A stretch of DNA of 42,978 nt from Planctomycetota bacterium (GTDB lineage: Bacteria; Planctomycetota; Planctomycetia; Pirellulales; Pirellulaceae). Every line of letters begins with the position of its first letter. Within the stretch, counting starts at the first letter, position 1. A program made the position numbers and the translations under genes. Positions 1 through 42,978 of this stretch are shown here, one piece after another. Under the pieces are notes generated by a model that made no database searches, was not told the DNA's origin, and saw only the letters and a program-made list of their open reading frames with translations. The stretch spans positions 1 through 42,978 of the forward strand of contig JAQCHP010000027.1 in assembly GCA_027619595.1 (NCBI GenBank), read 5' to 3'.

Positions 1-296
1 CCTTGCTCACTAAGACGCAGGGCTAGGTGAAAACCGAACAGGAAAATTTCAAAAAAAAACCAAATTGCTAAGAAGCTCTTCCAGTTGTGTTTGGCTGCCC
101 CGCCTGAGCCTCCCTGAGCGTGCCAGGTTTTCGCGGTAACTGATCTACCGGTAAGAGTCCGCGCGTGCACAACCTGTCGACTTTCTTCACCGGACATACA
201 TTGCCCCATACGGCGGTCCGCTAGGAAGACACTTTCCGATTCCAGTTCAAAACGGTACAATCGATAGTTCCGCAACCTAAAACGGGGAACCGCACA
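1..296. other. Non-coding leader region, no gene seen
   Basis: No convincing open frame, RNA gene or repeat is visible in these 296 bases. A nine-base A run lies near position 50. The last 20 bases contain a GGGG stretch just upstream of the TTG start at 297, which may serve as a weak ribosome binding site. The region probably holds the promoter of the following membrane protein gene, but no clear -35/-10 pair can be defended. Confidence 0.5.
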
Positions 297-950
297 TTGA
301 GTCGCATCTTTCTAAGCCTGTCCGCGTTGTCGATGCTGTTAATTGTTATAGCGTTCGTACTCGGCATCCGGATCGGCAATATCAATAAACCGTATCAAGA
401 ATTTCTAGAGCTGCGGCAGCAAATCGAGGTGACTTCGCGTGAATCACTTCCAAGCTCGCCGTATATCCAGGAATTGCAGAAGCGCAAATCAGATCAAGTG
501 GCATTACTTGGCACGTTTCGTCCCCGCGTGACGTCGCACACGACACTTGGAATACTGGCCGCACTTGTTACGATTCTCATCCATTCGGTTTGCGTAACCT
601 ATTTCATTGGAACTGCAAAATGGTGCGGTGAGGTCGTAGGAGCTTACGAGTTGAGCGAATCGCTGTATCAGGAATGTCGTTTGCTAAAACGAGGCTGTTT
701 TCGTTGGTCACTGCTTGGAATCGGTACCATATTGTTTATTGTTGTATTGGGCGCATCCTCCGATCCAGGTACCTTGCAGCCCAACACCTGGCGTTGGGTT
801 GAACCTCACCTGTGGGCGGCATCCGTGGGCCTTGCGGTGACTCTTCTTGCGTTTTGGAAACAGTGGGATTATCTGTTGCGCAACGTGCAAATTGTGCAAC
901 AAGTACAGAATGAGGTGCGGCAAGTTCGCGCGATGCACGGACTCGAATAA
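297..950 (+). CDS. Hypothetical four-helix membrane protein
   Basis: This 217-residue protein starts at a TTG codon; an AACGGGGAA stretch about 10 bases upstream is the only visible ribosome binding signal. Four hydrophobic segments are visible at roughly residues 5-23, 82-106, 136-154 and 170-186. A polar, charged stretch (about 30-78) separates the first two, and a Gln/Val-rich amphipathic tail (about 190-213) could form a short coiled coil. I do not recognise a family. It ends three bases before the convergently transcribed histidine phosphatase gene, so the two 3' ends are back to back with no room for a terminator. Role unknown; location is probably the cytoplasmic membrane. Confidence 0.7.
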   Translation: MSRIFLSLSALSMLLIVIAFVLGIRIGNINKPYQEFLELRQQIEVTSRESLPSSPYIQELQKRKSDQVALLGTFRPRVTSHTTLGILAALVTILIHSVCVTYFIGTAKWCGEVVGAYELSESLYQECRLLKRGCFRWSLLGIGTILFIVVLGASSDPGTLQPNTWRWVEPHLWAASVGLAVTLLAFWKQWDYLLRNVQIVQQVQNEVRQVRAMHGLE

Positions 951-953
951 ATC

Positions 954-1577
954 CTAGCCGCTAAGATGAAACGTCGAATTCAGAGTCTCGACGATCGGTT
1001 CGTCACGTTGCAACCGAATAATGTTCACACCACAGTTGCTTTGGGCGATCGAACGAGCATCGGCGATGGGGATCTTCAACAGGTGAGCCAGGAAAGCGCG
1101 ATTGACCACATTATGCGCGACAACAACACAGGGAGCCGAATGAGACTCTCGTAACAACCGCAACATTACTGGTAACACTCGGTCACGAACCTCGATTAAG
1201 TTCTCTCCCCCCGCATAGCCGTAAATATCTGGCGCGCGTTGAAAATTCTGGTAGGCGTCCGGTTCTTCCTGCGCGATGTCGACCCATGATCGCCCTTCCC
1301 AGCGCCCCACGTTCGCTTCACGCAAGTCTGGCATGACGATTAACGAGTGGCCATGCCGCTGTGCAATCGCCTGGGCCGTTTGTTTCGCACGCTGTAGTGG
1401 GCTGCTATAAACGGCCGTCAGCCTTCGATGGCTGAGCAATTCCGCCACGGTTTCCGCTTGTTGATATCCTGCTGGCGAAAGAGGCGCATCGATATTGCAA
1501 CCTTGCAGGACCGGTGGTGAAGCTAGGTTATTCGCAGTTGCCCCATGGCGTACCAAATACATGACACGTTCCGACAT
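954..1577 (-). CDS. Histidine phosphatase family protein (phosphoglycerate mutase-like)
   Basis: The 207-residue product belongs to the histidine phosphatase superfamily, which transfers phosphate through a catalytic histidine. The N-terminus has the signature LVRHGAT (Arg10, His11), followed by SSPLQRAKQTA, the acidic LREANVGRWEG motif (general acid Glu) and VVVAHNVVNRAF with the second histidine. All four parts of the active site are therefore present. Length is normal for the cobC/gpmB-like branch, but the substrate cannot be told from sequence: alpha-ribazole phosphate, a sugar phosphate and others are possible. An AAAGGTG stretch lies about 5 bases before the ATG. It faces the membrane protein gene on one side and lies about 50 bases downstream of the LolA-like gene, possibly in the same transcript. 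Confidence 0.9.
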   Translation of the reverse strand: MSERVMYLVRHGATANNLASPPVLQGCNIDAPLSPAGYQQAETVAELLSHRRLTAVYSSPLQRAKQTAQAIAQRHGHSLIVMPDLREANVGRWEGRSWVDIAQEEPDAYQNFQRAPDIYGYAGGENLIEVRDRVLPVMLRLLRESHSAPCVVVAHNVVNRAFLAHLLKIPIADARSIAQSNCGVNIIRLQRDEPIVETLNSTFHLSG

Positions 1578-1629
1578 CGGTACACCTTTTACTGTCTCTC
1601 GACTCGCTTACGCTGCTTAGCGGTTAAAT

Positions 1630-2499
1630 CTAATGCGGCTGCATCAATCGCAATCGCTGCGTCATGTCCGCCGTGTCGTCGACAAACTCCTGGCCGTCCC
1701 ACACAAATCGATAACTCGACGGATCCATGTCGGCATTGATTGCAACTTCATAGAACTCGGTCCGCAGTTCACCATGGTCAAATTGCTTCGAGTCATCATG
1801 AGCGTGCACGTACACAATCGAATAAGGCAACAAATCGTCCTTCCCGATCACGAGTTGCACGGAAGTAGGCGCGTATGCGGGAATTGGCTTGCGACGAGGC
1901 TCACCACGCAACTCGTACGTCGCAATTTCGCGCAACTCCGCCGACTTGGGTTTACCAAACTGGAATTGATCGAGCAGCGACGCCAACATGCCGGGCATGC
2001 CACCGACCAAAGTTGCGCCGACTCGGTTCATTGTATCGGCTTCCTGGTCCCCTCCCCTGCCCCGCTGGCCCAATTCACTCATGACCCGTTTTACATCAAT
2101 GCGCGACAGGTGTTTCTCGGTACCTACACGTCGCTGCAACCACAGAAATGATCCCGTGTGTATTTGAAGAAAACTGCCTGGCTTAGTTTCGAACTGAGAA
2201 TCCATCTGCCAGCGAGTTAAAAGCTCTCCCGTTGCATCCAGTGTCTGTGCGTAAATCCCTGAACCGACCAACGACTGCCCTAATAGCTCACCCGATTGCC
2301 GCACCCGCGCAGTCAGTTTCGTCTGGCCGGCCCGCTGCATCGCCGAGCGAACGAGCAAATTACCGTCGGAAAAGGTCTCCGGTTGAGCACTGCTAGCGAA
2401 GCTTGTGGGTCGCGACAAAACACCAACTACCAACAATGTCAAAACAGGAAAGATACGCATACTGTTTCGGATTGTATTGGTTTTGCGAAAGATTCCCAT
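1630..2499 (-). CDS. Secreted protein, LolA-like fold suspected
   Basis: This 289-residue protein has a signal peptide: basic N-region, hydrophobic core FPVLTLLVVGVLS, then a small-residue cleavage zone around TSFASSAQ. A second possible start, ATG at 2460, would give a shorter n-region beginning MRIFPVL; neither start has a strong ribosome binding site. The mature part has a pattern of repeated beta strands (for example TARVRQSGELLGQSLVGSGIY and LLTRWQMDSQF) that resembles the LolA/LppX-like outer-membrane lipoprotein carrier fold common in planctomycete secreted proteins. This is a fold-level impression, not a firm family call. It is divergent from the envelope cluster starting at 2714, with 214 bases between them that probably hold both promoters. 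Confidence 0.75.
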   Translation of the reverse strand: MGIFRKTNTIRNSMRIFPVLTLLVVGVLSRPTSFASSAQPETFSDGNLLVRSAMQRAGQTKLTARVRQSGELLGQSLVGSGIYAQTLDATGELLTRWQMDSQFETKPGSFLQIHTGSFLWLQRRVGTEKHLSRIDVKRVMSELGQRGRGGDQEADTMNRVGATLVGGMPGMLASLLDQFQFGKPKSAELREIATYELRGEPRRKPIPAYAPTSVQLVIGKDDLLPYSIVYVHAHDDSKQFDHGELRTEFYEVAINADMDPSSYRFVWDGQEFVDDTADMTQRLRLMQPH

Positions 2500-2713
2500 T
2501 TCAACACGCCGAAGATCCCTGTGATTCCGATCCGCAAGACGTGTAGGACGGCCTCACACATCTCGAAGCGAGGAAACGGATTGTAGCTCCATGCGAAGCG
2601 TGGGGGCCAGAGGGACAATTCGCTAAATCGACAGACAGCAGCAAGGAGCGGGTAATTCGCCAATCCGATAGCTGGCGGAGATACCGCTCCATTCAACTTA
2701 TAAGGGGGGAACG

Positions 2714-4021
2714 ATGAAGGTTAGTCCATCCAAGTGGCTGGTATTCGGCCTGTTAACAGCTGCGTCGGTTGGCTGTAACAGCATGGGGAGGGGCGTGAAC
2801 AACCTGCCTCCCTCGGAACGACTTATGCATCCAGGCCCAGGCGTCGGCGGTCCCGGCCCTGGAGTCATGATGATGCCATCACCGTCCATCGCACCGGCTT
2901 CCGGTATCATGCCCGAGGGCGGCATGGTCGGCGGAGATGCTATGGGTGGGGGCATGATCGGCGCAGATTGTGGGCCTGGCGCGGGTGGTCCCGGCGCCGG
3001 ATCAACGGTCCAGGTCTTGTTCGGACGGCCACAAGCCATGCATGTCCGGTTCGACACCTCTGGCGGCGGCAATTTCGATGCGATGCCGCTCGTAACACCG
3101 GCTCGCCAGAATTTTTCTCAAGGGGGAATTTACCGACTGAAAATGACGGATGTCCCAGGACACGAGGGCGTGGAACTTTATCCCACGCTGGAACTTGGCC
3201 CAGGTACGGTGCGGACAGCCGCATTCTTGGCGCATAACGCCATCCCCGTACAGTTCACCGACGAAGACTTGGACCAAGTTGCAACTGGAAATTTCGTGAC
3301 GAAAGTTCTCTACTTGCCGGACCCAGAGTTCCAAGAATTGGCCTTGGCTGGTGTCGAGACCTTAGTGAGCACACGACTTGATCCAGGGCTCGATCCGATC
3401 GTCGAAGCCGATCGACGTGGAACGATCCTGGCCATCATCCGAGTGGGCAACAAAGATATGGAAATGCCGGGATTCGATACTGGTTCCGGTGGTGAACAGG
3501 TCATTCATGATGGTGTCATGCCAGCTTCCTATCAACCATCCGAGTACCCAGTGCCAGTAGCCTATCAGTCCTGCCTGGACGGTAGTTGTGGCGATGGCAA
3601 CATGATGTCCGGCGTCAGTGGTCCGCGCGGCATTTATGGTGCGGGAGATATCGGCATGGCAGCGCAGCCGATGAACCTGCCGCCCGGGGGCTTGCCACAC
3701 GATCTTCTGGCGCAGGGCTACCCGCCACAATATGGAATGCCCATCACCGGGACACCCATTGGCCTGCCAGGTCCTCCGCATATTCCGTTGGGTGCTCCGG
3801 CCGGCTTGCAACGTCACGTAATCAAAAACCATACTCGTATGCGGATGCCTGACCCAACACGACAGGTCAAGATTCACGTGAAGCAACGACCGGGTTTGAG
3901 CTATCCGCAGCCTGCCAATCGGGCATGGGTTACCGAAGATACGATCCATCCTCAAGTTAAGTATCCCTATCGACACTTTGGTGTGCAACCCAAATCGCAT
4001 GTGCACTACAACGGTCGTTAA
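2714..4021 (+). CDS. Gly/Pro/Met-rich envelope lipoprotein, paralog A
   Basis: The 435-residue product begins with a lipoprotein signal peptide: hydrophobic LVFGLLTAA and a lipobox ending at Cys21 (SVGC). A low-complexity Gly/Pro/Met segment (about 38-98) follows, then a globular domain (about 100-255) with the motifs GGIYRLKMTDVPG, GVELYPTLEL, FTDEDLDQVATGNFVTKVLYL and AIIRVGNK. The C-terminal third is Pro/Gly rich with many His and Tyr. The globular domain is clearly similar to the next gene, so the two are tandem duplicates. A six-G run (2704-2709) followed by AACG gives a strong ribosome binding site. Function unknown; likely anchored at the cell envelope. Confidence 0.85.
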   Translation: MKVSPSKWLVFGLLTAASVGCNSMGRGVNNLPPSERLMHPGPGVGGPGPGVMMMPSPSIAPASGIMPEGGMVGGDAMGGGMIGADCGPGAGGPGAGSTVQVLFGRPQAMHVRFDTSGGGNFDAMPLVTPARQNFSQGGIYRLKMTDVPGHEGVELYPTLELGPGTVRTAAFLAHNAIPVQFTDEDLDQVATGNFVTKVLYLPDPEFQELALAGVETLVSTRLDPGLDPIVEADRRGTILAIIRVGNKDMEMPGFDTGSGGEQVIHDGVMPASYQPSEYPVPVAYQSCLDGSCGDGNMMSGVSGPRGIYGAGDIGMAAQPMNLPPGGLPHDLLAQGYPPQYGMPITGTPIGLPGPPHIPLGAPAGLQRHVIKNHTRMRMPDPTRQVKIHVKQRPGLSYPQPANRAWVTEDTIHPQVKYPYRHFGVQPKSHVHYNGR

Positions 4022-4122
4022 TCGGGCGGTCATCAAGCTCCGACACTCCGCGCGTCGACGCATCTTGTGTGCGGCGCGCGGCACAACGCACGGTTCTACC
4101 AGACCACGGAAGACGCAAGGCA

Positions 4123-5082
4123 ATGGTGTTCGATAGTTTGAAAAAAGTGCGACCCCTCACAGCATGGCGTTTGGCATTCAACGGCCTGATTGCCACTACG
4201 TTCTTACTGGCAAGTGCTGCAGCGCAACCGCATCAACACCAACTCTATTCGACAACCACACAACCTCCCGGAACAATTGGACCGCAACAACTACTACGTC
4301 CAGGACCGATCCGAGGTTACTTCCAACCTGTACATATCCGCGTACCGGACGGGGCCTTGGTATCGCTGGCAACGGAAGATGGATTTCAACAGGTCCACCC
4401 CCGAGAAATGTTGGTTGGACTCCAGATCGGACCGGTGTACCGACTCCGAATCTCAGACATTCCTTTCCAGGACGGTGTACGTCTCTACCCAACCGTCGAA
4501 GTCATCGAACGACTCTATCCTCCGCCCGGCGCAATGCATCGATTCCCCATCGTCATCGATATCAGCAAAGACGATTTGGAAAAGGCCATGGCGGGCACTC
4601 TGGTGACGCGAGTCATCTACTTGGAAAATCCACAAACGCCCGCGCCCAACTTGCAACCTTACCAAGACGACCAACCGTTTTTTGACGTCTTACCTCAAGA
4701 AGATCCACTCCACGTCGCAGATGACTTGGGACGGCCAATGGCAATCGTCCGCATTGGATCGCGAACCCTTGAGGAGACCGACGATCAGCCCTGGGATCCA
4801 GGACTTACTATCGCTCCGTCGCTCATCTTGGATGTCGGGCAACTACATCCATCCAATTTTGAAAATCCAACGCTTCCGCTGCAAACCGATCCGTCGAATC
4901 CGTTCAAAATAGCTCCCGGTACTCCGGCACCCGCAGACGAGTTGCCGATTCCCGTCGAAGTACCCCTCGACGGCCCGCTGATTACGTCACCCGAAGTAGG
5001 TGCACTACCGGAAAACGTGGAGGATAGCTCCCGCGTCGTCGCTCGACCGATTCCTCACTTACGCAGAAGAGTTCTTCGATGA
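4123..5082 (+). CDS. Secreted envelope protein, paralog B
   Basis: I place the start at ATG 4123 rather than 4069, because an AAGG lies just upstream and the protein then opens with a good signal peptide (LTAWRLAFNGLIATTFLLASAAAQ). The 319-residue product has a single domain similar to the preceding protein: GPVYRLRISDIPFQDGV, RLYPTVEV, SKDDLEKAMAGTLVTRVIYL and PMAIVRIGSR line up in the same order as in paralog A. It lacks the lipobox and the Gly-rich segment, and has a Pro-rich tail instead. The stop codon overlaps the next start (ATGA at 5079-5082), which implies translational coupling. Function unknown; location is periplasmic or surface. Confidence 0.85.
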   Translation: MVFDSLKKVRPLTAWRLAFNGLIATTFLLASAAAQPHQHQLYSTTTQPPGTIGPQQLLRPGPIRGYFQPVHIRVPDGALVSLATEDGFQQVHPREMLVGLQIGPVYRLRISDIPFQDGVRLYPTVEVIERLYPPPGAMHRFPIVIDISKDDLEKAMAGTLVTRVIYLENPQTPAPNLQPYQDDQPFFDVLPQEDPLHVADDLGRPMAIVRIGSRTLEETDDQPWDPGLTIAPSLILDVGQLHPSNFENPTLPLQTDPSNPFKIAPGTPAPADELPIPVEVPLDGPLITSPEVGALPENVEDSSRVVARPIPHLRRRVLR

Positions 5083-6563
5083 TGCCACAGGTTCCACGTT
5101 CTTCGCTGGCCGTTCTCGTTCAGTACGCCCGCAACGCAAGTCGCTGGAGTGTCGTCGGTGTTCTGATGCTTTGTTCGTGTAGTACCACGCATCGGAAGAC
5201 TCCACAGGCCACCCTACACGATACGCCTCTTGGTGTGTCCCGTCACAGAGCTGCCGCTTCCAGCAGTATTGTCTCTGCTGTGCCTCGAAATGCAAATTCC
5301 GCCACGTTGCCGCGAAGAACCGATTCCGCATCGATTCAGCGTCGGCAACAGCAGGCACGATCAATCCAAGCGGCAGCCTACTCGGCGCCAGTTTCCGAAT
5401 TAGAGTTTGCAACCGACGCAGGCGGCGAGCCATCGTACTTGGCTCCCGTTTCACCGGCTCCCGCGGCCGAATGGGTGTCAGACTCTCCAGAGATCAACGC
5501 TCACGAATCCTCGACAGGAGACTCGTTCGTTCCATTCAGCCAACTGCCCGCAGCAACCCTCGTCGAACCAACCTATTCAAACGACCTACCCGAACCGATG
5601 TGTTGCTCCGAATTTGCTTCGGGCTGGAGGCCACCTGGTGCTGCTGGCATCTGGCCGAAAGATGAATATCTCTGCGATGGCGGGGACAGGTTTGGCACTG
5701 TGGAAGTGCATGCAAACGGACAAATGATCGGCGTTGACCAACAGGATACGGTAGCTCACGTTCGCACACGCCAGGGCGATGAGCGAATCGTTCCCAGTAA
5801 CTGTGTCTGCATTTATGCGCCACGATTTGCCGCGGTGAGGCACTTGGCTGGCTTGCACGTTAATGACCAACGTAATCGACTATCAACCGTCGACCAACCG
5901 GAAGGTACGATTGAAAACATTCAACGAGATCTCGCGGAAACGACGCTTGAGCAAACCAAAGTTAAGGAAAACCTGAAACTACAGCCACCGATCGCCGCGA
6001 CTCAATTGGACGCTGGAGATCAATTAATCGATCGTCGCAAATTGTTAGAAGAGACGTTCGACCTGCGTGTCCTCCAAAACGTAGACCTACTGGGCCCCCA
6101 AGAGTTCCAAAGTCGACAGAAGCTGGATGTTGCCAGTGCAGCTCTCGCTGCCATTGAATGGACAGAGGAAACGTCCATTCAGGTCATGCTGGACGAGACG
6201 ATGGTACAGGCCGAGGGGTCCTATGTCCCGTCCGAACAAACTTATCAATATAACGTACCGCCCGGACGTCCGTGTCTGCAGTTGATCAAACTCGCCTCGT
6301 GCGGCCAGGCTCAGCCAGGCGAAGAGATCGAATTCCTCTTGCAATTCCGTAACACGGGTACCGACACATTGGAGCAAACCACCATTGTCGACAACTTAAC
6401 GACCCGTCTAGCCTACGTCGCCGAAAGCCAGGAATGCAGCCTTGAGTCCTCGTTCTGTACCGATGACAACACAGCGAATTCGCACGTTCTACGCTGGACC
6501 TTGGCGAAACCGCTCAAACCAGGCGACGGTGGTGTCATCCACTTCCGCTGTAAGGTTCGATAG
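5079..6563 (+). CDS. DUF11 domain lipoprotein
   Basis: The 494-residue protein has a long N-region (about 25 residues), a hydrophobic stretch SVVGVLMLC and a lipobox-like LCSC, so it is probably a lipoprotein. Residues about 35-160 are low complexity. A compact domain (about 170-260) contains five or so Cys/Trp landmarks (MCCSEFASGW, KDEYLCDGGD, NCVCIYAPRFAAV). A helical, charged linker (about 270-370) follows. The C-terminal 95 residues match the DUF11 beta-sandwich pattern (LQLIKLASCGQAQPGEEI, then FRNTGTDTLEQTTIVDNL), a domain of bacterial surface proteins. It is coupled by a 4-base overlap to the previous gene; all three genes probably form one envelope operon. Confidence 0.85.
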   Translation: MMPQVPRSSLAVLVQYARNASRWSVVGVLMLCSCSTTHRKTPQATLHDTPLGVSRHRAAASSSIVSAVPRNANSATLPRRTDSASIQRRQQQARSIQAAAYSAPVSELEFATDAGGEPSYLAPVSPAPAAEWVSDSPEINAHESSTGDSFVPFSQLPAATLVEPTYSNDLPEPMCCSEFASGWRPPGAAGIWPKDEYLCDGGDRFGTVEVHANGQMIGVDQQDTVAHVRTRQGDERIVPSNCVCIYAPRFAAVRHLAGLHVNDQRNRLSTVDQPEGTIENIQRDLAETTLEQTKVKENLKLQPPIAATQLDAGDQLIDRRKLLEETFDLRVLQNVDLLGPQEFQSRQKLDVASAALAAIEWTEETSIQVMLDETMVQAEGSYVPSEQTYQYNVPPGRPCLQLIKLASCGQAQPGEEIEFLLQFRNTGTDTLEQTTIVDNLTTRLAYVAESQECSLESSFCTDDNTANSHVLRWTLAKPLKPGDGGVIHFRCKVR

Positions 6564-6688
6564 GGCAGCTTGTGCGACAGATCGCTGTGCTTCGGCGTCT
6601 CTCCGTCGCCTAGTGACACACCGCGTCTCCCCGTAGAATGGCCCGGTTGCCCTGCGCTCCAGTTACCTATTCTCTCCGGACATTCGCC

Positions 6689-7795
6689 ATGACTCAGCCT
6701 TGGATTGCCGAGCGCACACTCGGTTTCGACAGTAGCGGAATTCGAAAGGTATTCGATTTAGCCGCCAAACTCAAGAATCCCGTCAATCTCTCGATCGGTC
6801 AACCAGATTTCGACGTACCGGAAGAAATTCGACGTGCGTGTTGTGAGGCCATCGAGTCCCGCAAAAACAGCTATTCACCCACACAGGGAATACCACAACT
6901 TCGCGAGGAATTGCAACGGCGAGTCGACGCCGAATATGGACATACCGACCGTAAGCTGTTCATCACGTCCGGCACCAGTGGAGGGCTCGTACTGGCCATG
7001 CTGTCGCTGGTAAATCCTGGGGATGAAGTGATCGTATTCGATCCGTACTTTGTGATGTACGAGCCGCTGGTACAGCTGGTAGGGGGCACACCGATTGTGA
7101 TCGACACCTATCCTCACTTTCGCATGGATCTAAATCGCGTCGAATCGGCCATCACGCGACGCACCAAGATGATCTTGCTCAATAGCCCCGCCAATCCCAC
7201 AGGTTATGTGGCGACTCGTGAGGAAATCCGTGGTTTGGCAGAGATTGCAAAACGCCACAACGTACTGCTGCTGTCCGACGAAATCTATCGTGCATTTTGC
7301 TATGACGAACCTTTCGTGAGTCCGGCCGAATACAATGACCAAACGCTCGTCATCGACGGATTCTCTAAAAGCCACGCCATGACGGGGTGGCGACTAGGAT
7401 TTGTCCACGGCCCTTCCTCTGTCGTGGATACGATGATCAAGTTACAGCAGTATACGTTTGTGTGCGCACCGCAACCTTGCCAATGGGGAGCACTCGCCGC
7501 ACTCGACGTCAAAATGGATGAATTTTGCGAGAAGTATCGCCGCAAACGGAATATTGTCGCCGAACACCTACACGAGGCGTTTGAACTGAACAAACCGGGC
7601 GGCGCATTTTACGCCTTCCCAAAATCGCCACGCGGGACCGGTTCTGAATTCGTCGAACGGGCCATCGAGAAAGAACTCCTCATCATCCCCGGCACAATCT
7701 TCAGTCGACAAGATTCGCACTTTCGAATCTCGTATGCTGCCGACGATACCGTGATCCATCGTGGAATCGAGATCCTAAACGGATTGATCGACTAA
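6689..7795 (+). CDS. Pyridoxal-phosphate aminotransferase, class I/II
   Basis: This fold-type I aminotransferase transfers amino groups using pyridoxal phosphate. With the start at ATG 6689 (the upstream ATG at 6638 would add 17 residues that do not fit the family) it is 368 residues. Visible landmarks are NLSIGQPDFDVP near the N-terminus, YSPTQGIPQLREEL, the TSGTSGG phosphate-binding turn, NSPANPTG, DEIYRAFCYD with the PLP-binding Asp and Tyr, and DGFSKSHAMTGWRLGF with the Schiff-base Lys227. The C-terminal Arg of the substrate carboxylate site is in SHFRISYA. It is closest to the aspartate/alanine-type subgroup, but the substrate cannot be fixed. It stands alone between the envelope cluster and the cytochrome-like gene. 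Confidence 0.93.
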   Translation: MTQPWIAERTLGFDSSGIRKVFDLAAKLKNPVNLSIGQPDFDVPEEIRRACCEAIESRKNSYSPTQGIPQLREELQRRVDAEYGHTDRKLFITSGTSGGLVLAMLSLVNPGDEVIVFDPYFVMYEPLVQLVGGTPIVIDTYPHFRMDLNRVESAITRRTKMILLNSPANPTGYVATREEIRGLAEIAKRHNVLLLSDEIYRAFCYDEPFVSPAEYNDQTLVIDGFSKSHAMTGWRLGFVHGPSSVVDTMIKLQQYTFVCAPQPCQWGALAALDVKMDEFCEKYRRKRNIVAEHLHEAFELNKPGGAFYAFPKSPRGTGSEFVERAIEKELLIIPGTIFSRQDSHFRISYAADDTVIHRGIEILNGLID

Positions 7796-8024
7796 TCTCT
7801 CGATGCTGAGTGCACGTTGGGGACGACAAATCGGGTCAACCGTTTACTGCCTGAACGCCATGAACGGTTACAAAATGGGAGGTCTGGCCCGGAAAACGGA
7901 TAAAAGGCCGGTTCGGAGGGTTCCCCAGAAGCCGATTTTGGTAGAAAATGGACTTTGCGGTATCACCGCCCCGATCGGCCATGCTGAACGGAATTGGTCT
8001 CATTAACAGCCTCCCCCCTGCCCT

Positions 8025-11015
8025 ATGTTCATCCATCAACGCCTTTGCGGATCGCTGTTCGCGGTTGTGTGCGTGATGCACGGGGCGGGTGTTCGTGCCA
8101 GCGATCAAACCGCCCCTCCAATGTTCGTTGCCGCGTCCCAAGTGCTCCAACGTCGCTGTGTGTCGTGCCACCAGGATGAACATCCCCAAGGGGAACTCTC
8201 GCTCCAGTCAGACAAGTTCTTAGAGCGGAACGATCTAATCGACCGCGCATCGCCCGAGCAAAGCCACCTCCTGGAAATGGTGTTGCCGATCGACGGTAAG
8301 GCGAGCATGCCCAAGGAAGGACCCACGCTCACGGTTGACGAAATTGCGGCATTACGTGAATGGCTGGTCCACGGCGCGCCGTGGCCAACGGGAATGCAAT
8401 TAGCCCTTCCGCAAATCGCGGATACCGATTGGTGGTCACTCCGACCACTGCACCGTCCAACCGTCCCACCGGTTCCAGAGAATCGGCAAACGAACGTATC
8501 CAATCCGATTGATGCATTTGTCGTGGCAACACTACACGACAAGGGCCTGCGTTCCTCTCCGTTAGCAGATCGCGCAACACTTGTCCGTCGGCTCTATTTC
8601 GATCTGCTGGGGGTCCCCCCTACCCCGTCCGAAGTCAATCGATTCGTCCACAATCCCCACCCAGCGTCGTACGAACAGTTGGTGGATGAACTACTCGCTT
8701 CTCCACGCTACGGCGAACGTTGGACGCGTCATTGGCTTGACGTTGTCCACTATGGCGAATCGCATGGCTACGACAAGGACAAACCGCGTCCCAACGCTTG
8801 GCCCTATCGCGACTATATCATCCGCCGGCTCAACGCCGACGTTCCCTACGAAAGGTTTGTACGCGAACAGATCGCCGGCGATGTATTTTGGCCTTCCGAT
8901 GCACGCGCCGTAGAGGCGACGGGCTTCATTGCTGCCGGCCCCTGGGACTACATCGGACACGCCGAAGTTCCCGAATCCAAAATCGAAGGGCAAGTCGCAC
9001 GTAACTTAGATCGTGACGACATGGTTTCCAACACCATGAATACCTTCGTCAGTACGACGGTCCAATGTGCTCGGTGCCACGATCACAAGTTCGATCCGGT
9101 CCGTCAGGAACACTATTACAGCCTGCAATCGGTATTCGCCGCGCTCGACCGAGCCGACCGCGTTTATGACGTTGATCCGCTCGTGTACCGTCAGCGTCAA
9201 ACACTGAATGAAAACATTGCAGCCACGCACCAGCGAATAGCACAGTTCGAAGAACAACGTATCGCGTCGCTGCTAACTCCTGAATTGCAATCGGTCTTGA
9301 ATGAGCTAACCATCCCGGATCATCCTCAACAAGGCTACCACAGTGACGTGGCCAAGAATCCAGATACAAGCAAATGGGTCCAAGTTGATCTGGGGACAGC
9401 ACGTGAACTGACTGGCGTGATGCTCTTCCCATGCCACGACACGTTCGCTGAAATCGGGCCAGGCTTTGGCTTCCCATTACGGTTCAAAATCGAAGCCTGT
9501 CAAGACGCCGAATTCAAGGACGATGTGATTCCGATTTTCGACCACACGAGCAGCGACTTCGCACTTCCCGGTGTAACGCCGGTTGCTTTCCCTTGTGACC
9601 GACCGGTAAAGGCACGCTTTGTTCGCGTGACGGCGAGCCATCTCGCCACGCGGCTGAACGACTACATCTTCGCCTTGGCGGAATTTGCCGTCTTGGACAC
9701 TTCGTTGACGAACGTCGCACGTGGCGCCGAAGCGTCATGTTTGGATTCCGTCGACGGAGGCGGCGAACGATGGCGACTCGCTAATGCCTTCGACGGGAAA
9801 GCGTATTGCCTAAATGTTAGCCAAGACGGGATTGCTCGATTATGGCCGCTCGCCCTGTTGCGTCAGCAGTTGGAGCGAGACTTTGCGCACACCGATCTTG
9901 GCCAACAATTGGACGCAAGCAAGCAGCAATTGGCGGATTTACAACAACAACTGGCCAAGCTTCCCGCTCCGTCCCAGGCCTATGTTGGAACAATCCATCA
10001 TGGTTCCGGCAAATTCATTGGAACGGGGCACGGCGGTGGCCAACCCCGTCCGATTCACGTGTTGGTCCGCGGGGAAATCACACAACCGGCACAGCAAGTC
10101 GGTCCCGGCACCATTCCGATATTGGCTGGTGAGGACTGGCGATTCCCGCTCGCTACCGGACATCACGAAGGCGAACGACGTCGAGCCTTGGCTCAATGGA
10201 TTGTCCGTTCCGACAATCCCCTCACTTGGCGATCGATTGTCAATCGACTGTGGCAATACCATTTTGGTACCGGCATTGTTGGATCGGCCAACGATTTTGG
10301 TCGGATGGGCGAACTCCCCACTCACCCCGAGTTACTTGACTGGCTCGCCTGCGAACTGCAAGACCATGGTCAATCGTGGAAGCATCTGCATCGTTTGATC
10401 GTGACAAGTCGTACCTATCAACAAAGTTCTGCCAACGATCCGGAGTGCCAATCAATTGATGCGTCAAATCAATACTATTGGCGGATGAACCGCCGTGCAT
10501 TGGATGCCGAATCAATTCGTGACGCGATGCTGACTGCGGCCGATACGTTGAACCCCGAAATGTACGGCCCCAGTTTCCAAGACTTCACCGTGGAAAAGCC
10601 GGAACATTCGCCGCACTATGAATATGACCTCTATGATCCATTTGATCATAAGATGCACCGACGAGCCGTCTATCGATTTCTGGTCCGCTCGCAGCCTCAG
10701 CCCTTCATGGACACGCTGGACTGCGCCGACCCTTCGCTGTCGGTACCCAAACGTCAAACCACGATCACAGCATTGCAAGCCCTCGCACTGATGAACAATC
10801 GATTCGTGCTCTCCATGGCAGAACTATTCGCTCAACGCCTCGAACGACTATCAGCCGAACCGACAGAACAGATTGACCATGGTTTTGAGTTTGCAATCGG
10901 CCGCCCGCCAAGCCAAGCAGAACGCGAACAAATCTCGCGATACCATCGTGACCACGGCCTTATCAATACGTGCCGTGTTCTGCTTAATCTAAACGAGTTC
11001 GTCTTTATTGACTGA
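8025..11015 (+). CDS. Planctomycete cytochrome c / DUF1549 / DUF1553 protein with discoidin-like insert
   Basis: A 996-residue exported protein with the domain order typical of planctomycetes. After a signal peptide (about 1-25) comes a PSCyt1 haem-binding domain with CVSCH (residues 45-49). DUF1549 begins near 162 (IDAFVVATL, LVRRLYFDLLGVPP, RYGERWTRHWLDVVHYGES) and carries a second CxxCH, CARCH at 348-352. Residues about 436-593 look like an F5/8 type C (discoidin) carbohydrate-binding domain (KWVQVDLGTARELTGV, ARFVRVTASHL). A short Gln/Leu-rich coiled coil follows, then DUF1553 (about 713-985: NPLTWRSIVNRLWQYHFG, TSRTYQQSS, NRRALDAESIRDAML). Role unproven; linked in the literature to polysaccharide breakdown and redox. 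The DUF1501 gene starts 24 bases later, so they form one operon. No Shine-Dalgarno is seen. Confidence 0.93.
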   Translation: MFIHQRLCGSLFAVVCVMHGAGVRASDQTAPPMFVAASQVLQRRCVSCHQDEHPQGELSLQSDKFLERNDLIDRASPEQSHLLEMVLPIDGKASMPKEGPTLTVDEIAALREWLVHGAPWPTGMQLALPQIADTDWWSLRPLHRPTVPPVPENRQTNVSNPIDAFVVATLHDKGLRSSPLADRATLVRRLYFDLLGVPPTPSEVNRFVHNPHPASYEQLVDELLASPRYGERWTRHWLDVVHYGESHGYDKDKPRPNAWPYRDYIIRRLNADVPYERFVREQIAGDVFWPSDARAVEATGFIAAGPWDYIGHAEVPESKIEGQVARNLDRDDMVSNTMNTFVSTTVQCARCHDHKFDPVRQEHYYSLQSVFAALDRADRVYDVDPLVYRQRQTLNENIAATHQRIAQFEEQRIASLLTPELQSVLNELTIPDHPQQGYHSDVAKNPDTSKWVQVDLGTARELTGVMLFPCHDTFAEIGPGFGFPLRFKIEACQDAEFKDDVIPIFDHTSSDFALPGVTPVAFPCDRPVKARFVRVTASHLATRLNDYIFALAEFAVLDTSLTNVARGAEASCLDSVDGGGERWRLANAFDGKAYCLNVSQDGIARLWPLALLRQQLERDFAHTDLGQQLDASKQQLADLQQQLAKLPAPSQAYVGTIHHGSGKFIGTGHGGGQPRPIHVLVRGEITQPAQQVGPGTIPILAGEDWRFPLATGHHEGERRRALAQWIVRSDNPLTWRSIVNRLWQYHFGTGIVGSANDFGRMGELPTHPELLDWLACELQDHGQSWKHLHRLIVTSRTYQQSSANDPECQSIDASNQYYWRMNRRALDAESIRDAMLTAADTLNPEMYGPSFQDFTVEKPEHSPHYEYDLYDPFDHKMHRRAVYRFLVRSQPQPFMDTLDCADPSLSVPKRQTTITALQALALMNNRFVLSMAELFAQRLERLSAEPTEQIDHGFEFAIGRPPSQAEREQISRYHRDHGLINTCRVLLNLNEFVFID

Positions 11016-11039
11016 TCCTCCTCTAAAGTAGGCCTGCGG

Positions 11040-12563
11040 ATGTCCCCTCCACTCTTTCCATCGTGCAACCGACGCGAACTACTCAGTTCCGTGGGCCAGG
11101 GGTTTGCTGGATTAGCCCTTACGCACCTCTTGGCGCGGGACCCACTCGTCGCCGCCGTCTCGGCCAGCAGCAGCGCACAAGCAACAATGGAGGGGACGTC
11201 AATTGGTGTCGGTGCGCAACTTGCTGGGCTACATCATCCCGCACGTGCCAAGCGGGTCATTCAACTGTTCATGGGCGGAGCCGCCAGCCACCTCGATACG
11301 TTCGACTACAAGCCGATGCTGGAACGGCACCACGGAGAGCCCTCCAATTTCGGTGAGCCTATCGAAGCATTTCAAGACGGGTTGGGACCATGGATGAAGA
11401 GCCCTTGGAAGTTCCAGCCCTACGGCCAATGCGGTAAATACCTCAGCGAGACTGTCGCACCCCTGGGCGATTGTGTGGACGACATGGCTTTTATCCATTC
11501 CATGGCGGGAAAGTCGGGAGTCCATAGCCAAGCGACTTATTTGCAGGCGACAGGCTTTCAGCGCCCTGGATTCCCGGGGGCAGGTTGCTGGATCAGCTAC
11601 GGATTGGGGAGCATGAACGAAAACCTCCCCACGTTTGTGGTACTGCCCGACCATCGCGGTTATGCTTCGAACGGCCCGAAGAATTGGGGCTGCGCATTTT
11701 TACCATCCCATCATCAAGGGACAGTCATTCGGTCGGGAGCAGCTCAACCAGTACAGGACCTCTTCCCCGAGGCCCGACCCTACCTCACCACGCAGGGTCA
11801 GACGGACGCGCGTCGACTGCTATCGGAGTTGAACGAACAGCACCAAGAATCTCGCAGTGGTGACACACGTCTTGAAGCTCGTATCCGCAGCTACGAACTC
11901 GCCGCACGTATGCAACTTGCGGCGCCGGAGGCACTCGACATGAGCCAAGAACCGGCGCATATACTCAAGTTGTATGGACTCGACCATGGCAAGACTTCGT
12001 TCCCTGCAGAGATCAATGAGACAGAGGAAACTGAGTACTTCGGCCGAAAATGCTTGGTAGCCCGACGCCTACTGGAGCGCGGCGTGCGTTTCGTGCAAAT
12101 CTGGTCCGGAAACGACAATGGGTTCCCGCGACGAAATTGGGATTCCCATGAAGATATCCGACGCGACCACGGACCATTGGCGCTCGGAATGGCGCGTGGC
12201 ACAGCCGGTTTGATCCAAGACCTCAAACAGCGCGGCATGCTGGAAGACACCATCGTCCTTTGGACCACCGAATTTGGGCGATTGCCGAGCACTCAAGGGT
12301 CGGTCGGACGCGACCATAACCCGTTTGTCTTCACAAACTGGTTGGCCGGCGGCGGAATTCGTGGCGGTACAACGCATGGACTCAGCGATGATTGGGGATA
12401 CAAGCCACTCGACCGCAACAATCCCACGCAGGTTTACGACGTCCACGCCACCATTCTGCACCTCTTGGGAATCAATCACGAACGACTCACCGTGCGTCAC
12501 GACGGCATCGACCGTCGCCTAACCGATGTGCACGGCCAGGTCATCCGCGAAATCGTGGCATGA
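11040..12563 (+). CDS. DUF1501 domain protein
   Basis: This 507-residue protein belongs to DUF1501, a sulfatase/alkaline-phosphatase-like superfamily frequent in planctomycetes and usually paired with a DUF1549/DUF1553 gene, as here. The N-terminus has CNRRELLSSVGQGFAGLAL, which fits a twin-arginine export signal (Arg11-Arg12). Family landmarks are RVIQLFMGGAASHLDTFDYKP, FIHSMAGKSGVHSQA, HPG-like GFQRPGFPGAGCW, EYFGRKCLVARRLLERGVRFV, WDSHEDIRRDHGPLA and GRLPSTQG, ending with DVHATILHLLGINHERLT and RRLTDVHG. It is full length. Its 3' end overlaps the convergent EEP gene by 23 bases. Substrate unknown; exported location is inferred. Confidence 0.93.
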   Translation: MSPPLFPSCNRRELLSSVGQGFAGLALTHLLARDPLVAAVSASSSAQATMEGTSIGVGAQLAGLHHPARAKRVIQLFMGGAASHLDTFDYKPMLERHHGEPSNFGEPIEAFQDGLGPWMKSPWKFQPYGQCGKYLSETVAPLGDCVDDMAFIHSMAGKSGVHSQATYLQATGFQRPGFPGAGCWISYGLGSMNENLPTFVVLPDHRGYASNGPKNWGCAFLPSHHQGTVIRSGAAQPVQDLFPEARPYLTTQGQTDARRLLSELNEQHQESRSGDTRLEARIRSYELAARMQLAAPEALDMSQEPAHILKLYGLDHGKTSFPAEINETEETEYFGRKCLVARRLLERGVRFVQIWSGNDNGFPRRNWDSHEDIRRDHGPLALGMARGTAGLIQDLKQRGMLEDTIVLWTTEFGRLPSTQGSVGRDHNPFVFTNWLAGGGIRGGTTHGLSDDWGYKPLDRNNPTQVYDVHATILHLLGINHERLTVRHDGIDRRLTDVHGQVIREIVA

Positions 12564-13545
12564 TATCGGCCACGACGGGGCAATGATCGGAAAGCAGCGA
12601 ATCGACAACTTCGTAATTGACAAGCCGTGCCTCTTGCGGGATGAAGATCCAATCGATCACACTGCGACGCTTCATCGACGGAAACGTAAGTTGATGCTCG
12701 GCGACGGGGGTATCATCCTGTAAAGTTCTTTGCCACAAGCCAGCCGCATCCATGATTGAGATCGCATTGTGGCCATGCTCGTCGCTGGCCGAGTAGGGAA
12801 AATTCGGCGGTGTGGAATTGAGATCTCCTAAAACAAACACCGGCACATCACCTGCCGCGACCTGTTGGATCATGTTCCTTGCGGACCGCACACGGACAGA
12901 TTCGCTGCGAGCTTCCAGGTGAGTGCCTATCAGTCGCAGCGTACGCTCCCCGACACGCAGTTGGCACATCACGCCACGTTTTTTGCCGGCGAGCCACGTC
13001 TCCCAAGGGGTATACTCAGGCAGGTCCACAACCTGCACTTTTTCCACCGGATGCTTGGATAAAATCGCATTGCCGAAGCGGAACTTCCAAAGCAGTACGC
13101 GAAAGTCAATATTGCGCTGCTCCACCCAGTACGGAAACCCCGCAGCCTTCGCTAGGTATTCGGCCTGATTCACGCAACCACTCCAGCTGGTATCAAAATC
13201 GACCTCATTGAGTACAACAACATCCGCATTGGAGCTCCGTAGCAACTCAGCGATTTGATCAAGTCGCGTAGTGCGTTCTACGGGATCTCCTCCTCGCCAG
13301 TTGGAGTTGGCTGTACCGCGCCCGTGGGCGATGTTATACGTAGCCAAACGAACTTTCCCATTATCAATCGGCAGGTGCGTCGGCGTCGTGTGCTCCAGTG
13401 CGTGCTGCGAAATGCACCGGAATGAACTGCCTACGCGACTCTCCCAATACGGCAGGAAGATAACACCGAGCAATATCCCGATAACGTAATGTCGTCGTTT
13501 TCGCGGGAAGGAAAACGGTTTCATCATCAATCGTGTTGGGTGCAT
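12541..13545 (-). CDS. Endonuclease/exonuclease/phosphatase family protein
   Basis: This 334-residue protein has the four-layer sandwich fold of the EEP superfamily (DNase I, AP endonuclease, sphingomyelinase and inositol phosphatases). An N-terminal hydrophobic helix (HYVIGILLGVIFLPYW) suggests a signal anchor, so it may act outside the cytoplasm. Motifs seen: LATYNIAHGRG (Asn), VVLNEVDFD (metal-binding Glu), LIGTHLEARSE, VFVLGDLNSTPP (Asp and Asn) and LLSDHCPVVADI (Asp-His). All catalytic positions are present. The substrate could be a nucleic acid or a phospholipid. The start is uncertain: ATGs at 13545, 13527 and 13524 are possible and none has a clear ribosome binding site. It converges on the DUF1501 gene with a 23-base overlap. 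Confidence 0.9.
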   Translation of the reverse strand: MHPTRLMMKPFSFPRKRRHYVIGILLGVIFLPYWESRVGSSFRCISQHALEHTTPTHLPIDNGKVRLATYNIAHGRGTANSNWRGGDPVERTTRLDQIAELLRSSNADVVVLNEVDFDTSWSGCVNQAEYLAKAAGFPYWVEQRNIDFRVLLWKFRFGNAILSKHPVEKVQVVDLPEYTPWETWLAGKKRGVMCQLRVGERTLRLIGTHLEARSESVRVRSARNMIQQVAAGDVPVFVLGDLNSTPPNFPYSASDEHGHNAISIMDAAGLWQRTLQDDTPVAEHQLTFPSMKRRSVIDWIFIPQEARLVNYEVVDSLLSDHCPVVADIMPRFRG

Positions 13546-13714
13546 GGAGAACTGCTGTTGTTTGCGTCGTGATTTTCGGGCACAATTGCCGGAGTTCTAG
13601 GTAAAATCCTGGAGACATCTACGCAGCAAACGGGCGTCGGTTCGCACTGTTGCGGACAAGAAAGGTGGCAAACCGACTTACATCGGTGGCTGCTTTTTGA
13701 GGAAGGCGATTTGA

Positions 13715-14167
13715 ATGGCAATTGTTCAAGAAAAATTCGTTGCCCCGGGTGAAGGCCTGAGCTTCGGCGTGCTGGGTGGCGACTGTGTCACGATCAAGGC
13801 CTCGGCGTCGGACACGAACGGCGCTTTTACCTTGTTAGAAACACTGGCTCCCGCCCACGCTGGCCCACCGCTGCACGTACACTCACGTGAAAGCGAGACG
13901 TTTTACGTCGTGGAAGGTGCATTTGAGTTTCAAATCGGTGAGCGCCGTTTCCGGGCTGACGTTGGCTCAACCGTGATTGCCCCCGTGGGAATCCCACATC
14001 GTTTCGAGAACCTATGCGATACGCCCAGTAGAATGCTGGTCATCTGTCAGCCAGGGGGATTCGAGGCATTTCTCGAGGAACTGGCAGCGATTCCATTTGC
14101 CGGAGTGACCGATATGGCAGCCATTGCGACGCTCGGCGTCAAATACGGGATTCGCTTTTTAGGCTGA
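13715..14167 (+). CDS. Cupin domain protein
   Basis: A single-domain cupin of 150 residues, the normal size for a small double-stranded beta-barrel protein. The metal-binding motif 1 is HVHSRESE with His54, His56 and Glu61 followed by YVVEGAFEFQIG; motif 2 has PVGIPHRFENL with His95. A metal-binding site is therefore likely. Cupins of this kind are dioxygenases, isomerases or sugar-binding sensors, and the sequence does not decide which. The start is well supported by GAGGAAGG about 8 bases upstream. It is divergent from the EEP gene, with about 170 bases between them. After the stop a 6-bp hairpin (14179-14195, TCCGTG/CACGGA, loop CGAGC) is seen without a T-tract. Confidence 0.92.
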   Translation: MAIVQEKFVAPGEGLSFGVLGGDCVTIKASASDTNGAFTLLETLAPAHAGPPLHVHSRESETFYVVEGAFEFQIGERRFRADVGSTVIAPVGIPHRFENLCDTPSRMLVICQPGGFEAFLEELAAIPFAGVTDMAAIATLGVKYGIRFLG

Positions 14168-14538
14168 AAAAGGGTCGATCCGTGCGAGCCACGGACACAA
14201 AAATACCGATTGCAAGCTCCATGAATCGCCGCAATCGGGACCGGCCCCGCCATCGAGATTTTCGCTGGTGATTCACGTCTACAGGAGATACCCGAGAAAA
14301 CTCCTGAGACAAGACAACAGCAGATGGGGTGCAATTCCAGAAAAACCGCTAATTTCAGCACTGTTTTCGTTGCCATTCCACCGAATTCGCCTAATCCGAG
14401 AAAGTAAATCTTGCGTCGTCGCGATGTCGACGTACGTTTTCCGTTGGGCAATGGCTTGTTTTCCACGGATAAGCTTGTCCTTCACTCCTCTCGGATTGTC
14501 TCTTCGCGCCGTGACACTCGTCATCGAAAGGTCCTGCT
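14168..14538. other. Intergenic region, 371 bases, small hairpin only
   Basis: Only a 6-bp hairpin at 14179-14195 stands out, just after the cupin stop; it lacks a T-tract, so it is at best a weak terminator. The rest shows no frame with good start, no RNA gene and no repeat. GAAAGG lies about 9 bases before the ATG at 14539 and acts as its ribosome binding site, so the promoter of the 14539-16379 pair is expected here. Confidence 0.5.
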
Positions 14539-15180
14539 ATGCACCGACACCTCGCAACAGCACTGTCATTGCTCACCCTCGCTTGCATGTCACACCCATT
14601 GCGTGGCGATTCTCCATCTAATAGCAATTCAGCCATTTGGAAAGTTGAAGAAAACTGGGAAGCTCGCATTGCCGAGCCGGATGATGGACTTGCGGCGCCA
14701 CACATTACAACCACGCTCTGCCCTCAAGGTAGTGGTGATGGTCAACACGCGATCATCAATATCAACCACGTTACTTTGGACTATTTTCAACCGGGTGGAG
14801 TCCAAATCCAGGTCTGGAATGGTGAAGATCCAGTTACACACGACCGTGTCCCGTGGCAAGACGTGCTCGCAACGCCCAACGAAATTGTCACTTGGACTCA
14901 AAGCATGACGCATACGGGTAATCAAATCGTATACCGAATTACCGACGGGCATTCGACGACCTGGGGCGATTTTGGCGGCCAAGGTTTCCTCACCTCCCAG
15001 GTTGATACCACGACGCCGAATCTCAATCAATACGACCCTGCCTATTCATTATCGAACTCGGGTGTCGTCTACGCTTCCAATCGTGTGGACTCGCTGATAC
15101 TCAAGTCCATTCGACTGCATGCAGTTGATGGTGAAGTCTATGATATACCTGTCAACGTTGACGTCATGATTCAACAATAA
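14539..15180 (+). CDS. Secreted hypothetical protein next to TadG-like gene
   Basis: The 213-residue product has a typical signal peptide (MHRHLATALSLLTLACMSHP, cleavage likely near LRGDS). The mature part is rich in Asn, Thr, Gln and aromatic residues and in beta-strand pattern (AIININHVTLDYFQPGGVQI, SLILKSIRLHAVDGEVYDI), with almost no Lys, which suggests an extracellular beta protein. No known family is recognised. The next gene, 71 bases downstream on the same strand, is a TadG-like pilus protein, so this one may be secreted or surface-displayed together with it. That link is an inference from position only. Confidence 0.8.
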   Translation: MHRHLATALSLLTLACMSHPLRGDSPSNSNSAIWKVEENWEARIAEPDDGLAAPHITTTLCPQGSGDGQHAIININHVTLDYFQPGGVQIQVWNGEDPVTHDRVPWQDVLATPNEIVTWTQSMTHTGNQIVYRITDGHSTTWGDFGGQGFLTSQVDTTTPNLNQYDPAYSLSNSGVVYASNRVDSLILKSIRLHAVDGEVYDIPVNVDVMIQQ

Positions 15181-15251
15181 GACGGCTGCCATTTTCGACA
15201 ATTCCTCTTCACATATCGCCGCCTGTAATCTTTTCTCATAAGGACCGTATC

Positions 15252-16379
15252 ATGCGCACCTACAGACACCATTCAAGACGAGGGTCTGTCCTCGTACTTG
15301 GAGTCATACTGATGATGGCCGCCATGGCAGTCGTCGCGCTCAGCGTCGACATTGGATACGTTCAGTCGGTTCGCACGCAAATGCAGCGATCCGCCGACGC
15401 AGCTGCGCTGGCAGGTGCGAATGTACTTTTAGATGACCTCGTAATGGAGGCGGAACAACAATCACGTGCTGCGGTTGTGAATGAATCCGCGACATTTTCG
15501 TACGCGAATGAAGTTGGGTCGATGCATCCTCAATTGGCGGAGGACGATGTTATCGTGGGTCGGCTGCAGAATCTGGCCAATCCAAATGAGGCAATTTCGA
15601 CTGCCCCGGGACAGACGTGGAATGCCGCGCGGGTTGCCGTCAGGCGAACGGACGACCTCAATGGTGAGATTCCGTTGTTCTTCGCGAAAGTACTCACTCG
15701 AACAAGCCTGCCAGAGTCAGTGGAAGCAACGGGAGCGTTTTGGACAAGCGTCGGAGGATTTACGACACCGCCGAATGGAGGGAATTTGGGGATTCTACCC
15801 TTCGCGCTGGATCAGACGACCTGGGACGGACTGCTCGCGGGTTCCGGGACGGACAATTGGAGGTACGACCCAGAAACGGGCGTCGTATCCGCCGGACAGG
15901 ATGGCAAGTTAGAAGTCAATTTATTCCCGCAGGGTACCGGCTCACCCGGCAACCGCGGCACCGTCGATATTGGTTCCCCTGGTAACAGTACGAACGACAT
16001 CAAACGACAGATACTGGATGGCATCAACGCAAGTGACTTGGCGTTTCACAATGGAAAACTCGAATTCGACGATTCCGGAATTCTCACGCTCAATGGCGAT
16101 ACCGGCATCAGCGCGGCAGTCAAGGCTGAATTAACAGAAATCAAAGGACAACCCCGAGCGATACCCATTTTCCAATCCGTGGCTGGCAATGGAAATAATG
16201 CCATGTATTCCATAGTGGAGTTCGTGGGAGTACGCGTGATGGAGGTCAATTTAACTGGGAAGATGACAAGTAAACGGGTAATGGTACAGATGGCGCCGAT
16301 GATCATCCCCGGTGCGATACCCAGCACCAACTCCGGCACAAGTCACTTCATTTATACGCCGGTGAGTCTGATTCGATAA
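15252..16379 (+). CDS. TadE/TadG-like Flp pilus-associated protein
   Basis: The 375-residue protein starts with a short basic stretch (HHSRRGSVLVL) and a membrane helix (LGVILMMAAMAVVALSVDIGYV), followed by VRTQMQRSADAAALAGANVLL. This is the signature of the TadG_N (Flp pilus assembly TadE/G-like) family: short cytosolic end, one helix, and a conserved Q-x-x-AD(A/S)AALA-motif. The remainder is a long exported region with VGRLQNLANPNEAI and a repeated beta pattern. The start is supported by AAGGA seven bases upstream. The protein usually helps tight-adherence pili, but no other tad gene is seen in this window, so it may be an orphan or work with distant genes. Confidence 0.87.
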   Translation: MRTYRHHSRRGSVLVLGVILMMAAMAVVALSVDIGYVQSVRTQMQRSADAAALAGANVLLDDLVMEAEQQSRAAVVNESATFSYANEVGSMHPQLAEDDVIVGRLQNLANPNEAISTAPGQTWNAARVAVRRTDDLNGEIPLFFAKVLTRTSLPESVEATGAFWTSVGGFTTPPNGGNLGILPFALDQTTWDGLLAGSGTDNWRYDPETGVVSAGQDGKLEVNLFPQGTGSPGNRGTVDIGSPGNSTNDIKRQILDGINASDLAFHNGKLEFDDSGILTLNGDTGISAAVKAELTEIKGQPRAIPIFQSVAGNGNNAMYSIVEFVGVRVMEVNLTGKMTSKRVMVQMAPMIIPGAIPSTNSGTSHFIYTPVSLIR

Positions 16380-16462
16380 AGCCACGAGGAAAGATCCACC
16401 ACGTGACTTGTAACGACACGTGCGTGGTAGGAAACCGGGACTCCGCGACTCAGAATCTAGAC

Positions 16463-17287
16463 CTAGACAAACATGGCGTTCAATGTCTCGCGTGAACAAC
16501 TTAGGAGGTCGTGATAGTCCCAATCTTCCACCTCTTCGCCCATGAGTTCCACATCCCAGTAACCTTCGTATCCGGCATCGCGAAGTGCGGTCACAACCCG
16601 TTTGAGTGGTAGATTGCCCTCTCCCAGAAAACACCGGTTCTGTTCGCCCAGCGGCGGATGTTTGGCATCGGCCAACTGCACCAGGGCAATGCGGTCGACA
16701 ATCTCCGGAATACGCGCCAACACAGCTGGATCTTGCGCTAGGTGATAGGTATCAAAGACCAATTTCACTTGCGGACTCCCCAGCGAATCGAGCAGAGCAA
16801 TTGCCTCATCGAGACACGTCAAGAACGTCCAATTGTCGGCACAACCGACGTGCATCGGTTCCACGCCAAGCGTGACATCCAAGTCATGCGCGAGAGGCAA
16901 CATGGCCTGAATCGCCAACCACAACAGTCGACGTGCATGTTTGTGCGTATGTCCAGCTCGGGCCCCACTATAAACGATCAAGCAGTCGGCCTGCATAGCG
17001 GCTGCCAATCGCACTGCCTCCAGGCCATCACAGATACTGTCCTTATGAGATCGACCATCGCTACCCGTGAAACCGCCTGCCCATAACAGGCACGAGACGT
17101 TCACGCCACGCTCCAACAATAATTGAATCCCCTTCTCTTCTCCAAAATCAGAAAGCTTCTGGCGCCAAACGCCCATCGCTTGAATTCCTGCCGCGACATA
17201 GTTATTGACGTCTTGTTCGAATGACCATCTCAATGTGGTCAGTTCATTCATTGACAGCTTGACCGGCTTGGCCCTTCCCTGATTCAT
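16463..17287 (-). CDS. Sugar phosphate isomerase/epimerase, TIM barrel
   Basis: The 274-residue protein has the xylose isomerase-like TIM-barrel pattern: KLSMNELTTLRWSFEQDV, GIQAMGVWRQKLSDFGEEKG, then VNVSCLLWAGGFTG, LGVEPMHVG, VKLVFDTYHLAQDP and VQLADAKHPPLGEQNRC, with metal ligands Glu, Asp, His and a late Glu in YWDVELMG. Substrate unknown. The ATG at 17287 is preceded by GAGGTG with short spacing and fits the family start; it overlaps the upstream TraB gene by 44 bases. A second ATG at 17251 would give an 8-base ATGAATGA overlap. Either way the two genes are translationally linked. It is the last gene of the minus-strand block. Confidence 0.88.
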   Translation of the reverse strand: MNQGRAKPVKLSMNELTTLRWSFEQDVNNYVAAGIQAMGVWRQKLSDFGEEKGIQLLLERGVNVSCLLWAGGFTGSDGRSHKDSICDGLEAVRLAAAMQADCLIVYSGARAGHTHKHARRLLWLAIQAMLPLAHDLDVTLGVEPMHVGCADNWTFLTCLDEAIALLDSLGSPQVKLVFDTYHLAQDPAVLARIPEIVDRIALVQLADAKHPPLGEQNRCFLGEGNLPLKRVVTALRDAGYEGYWDVELMGEEVEDWDYHDLLSCSRETLNAMFV

Positions 17288-18302
17288 CGTTCACCTCTTG
17301 CAGGTTCCATGCTTCGATCCATTCCACGACCCCTCGACGCAGTTGAAAATCTTCCTCAAGACGTTTCTGAATATCGGGCATGTGCGCAGCACCATAAAAA
17401 ATGGCGACCCGCTTTTTCCCTAAAGCCATTTGTTCGCGCAATCCATCAAGCGCTTTCTTATTCCGCTCGGTAACCAGTGTCGATCCGTCGGGACCGTCTA
17501 AAGCACGGAGCGATCCCCCAAATCGACAGAGTTGTTCCGCCATTGCCAGTTTGAGCTGGCGCTCCCGATCGGGCTTGAGCAGTGCGGCCATAATTTGAAG
17601 GTCGCCCGCGCCAGCGTCTTCACTTTGCGCAGCCAACGCATTGCCAGCCATGCGAAAAAACATCTTGGCAAAACTCTCATCACGTTTTTGCATGGAATCC
17701 AAAAATTCTTGTGGCGTCATATCGGCTCGGACAAAATTGCCACGCAAGTAATCGATGGATGCTAATTGATGCGCTAAACCCAAGGCATCTTGCATGCCGC
17801 CTTGCATGAGGTTCACGGGATTGTCCCGTCGCTCCGCTTGTTGAGGTGTCAATCGAGTTTCAGGTTCTGCCACCAATTCATACAACACAACATCGTAATC
17901 GGCAAAACGTCGATTGAGCACATCGTAGTAGCTGCGTTCGCCCACATGGACGGCTGCCACTAAATCGACGCGCACACCCGCTCCCTGCGGCTTCGAACCG
18001 TCTACCACCGCCGGCTCAAACGAGACAATGGCCGTATCCAGCGCGATGGGATCGAGCACAAGGTTCCCATCCGACGCGCTCTTATCGGACGCGACACCCT
18101 CCGTTGGTGGATACCGCAGACGCAAGTAGCCATTCTCTGGCGAATCAGCTTCCAGTACGGACGGGTCATTAACCGGTGAGTCTAGAACCGGTGATTCTAC
18201 GCCCTCGGTAGCAAACAGGTTCACCGATAATATCGACACGAAAAACGTGACGAACAAGCGTAGAGACAGTACAGGGCGCAGGGAGAAATCAGGACAGCGC
18301 AT
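17244..18302 (-). CDS. TraB/GumN family exported protein
   Basis: I choose the ATG at 18302, which has GAGGAG about 9 bases upstream and gives a 352-residue protein with a signal peptide (LRPVLSLRLFVTFFVSILSVNLFATEG). The upstream frame start at 18467 would add 55 residues that spoil it. The mature protein shows the TraB pattern: VAAVHVGERSYYDVLNRRF, YDVVLYELVAEPE near the middle, and RVAIFYGAAHMPDI near the end (GxxH). TraB/GumN proteins are thought to be metal-dependent peptidases or signalling inhibitors, but their activity is not settled. The next gene overlaps its 3' end. YmdB lies 206 bases upstream on the same strand. Confidence 0.87.
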   Translation of the reverse strand: MRCPDFSLRPVLSLRLFVTFFVSILSVNLFATEGVESPVLDSPVNDPSVLEADSPENGYLRLRYPPTEGVASDKSASDGNLVLDPIALDTAIVSFEPAVVDGSKPQGAGVRVDLVAAVHVGERSYYDVLNRRFADYDVVLYELVAEPETRLTPQQAERRDNPVNLMQGGMQDALGLAHQLASIDYLRGNFVRADMTPQEFLDSMQKRDESFAKMFFRMAGNALAAQSEDAGAGDLQIMAALLKPDRERQLKLAMAEQLCRFGGSLRALDGPDGSTLVTERNKKALDGLREQMALGKKRVAIFYGAAHMPDIQKRLEEDFQLRRGVVEWIEAWNLQEVNDESGKGQAGQAVNE

Positions 18303-18508
18303 CGAAGAAGTCTCCTCACGACAGACAAGCTTAGATTCTTGTAGATGCGCCCGCATCGTAGATAAGCAATGATGACAGGTGCGTGTCAAAATATACGCCG
18401 AACCTAGCATGACGGCAATCAGTCGACGGGAAAAGTTCGCAACAAATTTTTGGGCGTGACGAGTCACCCTTCCAGATTACATCGCCAGCCCACCTGCCCC
18501 CAACTGCC

Positions 18509-19312
18509 CTATTTATCCCAAGCTGACAAGTCGTGTGAGGTGACTACGATGCGTTGGATTGACGACGCGTGTCCTGTCACTGGGTCGACATCAACGTACG
18601 TCCCGCATAACTGCACGTCTTGGGAGGCGACGTCAAAGAAAGTTGGGCGAAAGGAGAGTGTCGTTTCGAGGACACTGTCAATTTTGCGACCCAAGATACT
18701 TAAGCTCGAGCCGCACATTCCGACATCACACTGAAAGGCCGTCCCACCAGGAAAAATTTGTTCATCGGCCGTTTGCACGTGGGTATGCGTGCCCAAGACT
18801 GCTGAGACCCGGCCATCCAGGTAGCGACCCATCAATTGTTTGTCGCTGGTCGCTTCCGCGTGAAAGTCAACGAGAATCACCCTCACATCGGGGGGCACCT
18901 CAAGGAGCACACGATCGATGGCGGCCCACGGGCAGTCGACGGGGCGCATAAAGACACGCCCCAACAGACTGACAACTACCACACGGACGCCCGAAGTCGA
19001 TTTGAGCAGCATCCAATCACGTCCGGGAGCCGTTCGGGGAAAATTCGCGGGCTTAACGATATTAGGTTCGCGTTCCAAGACCGAAATGATCTCGCTACGG
19101 CGATAGATATGATCTCCGAGTGTAATGCCATCGACTCCCGCGGCGAGTAGTTCCTGGTAAATGGCGGGGGTCACTCCGGAACCACCGGCCGAATTCTCGG
19201 CGTTGGCCACCACAAGATCAAGATTCAATCGCTTTCGCAACTTTGGCACCGCCTGTGCCACAAGTTGGCGGCCAGGCTTACCCACGATATCGCCGAGCAA
19301 CAGAATACGCAA
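18509..19312 (-). CDS. ymdB: YmdB-like metallophosphoesterase
   Basis: The 267-residue protein belongs to the TIGR00282 family of metallophosphoesterases (Bacillus YmdB, a 2',3'-cyclic nucleotide phosphodiesterase). It opens with LLLGDIVGKPGR (Asp8), then NAENSAGG (Glu39, Asn40), LGDHIYRR, VDFHAEATSD and GTHTHVQTADE, which together supply the two-metal site. The residue that is Asn67 in Bacillus appears as Asp67 in LGDHIYRR. Length is normal. It lies 32 bases downstream of RNase Y on the same strand, the same gene order as in Bacillus, so the two probably form an RNA-decay or signalling operon. Confidence 0.93.
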   Translation of the reverse strand: MRILLLGDIVGKPGRQLVAQAVPKLRKRLNLDLVVANAENSAGGSGVTPAIYQELLAAGVDGITLGDHIYRRSEIISVLEREPNIVKPANFPRTAPGRDWMLLKSTSGVRVVVVSLLGRVFMRPVDCPWAAIDRVLLEVPPDVRVILVDFHAEATSDKQLMGRYLDGRVSAVLGTHTHVQTADEQIFPGGTAFQCDVGMCGSSLSILGRKIDSVLETTLSFRPTFFDVASQDVQLCGTYVDVDPVTGHASSIQRIVVTSHDLSAWDK

Positions 19313-19344
19313 ATCTATCGATCTCCCCCTAACGACTTCCCTGC

Positions 19345-20907
19345 TTAGCGGGCCACTTCCGTAAATCGTGCCTCGCGCACCACAGTCACCTTGATTTCAC
19401 CTGGGTACGTTAATTGCTCTTCGAATGCCTTGGCGATATCGCGAGAAATTTTTGCGGCCGACGCGTCATCGGTCTCTTTGGAATTAGCGATCACTCGAAG
19501 TTCCCGTCCCGCTTGAATCGCATAGGCTTGTTCGACTCCGGGGAATCGGCTGGCGATATTCTCGAGTTCTTCCATGCGTTTGATATATCTTTCCAAGGTT
19601 TCGCGTCGCGCGCCTGGCCGCGACGCGCTGCAGGCATCCGCCGTTGCTACCAGCATCGTATAGGGTTTATCCGTAACCAAATCGTCGTGATGACCGAACG
19701 CCGCATGGACTACTTCGGCCGGTTCTCCGTTGCGTTTCAACAGATCCGCTCCAACCTTGGGATGGCCTCCCTCAACTTCGTGATCAGCGGCTTTGCCAAT
19801 GTCATGTAACAGACCACAACGTCTTCCCAACGCACCTTGAAGTCCCACCATTTCTGCCAGCATCCCTGTGAGGAAGGACACCTCCACGGAATGTCGGAGC
19901 ACATTCTGGCTGTAACTGGTGCGAAAATGAAGTCGCCCCAGCATTTGAATCACGCGTGGATTGAGCCCCGGTACATCGGCTTCCTCCGCAGCCTCTTCTC
20001 CCTTCCGATACAAGAAATCCTCGATTTCCTTTTTCGTCTCGGCAACGACTTCCTCGATGCGTGTCGGGTGAATTCGACCGTCGGCGATCAGCTTATTCAG
20101 CGCCATGCGGGCCATTTCACGACGGACCGGATCAAACCCACTGACAATCACAACACCGGGCGTGTCGTCGATAATCACGTCGACCCCCGTTTCCTTCTCA
20201 AATGCACGAATATTGCGTCCTTCTCGGCCGATGATCCTCCCCTTCATCTCATCGCTGGGGATATCAACGGTACTAGTGGTTGACTCAGCCGTATGTGCCG
20301 AAGCATACCGCTGCATGGTCGTCACCAGCAACTCGCGTGCTTCTGCCTGACAGGTGCTTTCCATCTTACGACGGTGCTTCAGAATGAGACTTCCCGCCTC
20401 TTGGGTTAGCTCACGGTCCAGTGTGGACATTAAACGCTGTGTGGCTTCGTCTTGGCTTAATCCACTGAGCTGATGTAGCGTTTGGCGTTGGATATCAAGT
20501 AATTTTGTCAGTTCTTCATTGCGCCGTCCGGCTTCCTCTAAGCGTTCCGCCAGACGTCGCTGAGTCGTCTCGACCATTCGTTCTTGCTTGCGCAGATCGT
20601 CCGCTTGTTGCTCCACCGCCTGTTGACGCTTGTCCAACACCCGTTCCCGTTCAAGCAGTTGCTCACGCTGGGTACCAAGTTCCTTCTCGACACGGGCACG
20701 TTCGTGCATCGCCCGTTCCTTGACCTCAAGCTCCGCTTCTTTGACGTGATTCGCTGCATCACGCTGAGCCCGCTCGACGATGTCACGAGCCTCGGTCTCG
20801 GCGTCCTTCCGCCGCAGTCGATCCAGGAATTTTACGGCAATAAAAGAGAGGGTCGCGCCAACGACCACGCAAAAAATTACTAAGAAAACTGACTCGGGAT
20901 CTTTCAT
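19345..20907 (-). CDS. rny: Ribonuclease Y
   Basis: The product is RNase Y, the membrane-tethered endoribonuclease that starts mRNA decay. With the start at ATG 20907 (GAGGTG 7 bases upstream; the frame also opens at 20952) it is 520 residues, a usual length. The order is N-terminal membrane helix (about 6-24), long coiled coil (about 30-190, with many ERE/EAR repeats), KH domain (about 205-270, [15 protein letters not shown]) and HD domain (about 330-425) with [12 protein letters not shown] and the metal-binding [12 protein letters not shown]. All expected parts are present. YmdB is 32 bases downstream, giving the same linkage as in Firmicutes. Confidence 0.96.
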
Positions 20908-21699
20908 GCTATCGCACCTCGCCAACCGACCGTGACGAACTGCAAACAGCATCCGGCCAACAATCGAAATACGACTGTCGACTGTCGCGACCTAGCGCTG
21001 ACATGCCCTCGATCGAGGAGTCTTGACTTCCCTGTAACTATTCGATTCTACGAGCGACACCCAACATTGGACGATCCGGCGCAATCCCTGCCAAACGAAT
21101 ATGACAAATTGTCGACTGGGGAGGAACAAGCGTCTTGGGGAGAGCCGTTCGTTGAACATACGCTCCACAAAAATCGTCCGACGAATCCACCCGTGCGCGA
21201 GCACTTCGAATCGAAGCACTGGCAGCCATGAGGGACCCAAAGTTCGAGGACACGCTTGGGAGGGGAGAAAATTGATCGCTCCCCTGGGGAACCAACCTAC
21301 CGCACGGGTGAGCAGGACTCGACCACAAGGCCGCGATCCAGCGCAGTAGTAGCTCGATTACTTGAATTCGTAAAGCGAACATGGGTTCAACCAACAACGT
21401 GCCACTCAAACGGTGTAACAAAGTCTCTTGCAGTTCAAATAGTTGCGTAAATCAAGACATTCGCCATCGATGGCATCCCACGCGATTGCAGGGGGCCACG
21501 GCCGGTGAAAAAATATTGCGTTCACCCCGAAACGGGGCCTCACCAACCTAGTTGCTCATATTAACAAATCAACCGGTAACCGCAATGTACCTCCGGAGGG
21601 CGATCATCGATTATTATGAACCTTCGACGGTTCCTCTGCCCGCGGGGGTTCCTCTGCCCTCCGGCACTCACGATCGATCTCCGCCCAAGAGCCGCCACC
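20908..21699. other. Intergenic region of about 790 bases, no gene resolved
   Basis: This gap between divergent rny and tilS has open frames (for example 21038-21421, minus strand) without family match, signal or ribosome binding site. I searched by eye for tmRNA, SRP RNA, RNase P and 6S signatures and found none. A short hairpin CCCCG-AAA-CGGGG is visible near 21525-21540, and an imperfect inverted repeat of AGCACTTCG lies near 21200-21225. A structured RNA remains possible but is not shown. The gap must also carry the promoters of rny and tilS. Confidence 0.4.
21629..21659. repeat. Two 13-bp direct repeats upstream of tilS
   Basis: GGTTCCTCTGCCC occurs at 21629-21641 and again at 21647-21659, an 18-base period. 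It lies just ahead of the preferred tilS start at 21700. It may simply be local slippage; a regulatory role is not supported by anything else seen. Confidence 0.7.
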
Positions 21700-22710
21700 A
21701 TGGCACACCAACTCGAAGAATCGCTGCAAACGCACTGGTCTGCGGACCGTTGGCGCGACACGACGGTCCTCGTTGGCGTTTCCGGAGGACCTGATAGCAT
21801 GGCGTTGCTGTATGCCCTGCACGTCCTCGCGGATCCGGCCAGACTGCAAGTCGGACACTTCAACCACGGATGGCGTGGCAAGGAATCGGATGCCGACCAA
21901 GAATTTGTCGCCGACTGGTGTTCCAGTCGGCGCATCCCGTACCATTGTGAAAATTTACCACGCGTGCCGGGAGCCTCACCAACAGACGAAGCCTTCGCGC
22001 GAGAACAGCGGTATCGCTTCTTGGGGTCCACCGCCGAACGGATCGGTGCTCGGTACTTGGCACTGGGACATACACGCGACGATCACGTGGAGACGATCCT
22101 CCATCGCATTCTACGGGGGACCGGACTGCGGGGACTCGCCGGAATCCCTCGCCATCGCGTTTATAGCGAGGCCCTAACGATCGTCCGCCCGCTATTGCAC
22201 GTGGCCCGAAGTTGTGTGCTCGACTATCTGGCATCGGTCCAGCAACCCTATCGCACCGATGCAAGTAATCTCGAAATCGCCTATACCCGCAACCAAATCC
22301 GCCATGAGCTCCTACCAAGACTTACCCAAGATTATAATCCGCGTGTCGCAGATGCCTTGCTGCGACTGTCCGACCAAGCGTCCGAGACACAGACATGGAT
22401 CACGCAATATGCCGACGCGTGGCTCGCACCCAACGTGACACCTGTCAATAGCGATCAATTCGAGTTGAACCTGCTACGAGTCGACCCGGTACCCTGGAAT
22501 GGCACCGAGTTGATATTGCGTGAGGCACTTATCTCTCTATGGCGAACACATCGGTGGCCGCTGCAGTTAATGACCGCCGAACACTGGATAGGATTGACGT
22601 CATGGCTGCTCCACACCAACCCGCCAATCCGACGCGAACTACCGGGCAGCATCAGCGTGCAGCGTTTTGCTGACTGGGGTTACACGTTCCAGCGGACGCC
22701 ATTGCCATAA
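21700..22710 (+). CDS. tilS: tRNA(Ile)-lysidine synthase
   Basis: TilS converts the wobble cytidine of tRNA-Ile(CAU) to lysidine with ATP and lysine, an essential step for reading AUA. The preferred start is ATG 21700; the outer frame start at 21616 would add 28 residues covering a 13-bp repeat. The 336-residue protein carries the PP-loop ATP motif VGVSGGPDSMALL, then VGHFNHGWRGKESDADQEF, LALGHTRDDHVETILHRILRGTGLRGLAG and RPLLHVARS, the classic N-type ATP-pyrophosphatase set. The C-terminal substrate-recognition domain is short but present. It overlaps the convergent glycosyltransferase gene by 59 bases. Confidence 0.95.
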   Translation: MAHQLEESLQTHWSADRWRDTTVLVGVSGGPDSMALLYALHVLADPARLQVGHFNHGWRGKESDADQEFVADWCSSRRIPYHCENLPRVPGASPTDEAFAREQRYRFLGSTAERIGARYLALGHTRDDHVETILHRILRGTGLRGLAGIPRHRVYSEALTIVRPLLHVARSCVLDYLASVQQPYRTDASNLEIAYTRNQIRHELLPRLTQDYNPRVADALLRLSDQASETQTWITQYADAWLAPNVTPVNSDQFELNLLRVDPVPWNGTELILREALISLWRTHRWPLQLMTAEHWIGLTSWLLHTNPPIRRELPGSISVQRFADWGYTFQRTPLP

Positions 22711-23965
22711 ACAACCACTCCACAATTACCGCCGCGGCCAGGACAATGAGCAGCAGCAGCGGAGGTTGTCGGTAACGGAGCGACCCGACGAAAATCATGT
22801 GCAGCCCCGAAAAATAGAACGCCGGAAATAGACACAGGGCATAGTCCCAACCGCGATTCCCATAACGAAGTGCGCCGCACAGTCCGCAACCGATCAGTGG
22901 AAGGTAGCTCAGCGCAATCCCCCATCGAAGCCATCCACTCTGAAGCTCTTCCGCATGGGGCCACGGGCTCCAGGTGCGGAGGAACTTTACACCCATCAGT
23001 CTCAGCACTTTGCCAGGATTTTGGCCGGCCCATTCGAGTGCCGCCCGTTGCATCGACTTGTCCAATCGGTCCTCGAAAAGCCCTGCGGCCGGCGGCGTGT
23101 GACTATCGCTACGACGCTGTTCTTCGACAAATTGGGGCACAAACTCCATATCACTGGCACCGTTCGCCTCCGGGTTCCAGCCGTCGTAAAGACTCGCGCC
23201 CACTTGCAGGGTCGTCGCTACAAACCTCCCTGCGACGTTGTAGTTACGAACCCACCAGGGTGCCATGACCAAGATCATCCCCGTGAACATAAACACATTG
23301 GAAGCCCACCGCACGCGGCGGTCGTTCCCACAAATGAACATGACAATTCCCACACACGGAGTAAACAGAAGCCAACTCGGTCGCGTGAGGGTCGCCAGAC
23401 CCGATAGGACCCCCGAGATGAACGACCAAGTGCATCGTGTGCGTGACGTTGTGGCACGGAGCGACTTCACCCAGGCCAAAATGCAGGCCAACATGAACGG
23501 GCAGAAGAGGGACTCACTGAGCACCAGAATGCTCATCGCAATGCTCCCTGGCTCCAATGCGACGATCCATCCCGCGACGAGGGACACGCGCCATGAGAAC
23601 AACATCCTCGCAAGGACCATCACCAGTCCAACGACGATCGTCCCTTGAACGGCTCCCACGAGTCGTGCCGGCATCGGACTGGCAGTCTCGCCGAATGCCG
23701 CAATGACCGCCGCTAACTGAAGTGGATAGCCGGGCGTCCGAAAAATCTGGGCGTCGCCGTAAGCATAGCGGCTCCCTTCGGCGATCGTCCGTGCCAGGTA
23801 CCAGTACGTTTCGCTGTCGTCGAACGCGAAGGTTTTTCCCTGCGGAATTCGCGTTTGCCATACGACGGCCGCCCCACAGCGCAAACCCAGGGCGACCGCA
23901 AGAATTACCGAAATACTGGCCAAAGCCCGCGCGTTTTTCACTGTTTTTCCGCCCACGAGATCCAA
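22652..23965 (-). CDS. GT-C type membrane glycosyltransferase (family 39/ArnT-like)
   Basis: This 437-residue protein has about ten hydrophobic helices with the polar first loop typical of GT-C glycosyltransferases: AFDDSETYWYLARTIAEGS followed by RTPGYPLQLAA. The DD/E pair is the expected catalytic acidic residues, and such enzymes use a lipid-linked sugar donor on the outer side of the membrane. The annotated start is TTG 23965; GTG at 23941 (GTG AAA AAC) is an alternative closer to the first helix. It starts 7 bases after the MFS stop on the same strand, so both are probably one operon. The acceptor is unknown. Its end overlaps tilS. Confidence 0.87.
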   Translation of the reverse strand: MDLVGGKTVKNARALASISVILAVALGLRCGAAVVWQTRIPQGKTFAFDDSETYWYLARTIAEGSRYAYGDAQIFRTPGYPLQLAAVIAAFGETASPMPARLVGAVQGTIVVGLVMVLARMLFSWRVSLVAGWIVALEPGSIAMSILVLSESLFCPFMLACILAWVKSLRATTSRTRCTWSFISGVLSGLATLTRPSWLLFTPCVGIVMFICGNDRRVRWASNVFMFTGMILVMAPWWVRNYNVAGRFVATTLQVGASLYDGWNPEANGASDMEFVPQFVEEQRRSDSHTPPAAGLFEDRLDKSMQRAALEWAGQNPGKVLRLMGVKFLRTWSPWPHAEELQSGWLRWGIALSYLPLIGCGLCGALRYGNRGWDYALCLFPAFYFSGLHMIFVGSLRYRQPPLLLLIVLAAAVIVEWLFMAMASAGTCNPSQQNAAR

Positions 23966-23972
23966 GGCGGTA

Positions 23973-25562
23973 TTAGCTCAGACTCACCGGCTTATAGCCT
24001 CCGATCGTCTTAAAATACAGCAGCAGCCCCAGATAAATCACCGCCATCGTAGCTGGAATCGCAGAATCGGCCACCAGCGTACGGCGGTTACTTTGTATAC
24101 TCGCCGCATTCACTTTCTGTTGAGCCTCGCTCGCCGTGTCAGCCTTCACTGCCGTAGCAACATCGCCAAGCTTCGTTCCGTCCAGTGACTTCACACTGGG
24201 CAGAAACAAAAACTTGGAATCCTTCTCAGAAACATAGTCTGCGTAGACGGCCGCGTCGGCCTTTTGCAGTTCCTCGGCCGCGAAACGATCCTTGAGGTAG
24301 CCCAGTCCGGGCGATCCCAACATCCCGCCACTGATCATACCGATCCCTCCCATGATCGAAATCGCGACTGCACCGGTACGCGGAAATCGATCGGAGGCCA
24401 CAGCCAACATCGTGGGCCAAAAAAAGGTCTTGCCAATTCCATACACGGTAAGTGCCACTAACGCTGCGGAAAACGTGGTGACGCGACTTGTCATATTTAA
24501 TCCCACACACGCTAAGACGGCACAGACGAGCAAGATCCCGATGGGCGACAGGCCCAAGTTCTTTTCGATAAAATGCGCACAGAATCGCAACGCGAACATG
24601 ACGATCGACGTGAACACAAACAAAAACTTACCCTCAGACGAGGTGAGAATGTTGCCCGTAATATTTTGGATCCAACCATCGGTTCCCAGTTCAACCGCTC
24701 CAACCATCGCGTGAGCCAGGAACAATATGAATAGCAAAATCGAACCGAAGGAGAATTTTGTGATGAGCCCAATTGCGACCAGCAAGCCACCACCGATGGC
24801 ATATCCAACATACGTCGCATTGGGTCCCACCATGGATTGCAGGAAGTCACCGGCGAACAACGAGATAAGGAAACAGATCACCAGGCCGCCTAGCAGTCCG
24901 ACATCGCCAAACATCTCTCCCAAACTCAGCCCTTGCTTCGACGCCTCGGATTTGGGCATTGCCTGCCCGAAGAACATGAGTCCGTAAATGACGGTAGGAA
25001 TCAAATAGAGGGCCAACTGATACTTCCAGGAAATTCCCCATACGTCGTCCAGAACCCAACACAGGGCGCTCCCCAACACCAGTCCGGCCGGCCAACTGGC
25101 GTGCAAGATATTCAAATAGTGGGTACGGTTGTTCGGAAATGCTGCCGCGACTAACGGATTTGCGACAGCCTCCATCAGTCCATTGGCAATGGCAAACAGG
25201 AACGTCCCTTGGTAAAGATACCCATACGCGATGGCGACACTCTCGGGAGTCCCAGACCCTTTTGTCGCCACGAAAGTCACCACGGCCGATAAGATGTGCA
25301 AGAAAAAAGCGGCAAACACCAAGACCCCATAGCCGACCTTGTCGGCTATGACTCCACCAATAATGACGCCAAAACAGGCACCCGTTAATCCAGCACCTGC
25401 GATGTTTCCCAGTTCCTTACCGGAGAAACCAAATTCGGTCGCCCAATTATCGAGAATTCCTCCCCGGATGCCAAAGGCTACCCCGGCCGCCAGGATGGCC
25501 ATAAAGCCAGCCCACAGAAGCCGATGGGCATTAGAAACGGCGGCGTCGGACGTTGAGTTCAT
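23973..25562 (-). CDS. MFS transporter, sugar/nucleoside type
   Basis: The protein belongs to the major facilitator superfamily. I place the start at ATG 25562 (GGGAG upstream); an ATG at 25598 would add 12 residues. The product of 529 residues has about 12 membrane helices with MFS landmarks such as [15 protein letters not shown] in the loop between helices 2 and 3. It is longer than the usual 400-450 residues because a roughly 80-residue soluble insert ([18 protein letters not shown] to [11 protein letters not shown]) lies before the last helix. The substrate is unclear; fucose/nucleoside permease-like members have similar starts. The glycosyltransferase follows 7 bases later. Confidence 0.88.
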
Positions 25563-25935
25563 GCGGGGGCACTCCCGTGCAGGTAGGAAAACTGGCATTT
25601 AAAGCGTGTCAATATACCCCTTTACCCAACCAATGCAATGGATTCGGCTCCCTTTACCCGTCAGAATCAATGTTCCGCGTGTTCACTGATATAACCCGAC
25701 GCGTGAGCGAGTGAATCAACGCTCGGACAGGACCGTAGGGCATGTAACCCGACGCGTAAGCGAGGGATCCTGCCGGCCCCTCCGACCGTACCGATTCGCT
25801 TGCTATTGTCGCCAAGAACCGGTACGCTGAACACCCAGAGAAGCAGACAAGACGTTCGGACCCGGGAGGACTGCGGAACAGCCTCCTACGTACGGCGTTG
25901 TGGTGGCACTTTGGCTTTTAGCGGAGTGATTTGTC
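25563..25935. other. Divergent intergenic region with planctomycete repeats
   Basis: About 370 bases between the MFS gene (minus) and the DUF1559 gene (plus). The notable content is the pair of CCCGACGCG repeats listed separately. GGAG lies about 9 bases before the ATG at 25936. No other gene, RNA or hairpin is apparent. It must carry promoters for both directions. Confidence 0.5.
25692..25767. repeat. Two copies of TAACCCGACGCGTRAGCGAG repeat
   Basis: TAACCCGACGCGT followed by G/A and AGCGAG(T/G)GA occurs at 25692-25714 and 25745-25767, a 53-base period, with 21 of 23 positions identical. I recall similar CCCGACGCG...AGCGAGGG strings in intergenic DNA of Rhodopirellula-like genomes, but that is memory, not a search. 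They are short and may be structural or slip-derived. Confidence 0.7.
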
Positions 25936-27036
25936 ATGCTGCGTTTAACGACTTCTCTCGTGTCGCGCTCAGACAAAGCGGCGCCAGGTTGCCACCTTAG
26001 TTCCACCGCAGCCATCGACCGATCGATGGTCGCGACGTCCGAGTTCCCAGCTCCGGTTGGAGCGCGGCCCGGACGGATCCGAAGGGCATTTACGCTCGTC
26101 GAACTGCTCGTGGTGATCGCCATCATTGGTGTGTTGGTCGCTTTGCTCCTGCCGGCCGTTCAAGCTGCTCGGGAAGCGGCACGCCGGATGCAATGTACGA
26201 ACCATCTCAAACAGCTCGGTTTGGCCTCACACTTATTCCACGACAGTTACGGCTTCTTTCCTCCGGGGCGGGGCGCTGGCGCCGCCAGTTGGTTCGCCTT
26301 GATCCTGCCCCATTTGGAAGGTGGAGCAGAGTTTGCCCAGTGGGACATGAAGTTATCGTACTACAACAAAGAGAACTTTACGGCCCGCGTCCGTTTCATA
26401 CCGGTGTACTCCTGCCCGTCGCAGCAGCGCCCCTCGGGTATGCTGTCGGGCGAGCGATCCGGGATGCCTGCAGCGATTTCCGGTGTACCAGGAGACACCG
26501 GCAAGGGAGCGACAGGGGACTATGCCGGCAATTATGGAAGTATCGCTTCCTATCAGGCGACCGGCATCATTGTGGGGGTGAATGATGGAAAATACCAAGG
26601 CGAACGCAACGTCGTTACTGACCCCGAAACGTACTATCCAAGCATTACCATCGAGATGGTCACCGACGGATTGAGCAAGACCTTCTTGGCGGGCGAAAAA
26701 CACTTACGACACAATATGTTGGGAAAATATCCCGACGATTCCTCCATTTACAACGATGACCACGCTCACAACTGGGGTCGCCTCGCTGGACGTGACACCC
26801 GCCCGACGCCAAAAGGCCAACGCCCCTCGGCTCCCACGCTGCTGGCGAAAAGCCCCATGGACGTCAGTATGGATTGCACCTACGGGTGCATCAATTTCGG
26901 CAGCCCGCACCCAGGGATCACGAATTTCGTCTATGGGGACGGTCGTGTGGCACCCATGACCGTAGCCGCCGAGGTGACATTGCTGACGAACTTAGCACAC
27001 CGAGAGGACGGCGAGGCGGTCGGTAACATCCAGTAG
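25936..27036 (+). CDS. DUF1559 domain protein with prepilin-type N-terminus
   Basis: The 366-residue protein is a DUF1559 family member, a large planctomycete group resembling type IV pseudopilins. After a long leader of about 54 residues comes the cleavage/methylation motif [36 protein letters not shown], split here by its positions: RRAF at about 49-52, hydrophobic helix about 53-75. Then follow [19 protein letters not shown], the [10 protein letters not shown] segment and the C-terminal [14 protein letters not shown] family signature. All are in expected order. The leader is longer than usual, so a downstream start such as ATG at 26026 (codon 31) may be used. It is probably exported by a type II/IV pilus machinery; role unknown. 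Confidence 0.93.
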
Positions 27037-27187
27037 GACCCGCGACCGCGCATGAACGCAACGGCGAACCAGCGCCCGGTACGTTCGCCCCTCAAGCCCC
27101 GTCCGCTAGCAGTCAAAATTCACAAAACTAATCAAAACTGATCTAGACAGACAATTGGTAGTCGGTATTATCCGCGGCACTACTCTC

Positions 27188-27215
27188 TATTGGAACTCTT
27201 GTTCGAGGTCCAATA
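27188..27215. repeat. 7-bp inverted repeat
   Basis: TATTGGA at 27188-27194 and TCCAATA at 27209-27215 could form a 7-bp stem with a 14-base loop, upstream of the basic secreted protein gene. It may be an operator or simply chance. Confidence 0.45.
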
Positions 27216-27295
27216 AATACCAATGACAAGTCGAAGCCGGCGCAATCGCGTGGATAGCGTCGTGCGTTGATATGCGGATCGAAAGGAGTCACATC

Positions 27296-27826
27296 ATGGG
27301 GCGACGATGGATCGCGGCCCTGGCTGCGGCATTTGTAACTACAATCATCATCGCGAAAAGCGAAGCCGATTCTAAGTGGCATTTGCCGAAACCACGGCTC
27401 TGGCCGAGCAAGGAAAAGTCCGACCCGCGAACAACCTTCTCGCAGAAGAGCACGCGTATTAAATCGAAAGAAGGCGTTGAACCCGCGTCGGCGTGGGAGA
27501 CCTTCACTGCCAAGCCGGCTCAAGCCGCAAGAACGGTGACGAAAGCTCCCGTCGATTTAGCAAAACGGGCTGGTACAGGCACCAAACAATTCTTCGGCCA
27601 AACGCGCGAGCTAGTGACTGCCCCGTTTCAAGGGGACGATACGCCCAAGCGTAAATCGACCAAGTCAAAGAACAAGGGATCATCCAAGTCGCTGCTTTCG
27701 AACCCCTTTGCGTCTAAGAGTTCTACCAAGAAAAAGTCCAGCGGTTCCAAAAAGAAAACGTCGTCCAAGGAACAACAGACCGTCACAGAATTCCTACAGC
27801 AAGACCGTCCTGGATTTGATGACTAG
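27296..27826 (+). CDS. Small Lys/Ser-rich exported protein
   Basis: The start at ATG 27296 has AAAGGAG seven bases upstream and gives a signal peptide (GRRWIAALAAAFVTTIIIAKSEA); the outer ATG at 27272 would disrupt it. The 176-residue product has a middle with Lys/Ala/Thr helices (AKPAQAARTVTKAPVDLAKRAG) and a very basic Lys/Ser-rich tail (for example KSKNKGSSKS and KKKSSGSKKKTSSK), ending in FLQQDRPGFDD. A family with similar layout is common in planctomycetes but not characterised. It converges on the DUF1080-ThuA gene with 15 bases between stops. Possible roles in binding acidic polymers are a guess. Confidence 0.8.
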   Translation: MGRRWIAALAAAFVTTIIIAKSEADSKWHLPKPRLWPSKEKSDPRTTFSQKSTRIKSKEGVEPASAWETFTAKPAQAARTVTKAPVDLAKRAGTGTKQFFGQTRELVTAPFQGDDTPKRKSTKSKNKGSSKSLLSNPFASKSSTKKKSSGSKKKTSSKEQQTVTEFLQQDRPGFDD

Positions 27827-27841
27827 CGTGCTCTCGCCAAG

Positions 27842-29530
27842 TCACAGTTGGTGGTCGATGGGCAGCACATGGCGGCGATGTCCCCCGAAAGCGAATTTCG
27901 TCGGCTCAAAACTCCCGACAAAATCGATGTTTGCCTGTGGGTCGATCCTGTCTCCTAGTTGCACCGCCCAGTAGCAAGCATTGACAAGCAACCGTCGAAA
28001 GCCAGCGTTGACAAAATCCTGCGGGGCACCCATGGTGGTTGTAAAGGCCCGACCCGGCAAACCCTCCGGCAGCTGATATTCTTGAGTCCACGCAACCGGC
28101 ATCGCCGGGTTGTTCCTCGCCCCCGCGACGGGTAAGTCGCTCGGGTCCATCCCCTGCAACACCTGCCCCAACAACAGAGGTGTGCAGCGATCCGGCAACG
28201 GCAAGCGAACGCCATAGACATCAGTCGCAGCCCACACGTCGTGTACACCACGCAGGATCGGATGATTCTCCTGAGCTACCACGGGCACGCCACGAGTACT
28301 CTCTTGCCCATGTTTCCCATGATGGGTAACCCAAGTCTCACCCAACACCAGTCGGCCAAAGCCTGATTCAAATCCTTTTTTTTCTGGCGAACTAAAACGC
28401 CAGCTCCAATGTGCATAGGGACCGTCCGGAATCTCAAACGCATGCGTCGCGGTCCGTATACCGACTACCGGCTTACCGGCCATCACGTGCTTCTCAATCC
28501 GACGCATTTGGTCGACGGGCAGATTGCGGAAGCGAGTAAAAATCACCATGAGGTCCGCCTCTTCGAGTGCCTCCAACCCTGGGATGTTGTCGCGCTGCTC
28601 AGGATTGATTTCGCCCGTTTTCGGATCGATCGAAAAGACAACACGGCAGGAAAATCCATGCCGTTGCGACAAAATCTTGCCGAGTTGAGGCAACATCTCC
28701 TCGGATCGATACTCTTCGTCGCCCGCTATGAGCACCACGCGTCTTCCGTCGCCAGCCCCCGCCCCCTCGCGGGCCGGGGATTCAATCCACGATTGACTTG
28801 CACCGGTCGGACGCAAACTCTTGAGGCGGATGTTCCGGAATTGGACTTTCATCGGCGGACCTGTGTGCGCTTGCAAGGCCAGCAGTCCGGCGGCACGTCG
28901 CATCTTTTCGTCCTCGTCTGTGACATCGACCGTCACGACACCATTGATTTTTTGTACAAAGTGAAAACCACTGGCCGTGATGTGATATTCATTCCAGTCC
29001 TCTTTGCGAATCGATTTCCCAATCTCCGCGGAATCACCAACGCTCCCCACCACTTCCGGTTTATGATCCGCACGAATGATCGTTTTTTGTCCACGTTCGC
29101 CCAAGATCCCGCGAAAGTTTTCACCATAAAGAATTCCGCTGTACTTATCGCCAGCCTCCAAGTCGGCTTGATAGCCACCGATCCCCCACTTTCTGTCGGG
29201 CAATTCGAAGCTGCGGTATTGAATGCCCGAATTGCCGGTGCTGCCGCCAACAATTTTATATTCGCATTTGAGTTCAAAATCCCGCAACTCACCCCCGCGC
29301 CAAATAATGAAGCTGTTTGCCTTGAGCGGGTTTGCTGCGGTTGTTTCACCGGTAATGCAGCCATCTTCCACCCGCCAAATCGCTGGATCTCCGTCCCATC
29401 CCTTCAGCGTTGTGCCATCAAAAATGGCTTCAAACCCCGCTTCATCTGCGCCATAGCTACAAGAATCGGTGACTCCGACCAGCAACCATGCCGCGATGAC
29501 GAATCCGTATCTGGAAACTGTTTTGTTCAT
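27842..29530 (-). CDS. DUF1080 and ThuA-like fusion protein
   Basis: A two-domain exported protein of 562 residues with start at ATG 29530 (signal peptide SRYGFVIAAWLLVGVTDSCSYG; the ATG at 29563 would add 11 residues). Residues about 30-230 match the DUF1080/3-keto-disaccharide hydrolase fold (FEAIFDGTTLKGWDGDP, DFELKCEYKIVGGSTGNSGI, GYQADLEAG, FRNIRLKSL), a concanavalin-like lectin domain. The rest matches the ThuA-like glutamine amidotransferase-like fold (RRVVLIAGDEEYRSEEML, RYAHWSWRF-type region, VNACYWAVQLGD). Such fusions occur in planctomycetes and Bacteroidota and are linked to sugar catabolism. The substrate is not known. It lies convergent with the basic protein gene. Confidence 0.92.
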   Translation of the reverse strand: MNKTVSRYGFVIAAWLLVGVTDSCSYGADEAGFEAIFDGTTLKGWDGDPAIWRVEDGCITGETTAANPLKANSFIIWRGGELRDFELKCEYKIVGGSTGNSGIQYRSFELPDRKWGIGGYQADLEAGDKYSGILYGENFRGILGERGQKTIIRADHKPEVVGSVGDSAEIGKSIRKEDWNEYHITASGFHFVQKINGVVTVDVTDEDEKMRRAAGLLALQAHTGPPMKVQFRNIRLKSLRPTGASQSWIESPAREGAGAGDGRRVVLIAGDEEYRSEEMLPQLGKILSQRHGFSCRVVFSIDPKTGEINPEQRDNIPGLEALEEADLMVIFTRFRNLPVDQMRRIEKHVMAGKPVVGIRTATHAFEIPDGPYAHWSWRFSSPEKKGFESGFGRLVLGETWVTHHGKHGQESTRGVPVVAQENHPILRGVHDVWAATDVYGVRLPLPDRCTPLLLGQVLQGMDPSDLPVAGARNNPAMPVAWTQEYQLPEGLPGRAFTTTMGAPQDFVNAGFRRLLVNACYWAVQLGDRIDPQANIDFVGSFEPTKFAFGGHRRHVLPIDHQL

Positions 29531-29627
29531 GATTTTCGCCCCTACTAAAGGTCTTAACATCATCCGCCACGTTGCTCTAACTTACTACAGCAAGCGCCAC
29601 CCAACAACGTGGCGACGACTACGCGAG

Positions 29628-30557
29628 TCATTCGAGACTCGATACAAATTCGGGTCGAGATTCAGGTGGAATCTCCGCCCGGACGAGTTCCGACAATCGC
29701 TGAAGTTGTTCGACGCTAAGTTGCTCGGCACGCGCCTGGTCGGACACGTCCATCGCCCCAAGTATGCGATCGATCGTCGGCTTGGCCAGGCAATGCTTGT
29801 ACGCCGCCAGCAACACCCCTCGCAAAAGTTTTCTGCGATGCAAAAACAGCGACCGTACGAACGATTGAAACCAGTTCAAATCGGGCATCGCATCCCGGCG
29901 ATCACGACGCGTCACGAGATTGATAATCGCGGATTGAACTTTAGGACGGGGCCAAAAAACACTAGGCGCCAGGTTCCGCTCGATCCGCACATCACAGAGG
30001 CTCTGCACCCACACGCTGAGTGCACTGTAGTCCCGGGTGTGGGGTGGAGCCACCATTCGCTCCGCCAATTCCTTCTGCACAGTAGCCGTTATCTGGCAGG
30101 GCCACGGTTCGGTATTCAGTAGATTTGCAATGATCGACGTGGCCACGTTATAGGGAAGATTGGCCACTAACTTGAAGCGATCGCACCCAGCATCTTGCAT
30201 CGCCTGGCGCACCGACCGCATGACTTGTTCATCAAGGTGATTTTTGTTTCGTAACGCATCTTGCTGCAGCAACGTAACGTTGGAGTACCCTGCCAATTGC
30301 TCCTGGGCCAACGCGTACAGATGTCGATCGATTTCCACCGAGACGACATGCCCCGCCTGTTCGGCAATCCGCGTCGTCAGCGACGCCGTGCCGGTCCCTA
30401 CCTCCAACACGACATCCCGACCACTCAGATCCGCAGTCTTGATGACGAAGTCCAAGAGGTTCAGGTCGACCAAAAAGTTCTGGCCGTGCCGCGCATTGGG
30501 CTCCAATCCGACTTCGGCAAATTTGCGTTGTAAGTAGGAGATGGTCTGACGCGACAT
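29628..30557 (-). CDS. rsmA: 16S rRNA dimethyltransferase RsmA
   Basis: RsmA (KsgA) dimethylates A1518 and A1519 in the 3' end of 16S rRNA with S-adenosylmethionine. I set the start at ATG 30557, with GGGAG about 10 bases upstream; the frame opens at 30581. The 309-residue protein shows the family motifs RHGQNFLVD, LEVGTGTASLTTRI (SAM-binding motif I), VVSVEIDRHL, VANLPYNVATSII (motif IV N-L-P-Y) and the Arg/Lys-rich C-terminal RNA-binding end (FLHRRKLLRGVLLAAYKH). Motif I has GTGT where Escherichia coli has GPGL. Length is slightly above E. coli KsgA. It is divergent from the peptidase gene. Confidence 0.95.
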   Translation of the reverse strand: MSRQTISYLQRKFAEVGLEPNARHGQNFLVDLNLLDFVIKTADLSGRDVVLEVGTGTASLTTRIAEQAGHVVSVEIDRHLYALAQEQLAGYSNVTLLQQDALRNKNHLDEQVMRSVRQAMQDAGCDRFKLVANLPYNVATSIIANLLNTEPWPCQITATVQKELAERMVAPPHTRDYSALSVWVQSLCDVRIERNLAPSVFWPRPKVQSAIINLVTRRDRRDAMPDLNWFQSFVRSLFLHRRKLLRGVLLAAYKHCLAKPTIDRILGAMDVSDQARAEQLSVEQLQRLSELVRAEIPPESRPEFVSSLE

Positions 30558-30728
30558 TGAAATGGATCTCCCGAGCGACACCGTGCGGGACCGCCTGCTT
30601 CAGCGACGAGCCATCGGCATAAAAGTTGCATTGTACTATAATCTGACGGTGGATGACTGCCAGGCTGGCCCGCATCGCGGCCGATCCGGTTCTTCGTTCG
30701 CAACAAACTTCAGGGAGGCTTTTCGCCC

Positions 30729-31424
30729 ATGTACGACCTTACCTATATTTTAGTGGTCATGTTGCCCAGCTTAGCCATCACTGGCCTCGCCAGTTGGATG
30801 GTTCAGGCCGCGTTTCGCAAGTATTCGCAAGTAGGGACGAGGCGGGGTTACACCGGCGCCCAAGCGGCACAAAAACTACTCGATCGAGCAGGAATCCACG
30901 ACGTACGGATAGTCGCTCATCAGGGGTTCCTTAGCGACCACTACAATCCTGTCACGAAGCAATTGGCACTGTCGTCTGATGTTTTTCGCGGCAATTCGAT
31001 AGCCGCTATTGGAGTCGCCACACATGAAGCGGGACATGCGATCCAACATGCGCAGGCATACGCCCCCTTGTGGCTGCGGTCGGCGCTCGTCCCCACGGTT
31101 GGCATCGGATCGCAGTTTGGACTGCTGGGAATAATGTTGGGCATCATGATGGGATTTAAGGCTCTCGTATTGATCGGTGCGGTACTCTTCGGCGCGGTAC
31201 TGCTGTTCCAGATCGTCACGTTGCCGGTCGAATTCGACGCCACCGCTCGTGCAAAACGTCTGGTCGTGGAGGCCGGAATCGTCGATGCCGACGAGCGTCG
31301 TGGAATGGACCGCGTGCTCAACGCAGCCGCACTGACCTATGTGGCAGCCGTACTGACGTCACTCCTGACACTATTCTATTACCTGATGCGGGCTGGACTG
31401 TTCAACAACAGTCGCGACGACTAA
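30729..31424 (+). CDS. Membrane zinc metallopeptidase (PF04298/YugP type)
   Basis: The 231-residue membrane protein has the zinc motif HEAGH at 99-103, within VATHEAGHAIQHAQAYAP. This is the neutral zinc metallopeptidase PF04298 family (Bacillus YugP). Membrane helices are visible at about 6-22, 118-150, 155-172 and 205-224. The LPVEFDATARAKRL segment after the helix is also conserved and may give the third zinc ligand. The substrate is unknown. GGGAGG lies about 11 bases before the ATG. It starts about 170 bases from the divergent rsmA gene. Confidence 0.9.
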   Translation: MYDLTYILVVMLPSLAITGLASWMVQAAFRKYSQVGTRRGYTGAQAAQKLLDRAGIHDVRIVAHQGFLSDHYNPVTKQLALSSDVFRGNSIAAIGVATHEAGHAIQHAQAYAPLWLRSALVPTVGIGSQFGLLGIMLGIMMGFKALVLIGAVLFGAVLLFQIVTLPVEFDATARAKRLVVEAGIVDADERRGMDRVLNAAALTYVAAVLTSLLTLFYYLMRAGLFNNSRDD

Positions 31425-31616
31425 CGCGACAGACGGCCCCATAGCCTTATACTGGTCTGATAAAAAGTTGACGAAAACTAGCGTCCTTTACCAGCCCGTT
31501 TGATTGCGCAACTCTGACTCGCTGCGACCTCTCTTCGCGGGAGATTGACCCAGGAGGGAGCGCTACGTTAAGACATCAGGCATTGCAAGTCCGAATCGGT
31601 TCGCAGCTCGGCACAC

Positions 31617-31811
31617 ATGGACAACGGAATCACCTGCGGAGGTACGGACGCACGTGGGTTTGCCCCCGTCGACAATCGCTACGCTCACGAAACCTTGGTT
31701 TAGACTGCCTATACCAAGTTGGGAATCGACCCTGGAAAAATCCTCTATACGAGTTCCGGTCGCCCCACGCACCTTGTCAGTGATCCGCGGCCAATTCCGG
31801 AATTGTACTAG
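31617..31811 (+). pseudogene. Decayed C-terminal fragment of a DUF1501 gene
   Basis: Reading from 31617 gives HMDNGIT, GGTDARGFAPVDNRY, then an in-frame TAG at 31701-31703, then YTKLGIDPGKILYTSSGRP and LVSDPRPIPELY ending with TAG at 31809. The second half matches the C-terminus of the DUF1501 subgroup that ends in LGIDP...GRP..LV.D..PI.EL, and the first half matches its TDARGFAPV segment. It belongs to another subgroup than the intact DUF1501 gene at 11040. The fragment is about 65 codons, has an internal stop, and upstream the frame is closed by TAA at 31569. It is a remnant, about 13% of a normal gene. Confidence 0.8.
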
Positions 31812-31836
31812 GCGACGATGCACGGCGACGATGCAC
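31811..31836. repeat. Two tandem 13-bp copies of GGCGACGATGCAC
   Basis: GGCGACGATGCAC occurs at 31811-31823 and 31824-31836 without a gap. It directly follows the end of the decayed DUF1501 fragment and may reflect slippage during its breakdown. No other function is visible. Confidence 0.75.
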
Positions 31837-32048
31837 GCCCAAGAGCGTGGTGATTTTGTGATGGTTTCTCCGCCAAACAACAAAATCCCCGTGCGAAAGT
31901 CCGCCCGCACCGATTATTTCGTTTGAACCAGCAAAAACGGCCCGCCATTACCTTTTTTGTTTGGAATCGTCCGGCTGGCAGTATAAGATTTCAACAGCGG
32001 CCGTTTTTCGTTTTCCCTCGTTGGCATCTTATCTCTCATAGGTCTGCA

Positions 32049-32933
32049 ATGGTATGGCGAATTGCGAACTGCATTCTGGCATGCCTCCCGGTGGTACTCG
32101 TCTCAGGCTTTTTCGGTTCGGGAACGTGTTCTAGATGCGTCCGAGCCGATTCCTGGCAATTGACGGTCCAAAAAGGGGAACAGACCAACCAGTGGCTCGT
32201 CGACGAGAAGCTCGGGGTGCGAATGCAAGCCGGGAACACCCCGGATGTGGAAGTCATCCTGCGTGTTGACTTAAAACAAACTGTTTGGATCAATCATCGT
32301 TCCGGCTCGTATGCTCTACAGCCTTGGGACGCCGGTCGGCTCCCACAGGGAGGAACACCGATCGTTGATCCACGCGCCGCCAAAGCGCTCGCCAAATCTC
32401 GAGCGGCATTGGAGAAGATGACGCCAGCAGCGCGAGCGGCGGCAGAACGCAACCTCGCCAAAAGGTACGGACGCACCACCGACGTGCGGCCCAATCAATT
32501 GAATTTTCAGTATCAACGTACTGGACAGAGCAAACGCAGCGGACCCTTTAACACCAAACAATTGGTCGAAATGGTAAATCGACAGCCGACCGGACGCGCG
32601 TTCTGGGTGGGCGAATACCCTGGCTGGGAAAAGCTCGCCACGGCCCTGCAGCAGTCTTTGGATCAGTTCGATGCGATCCCCGCCGACGAGCGAATCCCGT
32701 TTAAGGAACTCGGAGGAATAGCCATCGAGATGATCGATCGAAACGGTACCACTTCCGTCATTAGCGACATCAAGCCGCTCAAGCTCGCAGCACCCCAAAT
32801 GGCACCCGATCCGCAGTACCAACAGGTGCAACCGGTCATTTTTATGCAACAAATGAACGACGTATCCCAGAAAAACCGCAACGTGAACAAGCAACCCGCC
32901 GCGGGCCAACCGGGTAGAGCAGAAAAAAAATGA
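32049..32933 (+). CDS. Secreted hypothetical protein, GYF_2-like segment possible
   Basis: I place the start at ATG 32049, which gives a 294-residue protein with a clear signal peptide (ANCILACLPVVLVSGFFGSG); the frame itself opens at 31923. The mature protein has an N-terminal domain of about 80 residues (SWQLTVQKGEQTNQWLVDEK), a helical Ala/Arg-rich segment (about 105-145), then a segment SGPFNTKQLVEMVNRQPTG followed by RAFWVGEYPGWEKLATAL that resembles the GYF_2 pattern of GPF..., W and G...W. This is only a tentative fold suggestion. The last 80 residues are Gln/Asn/Pro rich. No family is recognised. It is followed by an intergenic space before the convergent glycosyltransferase. Confidence 0.75.
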   Translation: MVWRIANCILACLPVVLVSGFFGSGTCSRCVRADSWQLTVQKGEQTNQWLVDEKLGVRMQAGNTPDVEVILRVDLKQTVWINHRSGSYALQPWDAGRLPQGGTPIVDPRAAKALAKSRAALEKMTPAARAAAERNLAKRYGRTTDVRPNQLNFQYQRTGQSKRSGPFNTKQLVEMVNRQPTGRAFWVGEYPGWEKLATALQQSLDQFDAIPADERIPFKELGGIAIEMIDRNGTTSVISDIKPLKLAAPQMAPDPQYQQVQPVIFMQQMNDVSQKNRNVNKQPAAGQPGRAEKK

Positions 32934-33011
32934 CCTGGTTGGTGGCGTCAATACAATCGCTCACCCTACCCGATTCGTCCGCACCCCATTCCTATCACCC
33001 CATCCTCACCT

Positions 33012-33800
33012 CTATGGGATGTTGCCGACGCGGCTACGCTGGATTTGCAATTCCCGGTTGACGTTCGCCACATACTGCCGGCGACTGGCATGCCATCTGG
33101 CGATCAAATTGTAATAGAAGATGTACCCGATCGCGGATATCCCATCCTGCAGCAAGATCTTCTTCCCTTCGGCATAAGAACGACCGCGATAGGCAATGGG
33201 AATTTCGACCGTTCTTGCATTTGTCTGGCAGATCATAGCGGTGATCTCAACTTCGAGCCCAAACCCGTGACTCGTGAGCTCAAGCGGTTTAATCACTGCG
33301 GCTCGAAACGCCTTGTAGCACGTCTCTATGTCAGTCAAACGCCGCCAAGTGAGCAGATTCGAGAGGCAGGTTAGTGCTCGGTTTGCCAGATAGTGGTACG
33401 AAGTTAATGTGCCATTGACACCGGAATGCAAGAATCGACTGCCGTACACCACGTCGGCCGACTCCGATTGGATCGGCGCGATCAAAGCGGGCAAGTCGCT
33501 CGGATCGTATTCCAAATCTGCATCTTGAATCACAAGAATATCGCTCGTCGCCAACTGAATGGCGTGTGCGATTGCCGCTGTTTTCCCACCGTTCTGCGTT
33601 AACTGAACCAATATCACACGCAAATCGTCGCCTGCCGCTCGGCGAACTTGCTCGGCCGTGGCATCGGTCGATCCATCATCGACCACGATGACCTCCAAAA
33701 TCTGCAGATCCAACGCCAGTAGCCGTTGGAGAACGTGCCCAATCGTCTCTTGCTCGTTGTAGGCGGGTACCAAGACCGACACGGAATATCGAGGCTGCAT
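33012..33800 (-). CDS. Family 2 glycosyltransferase (dolichyl-phosphate glucose/mannose synthase-like)
   Basis: A family 2 glycosyltransferase of 262 residues from ATG 33800 (TTG 33815 is a possible outer start). Landmarks are SVSVLVPAYNEQETIGHVL, VIVVDDGSTDAT (nucleotide-sugar binding), QNGGKTAAIAHAIQLATSDILVIQDADLEYDP (DxD-like Asp-Ala-Asp) and ETCYKAFRA, in family order. It resembles membrane-associated dolichyl/undecaprenyl-phosphate sugar synthases, but it has no long membrane domain, so it may be soluble or peripheral. The substrate is unknown. It starts 30 bases after the MMPL stop on the same strand, suggesting one operon. Confidence 0.92.
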   Translation of the reverse strand: MQPRYSVSVLVPAYNEQETIGHVLQRLLALDLQILEVIVVDDGSTDATAEQVRRAAGDDLRVILVQLTQNGGKTAAIAHAIQLATSDILVIQDADLEYDPSDLPALIAPIQSESADVVYGSRFLHSGVNGTLTSYHYLANRALTCLSNLLTWRRLTDIETCYKAFRAAVIKPLELTSHGFGLEVEITAMICQTNARTVEIPIAYRGRSYAEGKKILLQDGISAIGYIFYYNLIARWHASRRQYVANVNRELQIQRSRVGNIP

Positions 33801-33830
33801 GCGAAAGCTTTGCAAGAGTCACATCGACGG

Positions 33831-36800
33831 TCAAATCACACGCGTGGCGTGCCGAGTGTCCGAGTGAGGCGTCGGTACCGAGCGTTCTTGCACTTGGAGC
33901 GTCGCGTCGGGAAAAATGGAGGTAGTAGTGCGATCTGGGCGGAACACTCTTCCCAATGGCCCTGCCAGCAATGCCGGGAACATAATCAGCTCAGCAAACA
34001 CGCCGGCCACTAAAATCGTCAACATGAGCCAGCCGAATTTTTGCGTTGGAGTAAACGTGCTGAACGCAAAAACCGACAGCCCGAGACCGCTGATTAATGC
34101 CGCCTGCATGGTTGGAGTCGCGCAATGCCGGTACGTAGCTAGGATCGCCCGTTTCCGATCCTTTAAACGATTCAGGTCAGCGCGAAACCAAGTCAAGAAG
34201 TGAATGGTATCGTCTACCGCCACACCTAATGCAATACTGGCCGACATCATCGAACCAATGTCTACCGGAATTCCGAGCCAACCCATTCCTCCAAAGACAA
34301 CGAGTACCGGCAGTGCGTTGGGTAACATGACAACGGAGCCTGCAGCAACACTCCGTGCCACAAACATCATGAGCGGAGTTATCGTCGCAAACGACCAAAA
34401 AGTGCTTTCGATAAGACTCGACAATAGCGCTCGCTGAGCCTTATAGACGATCGGTACCACGCCCGTGTAGACAGCAGAGATAGCGGGGGTTGGGTTCGCC
34501 GAAGCCATTAGTCCCCGCACTGATGTTGCATCTTGAGCACCAGCGGCGACCGGTTCGCGGGAATTACCTCCCGCTTCGTAGCGGCCGTCAATAACTGAAA
34601 TGCCCGCTTCACGCCATTCGTCGAACTGCTCATCGGTCAGGCCGCCCAATACCACGACACAGTCATATTTTTTTAAGCCCTTGATCTGCTTGTCGGTAAG
34701 TGCCTGCGATGCCTCCTCAGCACGACGTTGCCCGCTCTCAACACGCAGTCGGCGTGCCGACAAAAGTTCCTGTAAAATGCGCTGGCGGGAAATGTCCTCA
34801 GGACTGGCCATTGCCAAGTCATGATGTTTTGTGCTCGCTTTGTCGTGCGATTCGGCGGGATGCACGGCCGCGAGCGGACCGACGAACGATCCTAATGCCG
34901 ACAAAACTGTTGTCGATGCGAGATCGTTTGGTTTGGTTCCGGCGTTGACTGCTGCCACCGTGGCTTGCGGCGACTGAGCCGCGTTCCAAATAAGCACCTT
35001 GGCCACCGACCCCCTGCCCGTGGTATCATCGTGTTTCGACTGAACCGCGCGCAAGACGTCCCCACGCAGAGAGATCACGTCGAGCATCGGCTCTACGCAC
35101 GCGTGGAGATCGCCCGTGAATTGTCCGTAGTCCAGATTCTTAAAAGCAGCCACGCCAAGACTAATACGCCATAATTCGGCACCCTCCGGCCCTTCCGATT
35201 GCAAATATCCGGACGCTTTAAACGCGTCGATACTGTCCTCAAGTTGTCGATTGGTTGCCGAGCGACGAGCATATTGAACCGCAGACCCTTTGGAATCGGG
35301 AAGGATCGGTGCAAAGGTCGCCGCAGACATCGCGCGACCGAGAACGTCTTGCCCTTGGGCCCCAAACCGAACTTCAATTTCTCGCTTGATATGCTGGATG
35401 GCCTCCATCCGCTCCAAGAAGGTGTACTTCTGAGCCCCCGCTACTTGGGATCCGGGAACTTCTGCCGTCGCTCGGTCCGCCATCACTTCCGAGGGAAAAC
35501 GTACCACCAGTTCCATGGGGACTAGGCGTCCCAAGTGCGATTCCATCCAGGCATAGTCGGACAAGATCCTCGCCCGGCGATCAAATAGCTTTAACAGGTC
35601 AATCGACGTTCGCACATAAGTAACGCCGTAGCCCGTAAAGGCAATTAACAAAACGCAGCTGATCGCGACAAACGCATGATGACGGACAATCCAACCTCCC
35701 ACGAGTTGCCAAACGCGGTCCAGCATACCGTGCGCAAGTTCACCCGCGTCGGATCCTGAATCCGAGGAAGGGTCTGATTCATCGATCGGCCGGCGCCGTG
35801 GGTATTCGGGAAATCGCTGTAGTGCAGCCGGTAAAAAAATGAACAAGATCGCTAAGGTCCCCATCACCCCGATCGCTGAGAAAACCCCAAACTTGCGGAT
35901 CGGAGCTAAATCACTAGCGTACAACGATCCCAGCCCGACCGCCGTCGTAATCGAACACAATAATGCGGGCTTCCATCCGAGAAGAATGGCCTTCATCGGT
36001 GCACGATGCGGGCCTTCTTCGACCATCGCCTCACGGTAATAATTTACGAGGTGGACCGCGCCGGAAATAGCCAACACATAGACGAGCGCAGGCATCGACA
36101 TCAGAACCGCGTCCGCCTCCTGCCCAAAAATCGAGACGAGCGCAAGGCCCAGCATGGCGCTGAGCACACCACACGTGAACACGATGAGCGTCAGTCGCAC
36201 GTTTCGCAGCGACCAATAGGAGAGACCAAGACCAAGGGCACCTGCAAGGCTGGCCAGGCGAACCAACGTCCGCTCGCCCTCTTCATCGATCGATACGTTA
36301 TCAACGGTTGGCCCGACAAGTCGAACTTCGCTCACATCCAATTCTGCAGACGCCATCGCACGGTAAAGAATGCCCGGCTTCCGACGGACGCGAAAGACAC
36401 CTTTGTCACCACGGCCGATCGTACCTCGCAAATCGGCCTGACCATCTTCGGTTAACGAAATCACCAAACAGGTCTGACGCCCATCCGGTCCAACCAGCGA
36501 GCCCTTGAGGCGATTCACCGCCTCCTCGTAGGGAAGCTCGGTGGGAGGAGAAGTCATCTTCGCCAAAACGTCGCGAGCCGTCGTCACCTCCTTGAAGTAG
36601 TGCGAATATCCATGCCCGTCGTCGGTCCCTGCCGATTCGTTACCGCGCAGGAGTGCCGCTAACTTTTCGATACGTGGATCATCTGCCGGAGCGTCCGCAA
36701 CGCTCGGGTCCCCACCCAGCTGACACCCTTCCCAGCTCAGAACGAGAAACTGGTCCGTGGGAAAATGCTCACGAAACCACTTGAGTTCCGTCGTTTCCCG

Positions 36801-36968
36801 AAAGCTTGACGGCAGCCAGTCTTCGACGCGATTCTTGTTACTGTTCACCGTCGCGGCGGCCGCCACGAGAAAAAACGGAGTCAGGATCACCACGATCCGT
36901 AAGATCGTGTCTGCGTGCCGCCTGAAAAAGTAACCTCGCCGGAGATCGGCGAGCAAGTTCGTCAGCAT
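33831..36968 (-). CDS. MMPL/RND-family transporter with two SSD-like membrane blocks
   Basis: This 1045-residue protein has two halves, each with one helix, a large outside loop and a bundle of helices, which is the MMPL/RND layout. The first half has a helix at about 24-42, a loop and a bundle from about 240 (LASLAGALGLGLSYWSLRNVRL, LVYVLAISGAVHLVNYYREAM). The second half has a helix near 435 (VAISCVLLIAFTGYGVTYV), a long loop of roughly 400 residues, and a C-terminal bundle (LGVAVDDTIHFLTWFRADL, ALISGLGLSVFAFSTFTP). The VDDTIH motif is the typical proton-relay Asp pair of the family. AGGGA lies about 9 bases ahead of the ATG. It may move lipids or hydrophobic substrates; substrate not known. 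Confidence 0.9.
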   Translation of the reverse strand: MLTNLLADLRRGYFFRRHADTILRIVVILTPFFLVAAAATVNSNKNRVEDWLPSSFRETTELKWFREHFPTDQFLVLSWEGCQLGGDPSVADAPADDPRIEKLAALLRGNESAGTDDGHGYSHYFKEVTTARDVLAKMTSPPTELPYEEAVNRLKGSLVGPDGRQTCLVISLTEDGQADLRGTIGRGDKGVFRVRRKPGILYRAMASAELDVSEVRLVGPTVDNVSIDEEGERTLVRLASLAGALGLGLSYWSLRNVRLTLIVFTCGVLSAMLGLALVSIFGQEADAVLMSMPALVYVLAISGAVHLVNYYREAMVEEGPHRAPMKAILLGWKPALLCSITTAVGLGSLYASDLAPIRKFGVFSAIGVMGTLAILFIFLPAALQRFPEYPRRRPIDESDPSSDSGSDAGELAHGMLDRVWQLVGGWIVRHHAFVAISCVLLIAFTGYGVTYVRTSIDLLKLFDRRARILSDYAWMESHLGRLVPMELVVRFPSEVMADRATAEVPGSQVAGAQKYTFLERMEAIQHIKREIEVRFGAQGQDVLGRAMSAATFAPILPDSKGSAVQYARRSATNRQLEDSIDAFKASGYLQSEGPEGAELWRISLGVAAFKNLDYGQFTGDLHACVEPMLDVISLRGDVLRAVQSKHDDTTGRGSVAKVLIWNAAQSPQATVAAVNAGTKPNDLASTTVLSALGSFVGPLAAVHPAESHDKASTKHHDLAMASPEDISRQRILQELLSARRLRVESGQRRAEEASQALTDKQIKGLKKYDCVVVLGGLTDEQFDEWREAGISVIDGRYEAGGNSREPVAAGAQDATSVRGLMASANPTPAISAVYTGVVPIVYKAQRALLSSLIESTFWSFATITPLMMFVARSVAAGSVVMLPNALPVLVVFGGMGWLGIPVDIGSMMSASIALGVAVDDTIHFLTWFRADLNRLKDRKRAILATYRHCATPTMQAALISGLGLSVFAFSTFTPTQKFGWLMLTILVAGVFAELIMFPALLAGPLGRVFRPDRTTTSIFPDATLQVQERSVPTPHSDTRHATRVI

Positions 36969-37380
36969 CGATCGTTTTCCCTAAATCCTTGGGTATACGT
37001 GCAATTAAGCACGCAGGTAGCCCGGAATCCCTTCCCGCAATTCTGCGGAATCCCTTCTACCTAGGCTCGCCGTCTAGCAAGACAGCATGACACCCCAAGT
37101 CGTTATCGTCACGCACTAGGCCTTCGCGACAACTAACCGCCGCTCAGCTGCCTCAATCCTCCTCGTGGCATTGTCTGCCACGCCCCATGATAACCGGTCT
37201 CCCGGCCCAAGGGGAGCACCAATTAGGCGCGTCTCCCCCCAACACCCCCTGAATTAAGGGGCACCCGATCGCTTTGATCAGGCCAAATACCGGCAAAAAC
37301 TTCCCATTCGCCCTACTTTATTGCCACAACTCTCCTGTTAGACACTCTATTTAAAAAGAGCCGTCACGGGTGGTTCACAA
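36969..37380. other. Intergenic region with 12-bp repeat and hairpins
   Basis: About 410 bases between the MMPL gene and the tRNA-Sec 3' end, on opposite flanks of the mobile-element boundary. CGGAATCCCTTC occurs at 37023-37034 and 37046-37057. A perfect 7-bp hairpin CGTGGCA/TGCCACG (37164-37182, loop TTGTC) and a 5-bp one CCCCT/AGGGG (37246-37261) are seen, without T-tracts. On the minus strand a CTTTTTAAA follows the tRNA 3' side (around 37350), a possible weak terminator for the tRNA. No gene is seen. Confidence 0.5.
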
Positions 37381-37477
37381 CGGAAGCGCATGGGAATCGA
37401 ACCCACCGACGAAACGCATCACGCTCCGTCCAACGATTTTGAAGACCGTGCCCGAACACCAGTTGGGTCGCACTTCC
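37381..37477 (-). tRNA. selC: Selenocysteine tRNA (anticodon UCA)
   Basis: The minus strand reads as a 97-nt tRNA of the bacterial selenocysteine type. The acceptor stem has 8 bp (GGAAGTGC with GCGCTTCC, one G-U). The D stem is CCCAAC/GUUCGGG, 6 bp with a bulged C and a 4-base loop TGGT. The anticodon stem ACGGT/ATCGT (one G-U) bears loop CTTCAAA with anticodon TCA (complement at 37440-37442). A 9-bp variable arm GACGGAGCG/CGTTTCGTC has loop TGATG. The T arm is GTGGG/CCCAT around TTCGATT, giving the 8+5 bp stack of bacterial tRNA-Sec. Discriminator is G; CCA is not encoded. It delivers selenocysteine at UGA codons. Confidence 0.93.
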
Positions 37478-37668
37478 GACTCTATAAAACACGTGTTTCG
37501 TTATGAATTACAATCTATTTTACAACTTTCTTACAACCCGGCCGTTGTACAACACGTAAAAACATGGTAAAACCCGTGAATTGAAATAGGCCGAAACGGG
37601 GTCACATCCCGCTCGGCCTGACGAGTTCCCCAACACAAGGACAACCCGCCATCGCAAAGTCTACCAAA
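37478..37668. promoter_or_regulatory. Integrase leader with TACAAC repeats and 10-bp palindrome
   Basis: Three TACAAC copies are seen at 37521, 37532 and 37548 (11 and 16 bases apart), the last inside a perfect palindrome GTTGTACAAC (37544-37553). AAGGA near 37638-37642 is the only ribosome binding signal. The repeats could be binding sites for the integrase or a regulator; this is inference. No other structure is seen. Confidence 0.45.
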
Positions 37669-38805
37669 TTGCCGACTCCTGGGCAAAAGCCGACCCCCGA
37701 TTATCCGTTGACCTGGCACAAACGTGCTGAACGGTGGTGCAAGCGGGTAGGGTCGAAATTTTACTACTTCGACAAATGCCCCATCAAATCGCTGGAAGCA
37801 TGGAACGCAAGTAAGGAGATGCTCCTCCGGGGCTACGATCCCCGAAAAATCCAGACTGACCGGCTGGGGGTCCGCGAAGCGTGCAACATGTACCTCACGG
37901 AACTTAAGGCCAAGGAAGGACGTGGTGAAGTCGGCCCTCGCCGATTCATCGATATGCGAGTTTGCTGTCGCGGACTTGTCGATTCCTTGGGGGCCGATAC
38001 CCCTATCACCGCCTTGCATCCCGATCTATTTAGTCGCCTCCGTAGCGATCTCGCCAAACGGAAGCGTAGTCCCATCACCCTCAAGAACGAATTGACTCGG
38101 GTCAAGACGATTTTCAATTGGCTCGCGAAGCAGGGAAAGATCCAGTCGGTACCGCGTTACGGGGCAGATTTCAACGCACCTTCGGCCCGCCAACTGCGAG
38201 CACATCTATCTGGTAAATCAGACCCCACCTACACCAAGAGCGAGCTACTGGCCTTGCTGGGGGAATGTTCCGCGACGATGACGCCCATGGTACTCCTGGG
38301 CCTATCTGCCGGATTTGGTCCCACGGATTGTGTGATGCTCAGGGTAGATACAGACTTCACACAAGACATATTGACGGTACCCCGTAGCAAGACAGTCATC
38401 GATCGTCGATTTTGGGTGTGGCCAGAACTTCGCGAAGCAATCGCTTGGTACCGTCGTATTCGTCCCCAACCCGCAAACGACGAAGCGGCTCAACGCCTTT
38501 TCCTGACGAGCCGAGGGCTTCCGTGGGGTGACCCTAAGGACGCCGGCGACATATCTGTAGCCTTCACTCGGGCCGCCAAGCGAGCAGGTTGCTATTTGGA
38601 AGGGCGATCGTTCTACGGCCTGCGACACACAATGCTGAGTGCCTGCACCGACGTTGGAGATCCACTAGCCGAGAAATACCTGATGGGGCACGTGCGTTCC
38701 GACATTACGGAGACGTATCGCCATAAATTCCCCGATGCACGAATCACAAAACTATCTCAGCATATCCGAGATTGTCTGATTGGGTCGGCGGAGGTGTTGC
38801 CGTGA
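37669..38805 (+). CDS. Tyrosine recombinase/integrase with altered catalytic set
   Basis: This 378-residue integrase (from TTG 37669) has an N-terminal DNA-binding domain (SAM-like, about 60-160) and a catalytic domain (about 190-370). Visible catalytic residues are the box II Arg-His at FYGLRHTM (Arg319, His320), His341 in LMGHV and the nucleophile Tyr350 in SDITETYRHKF. The box I Arg of TGLR-type motifs is missing: here the sequence is SAGFGPTD, with Gly in place. The His before box II (HxLRH) is Tyr here. The likely native start is ATC at 37651 giving an IAKSTKLP N-terminus with AAGGA upstream; TTG 37669 is 27 bases from that site. Its stop overlaps the next GTG (GTGA). Confidence 0.9.
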   Translation: MPTPGQKPTPDYPLTWHKRAERWCKRVGSKFYYFDKCPIKSLEAWNASKEMLLRGYDPRKIQTDRLGVREACNMYLTELKAKEGRGEVGPRRFIDMRVCCRGLVDSLGADTPITALHPDLFSRLRSDLAKRKRSPITLKNELTRVKTIFNWLAKQGKIQSVPRYGADFNAPSARQLRAHLSGKSDPTYTKSELLALLGECSATMTPMVLLGLSAGFGPTDCVMLRVDTDFTQDILTVPRSKTVIDRRFWVWPELREAIAWYRRIRPQPANDEAAQRLFLTSRGLPWGDPKDAGDISVAFTRAAKRAGCYLEGRSFYGLRHTMLSACTDVGDPLAEKYLMGHVRSDITETYRHKFPDARITKLSQHIRDCLIGSAEVLP

Positions 38806-39446
38806 CTGACAGACGAACAGGAAAGATCTGGGATCGCACGACGGAAACCGAAGCACTGAGTGTCGCAAACGAAACTGAAGCTCTTGCGTTTTTCCGCCAA
38901 GTCTTGGCGACCGCCTTTACCGACTTGGAAGTATGGCCGCCTCCCATCGACGCGTTCGACGAAGGCGATCCGCGACGGCTAGATACGTTTCCACGGATTG
39001 TATCGCATACCCGTGACCGTGACGGAATCGTAGTTGAGTTCGAATTCAGTTCTGGTCGATTGCATACAGTAGACTACGTGGGCAGACCGGAAGTTGTTCT
39101 CGATTATTTGAATTCTATCGCCGGGGTTCAGGACTTGCTTTGCGATACGCCGACCAGCGTCCTTGCGGCGGCCGCTACAGGCTATCGGATTGGTTGCCTA
39201 TTCCAGCGTGCAAAATTAGAGTTCGAGTTGGGCGTCGAAAAACATGTCTCGCATTCCATCCGAATGAATGCCGGCGAGAAGCCTGCCAGTTTTCGGGAGA
39301 GGTACTCGTGGGAAATGGCCGCAGCGGGGCATCCCAAGGCTAGAAGTCGCAAGGTGGGGAAAATGAAAGACAAACTGGCAGTCGAATTCGATGTCGATCG
39401 CCGAACGATCGATCGTTGGTGCAAAGAGGACCGCGAATCCAAGTAG
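38802..39446 (+). CDS. HTH-containing hypothetical protein of the element
   Basis: The start is GTG 38802, which overlaps the integrase stop (GTGA) and has GGAGGTG six bases upstream; the frame also opens at TTG 38772. The 214-residue product is not in a known family. The C-terminal 35 residues have a basic and DNA-binding look: SRKVGKMKDKLAVEFDVDRRTIDRWCKED, where DVDRRTIDRW resembles a helix-turn-helix with recognition helix. The first 130 residues are acidic with Phe-rich pattern. Being translationally coupled to the integrase, it may regulate or assist recombination; this is a guess. Confidence 0.75.
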   Translation: MTDRRTGKIWDRTTETEALSVANETEALAFFRQVLATAFTDLEVWPPPIDAFDEGDPRRLDTFPRIVSHTRDRDGIVVEFEFSSGRLHTVDYVGRPEVVLDYLNSIAGVQDLLCDTPTSVLAAAATGYRIGCLFQRAKLEFELGVEKHVSHSIRMNAGEKPASFRERYSWEMAAAGHPKARSRKVGKMKDKLAVEFDVDRRTIDRWCKEDRESK

Positions 39447-39601
39447 CGACAACGCAATGTCGCTGCTCAGGGAAATTTCTCGCCTTTTCTAGGCAAACCA
39501 GCCGCATTAGTCCGCTGGAAACTACCGCAAGTCTTGGTGGAATCCGTAAAATTAAAGCGTACCTTGTGCTTTGATTCAGTTTCCTGCCGAAAGGATGTCC
39601 C

Positions 39602-39829
39602 ATGACTACATTTACTGTCAAGTCACTCGCGAGTCGCTGGCTGTGCTCGGAAAATTGTATTTACGAATTGATCAACCGGGGACATCTAAAGGCGATGACA
39701 TTGACACCTTCGCGAAGACGTCCGACCTACCGCATACTCTCGGAGGTTGTCGAGGCATACGAAGTCCGCATGAGAGCTGCGATATCGGCTCCAGTCAGAT
39801 CCGAAGGCGTCGTTCGCGAATTTGTTTGA
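39602..39829 (+). CDS. Excisionase/AlpA-like HTH protein
   Basis: The 75-residue protein (TVKSLASRWLCSENCIYELI, then NRGHLKAMTLTPSRRRPTYRI and LSEVVEAYE) has the layout of a winged helix-turn-helix of the excisionase/MerR-like HTH_17 group. It starts at ATG 39602 with AAAGGATG upstream. The usual roles are excisive recombination partner or early-gene regulator of an element; AlpA-type proteins do both. It stands between the coupled HTH gene and the replication gene, consistent with control of the element. The stop is followed closely by a hairpin. Confidence 0.85.
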   Translation: MTTFTVKSLASRWLCSENCIYELINRGHLKAMTLTPSRRRPTYRILSEVVEAYEVRMRAAISAPVRSEGVVREFV

Positions 39830-39838
39830 CATAAAAAA

Positions 39839-39856
39839 ACCCCGATCTCTCGGGGT
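39839..39856 (-). terminator. Intrinsic terminator, reading leftward
   Basis: ACCCCGA/TCGGGGT forms a 7-bp stem with loop TCTC at 39839-39856. On the minus strand it is followed by seven T (complement of 39833-39839), a good intrinsic terminator. All nearby genes read plus, so it may block antisense transcription or act in both directions. Confidence 0.7.
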
Positions 39857-39950
39857 CCTGCCGCAAGCGGCTGAATGTATTTTCGCAAAAGCATTTTAGC
39901 ACGATCGCGGCAGACTTTCAACTCACTTATTTTGAGAAGGAGTCGCCGTT

Positions 39951-42161
39951 ATGCACGAAGAAGTCGAATCGCAAATCGCAGTGACGGACCTTTCGATCAA
40001 GAGACTCAATCAATGGATTTGTTGGGACTTGATCGACGGCAAGAAAATACCCAAAAACGTCCATGGCCGGACAAGCGGCTCAAATCGAATCGCTGACTAC
40101 GTCGATTATCGAACCGCGTACAAGGCAGCCGAAGACCTCTCGATGATGGGGCCGGGCTGGTGCTTCATGCCCAACGGCGGGTACTGTGGCCTCGACCTCG
40201 ACGATTGCTTGCTAGACGTCTTCGATGAGGACTCATTCGCACCGTGGGCCGTGCCTATTATCGAACGGCTGAACGCCACGGGAACGTACTACGAACGCTC
40301 ACCATCGTTTACGGGCATCAAGGCTTGGTTTATCGGTGAACTGCCAACGCGACTTCGTAAGGTTAAAGCTCGCGTCGAGGATGGCATGATCGAACTATAT
40401 GGTCGGTCGCATCACTTCTTTACATGGACTGGCTGCCAGTGCCCGAACGCAGGAAATGAGGTCGCCGACGGCACTGCGTTCCTGGATTGGATTACTGATA
40501 CTTATTTCCCGGAGCCCGTCAGCGTACCCATCACGAAGTCGATCGGGGCATCCCTGATGGGCCAGGACCGGCTCGCCGCGTACGCGGCTAAGTTCGATTT
40601 GCCGTCACCAGGTGAACGGAACAATTGTGCGTTCCGATATTCTGGCCACCTGTTTTCGATTTTGGATGACCATGGCATGGCTCCCAGCGAAGAGCGGGTA
40701 TTGACTGTGATGCGTCAGTGGAACGCGCGGTTACCGGAACCGCTCGACGATTTGGAACTAAGCTCTGTGGTTGCGTCGGGTGGTAAAAATGGCACGCCAA
40801 GGGCAGCGAAGACGTCAAAGTTGAGGAATGGCAATGCTTCGGAGCTGAGTTATTCGGCGTTGCTAGGTGGGCCGAATGGGACACAATGCGAGACGCAACG
40901 CACAGGAGCGGAAGACGAGGAAGACGAGCAAGCGGAGGAAGCGGAGCAAGTCGACGTTGGGTCCTTGCTTGGTGCCGACGAGGTTCGTGAATCGTTGCGG
41001 ATCGAGTACGAAAGATACACACTTCCGGAACTGATGTCGCTCGATCTCAGGCAAGAATTTCTGATTAACAATTATCTGGTCAGTAAAGAGCCGTGCATTA
41101 TTTGCGGCCCTTCCAAGAGCCTGAAAACAACAGTGATGCTTGACCTCGCCGTGGCTCTTTCATCCGGCCGAAAGCATTTGAATTCTGAAGAACTGCAAGT
41201 GAATCGCCAAGTGCGAGTTGGTGTTATGTCCGGCGAGAGCGGGTTGCCGACAATTCAAGAAACCTTAGGTCGCATCTGCCTATCAATGCCCGTCGAATAC
41301 GATCAGATTGGAAGCAACTTGATTTTGAGTTCCGACCTGCCAAAGTTTGGCGACCTCATGCACATGGATGCCGTCAAGAGATTCATCGAGCGAGACCGGC
41401 TAGAAATTTTGATGATCGATCCCGCCTATCTGGCGATTCCGGTCGGCGAGGGGGCGTCGAACATGTTTCTCGTGGGCGAGATGATTCGAAGTATCAGCGA
41501 AATTTGCGCGAAGATGGAATGTATGATGACGCTTGTCCATCACGCCCGGAAGAACCGCCAAAACGAATTTGAGCCAATGGATCTAGGCGACATCGCATGG
41601 TCGGGGTTCGACCAATTCGCTCGACAATGGCTGATGGTATCCAGGCGGGTTGCCTACAAGCGTGGGACGGGCCAGCACAAGCTCTGGCTGACTTCAGGAG
41701 GGTCGGCGGGCCACTCGGGAGTCTGGGGGGTGGATGTAGAAGAGGGCGTTAGAAGCGAGTCCGTTGGCCGCACATGGGACGTTCAAGTTTTGTCGGAGGA
41801 CGAGGCACGGGAGTCGCGAGAAGGTGACCGGAGCCAATACGCCGTTTCGGTCGCCCTAGATCGACGGGCCAAATTGAACGACGCCCGGTTCGCCGAGGAC
41901 CAACGGTTGATTCTGAAGTTTTTGAAAAAGCACCAGCCTTGCACGATGACGAAAATACGCTCGGGGTCCACTGCCCGGCAAGCACAAGTGCCCCATCTGC
42001 TTGAAATTCTCGCCGAGGAGGAGGAGGTCTCGCAACGGGCAAGTCGTGTCAACGGCAAAACGGTTATGAAATATTGGCTTTTCGCTGACGCCCCAGACGA
42101 GGAATCTGCCGTGGCGACTGCGTGCCAGACAGAAACAGAGGAGTCACCTGCCCCCTTTTGA
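39951..42161 (+). CDS. Primase-polymerase/helicase fusion of the element
   Basis: A 736-residue replication protein with AAGGAG about 9 bases before the ATG. The N-terminal half (about 10-190) has a prim-pol-like pattern: GGYCGLDLDD (79-85, metal-binding Asp pair), YYERSPSFTGIKAWF (about 113-127, like the SPSG.G.H motif with His replaced by Lys) and MIELYGRSHHFFTWTG (146-161). A charged acidic linker (320-335, EDEEDEQAEEAEQ) follows. The C-terminal half is a RepA/DnaB-type hexameric ATPase: Walker A GPSKSLKTT (386-394), Walker B LEILMIDP (484-491), LVHHARK (528-534). A wHTH-like end lies at about 645-710. It probably starts and unwinds the element's DNA. Confidence 0.9.
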   Translation: MHEEVESQIAVTDLSIKRLNQWICWDLIDGKKIPKNVHGRTSGSNRIADYVDYRTAYKAAEDLSMMGPGWCFMPNGGYCGLDLDDCLLDVFDEDSFAPWAVPIIERLNATGTYYERSPSFTGIKAWFIGELPTRLRKVKARVEDGMIELYGRSHHFFTWTGCQCPNAGNEVADGTAFLDWITDTYFPEPVSVPITKSIGASLMGQDRLAAYAAKFDLPSPGERNNCAFRYSGHLFSILDDHGMAPSEERVLTVMRQWNARLPEPLDDLELSSVVASGGKNGTPRAAKTSKLRNGNASELSYSALLGGPNGTQCETQRTGAEDEEDEQAEEAEQVDVGSLLGADEVRESLRIEYERYTLPELMSLDLRQEFLINNYLVSKEPCIICGPSKSLKTTVMLDLAVALSSGRKHLNSEELQVNRQVRVGVMSGESGLPTIQETLGRICLSMPVEYDQIGSNLILSSDLPKFGDLMHMDAVKRFIERDRLEILMIDPAYLAIPVGEGASNMFLVGEMIRSISEICAKMECMMTLVHHARKNRQNEFEPMDLGDIAWSGFDQFARQWLMVSRRVAYKRGTGQHKLWLTSGGSAGHSGVWGVDVEEGVRSESVGRTWDVQVLSEDEARESREGDRSQYAVSVALDRRAKLNDARFAEDQRLILKFLKKHQPCTMTKIRSGSTARQAQVPHLLEILAEEEEVSQRASRVNGKTVMKYWLFADAPDEESAVATACQTETEESPAPF

Positions 42162-42185
42162 GCCGTTCGCTCAGAGGTAAAAGCG

Positions 42186-42278
42186 GTGCGTTTGGTCCGT
42201 TTGCAAACTTTACCGAACGGACCGCAGGCAGCTTTGAGGAGATAAGTGCGTTTGCCCTATGTATATAGGCAAACGCAC
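42186..42278. repeat. GTGCGTTTG repeats with 14-bp bulged hairpin
   Basis: GTGCGTTTG occurs directly at 42186-42194 and 42246-42254 and inverted (CAAACGCAC) at 42270-42278. The last two form a stem of about 13-14 bp with one bulged C and loop GTAT. GGTCCGTT (42194-42201) pairs with AACGGACC (42216-42223). Such iteron-like repeats beside a primase-helicase gene suit an origin. Confidence 0.65.
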
Positions 42279-42354
42279 CTCCCTGCCTGCACGTCGTTCG
42301 TCAGTGGTCGAAAATCTTCAAAAAAGGAAAACGAAAAATGGAACGACAATTATG

Positions 42355-42366
42355 GTGACTTGTCAC
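42355..42366. promoter_or_regulatory. Palindrome GTGACTTGTCAC
   Basis: A 12-base near-perfect palindrome (GTGAC-TT-GTCAC) inside the repeat-rich gap. It could be an operator for a dimeric HTH protein such as the two element-encoded ones; nothing else supports it. Confidence 0.45.
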
Positions 42367-42444
42367 AATGTTTATGCGGTACGAGATAACTGAAAGATCA
42401 TGAAGGACATGCGGTATGCACTGCGGTGAAAGAGCACGATGTAT

Positions 42445-42541
42445 ATGGGGTATCGGGGGTCATTTGGGTCCTTTCCGGGGGGGGCCCGAACGGGCTTCGC
42501 CAGGGACATCGAGAGGGGGAAACTTGCACAAGATACCCCAT
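42445..42541. repeat. 10-bp inverted repeat ATGGGGTATC
   Basis: ATGGGGTATC at 42445-42454 and GATACCCCAT at 42532-42541 are perfect inverted copies 77 bases apart. A GCCCG/CGGGC hairpin (42484-42495) lies inside, so the region could form a larger structure. Confidence 0.6.
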
Positions 42542-42554
42542 TTTAACATCATAT

Positions 42555-42579
42555 GGGGGGGGTAGATTGGGTGGGTGGG
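42555..42579 (+). other. Putative G-quadruplex motif
   Basis: Eight G at 42555-42562, then TAGATT, and GGGTGGGTGGG at 42569-42579 give four G-runs of three or more with short loops. It lies 37 bases upstream of the terminase-like start. Confidence 0.6.
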
Positions 42580-42615
42580 ATGGCAGACAAAGCTAGAAAT
42601 TCCAAGGGGTGAAGA

Positions 42616-42978
42616 GTGCCATCAGGTGGAGCGAAGGGGACGCCGGCCGGCAAACCGAAAGCGACCGGGCCTAAGCCGGTTACCGCGGCCGAGTCGATTG
42701 TGATCATGTCCAACTTGAAGTCGCAGGCCGTGGCGTGGTTCTTGGGCTACAGGACACTTCAGGTGTCGTGGAACTTACCGCAGCAGGCCGACAGTACGTA
42801 CAACGCGGCCGAGGCAGTCCGATGGCTGGAGAACTCGTACAAAGAAAAAGCACAAAGCCAAGATGCGAACAACGCCGACGACGCCCTCGAATACAAGCGG
42901 CGCCTCGAAGCCAAGAAGCTGGAGATACAGTTGCTCGAACTAGAAAAGTTGGTCGTACCGACGGCCATGGTCCAGAAC
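42616..42978 (+). CDS. Terminase small subunit-like protein (partial, 3' cut)
   Basis: The frame starts at GTG 42616 with AGGGG about 6 bases upstream and a TGA immediately before it, and stays open to the window edge (121 codons). An ATG at 42706 is an alternative start. The product has a Gly/Lys/Pro-rich start (KGTPAGKPKATGPKP), then a helix-turn-helix-like WFLGYRTLQVSWNLP and a coiled coil ending with RRLEAKKLEIQLLELEKLVV and PTAMV. The last part resembles phage terminase small subunits of the Nu1/DUF1441 sort, which recognise DNA for packaging. The call is moderate as the C-terminus is missing. Confidence 0.65.
   Translation, partial: MPSGGAKGTPAGKPKATGPKPVTAAESIVIMSNLKSQAVAWFLGYRTLQVSWNLPQQADSTYNAAEAVRWLENSYKEKAQSQDANNADDALEYKRRLEAKKLEIQLLELEKLVVPTAMVQN

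Follow-up and report, generated by a model that had tools for sequence, protein, structure and literature searches.

The closest described systems are phage satellites of several kinds. In Gram-negative PICIs, every gene is transcribed in one direction, rightward, and iterons lie immediately 3′ of the replication gene, where they flank an AT-rich stretch (PMC6092414). Other marks of Gram-negative PICIs are a specific attachment site, genes exclusive to PICIs, the lack of virion structure genes and, in function, helper-dependent induction, interference and packaging into particles. Some PICIs encode Rpp, a TerS-like protein that acts by binding the phage TerS (PMC6739421). SaPIs having their own TerS use pac sites (PMC10690885, PMC6739421) and cf-PICIs carry their own capsid genes together with both terminase subunits (PMC10690885). 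Finally, PICMIs are defined by an integrase, an AlpA protein (PF05930/PF12728) and a primase with DUF3987 and DUF5906 (PMC10803314). The literature searched yielded no account of phage satellites from planctomycetes.

Here, we consider a locus at the right end of a 43-kb window (the whole stretch analysed, 42,978 nucleotides), which corresponds to an entire contig, C82, of a planctomycete genome. Its right edge, at 42978, falls inside a TerS-like gene. In our judgement the element is likely to be an integrative phage satellite of the cos type, resembling PICIs and PICMIs. Its features are as follows.

37382-37477, − strand: tRNA-Sec (Rfam RF01852, 65 bits, cut-off 47), neighbour of the element
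37669-38805, + strand: tyrosine integrase, 378 aa (PF00589, 6.4e-7; phrog_1, 5.5e-21)
38802-39446, + strand: gene 2, 214 aa, GTG start, 4-nt overlap with the integrase stop
39602-39829, + strand: HTH_17/excisionase-like gene, 75 aa, weak matches (PF12728, 21.5 bits; phrog_2907 excisionase, E=0.0033)
39836-39886, − strand: hypothetical short RNA, antisense to the leader of the primase gene (promoter-like and terminator-like matches)
39951-42161, + strand: primase-helicase, 736 aa (AAA_25, 1.1e-16; PriCT_1, 9.6e-6; phrog_13901, 1.7e-18)
42186-42278: five iterons GTSCGTTYG at 42186(+), 42195(+), 42214(-), 42246(+) and 42270(-), probable replication origin
42459-42540, + strand: putative cos-type block, core TTTGGGTCCTTTCCGGGGGG at 42463-42482
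42616-42978, + strand: TerS-like gene (phrog_57, E=0.0016), truncated at the contig edge, with an uncertain start codon
42877-42978, + strand: final 102 bp, a sequence also present, without a difference, on contig C192 of the same genome

Gene content and comparison with described satellites

The original prediction, a PICI-like integrative element read in one direction, is upheld in part: the gene set, the iterons and the block support a satellite-type element. All five genes (integrase, gene 2, HTH_17/excisionase-like gene, primase-helicase and TerS-like gene) are on the + strand, as in PICIs, and the predicted integrase and primase-helicase are borne out by the family matches given above. 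All four complete genes read as open frames; they are the only ones between the left end of the element and TerS. The integrase, the excisionase-like gene, the primase, the iterons, the cos-type block and the TerS-like gene are packed in about 5.3 kb. From the start of the element to the contig end at 42978, within TerS, no virion structure genes are found. Gene 2, whose stop-start overlap with the integrase is the GTGA at 38802-38805, had been called an HTH protein; it matches no Pfam family at E≤0.1 and this call is therefore not confirmed. For the third gene, the excisionase-like HTH label agrees with the HTH_17 and phrog_2907 matches, but these are weak, 21.5 bits being below the Pfam cut-off of 27 bits for PF12728. 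In the primase leader, the predicted RNA has a fold z-score of -3.16, an equally stable fold occurring in 1 of 200 shuffles, and may be a short antisense RNA.

The gap described beforehand as repeat-rich contains five copies of GTSCGTTYG in 93 bp, versus three in the remainder of the window. These 9-bp iterons fit in the 117 bp 3′ of the primase stop, the nearest being 24 bp from it, and the cluster is a probable replication origin. The position relative to the replication gene is that found in PICIs, except that the AT-rich part lies among the iterons and to their right and is not cleanly flanked by them. Using peptide patterns, no relatives of the primase were found in collections of genome contigs or of viral contigs. 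Searching named phages gave no match, and searching plasmids gave 18 records, all of them partial matches (<60%). Thirteen primase relatives were seen in genome G017.

The locus resembles EcCICFT073-type PICIs in gene order, integrase, AlpA-like HTH, primase with 3′ iterons and putative cos site (PMC6092414, PMC6739421); up to the contig end, it shows no virion genes. The likeness to Gram-negative PICIs concerns gene order and features, and the host phylum differs. Moreover, the window has its own TerS-like gene directly behind the block, whereas EcCICFT073 relies on the TerS of its helper and on Rpp. With the SaPIs that have their own TerS, it shares a satellite-encoded TerS, which would be expected to redirect the TerL of the helper. 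Its site looks cos-type rather than pac-type and the partner would be of the gpA type (PMC10690885, PMC6739421). With Vibrio PICMIs, the window shares a small number of genes, an integrase, a 4-nt-overlapping gene (iolg in PICMIs), an AlpA-like gene and a primase (PMC10803314); gene 2 is the analogue of iolg by position only. With regard to the PICMI definition, the integrase is present, PF12728 is below its cut-off and the primase has AAA_25 and PriCT_1, not DUF3987 and DUF5906. PICMIs integrate next to fis whereas the neighbour on the visible left side of the window is tRNA-Sec; in addition, the window has a TerS and a cos-type block, and the PICMI text makes no mention of 'terminase' (PMC10803314). 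As for the genes typical of cf-PICIs, no capsid genes are found in the window up to the contig end, and no convincing TerL (phrog_2, phrog_15) in the genome.

The tRNA-Sec gene and the left end

The left neighbours of the element are the tRNA-Sec gene and an MMPL-family gene. The RF01852 score, 65 bits for a cut-off of 47, upholds the tRNA-Sec proposed at this place; ARAGORN called no tRNA gene there. RF01852 gave a match in 60 of 60 genomes searched, above the cut-off in 45 of them. Control genomes also matched (14/14, five above the cut-off), so that weak RF01852 matches are probably other tRNAs. Insertion of the element at tRNA-Sec found no support. Integrative elements of this kind usually sit at the 3′ end of a tRNA, whereas this integrase is on the 5′ side. 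When the genome was searched for further copies of 37330-37690, following the suggested check for attachment repeats, nothing convincing emerged: the best match was 46 bp long, with 79% identity and E=0.01. Among the loci listed out of 30 tRNA-Sec loci, L216 (genome G015) has an integrase-like frame likewise on the 5′ side, as judged by eye, and tRNA-Sec may after all be the attachment site. An IS66-like gene was considered as integration target and rejected because the 41-bp stretch concerned, which lies at the TerS stop and is 98% identical between contigs C192 and C156, was not found near the integrase of the window. In another island of the same genome (C176) and in copy 1 of the planctomycete island G281, the search for attachment repeats gave none of use.

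The TerS-like gene and the block in front of it

Taken alone, the phrog_57 match of the window TerS (E=0.0016) is weak. The predicted terminase-small-subunit-like gene gains from its paralogs in the same genome, 55-56% identical over the parts aligned with C192. Contigs C192 and C156 carry paralogous copies of the block and TerS, the C-terminal half of their TerS is retained and can be aligned with phage TerS, and no TerL-like gene lies behind this TerS. The final 102 bp of the window are probably the point where the assembly branches. No match was found between the C192 TerS and named phages, between the TerS of locus L081 and named phages, or between our own TerS profile and viral contigs. 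A structure model of the TerS fragment (mean pLDDT 58) was set aside.

The C192 and C156 copies adjoin IS-element-like pieces and the window TerS is unreadable to its end, which would suit a decaying prophage or satellite, its genes kept by chance and no longer mobile. Such a remnant appears quite improbable, given four complete open genes, intact iterons and a block that is both intact and conserved against its surroundings. The block is indeed kept before the three TerS genes of the genome (window, C192 and C156) while the surrounding DNA is not conserved, and the genome holds exactly three exact matches to the core; the C176 island has no such core.

Both core patterns were picked after the sequence had been seen. 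The first gave 58 exact matches (4 viral, 54 in genomes); the longer block, sought at all 58, is present only in the source genome. A TerS-like frame lies 92-113 bp downstream of the core in 3 of the 11 first-pattern matches for which neighbouring frames were listed. For L130, the frame was classed as TerS-like on visual inspection and alignment only. In viral contigs, a gpA-type TerL lies at most 3 kb downstream of the core in 17 of 37 matches, compared with none of the 15 matches to a reversed control pattern; three pairs whose sites look near-identical (L235/L249, L246/L259 and L239/L250) reduce the 17 cases to about 14 independent ones. Metagenomic phage L282, which has TerS, TerL, a protease and a head protein, contains both halves of the block; in L282 and in G449, the same core precedes terS, then terL. 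With one mismatch allowed, the core was no commoner than its reversed control among 396 genomes of the order (16 versus 16 places). Named phages gave only 18-21-base matches to the block (E about 10), and its DNA folding is no better than that of shuffles. We read the block at 42459-42540 as a cos-type packaging site, a function that we infer from sequence.

One may also imagine a non-packaged integrative element, where the TerS-like protein would regulate by binding DNA and the block would serve as its operator. TerS proteins have a winged-HTH domain, and the PICI protein Rpp provides a TerS-like protein that binds phage TerS (PMC6739421). This reading is very improbable in view of the core preceding terS-terL in many viral contigs and of the C-terminal half, alignable with phage TerS, in the C192 and C156 paralogs.

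Because the right end of the element is beyond the contig, an ordinary temperate prophage remains a rival. Its TerL, capsid and tail genes would follow the contig end, which stops at exactly the TerS point, and the order of core, terS and terL in L282 and G449 is in line with this. The genome, 96% complete, was searched for TerL with two families, phrog_2 and phrog_15, and no convincing TerL was found: phrog_15 gave no match and phrog_2 a single one (E=0.0019) with an inner stop. Together with the TerL-less copies on C192 and C156 and with just four genes from the left end to TerS, this makes a prophage unlikely. The satellite reading likewise draws on the lack of a convincing TerL (phrog_2, phrog_15) in the genome and on the TerL-less copies. 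It also draws on the gene set and its one-way order within about 5.3 kb, the iterons behind the primase gene, the conserved block with its counterparts in L282 and before viral TerL genes, and a similar element in Hydrogenedentota.

Related islands and a possible mode of spread

In Hydrogenedentota, L121 is a similar element having HTH_17, an AAA_25 helicase, the core, TerS (phrog_57, 1.6e-4) and an integrase ending on a tRNA-Arg; phrog_15 has no match in its genome. The TerS-TerL islands G281 and G031, from related planctomycetes, share with the window a homologous TerS and, for G281 copy 1, an integrase, an excisionase-like HTH gene and a primase. They differ by the presence of TerL, by large cargo genes in G281, and by the core, of which only a looser form, GGTACTTCCRGG, is found. 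Within the genome of the window, the integrases of the window and of C176 are 24% identical (E=4e-4), and gene 2 shows no similarity to its C176 counterpart.

The element seems to hold its own integration, replication and packaging signals and, up to the contig end, no shell genes; it is therefore likely to travel in particles borrowed from another virus. In such a scheme, the integrase and the HTH_17 protein, perhaps with gene 2, would carry out insertion and excision, and the primase-helicase would replicate the element from the iterons just 3′ of its gene. The satellite TerS would then bind the cos-type block that precedes its own gene and recruit the gpA-type TerL, the procapsid and the tail of a co-infecting phage, by means of which the satellite DNA would be packaged and transferred.

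A broader proposal, which we put forward only tentatively, is that Planctomycetota and Hydrogenedentota harbour an undescribed lineage of cos satellites, which would share their packaging site with a wide range of gpA-terminase phages. Its members would run from TerS-only elements (the one in the window, L121 and, in truncated form, perhaps one in G134) to TerS-TerL islands in which recombinase and cargo can be exchanged (G281, G031), and the primase of the window might be controlled by the leader antisense RNA.

Little is known about the phages that infect planctomycetes. Should the block prove to be a cos site, the short core (GGGTCCTTTNCNGGGGG ahead of a TerS gene) would offer a handle for finding metagenomic phages and satellites, and could pair satellites with possible helpers in phyla lacking phage genetics. 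If the present reading is true, satellite biology would extend to planctomycetes and Hydrogenedentota, and packaging with an own TerS and a phage-type cos site would stand between that of SaPIs and that of Gram-negative cos PICIs.

Gene order of the element beside tRNA-Sec

The original prediction of a one-way gene block is borne out, since the genes from the integrase to the gene of a small terminase (TerS)-like protein are present in order on contig C82, whose full 42978 bp make up the window and which belongs to a genome of 281 contigs (96.4% complete). The predicted tRNA-Sec was likewise recovered by Rfam, ARAGORN giving none, and the integrase is located on its 5′ side. The features of the region are as follows.

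37382-37477 (-): tRNA-Sec
37669-38805 (+): integrase
38802-39446 (+): gene 2, with a GTG start and a 4-base overlap with the integrase stop (read from the sequence)
39602-39829 (+): HTH_17/excisionase-like gene, with a score below the Pfam cut-off
39951-42161 (+): primase-helicase
42186-42278: five copies of GTSCGTTYG
42459-42540: conserved block, with its core at 42463-42482
from 42616 (+): TerS-like gene, running off the contig end

The attachment repeats sought to delimit the element did not emerge: no convincing repeat of 37330-37690 occurs elsewhere in the assembly, and the right end of the element lies beyond the contig. Locus L216 of another genome (G015 C25) likewise pairs a tRNA-Sec with an integrase-like frame 5′ of the tRNA (by eye). 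In the Vibrio satellites called PICMIs, an excerpt of PMC10803314 describes iolg, which is required for excision and shares 4 bases with int; gene 2 is alike in this overlap, which is a likeness of position alone.

Upstream of the primase, on the minus strand, 39921-39893 gives a promoter-like match and 39859-39836 a strong terminator-like hairpin, and folding of 39834-39890 gives z=-3.16; within 39834-39921, such matches are not clearly commoner than in shuffles. They could frame a predicted short RNA (39836-39886, minus strand) antisense to the primase leader.

Of the GTSCGTTYG copies, iterons of a putative replication origin, the first begins 24 bp past the primase stop, and three further copies occur in the rest of the window. 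In 100 shuffles the average is 2.9 matches, against eight in the whole window, and 3 shuffles reach eight. For five copies in 120 bp, the Poisson probability is about 2e-10 from the rate elsewhere, corrected for the number of places, with the pattern picked post hoc. The AT-rich part is at 42200-42399 (G+C 0.445). According to part of PMC6092414, iterons of PICIs lie on both sides of an AT-rich stretch directly behind the 3′ end of the replication gene, and transcription in Gram-negative PICIs is one-way and rightward. The window element shares the iterons and the one-way order with the PICIs of that excerpt, but its AT-rich part is not cleanly flanked by iterons.

A conserved block before the small terminase genes

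Two complete TerS-like paralogs are found in the same genome. Contig C192, part of which is identical to the final 102 bp of the window, encodes one of 159 aa (phrog_57, 1.8e-4); contig C156, with 81% identity to the window's contig end over 67 bp, encodes one of 154 aa without a PHROG match at 0.05. Alignment of the three upstream regions revealed a conserved block of about 75 bp within surrounding DNA that is not conserved. Only three places in the genome match the first core pattern exactly, and they lie upstream of the three TerS genes, one each. Allowing two mismatches adds one further place, against three for the reversed control. A single-strand fold of the block showed nothing special.

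On the 3′ side, the C192 gene is followed by an IS66-like piece, a PEP-CTERM-like frame and a reverse-transcriptase-like frame, and the C156 gene by an IS5-like piece and a 487-aa frame (all by eye). A 41-bp stretch, 98% identical between the two contigs, spans both stop codons (L071 3318-3358, L072 1841-1881) and could be an element end. It joins transposase-like sequence, and the two genes are otherwise diverged.

Outside this genome, a scan for TTGGGTCCTTTNCNGNGGG returned 4 viral and 54 genome matches; among all 58, the longer block behind the core was seen in the window's genome only. Neighbouring frames were listed for 11 of the 58, and in three of these a TerS-like frame lies 92-113 bp downstream: phage contig L081 (TerS phrog_57 3e-21, then a large terminase, TerL, phrog_15 5e-193), the Hydrogenedentota locus L121 (phrog_57 1.6e-4) and the planctomycete locus L130 (by eye and alignment alone). 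Searching viral contigs with a second pattern, GGGTCCTTTNCNGGGGG, yielded 37 matches. Of these, 17 are accompanied by a gpA-type TerL (blastp hit at E<=1e-5 with the TerL of L081 or of genome G281, start <=3 kb downstream, same strand), or 16 of 34 without three loci already seen, as are none of the 15 matches of the reversed control. Three pairs among the 17 look near-identical around the site. In viral contig L248, TerS (phrog_57 7.8e-6) lies about 120 bp downstream of the core, with little DNA beyond; in L263, TerS-like and TerL-like frames are on the opposite strand (by eye). The near-identical IMG/VR loci L239 and L250 hold a 471-aa ParB/methyltransferase-like frame between core and TerL, reminiscent of the methyltransferase seen in the G281 islands.

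Across 396 genomes of the order, the 20-base core with one mismatch and its reversed control turn up equally often, at 16 places each, so that the numbers alone say little and what counts as evidence is the location ahead of terS. Three of the 16 core places belong to the genome of the window and L144 corresponds to L130; L137 (G134) shows a 94-aa frame, TerS-like by eye and without a PHROG match, followed by an integrase.

Related islands and phages

Relatives of the primase occur in 26 of 60 genomes, and TerS profile matches in 6 of 129 genomes of the family, the own genome included in both counts; one genome, G017, has thirteen relatives of the ATPase part of the primase-helicase. TerL directly follows the TerS relative in G007, G281 and G031 (scored in G281: phrog_15 9.6e-56, PF05876, PF20454; by eye in the others). 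G281, a one-contig chromosome, holds two TerS-TerL islands (loci L161, L162, L186, L187) sharing a 5.4-kb stretch at 95%. Copy 1 runs from a tyrosine integrase through an HNH-like gene, an HTH/excisionase-like gene (phrog_66 3e-6), a primase, a 1538-aa gene (PADLOC PDC-M54A match) and a ParB/methyltransferase gene to TerS and TerL; the second copy carries a serine-recombinase-like gene (by eye) and different middle genes. The two islands combine the same TerS-TerL module with different recombinases and cargo, the gene with the PADLOC match being part of the cargo. No portal, capsid or tail family was hit by the 10 copy-1 proteins scanned in PHROGs, a set leaving out the 74-aa and 275-aa genes between primase and TerL and most genes right of TerL (about 8 kb viewed by eye). 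The islands of G281 and G031 lack the exact core; a looser GGTACTTCCRGG stands ahead of TerS in G281 and in one of the G031 copies, which is suggestive only.

L121 shows HTH_17 (5.7e-10), a 340-aa gene, an AAA_25 helicase (2.3e-14), the core, TerS, a small gene and an integrase whose end overlaps tRNA-Arg. phrog_15 has no match in its genome (G448) or in G134, and matches in G246 and G449. On C176 (L023 2021-7874) the genome of the window carries a second island, made up of an integrase (50% identity to that of G134), a 236-aa gene, an HTH-like gene and a primase with a different C-terminal half; no cos-type core was found there.

Likeness to the block is also seen in phages. A search with the G281 TerS led to L282 (IMGVR_UViG_3300032024_000167), a viral contig of 43.9 kb. 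Some 120 bp upstream of its TerS (phrog_57 7.5e-7) it carries a block that has both halves in common with the one in the window, and TerS is followed by TerL (phrog_15 4.5e-30), a head protease (phrog_53 1.6e-64) and the major head protein (phrog_1005 1e-40). The L081 record, G449, looks like a temperate phage, with integrase-like and repressor-like genes, the core, TerS, TerL and tail-like genes, TerS and TerL being scored and the rest named by eye. L282 and L248 (IMGVR_UViG_3300027640_000003), two metagenomic phage contigs whose TerS resembles those of planctomycete islands, are candidate planctomycete phages.

A putative cos-type site and the satellite reading

In lambda, cos lies upstream of the TerS gene. 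There, following an excerpt of PMC6739421, TerS recognises the cosB R elements. The block at 42459-42540 is a putative cos-type site. The TerL search of the window's genome, made with phrog_15 and phrog_2, gave no phrog_15 match (4 of 14 control genomes have one) and one phrog_2 match with an inner stop (E=0.0019; 13 of 14 controls). The element is probably a phage satellite; an ordinary prophage is an unlikely reading, a remnant somewhat less likely again, and a non-packaged element very improbable. The open-licence literature, partly judged by titles, yielded no phage satellite or phage-inducible chromosomal island of planctomycetes, and none of the open-licence papers among the matches listed has GGGTCCTTT together with a cos site.

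The gene set, the iterons and the conserved block before terS are the parts of a mechanism that the sequence supports. SaPI TerS, Rpp and cf-PICI were compared through part of PMC10690885, and the mechanism further through portions of PMC6739421 and PMC6092414. The element would excise and replicate, its mode of replication being likewise predicted; TerS would bind the block, and the TerL and particle of a helper would be recruited.
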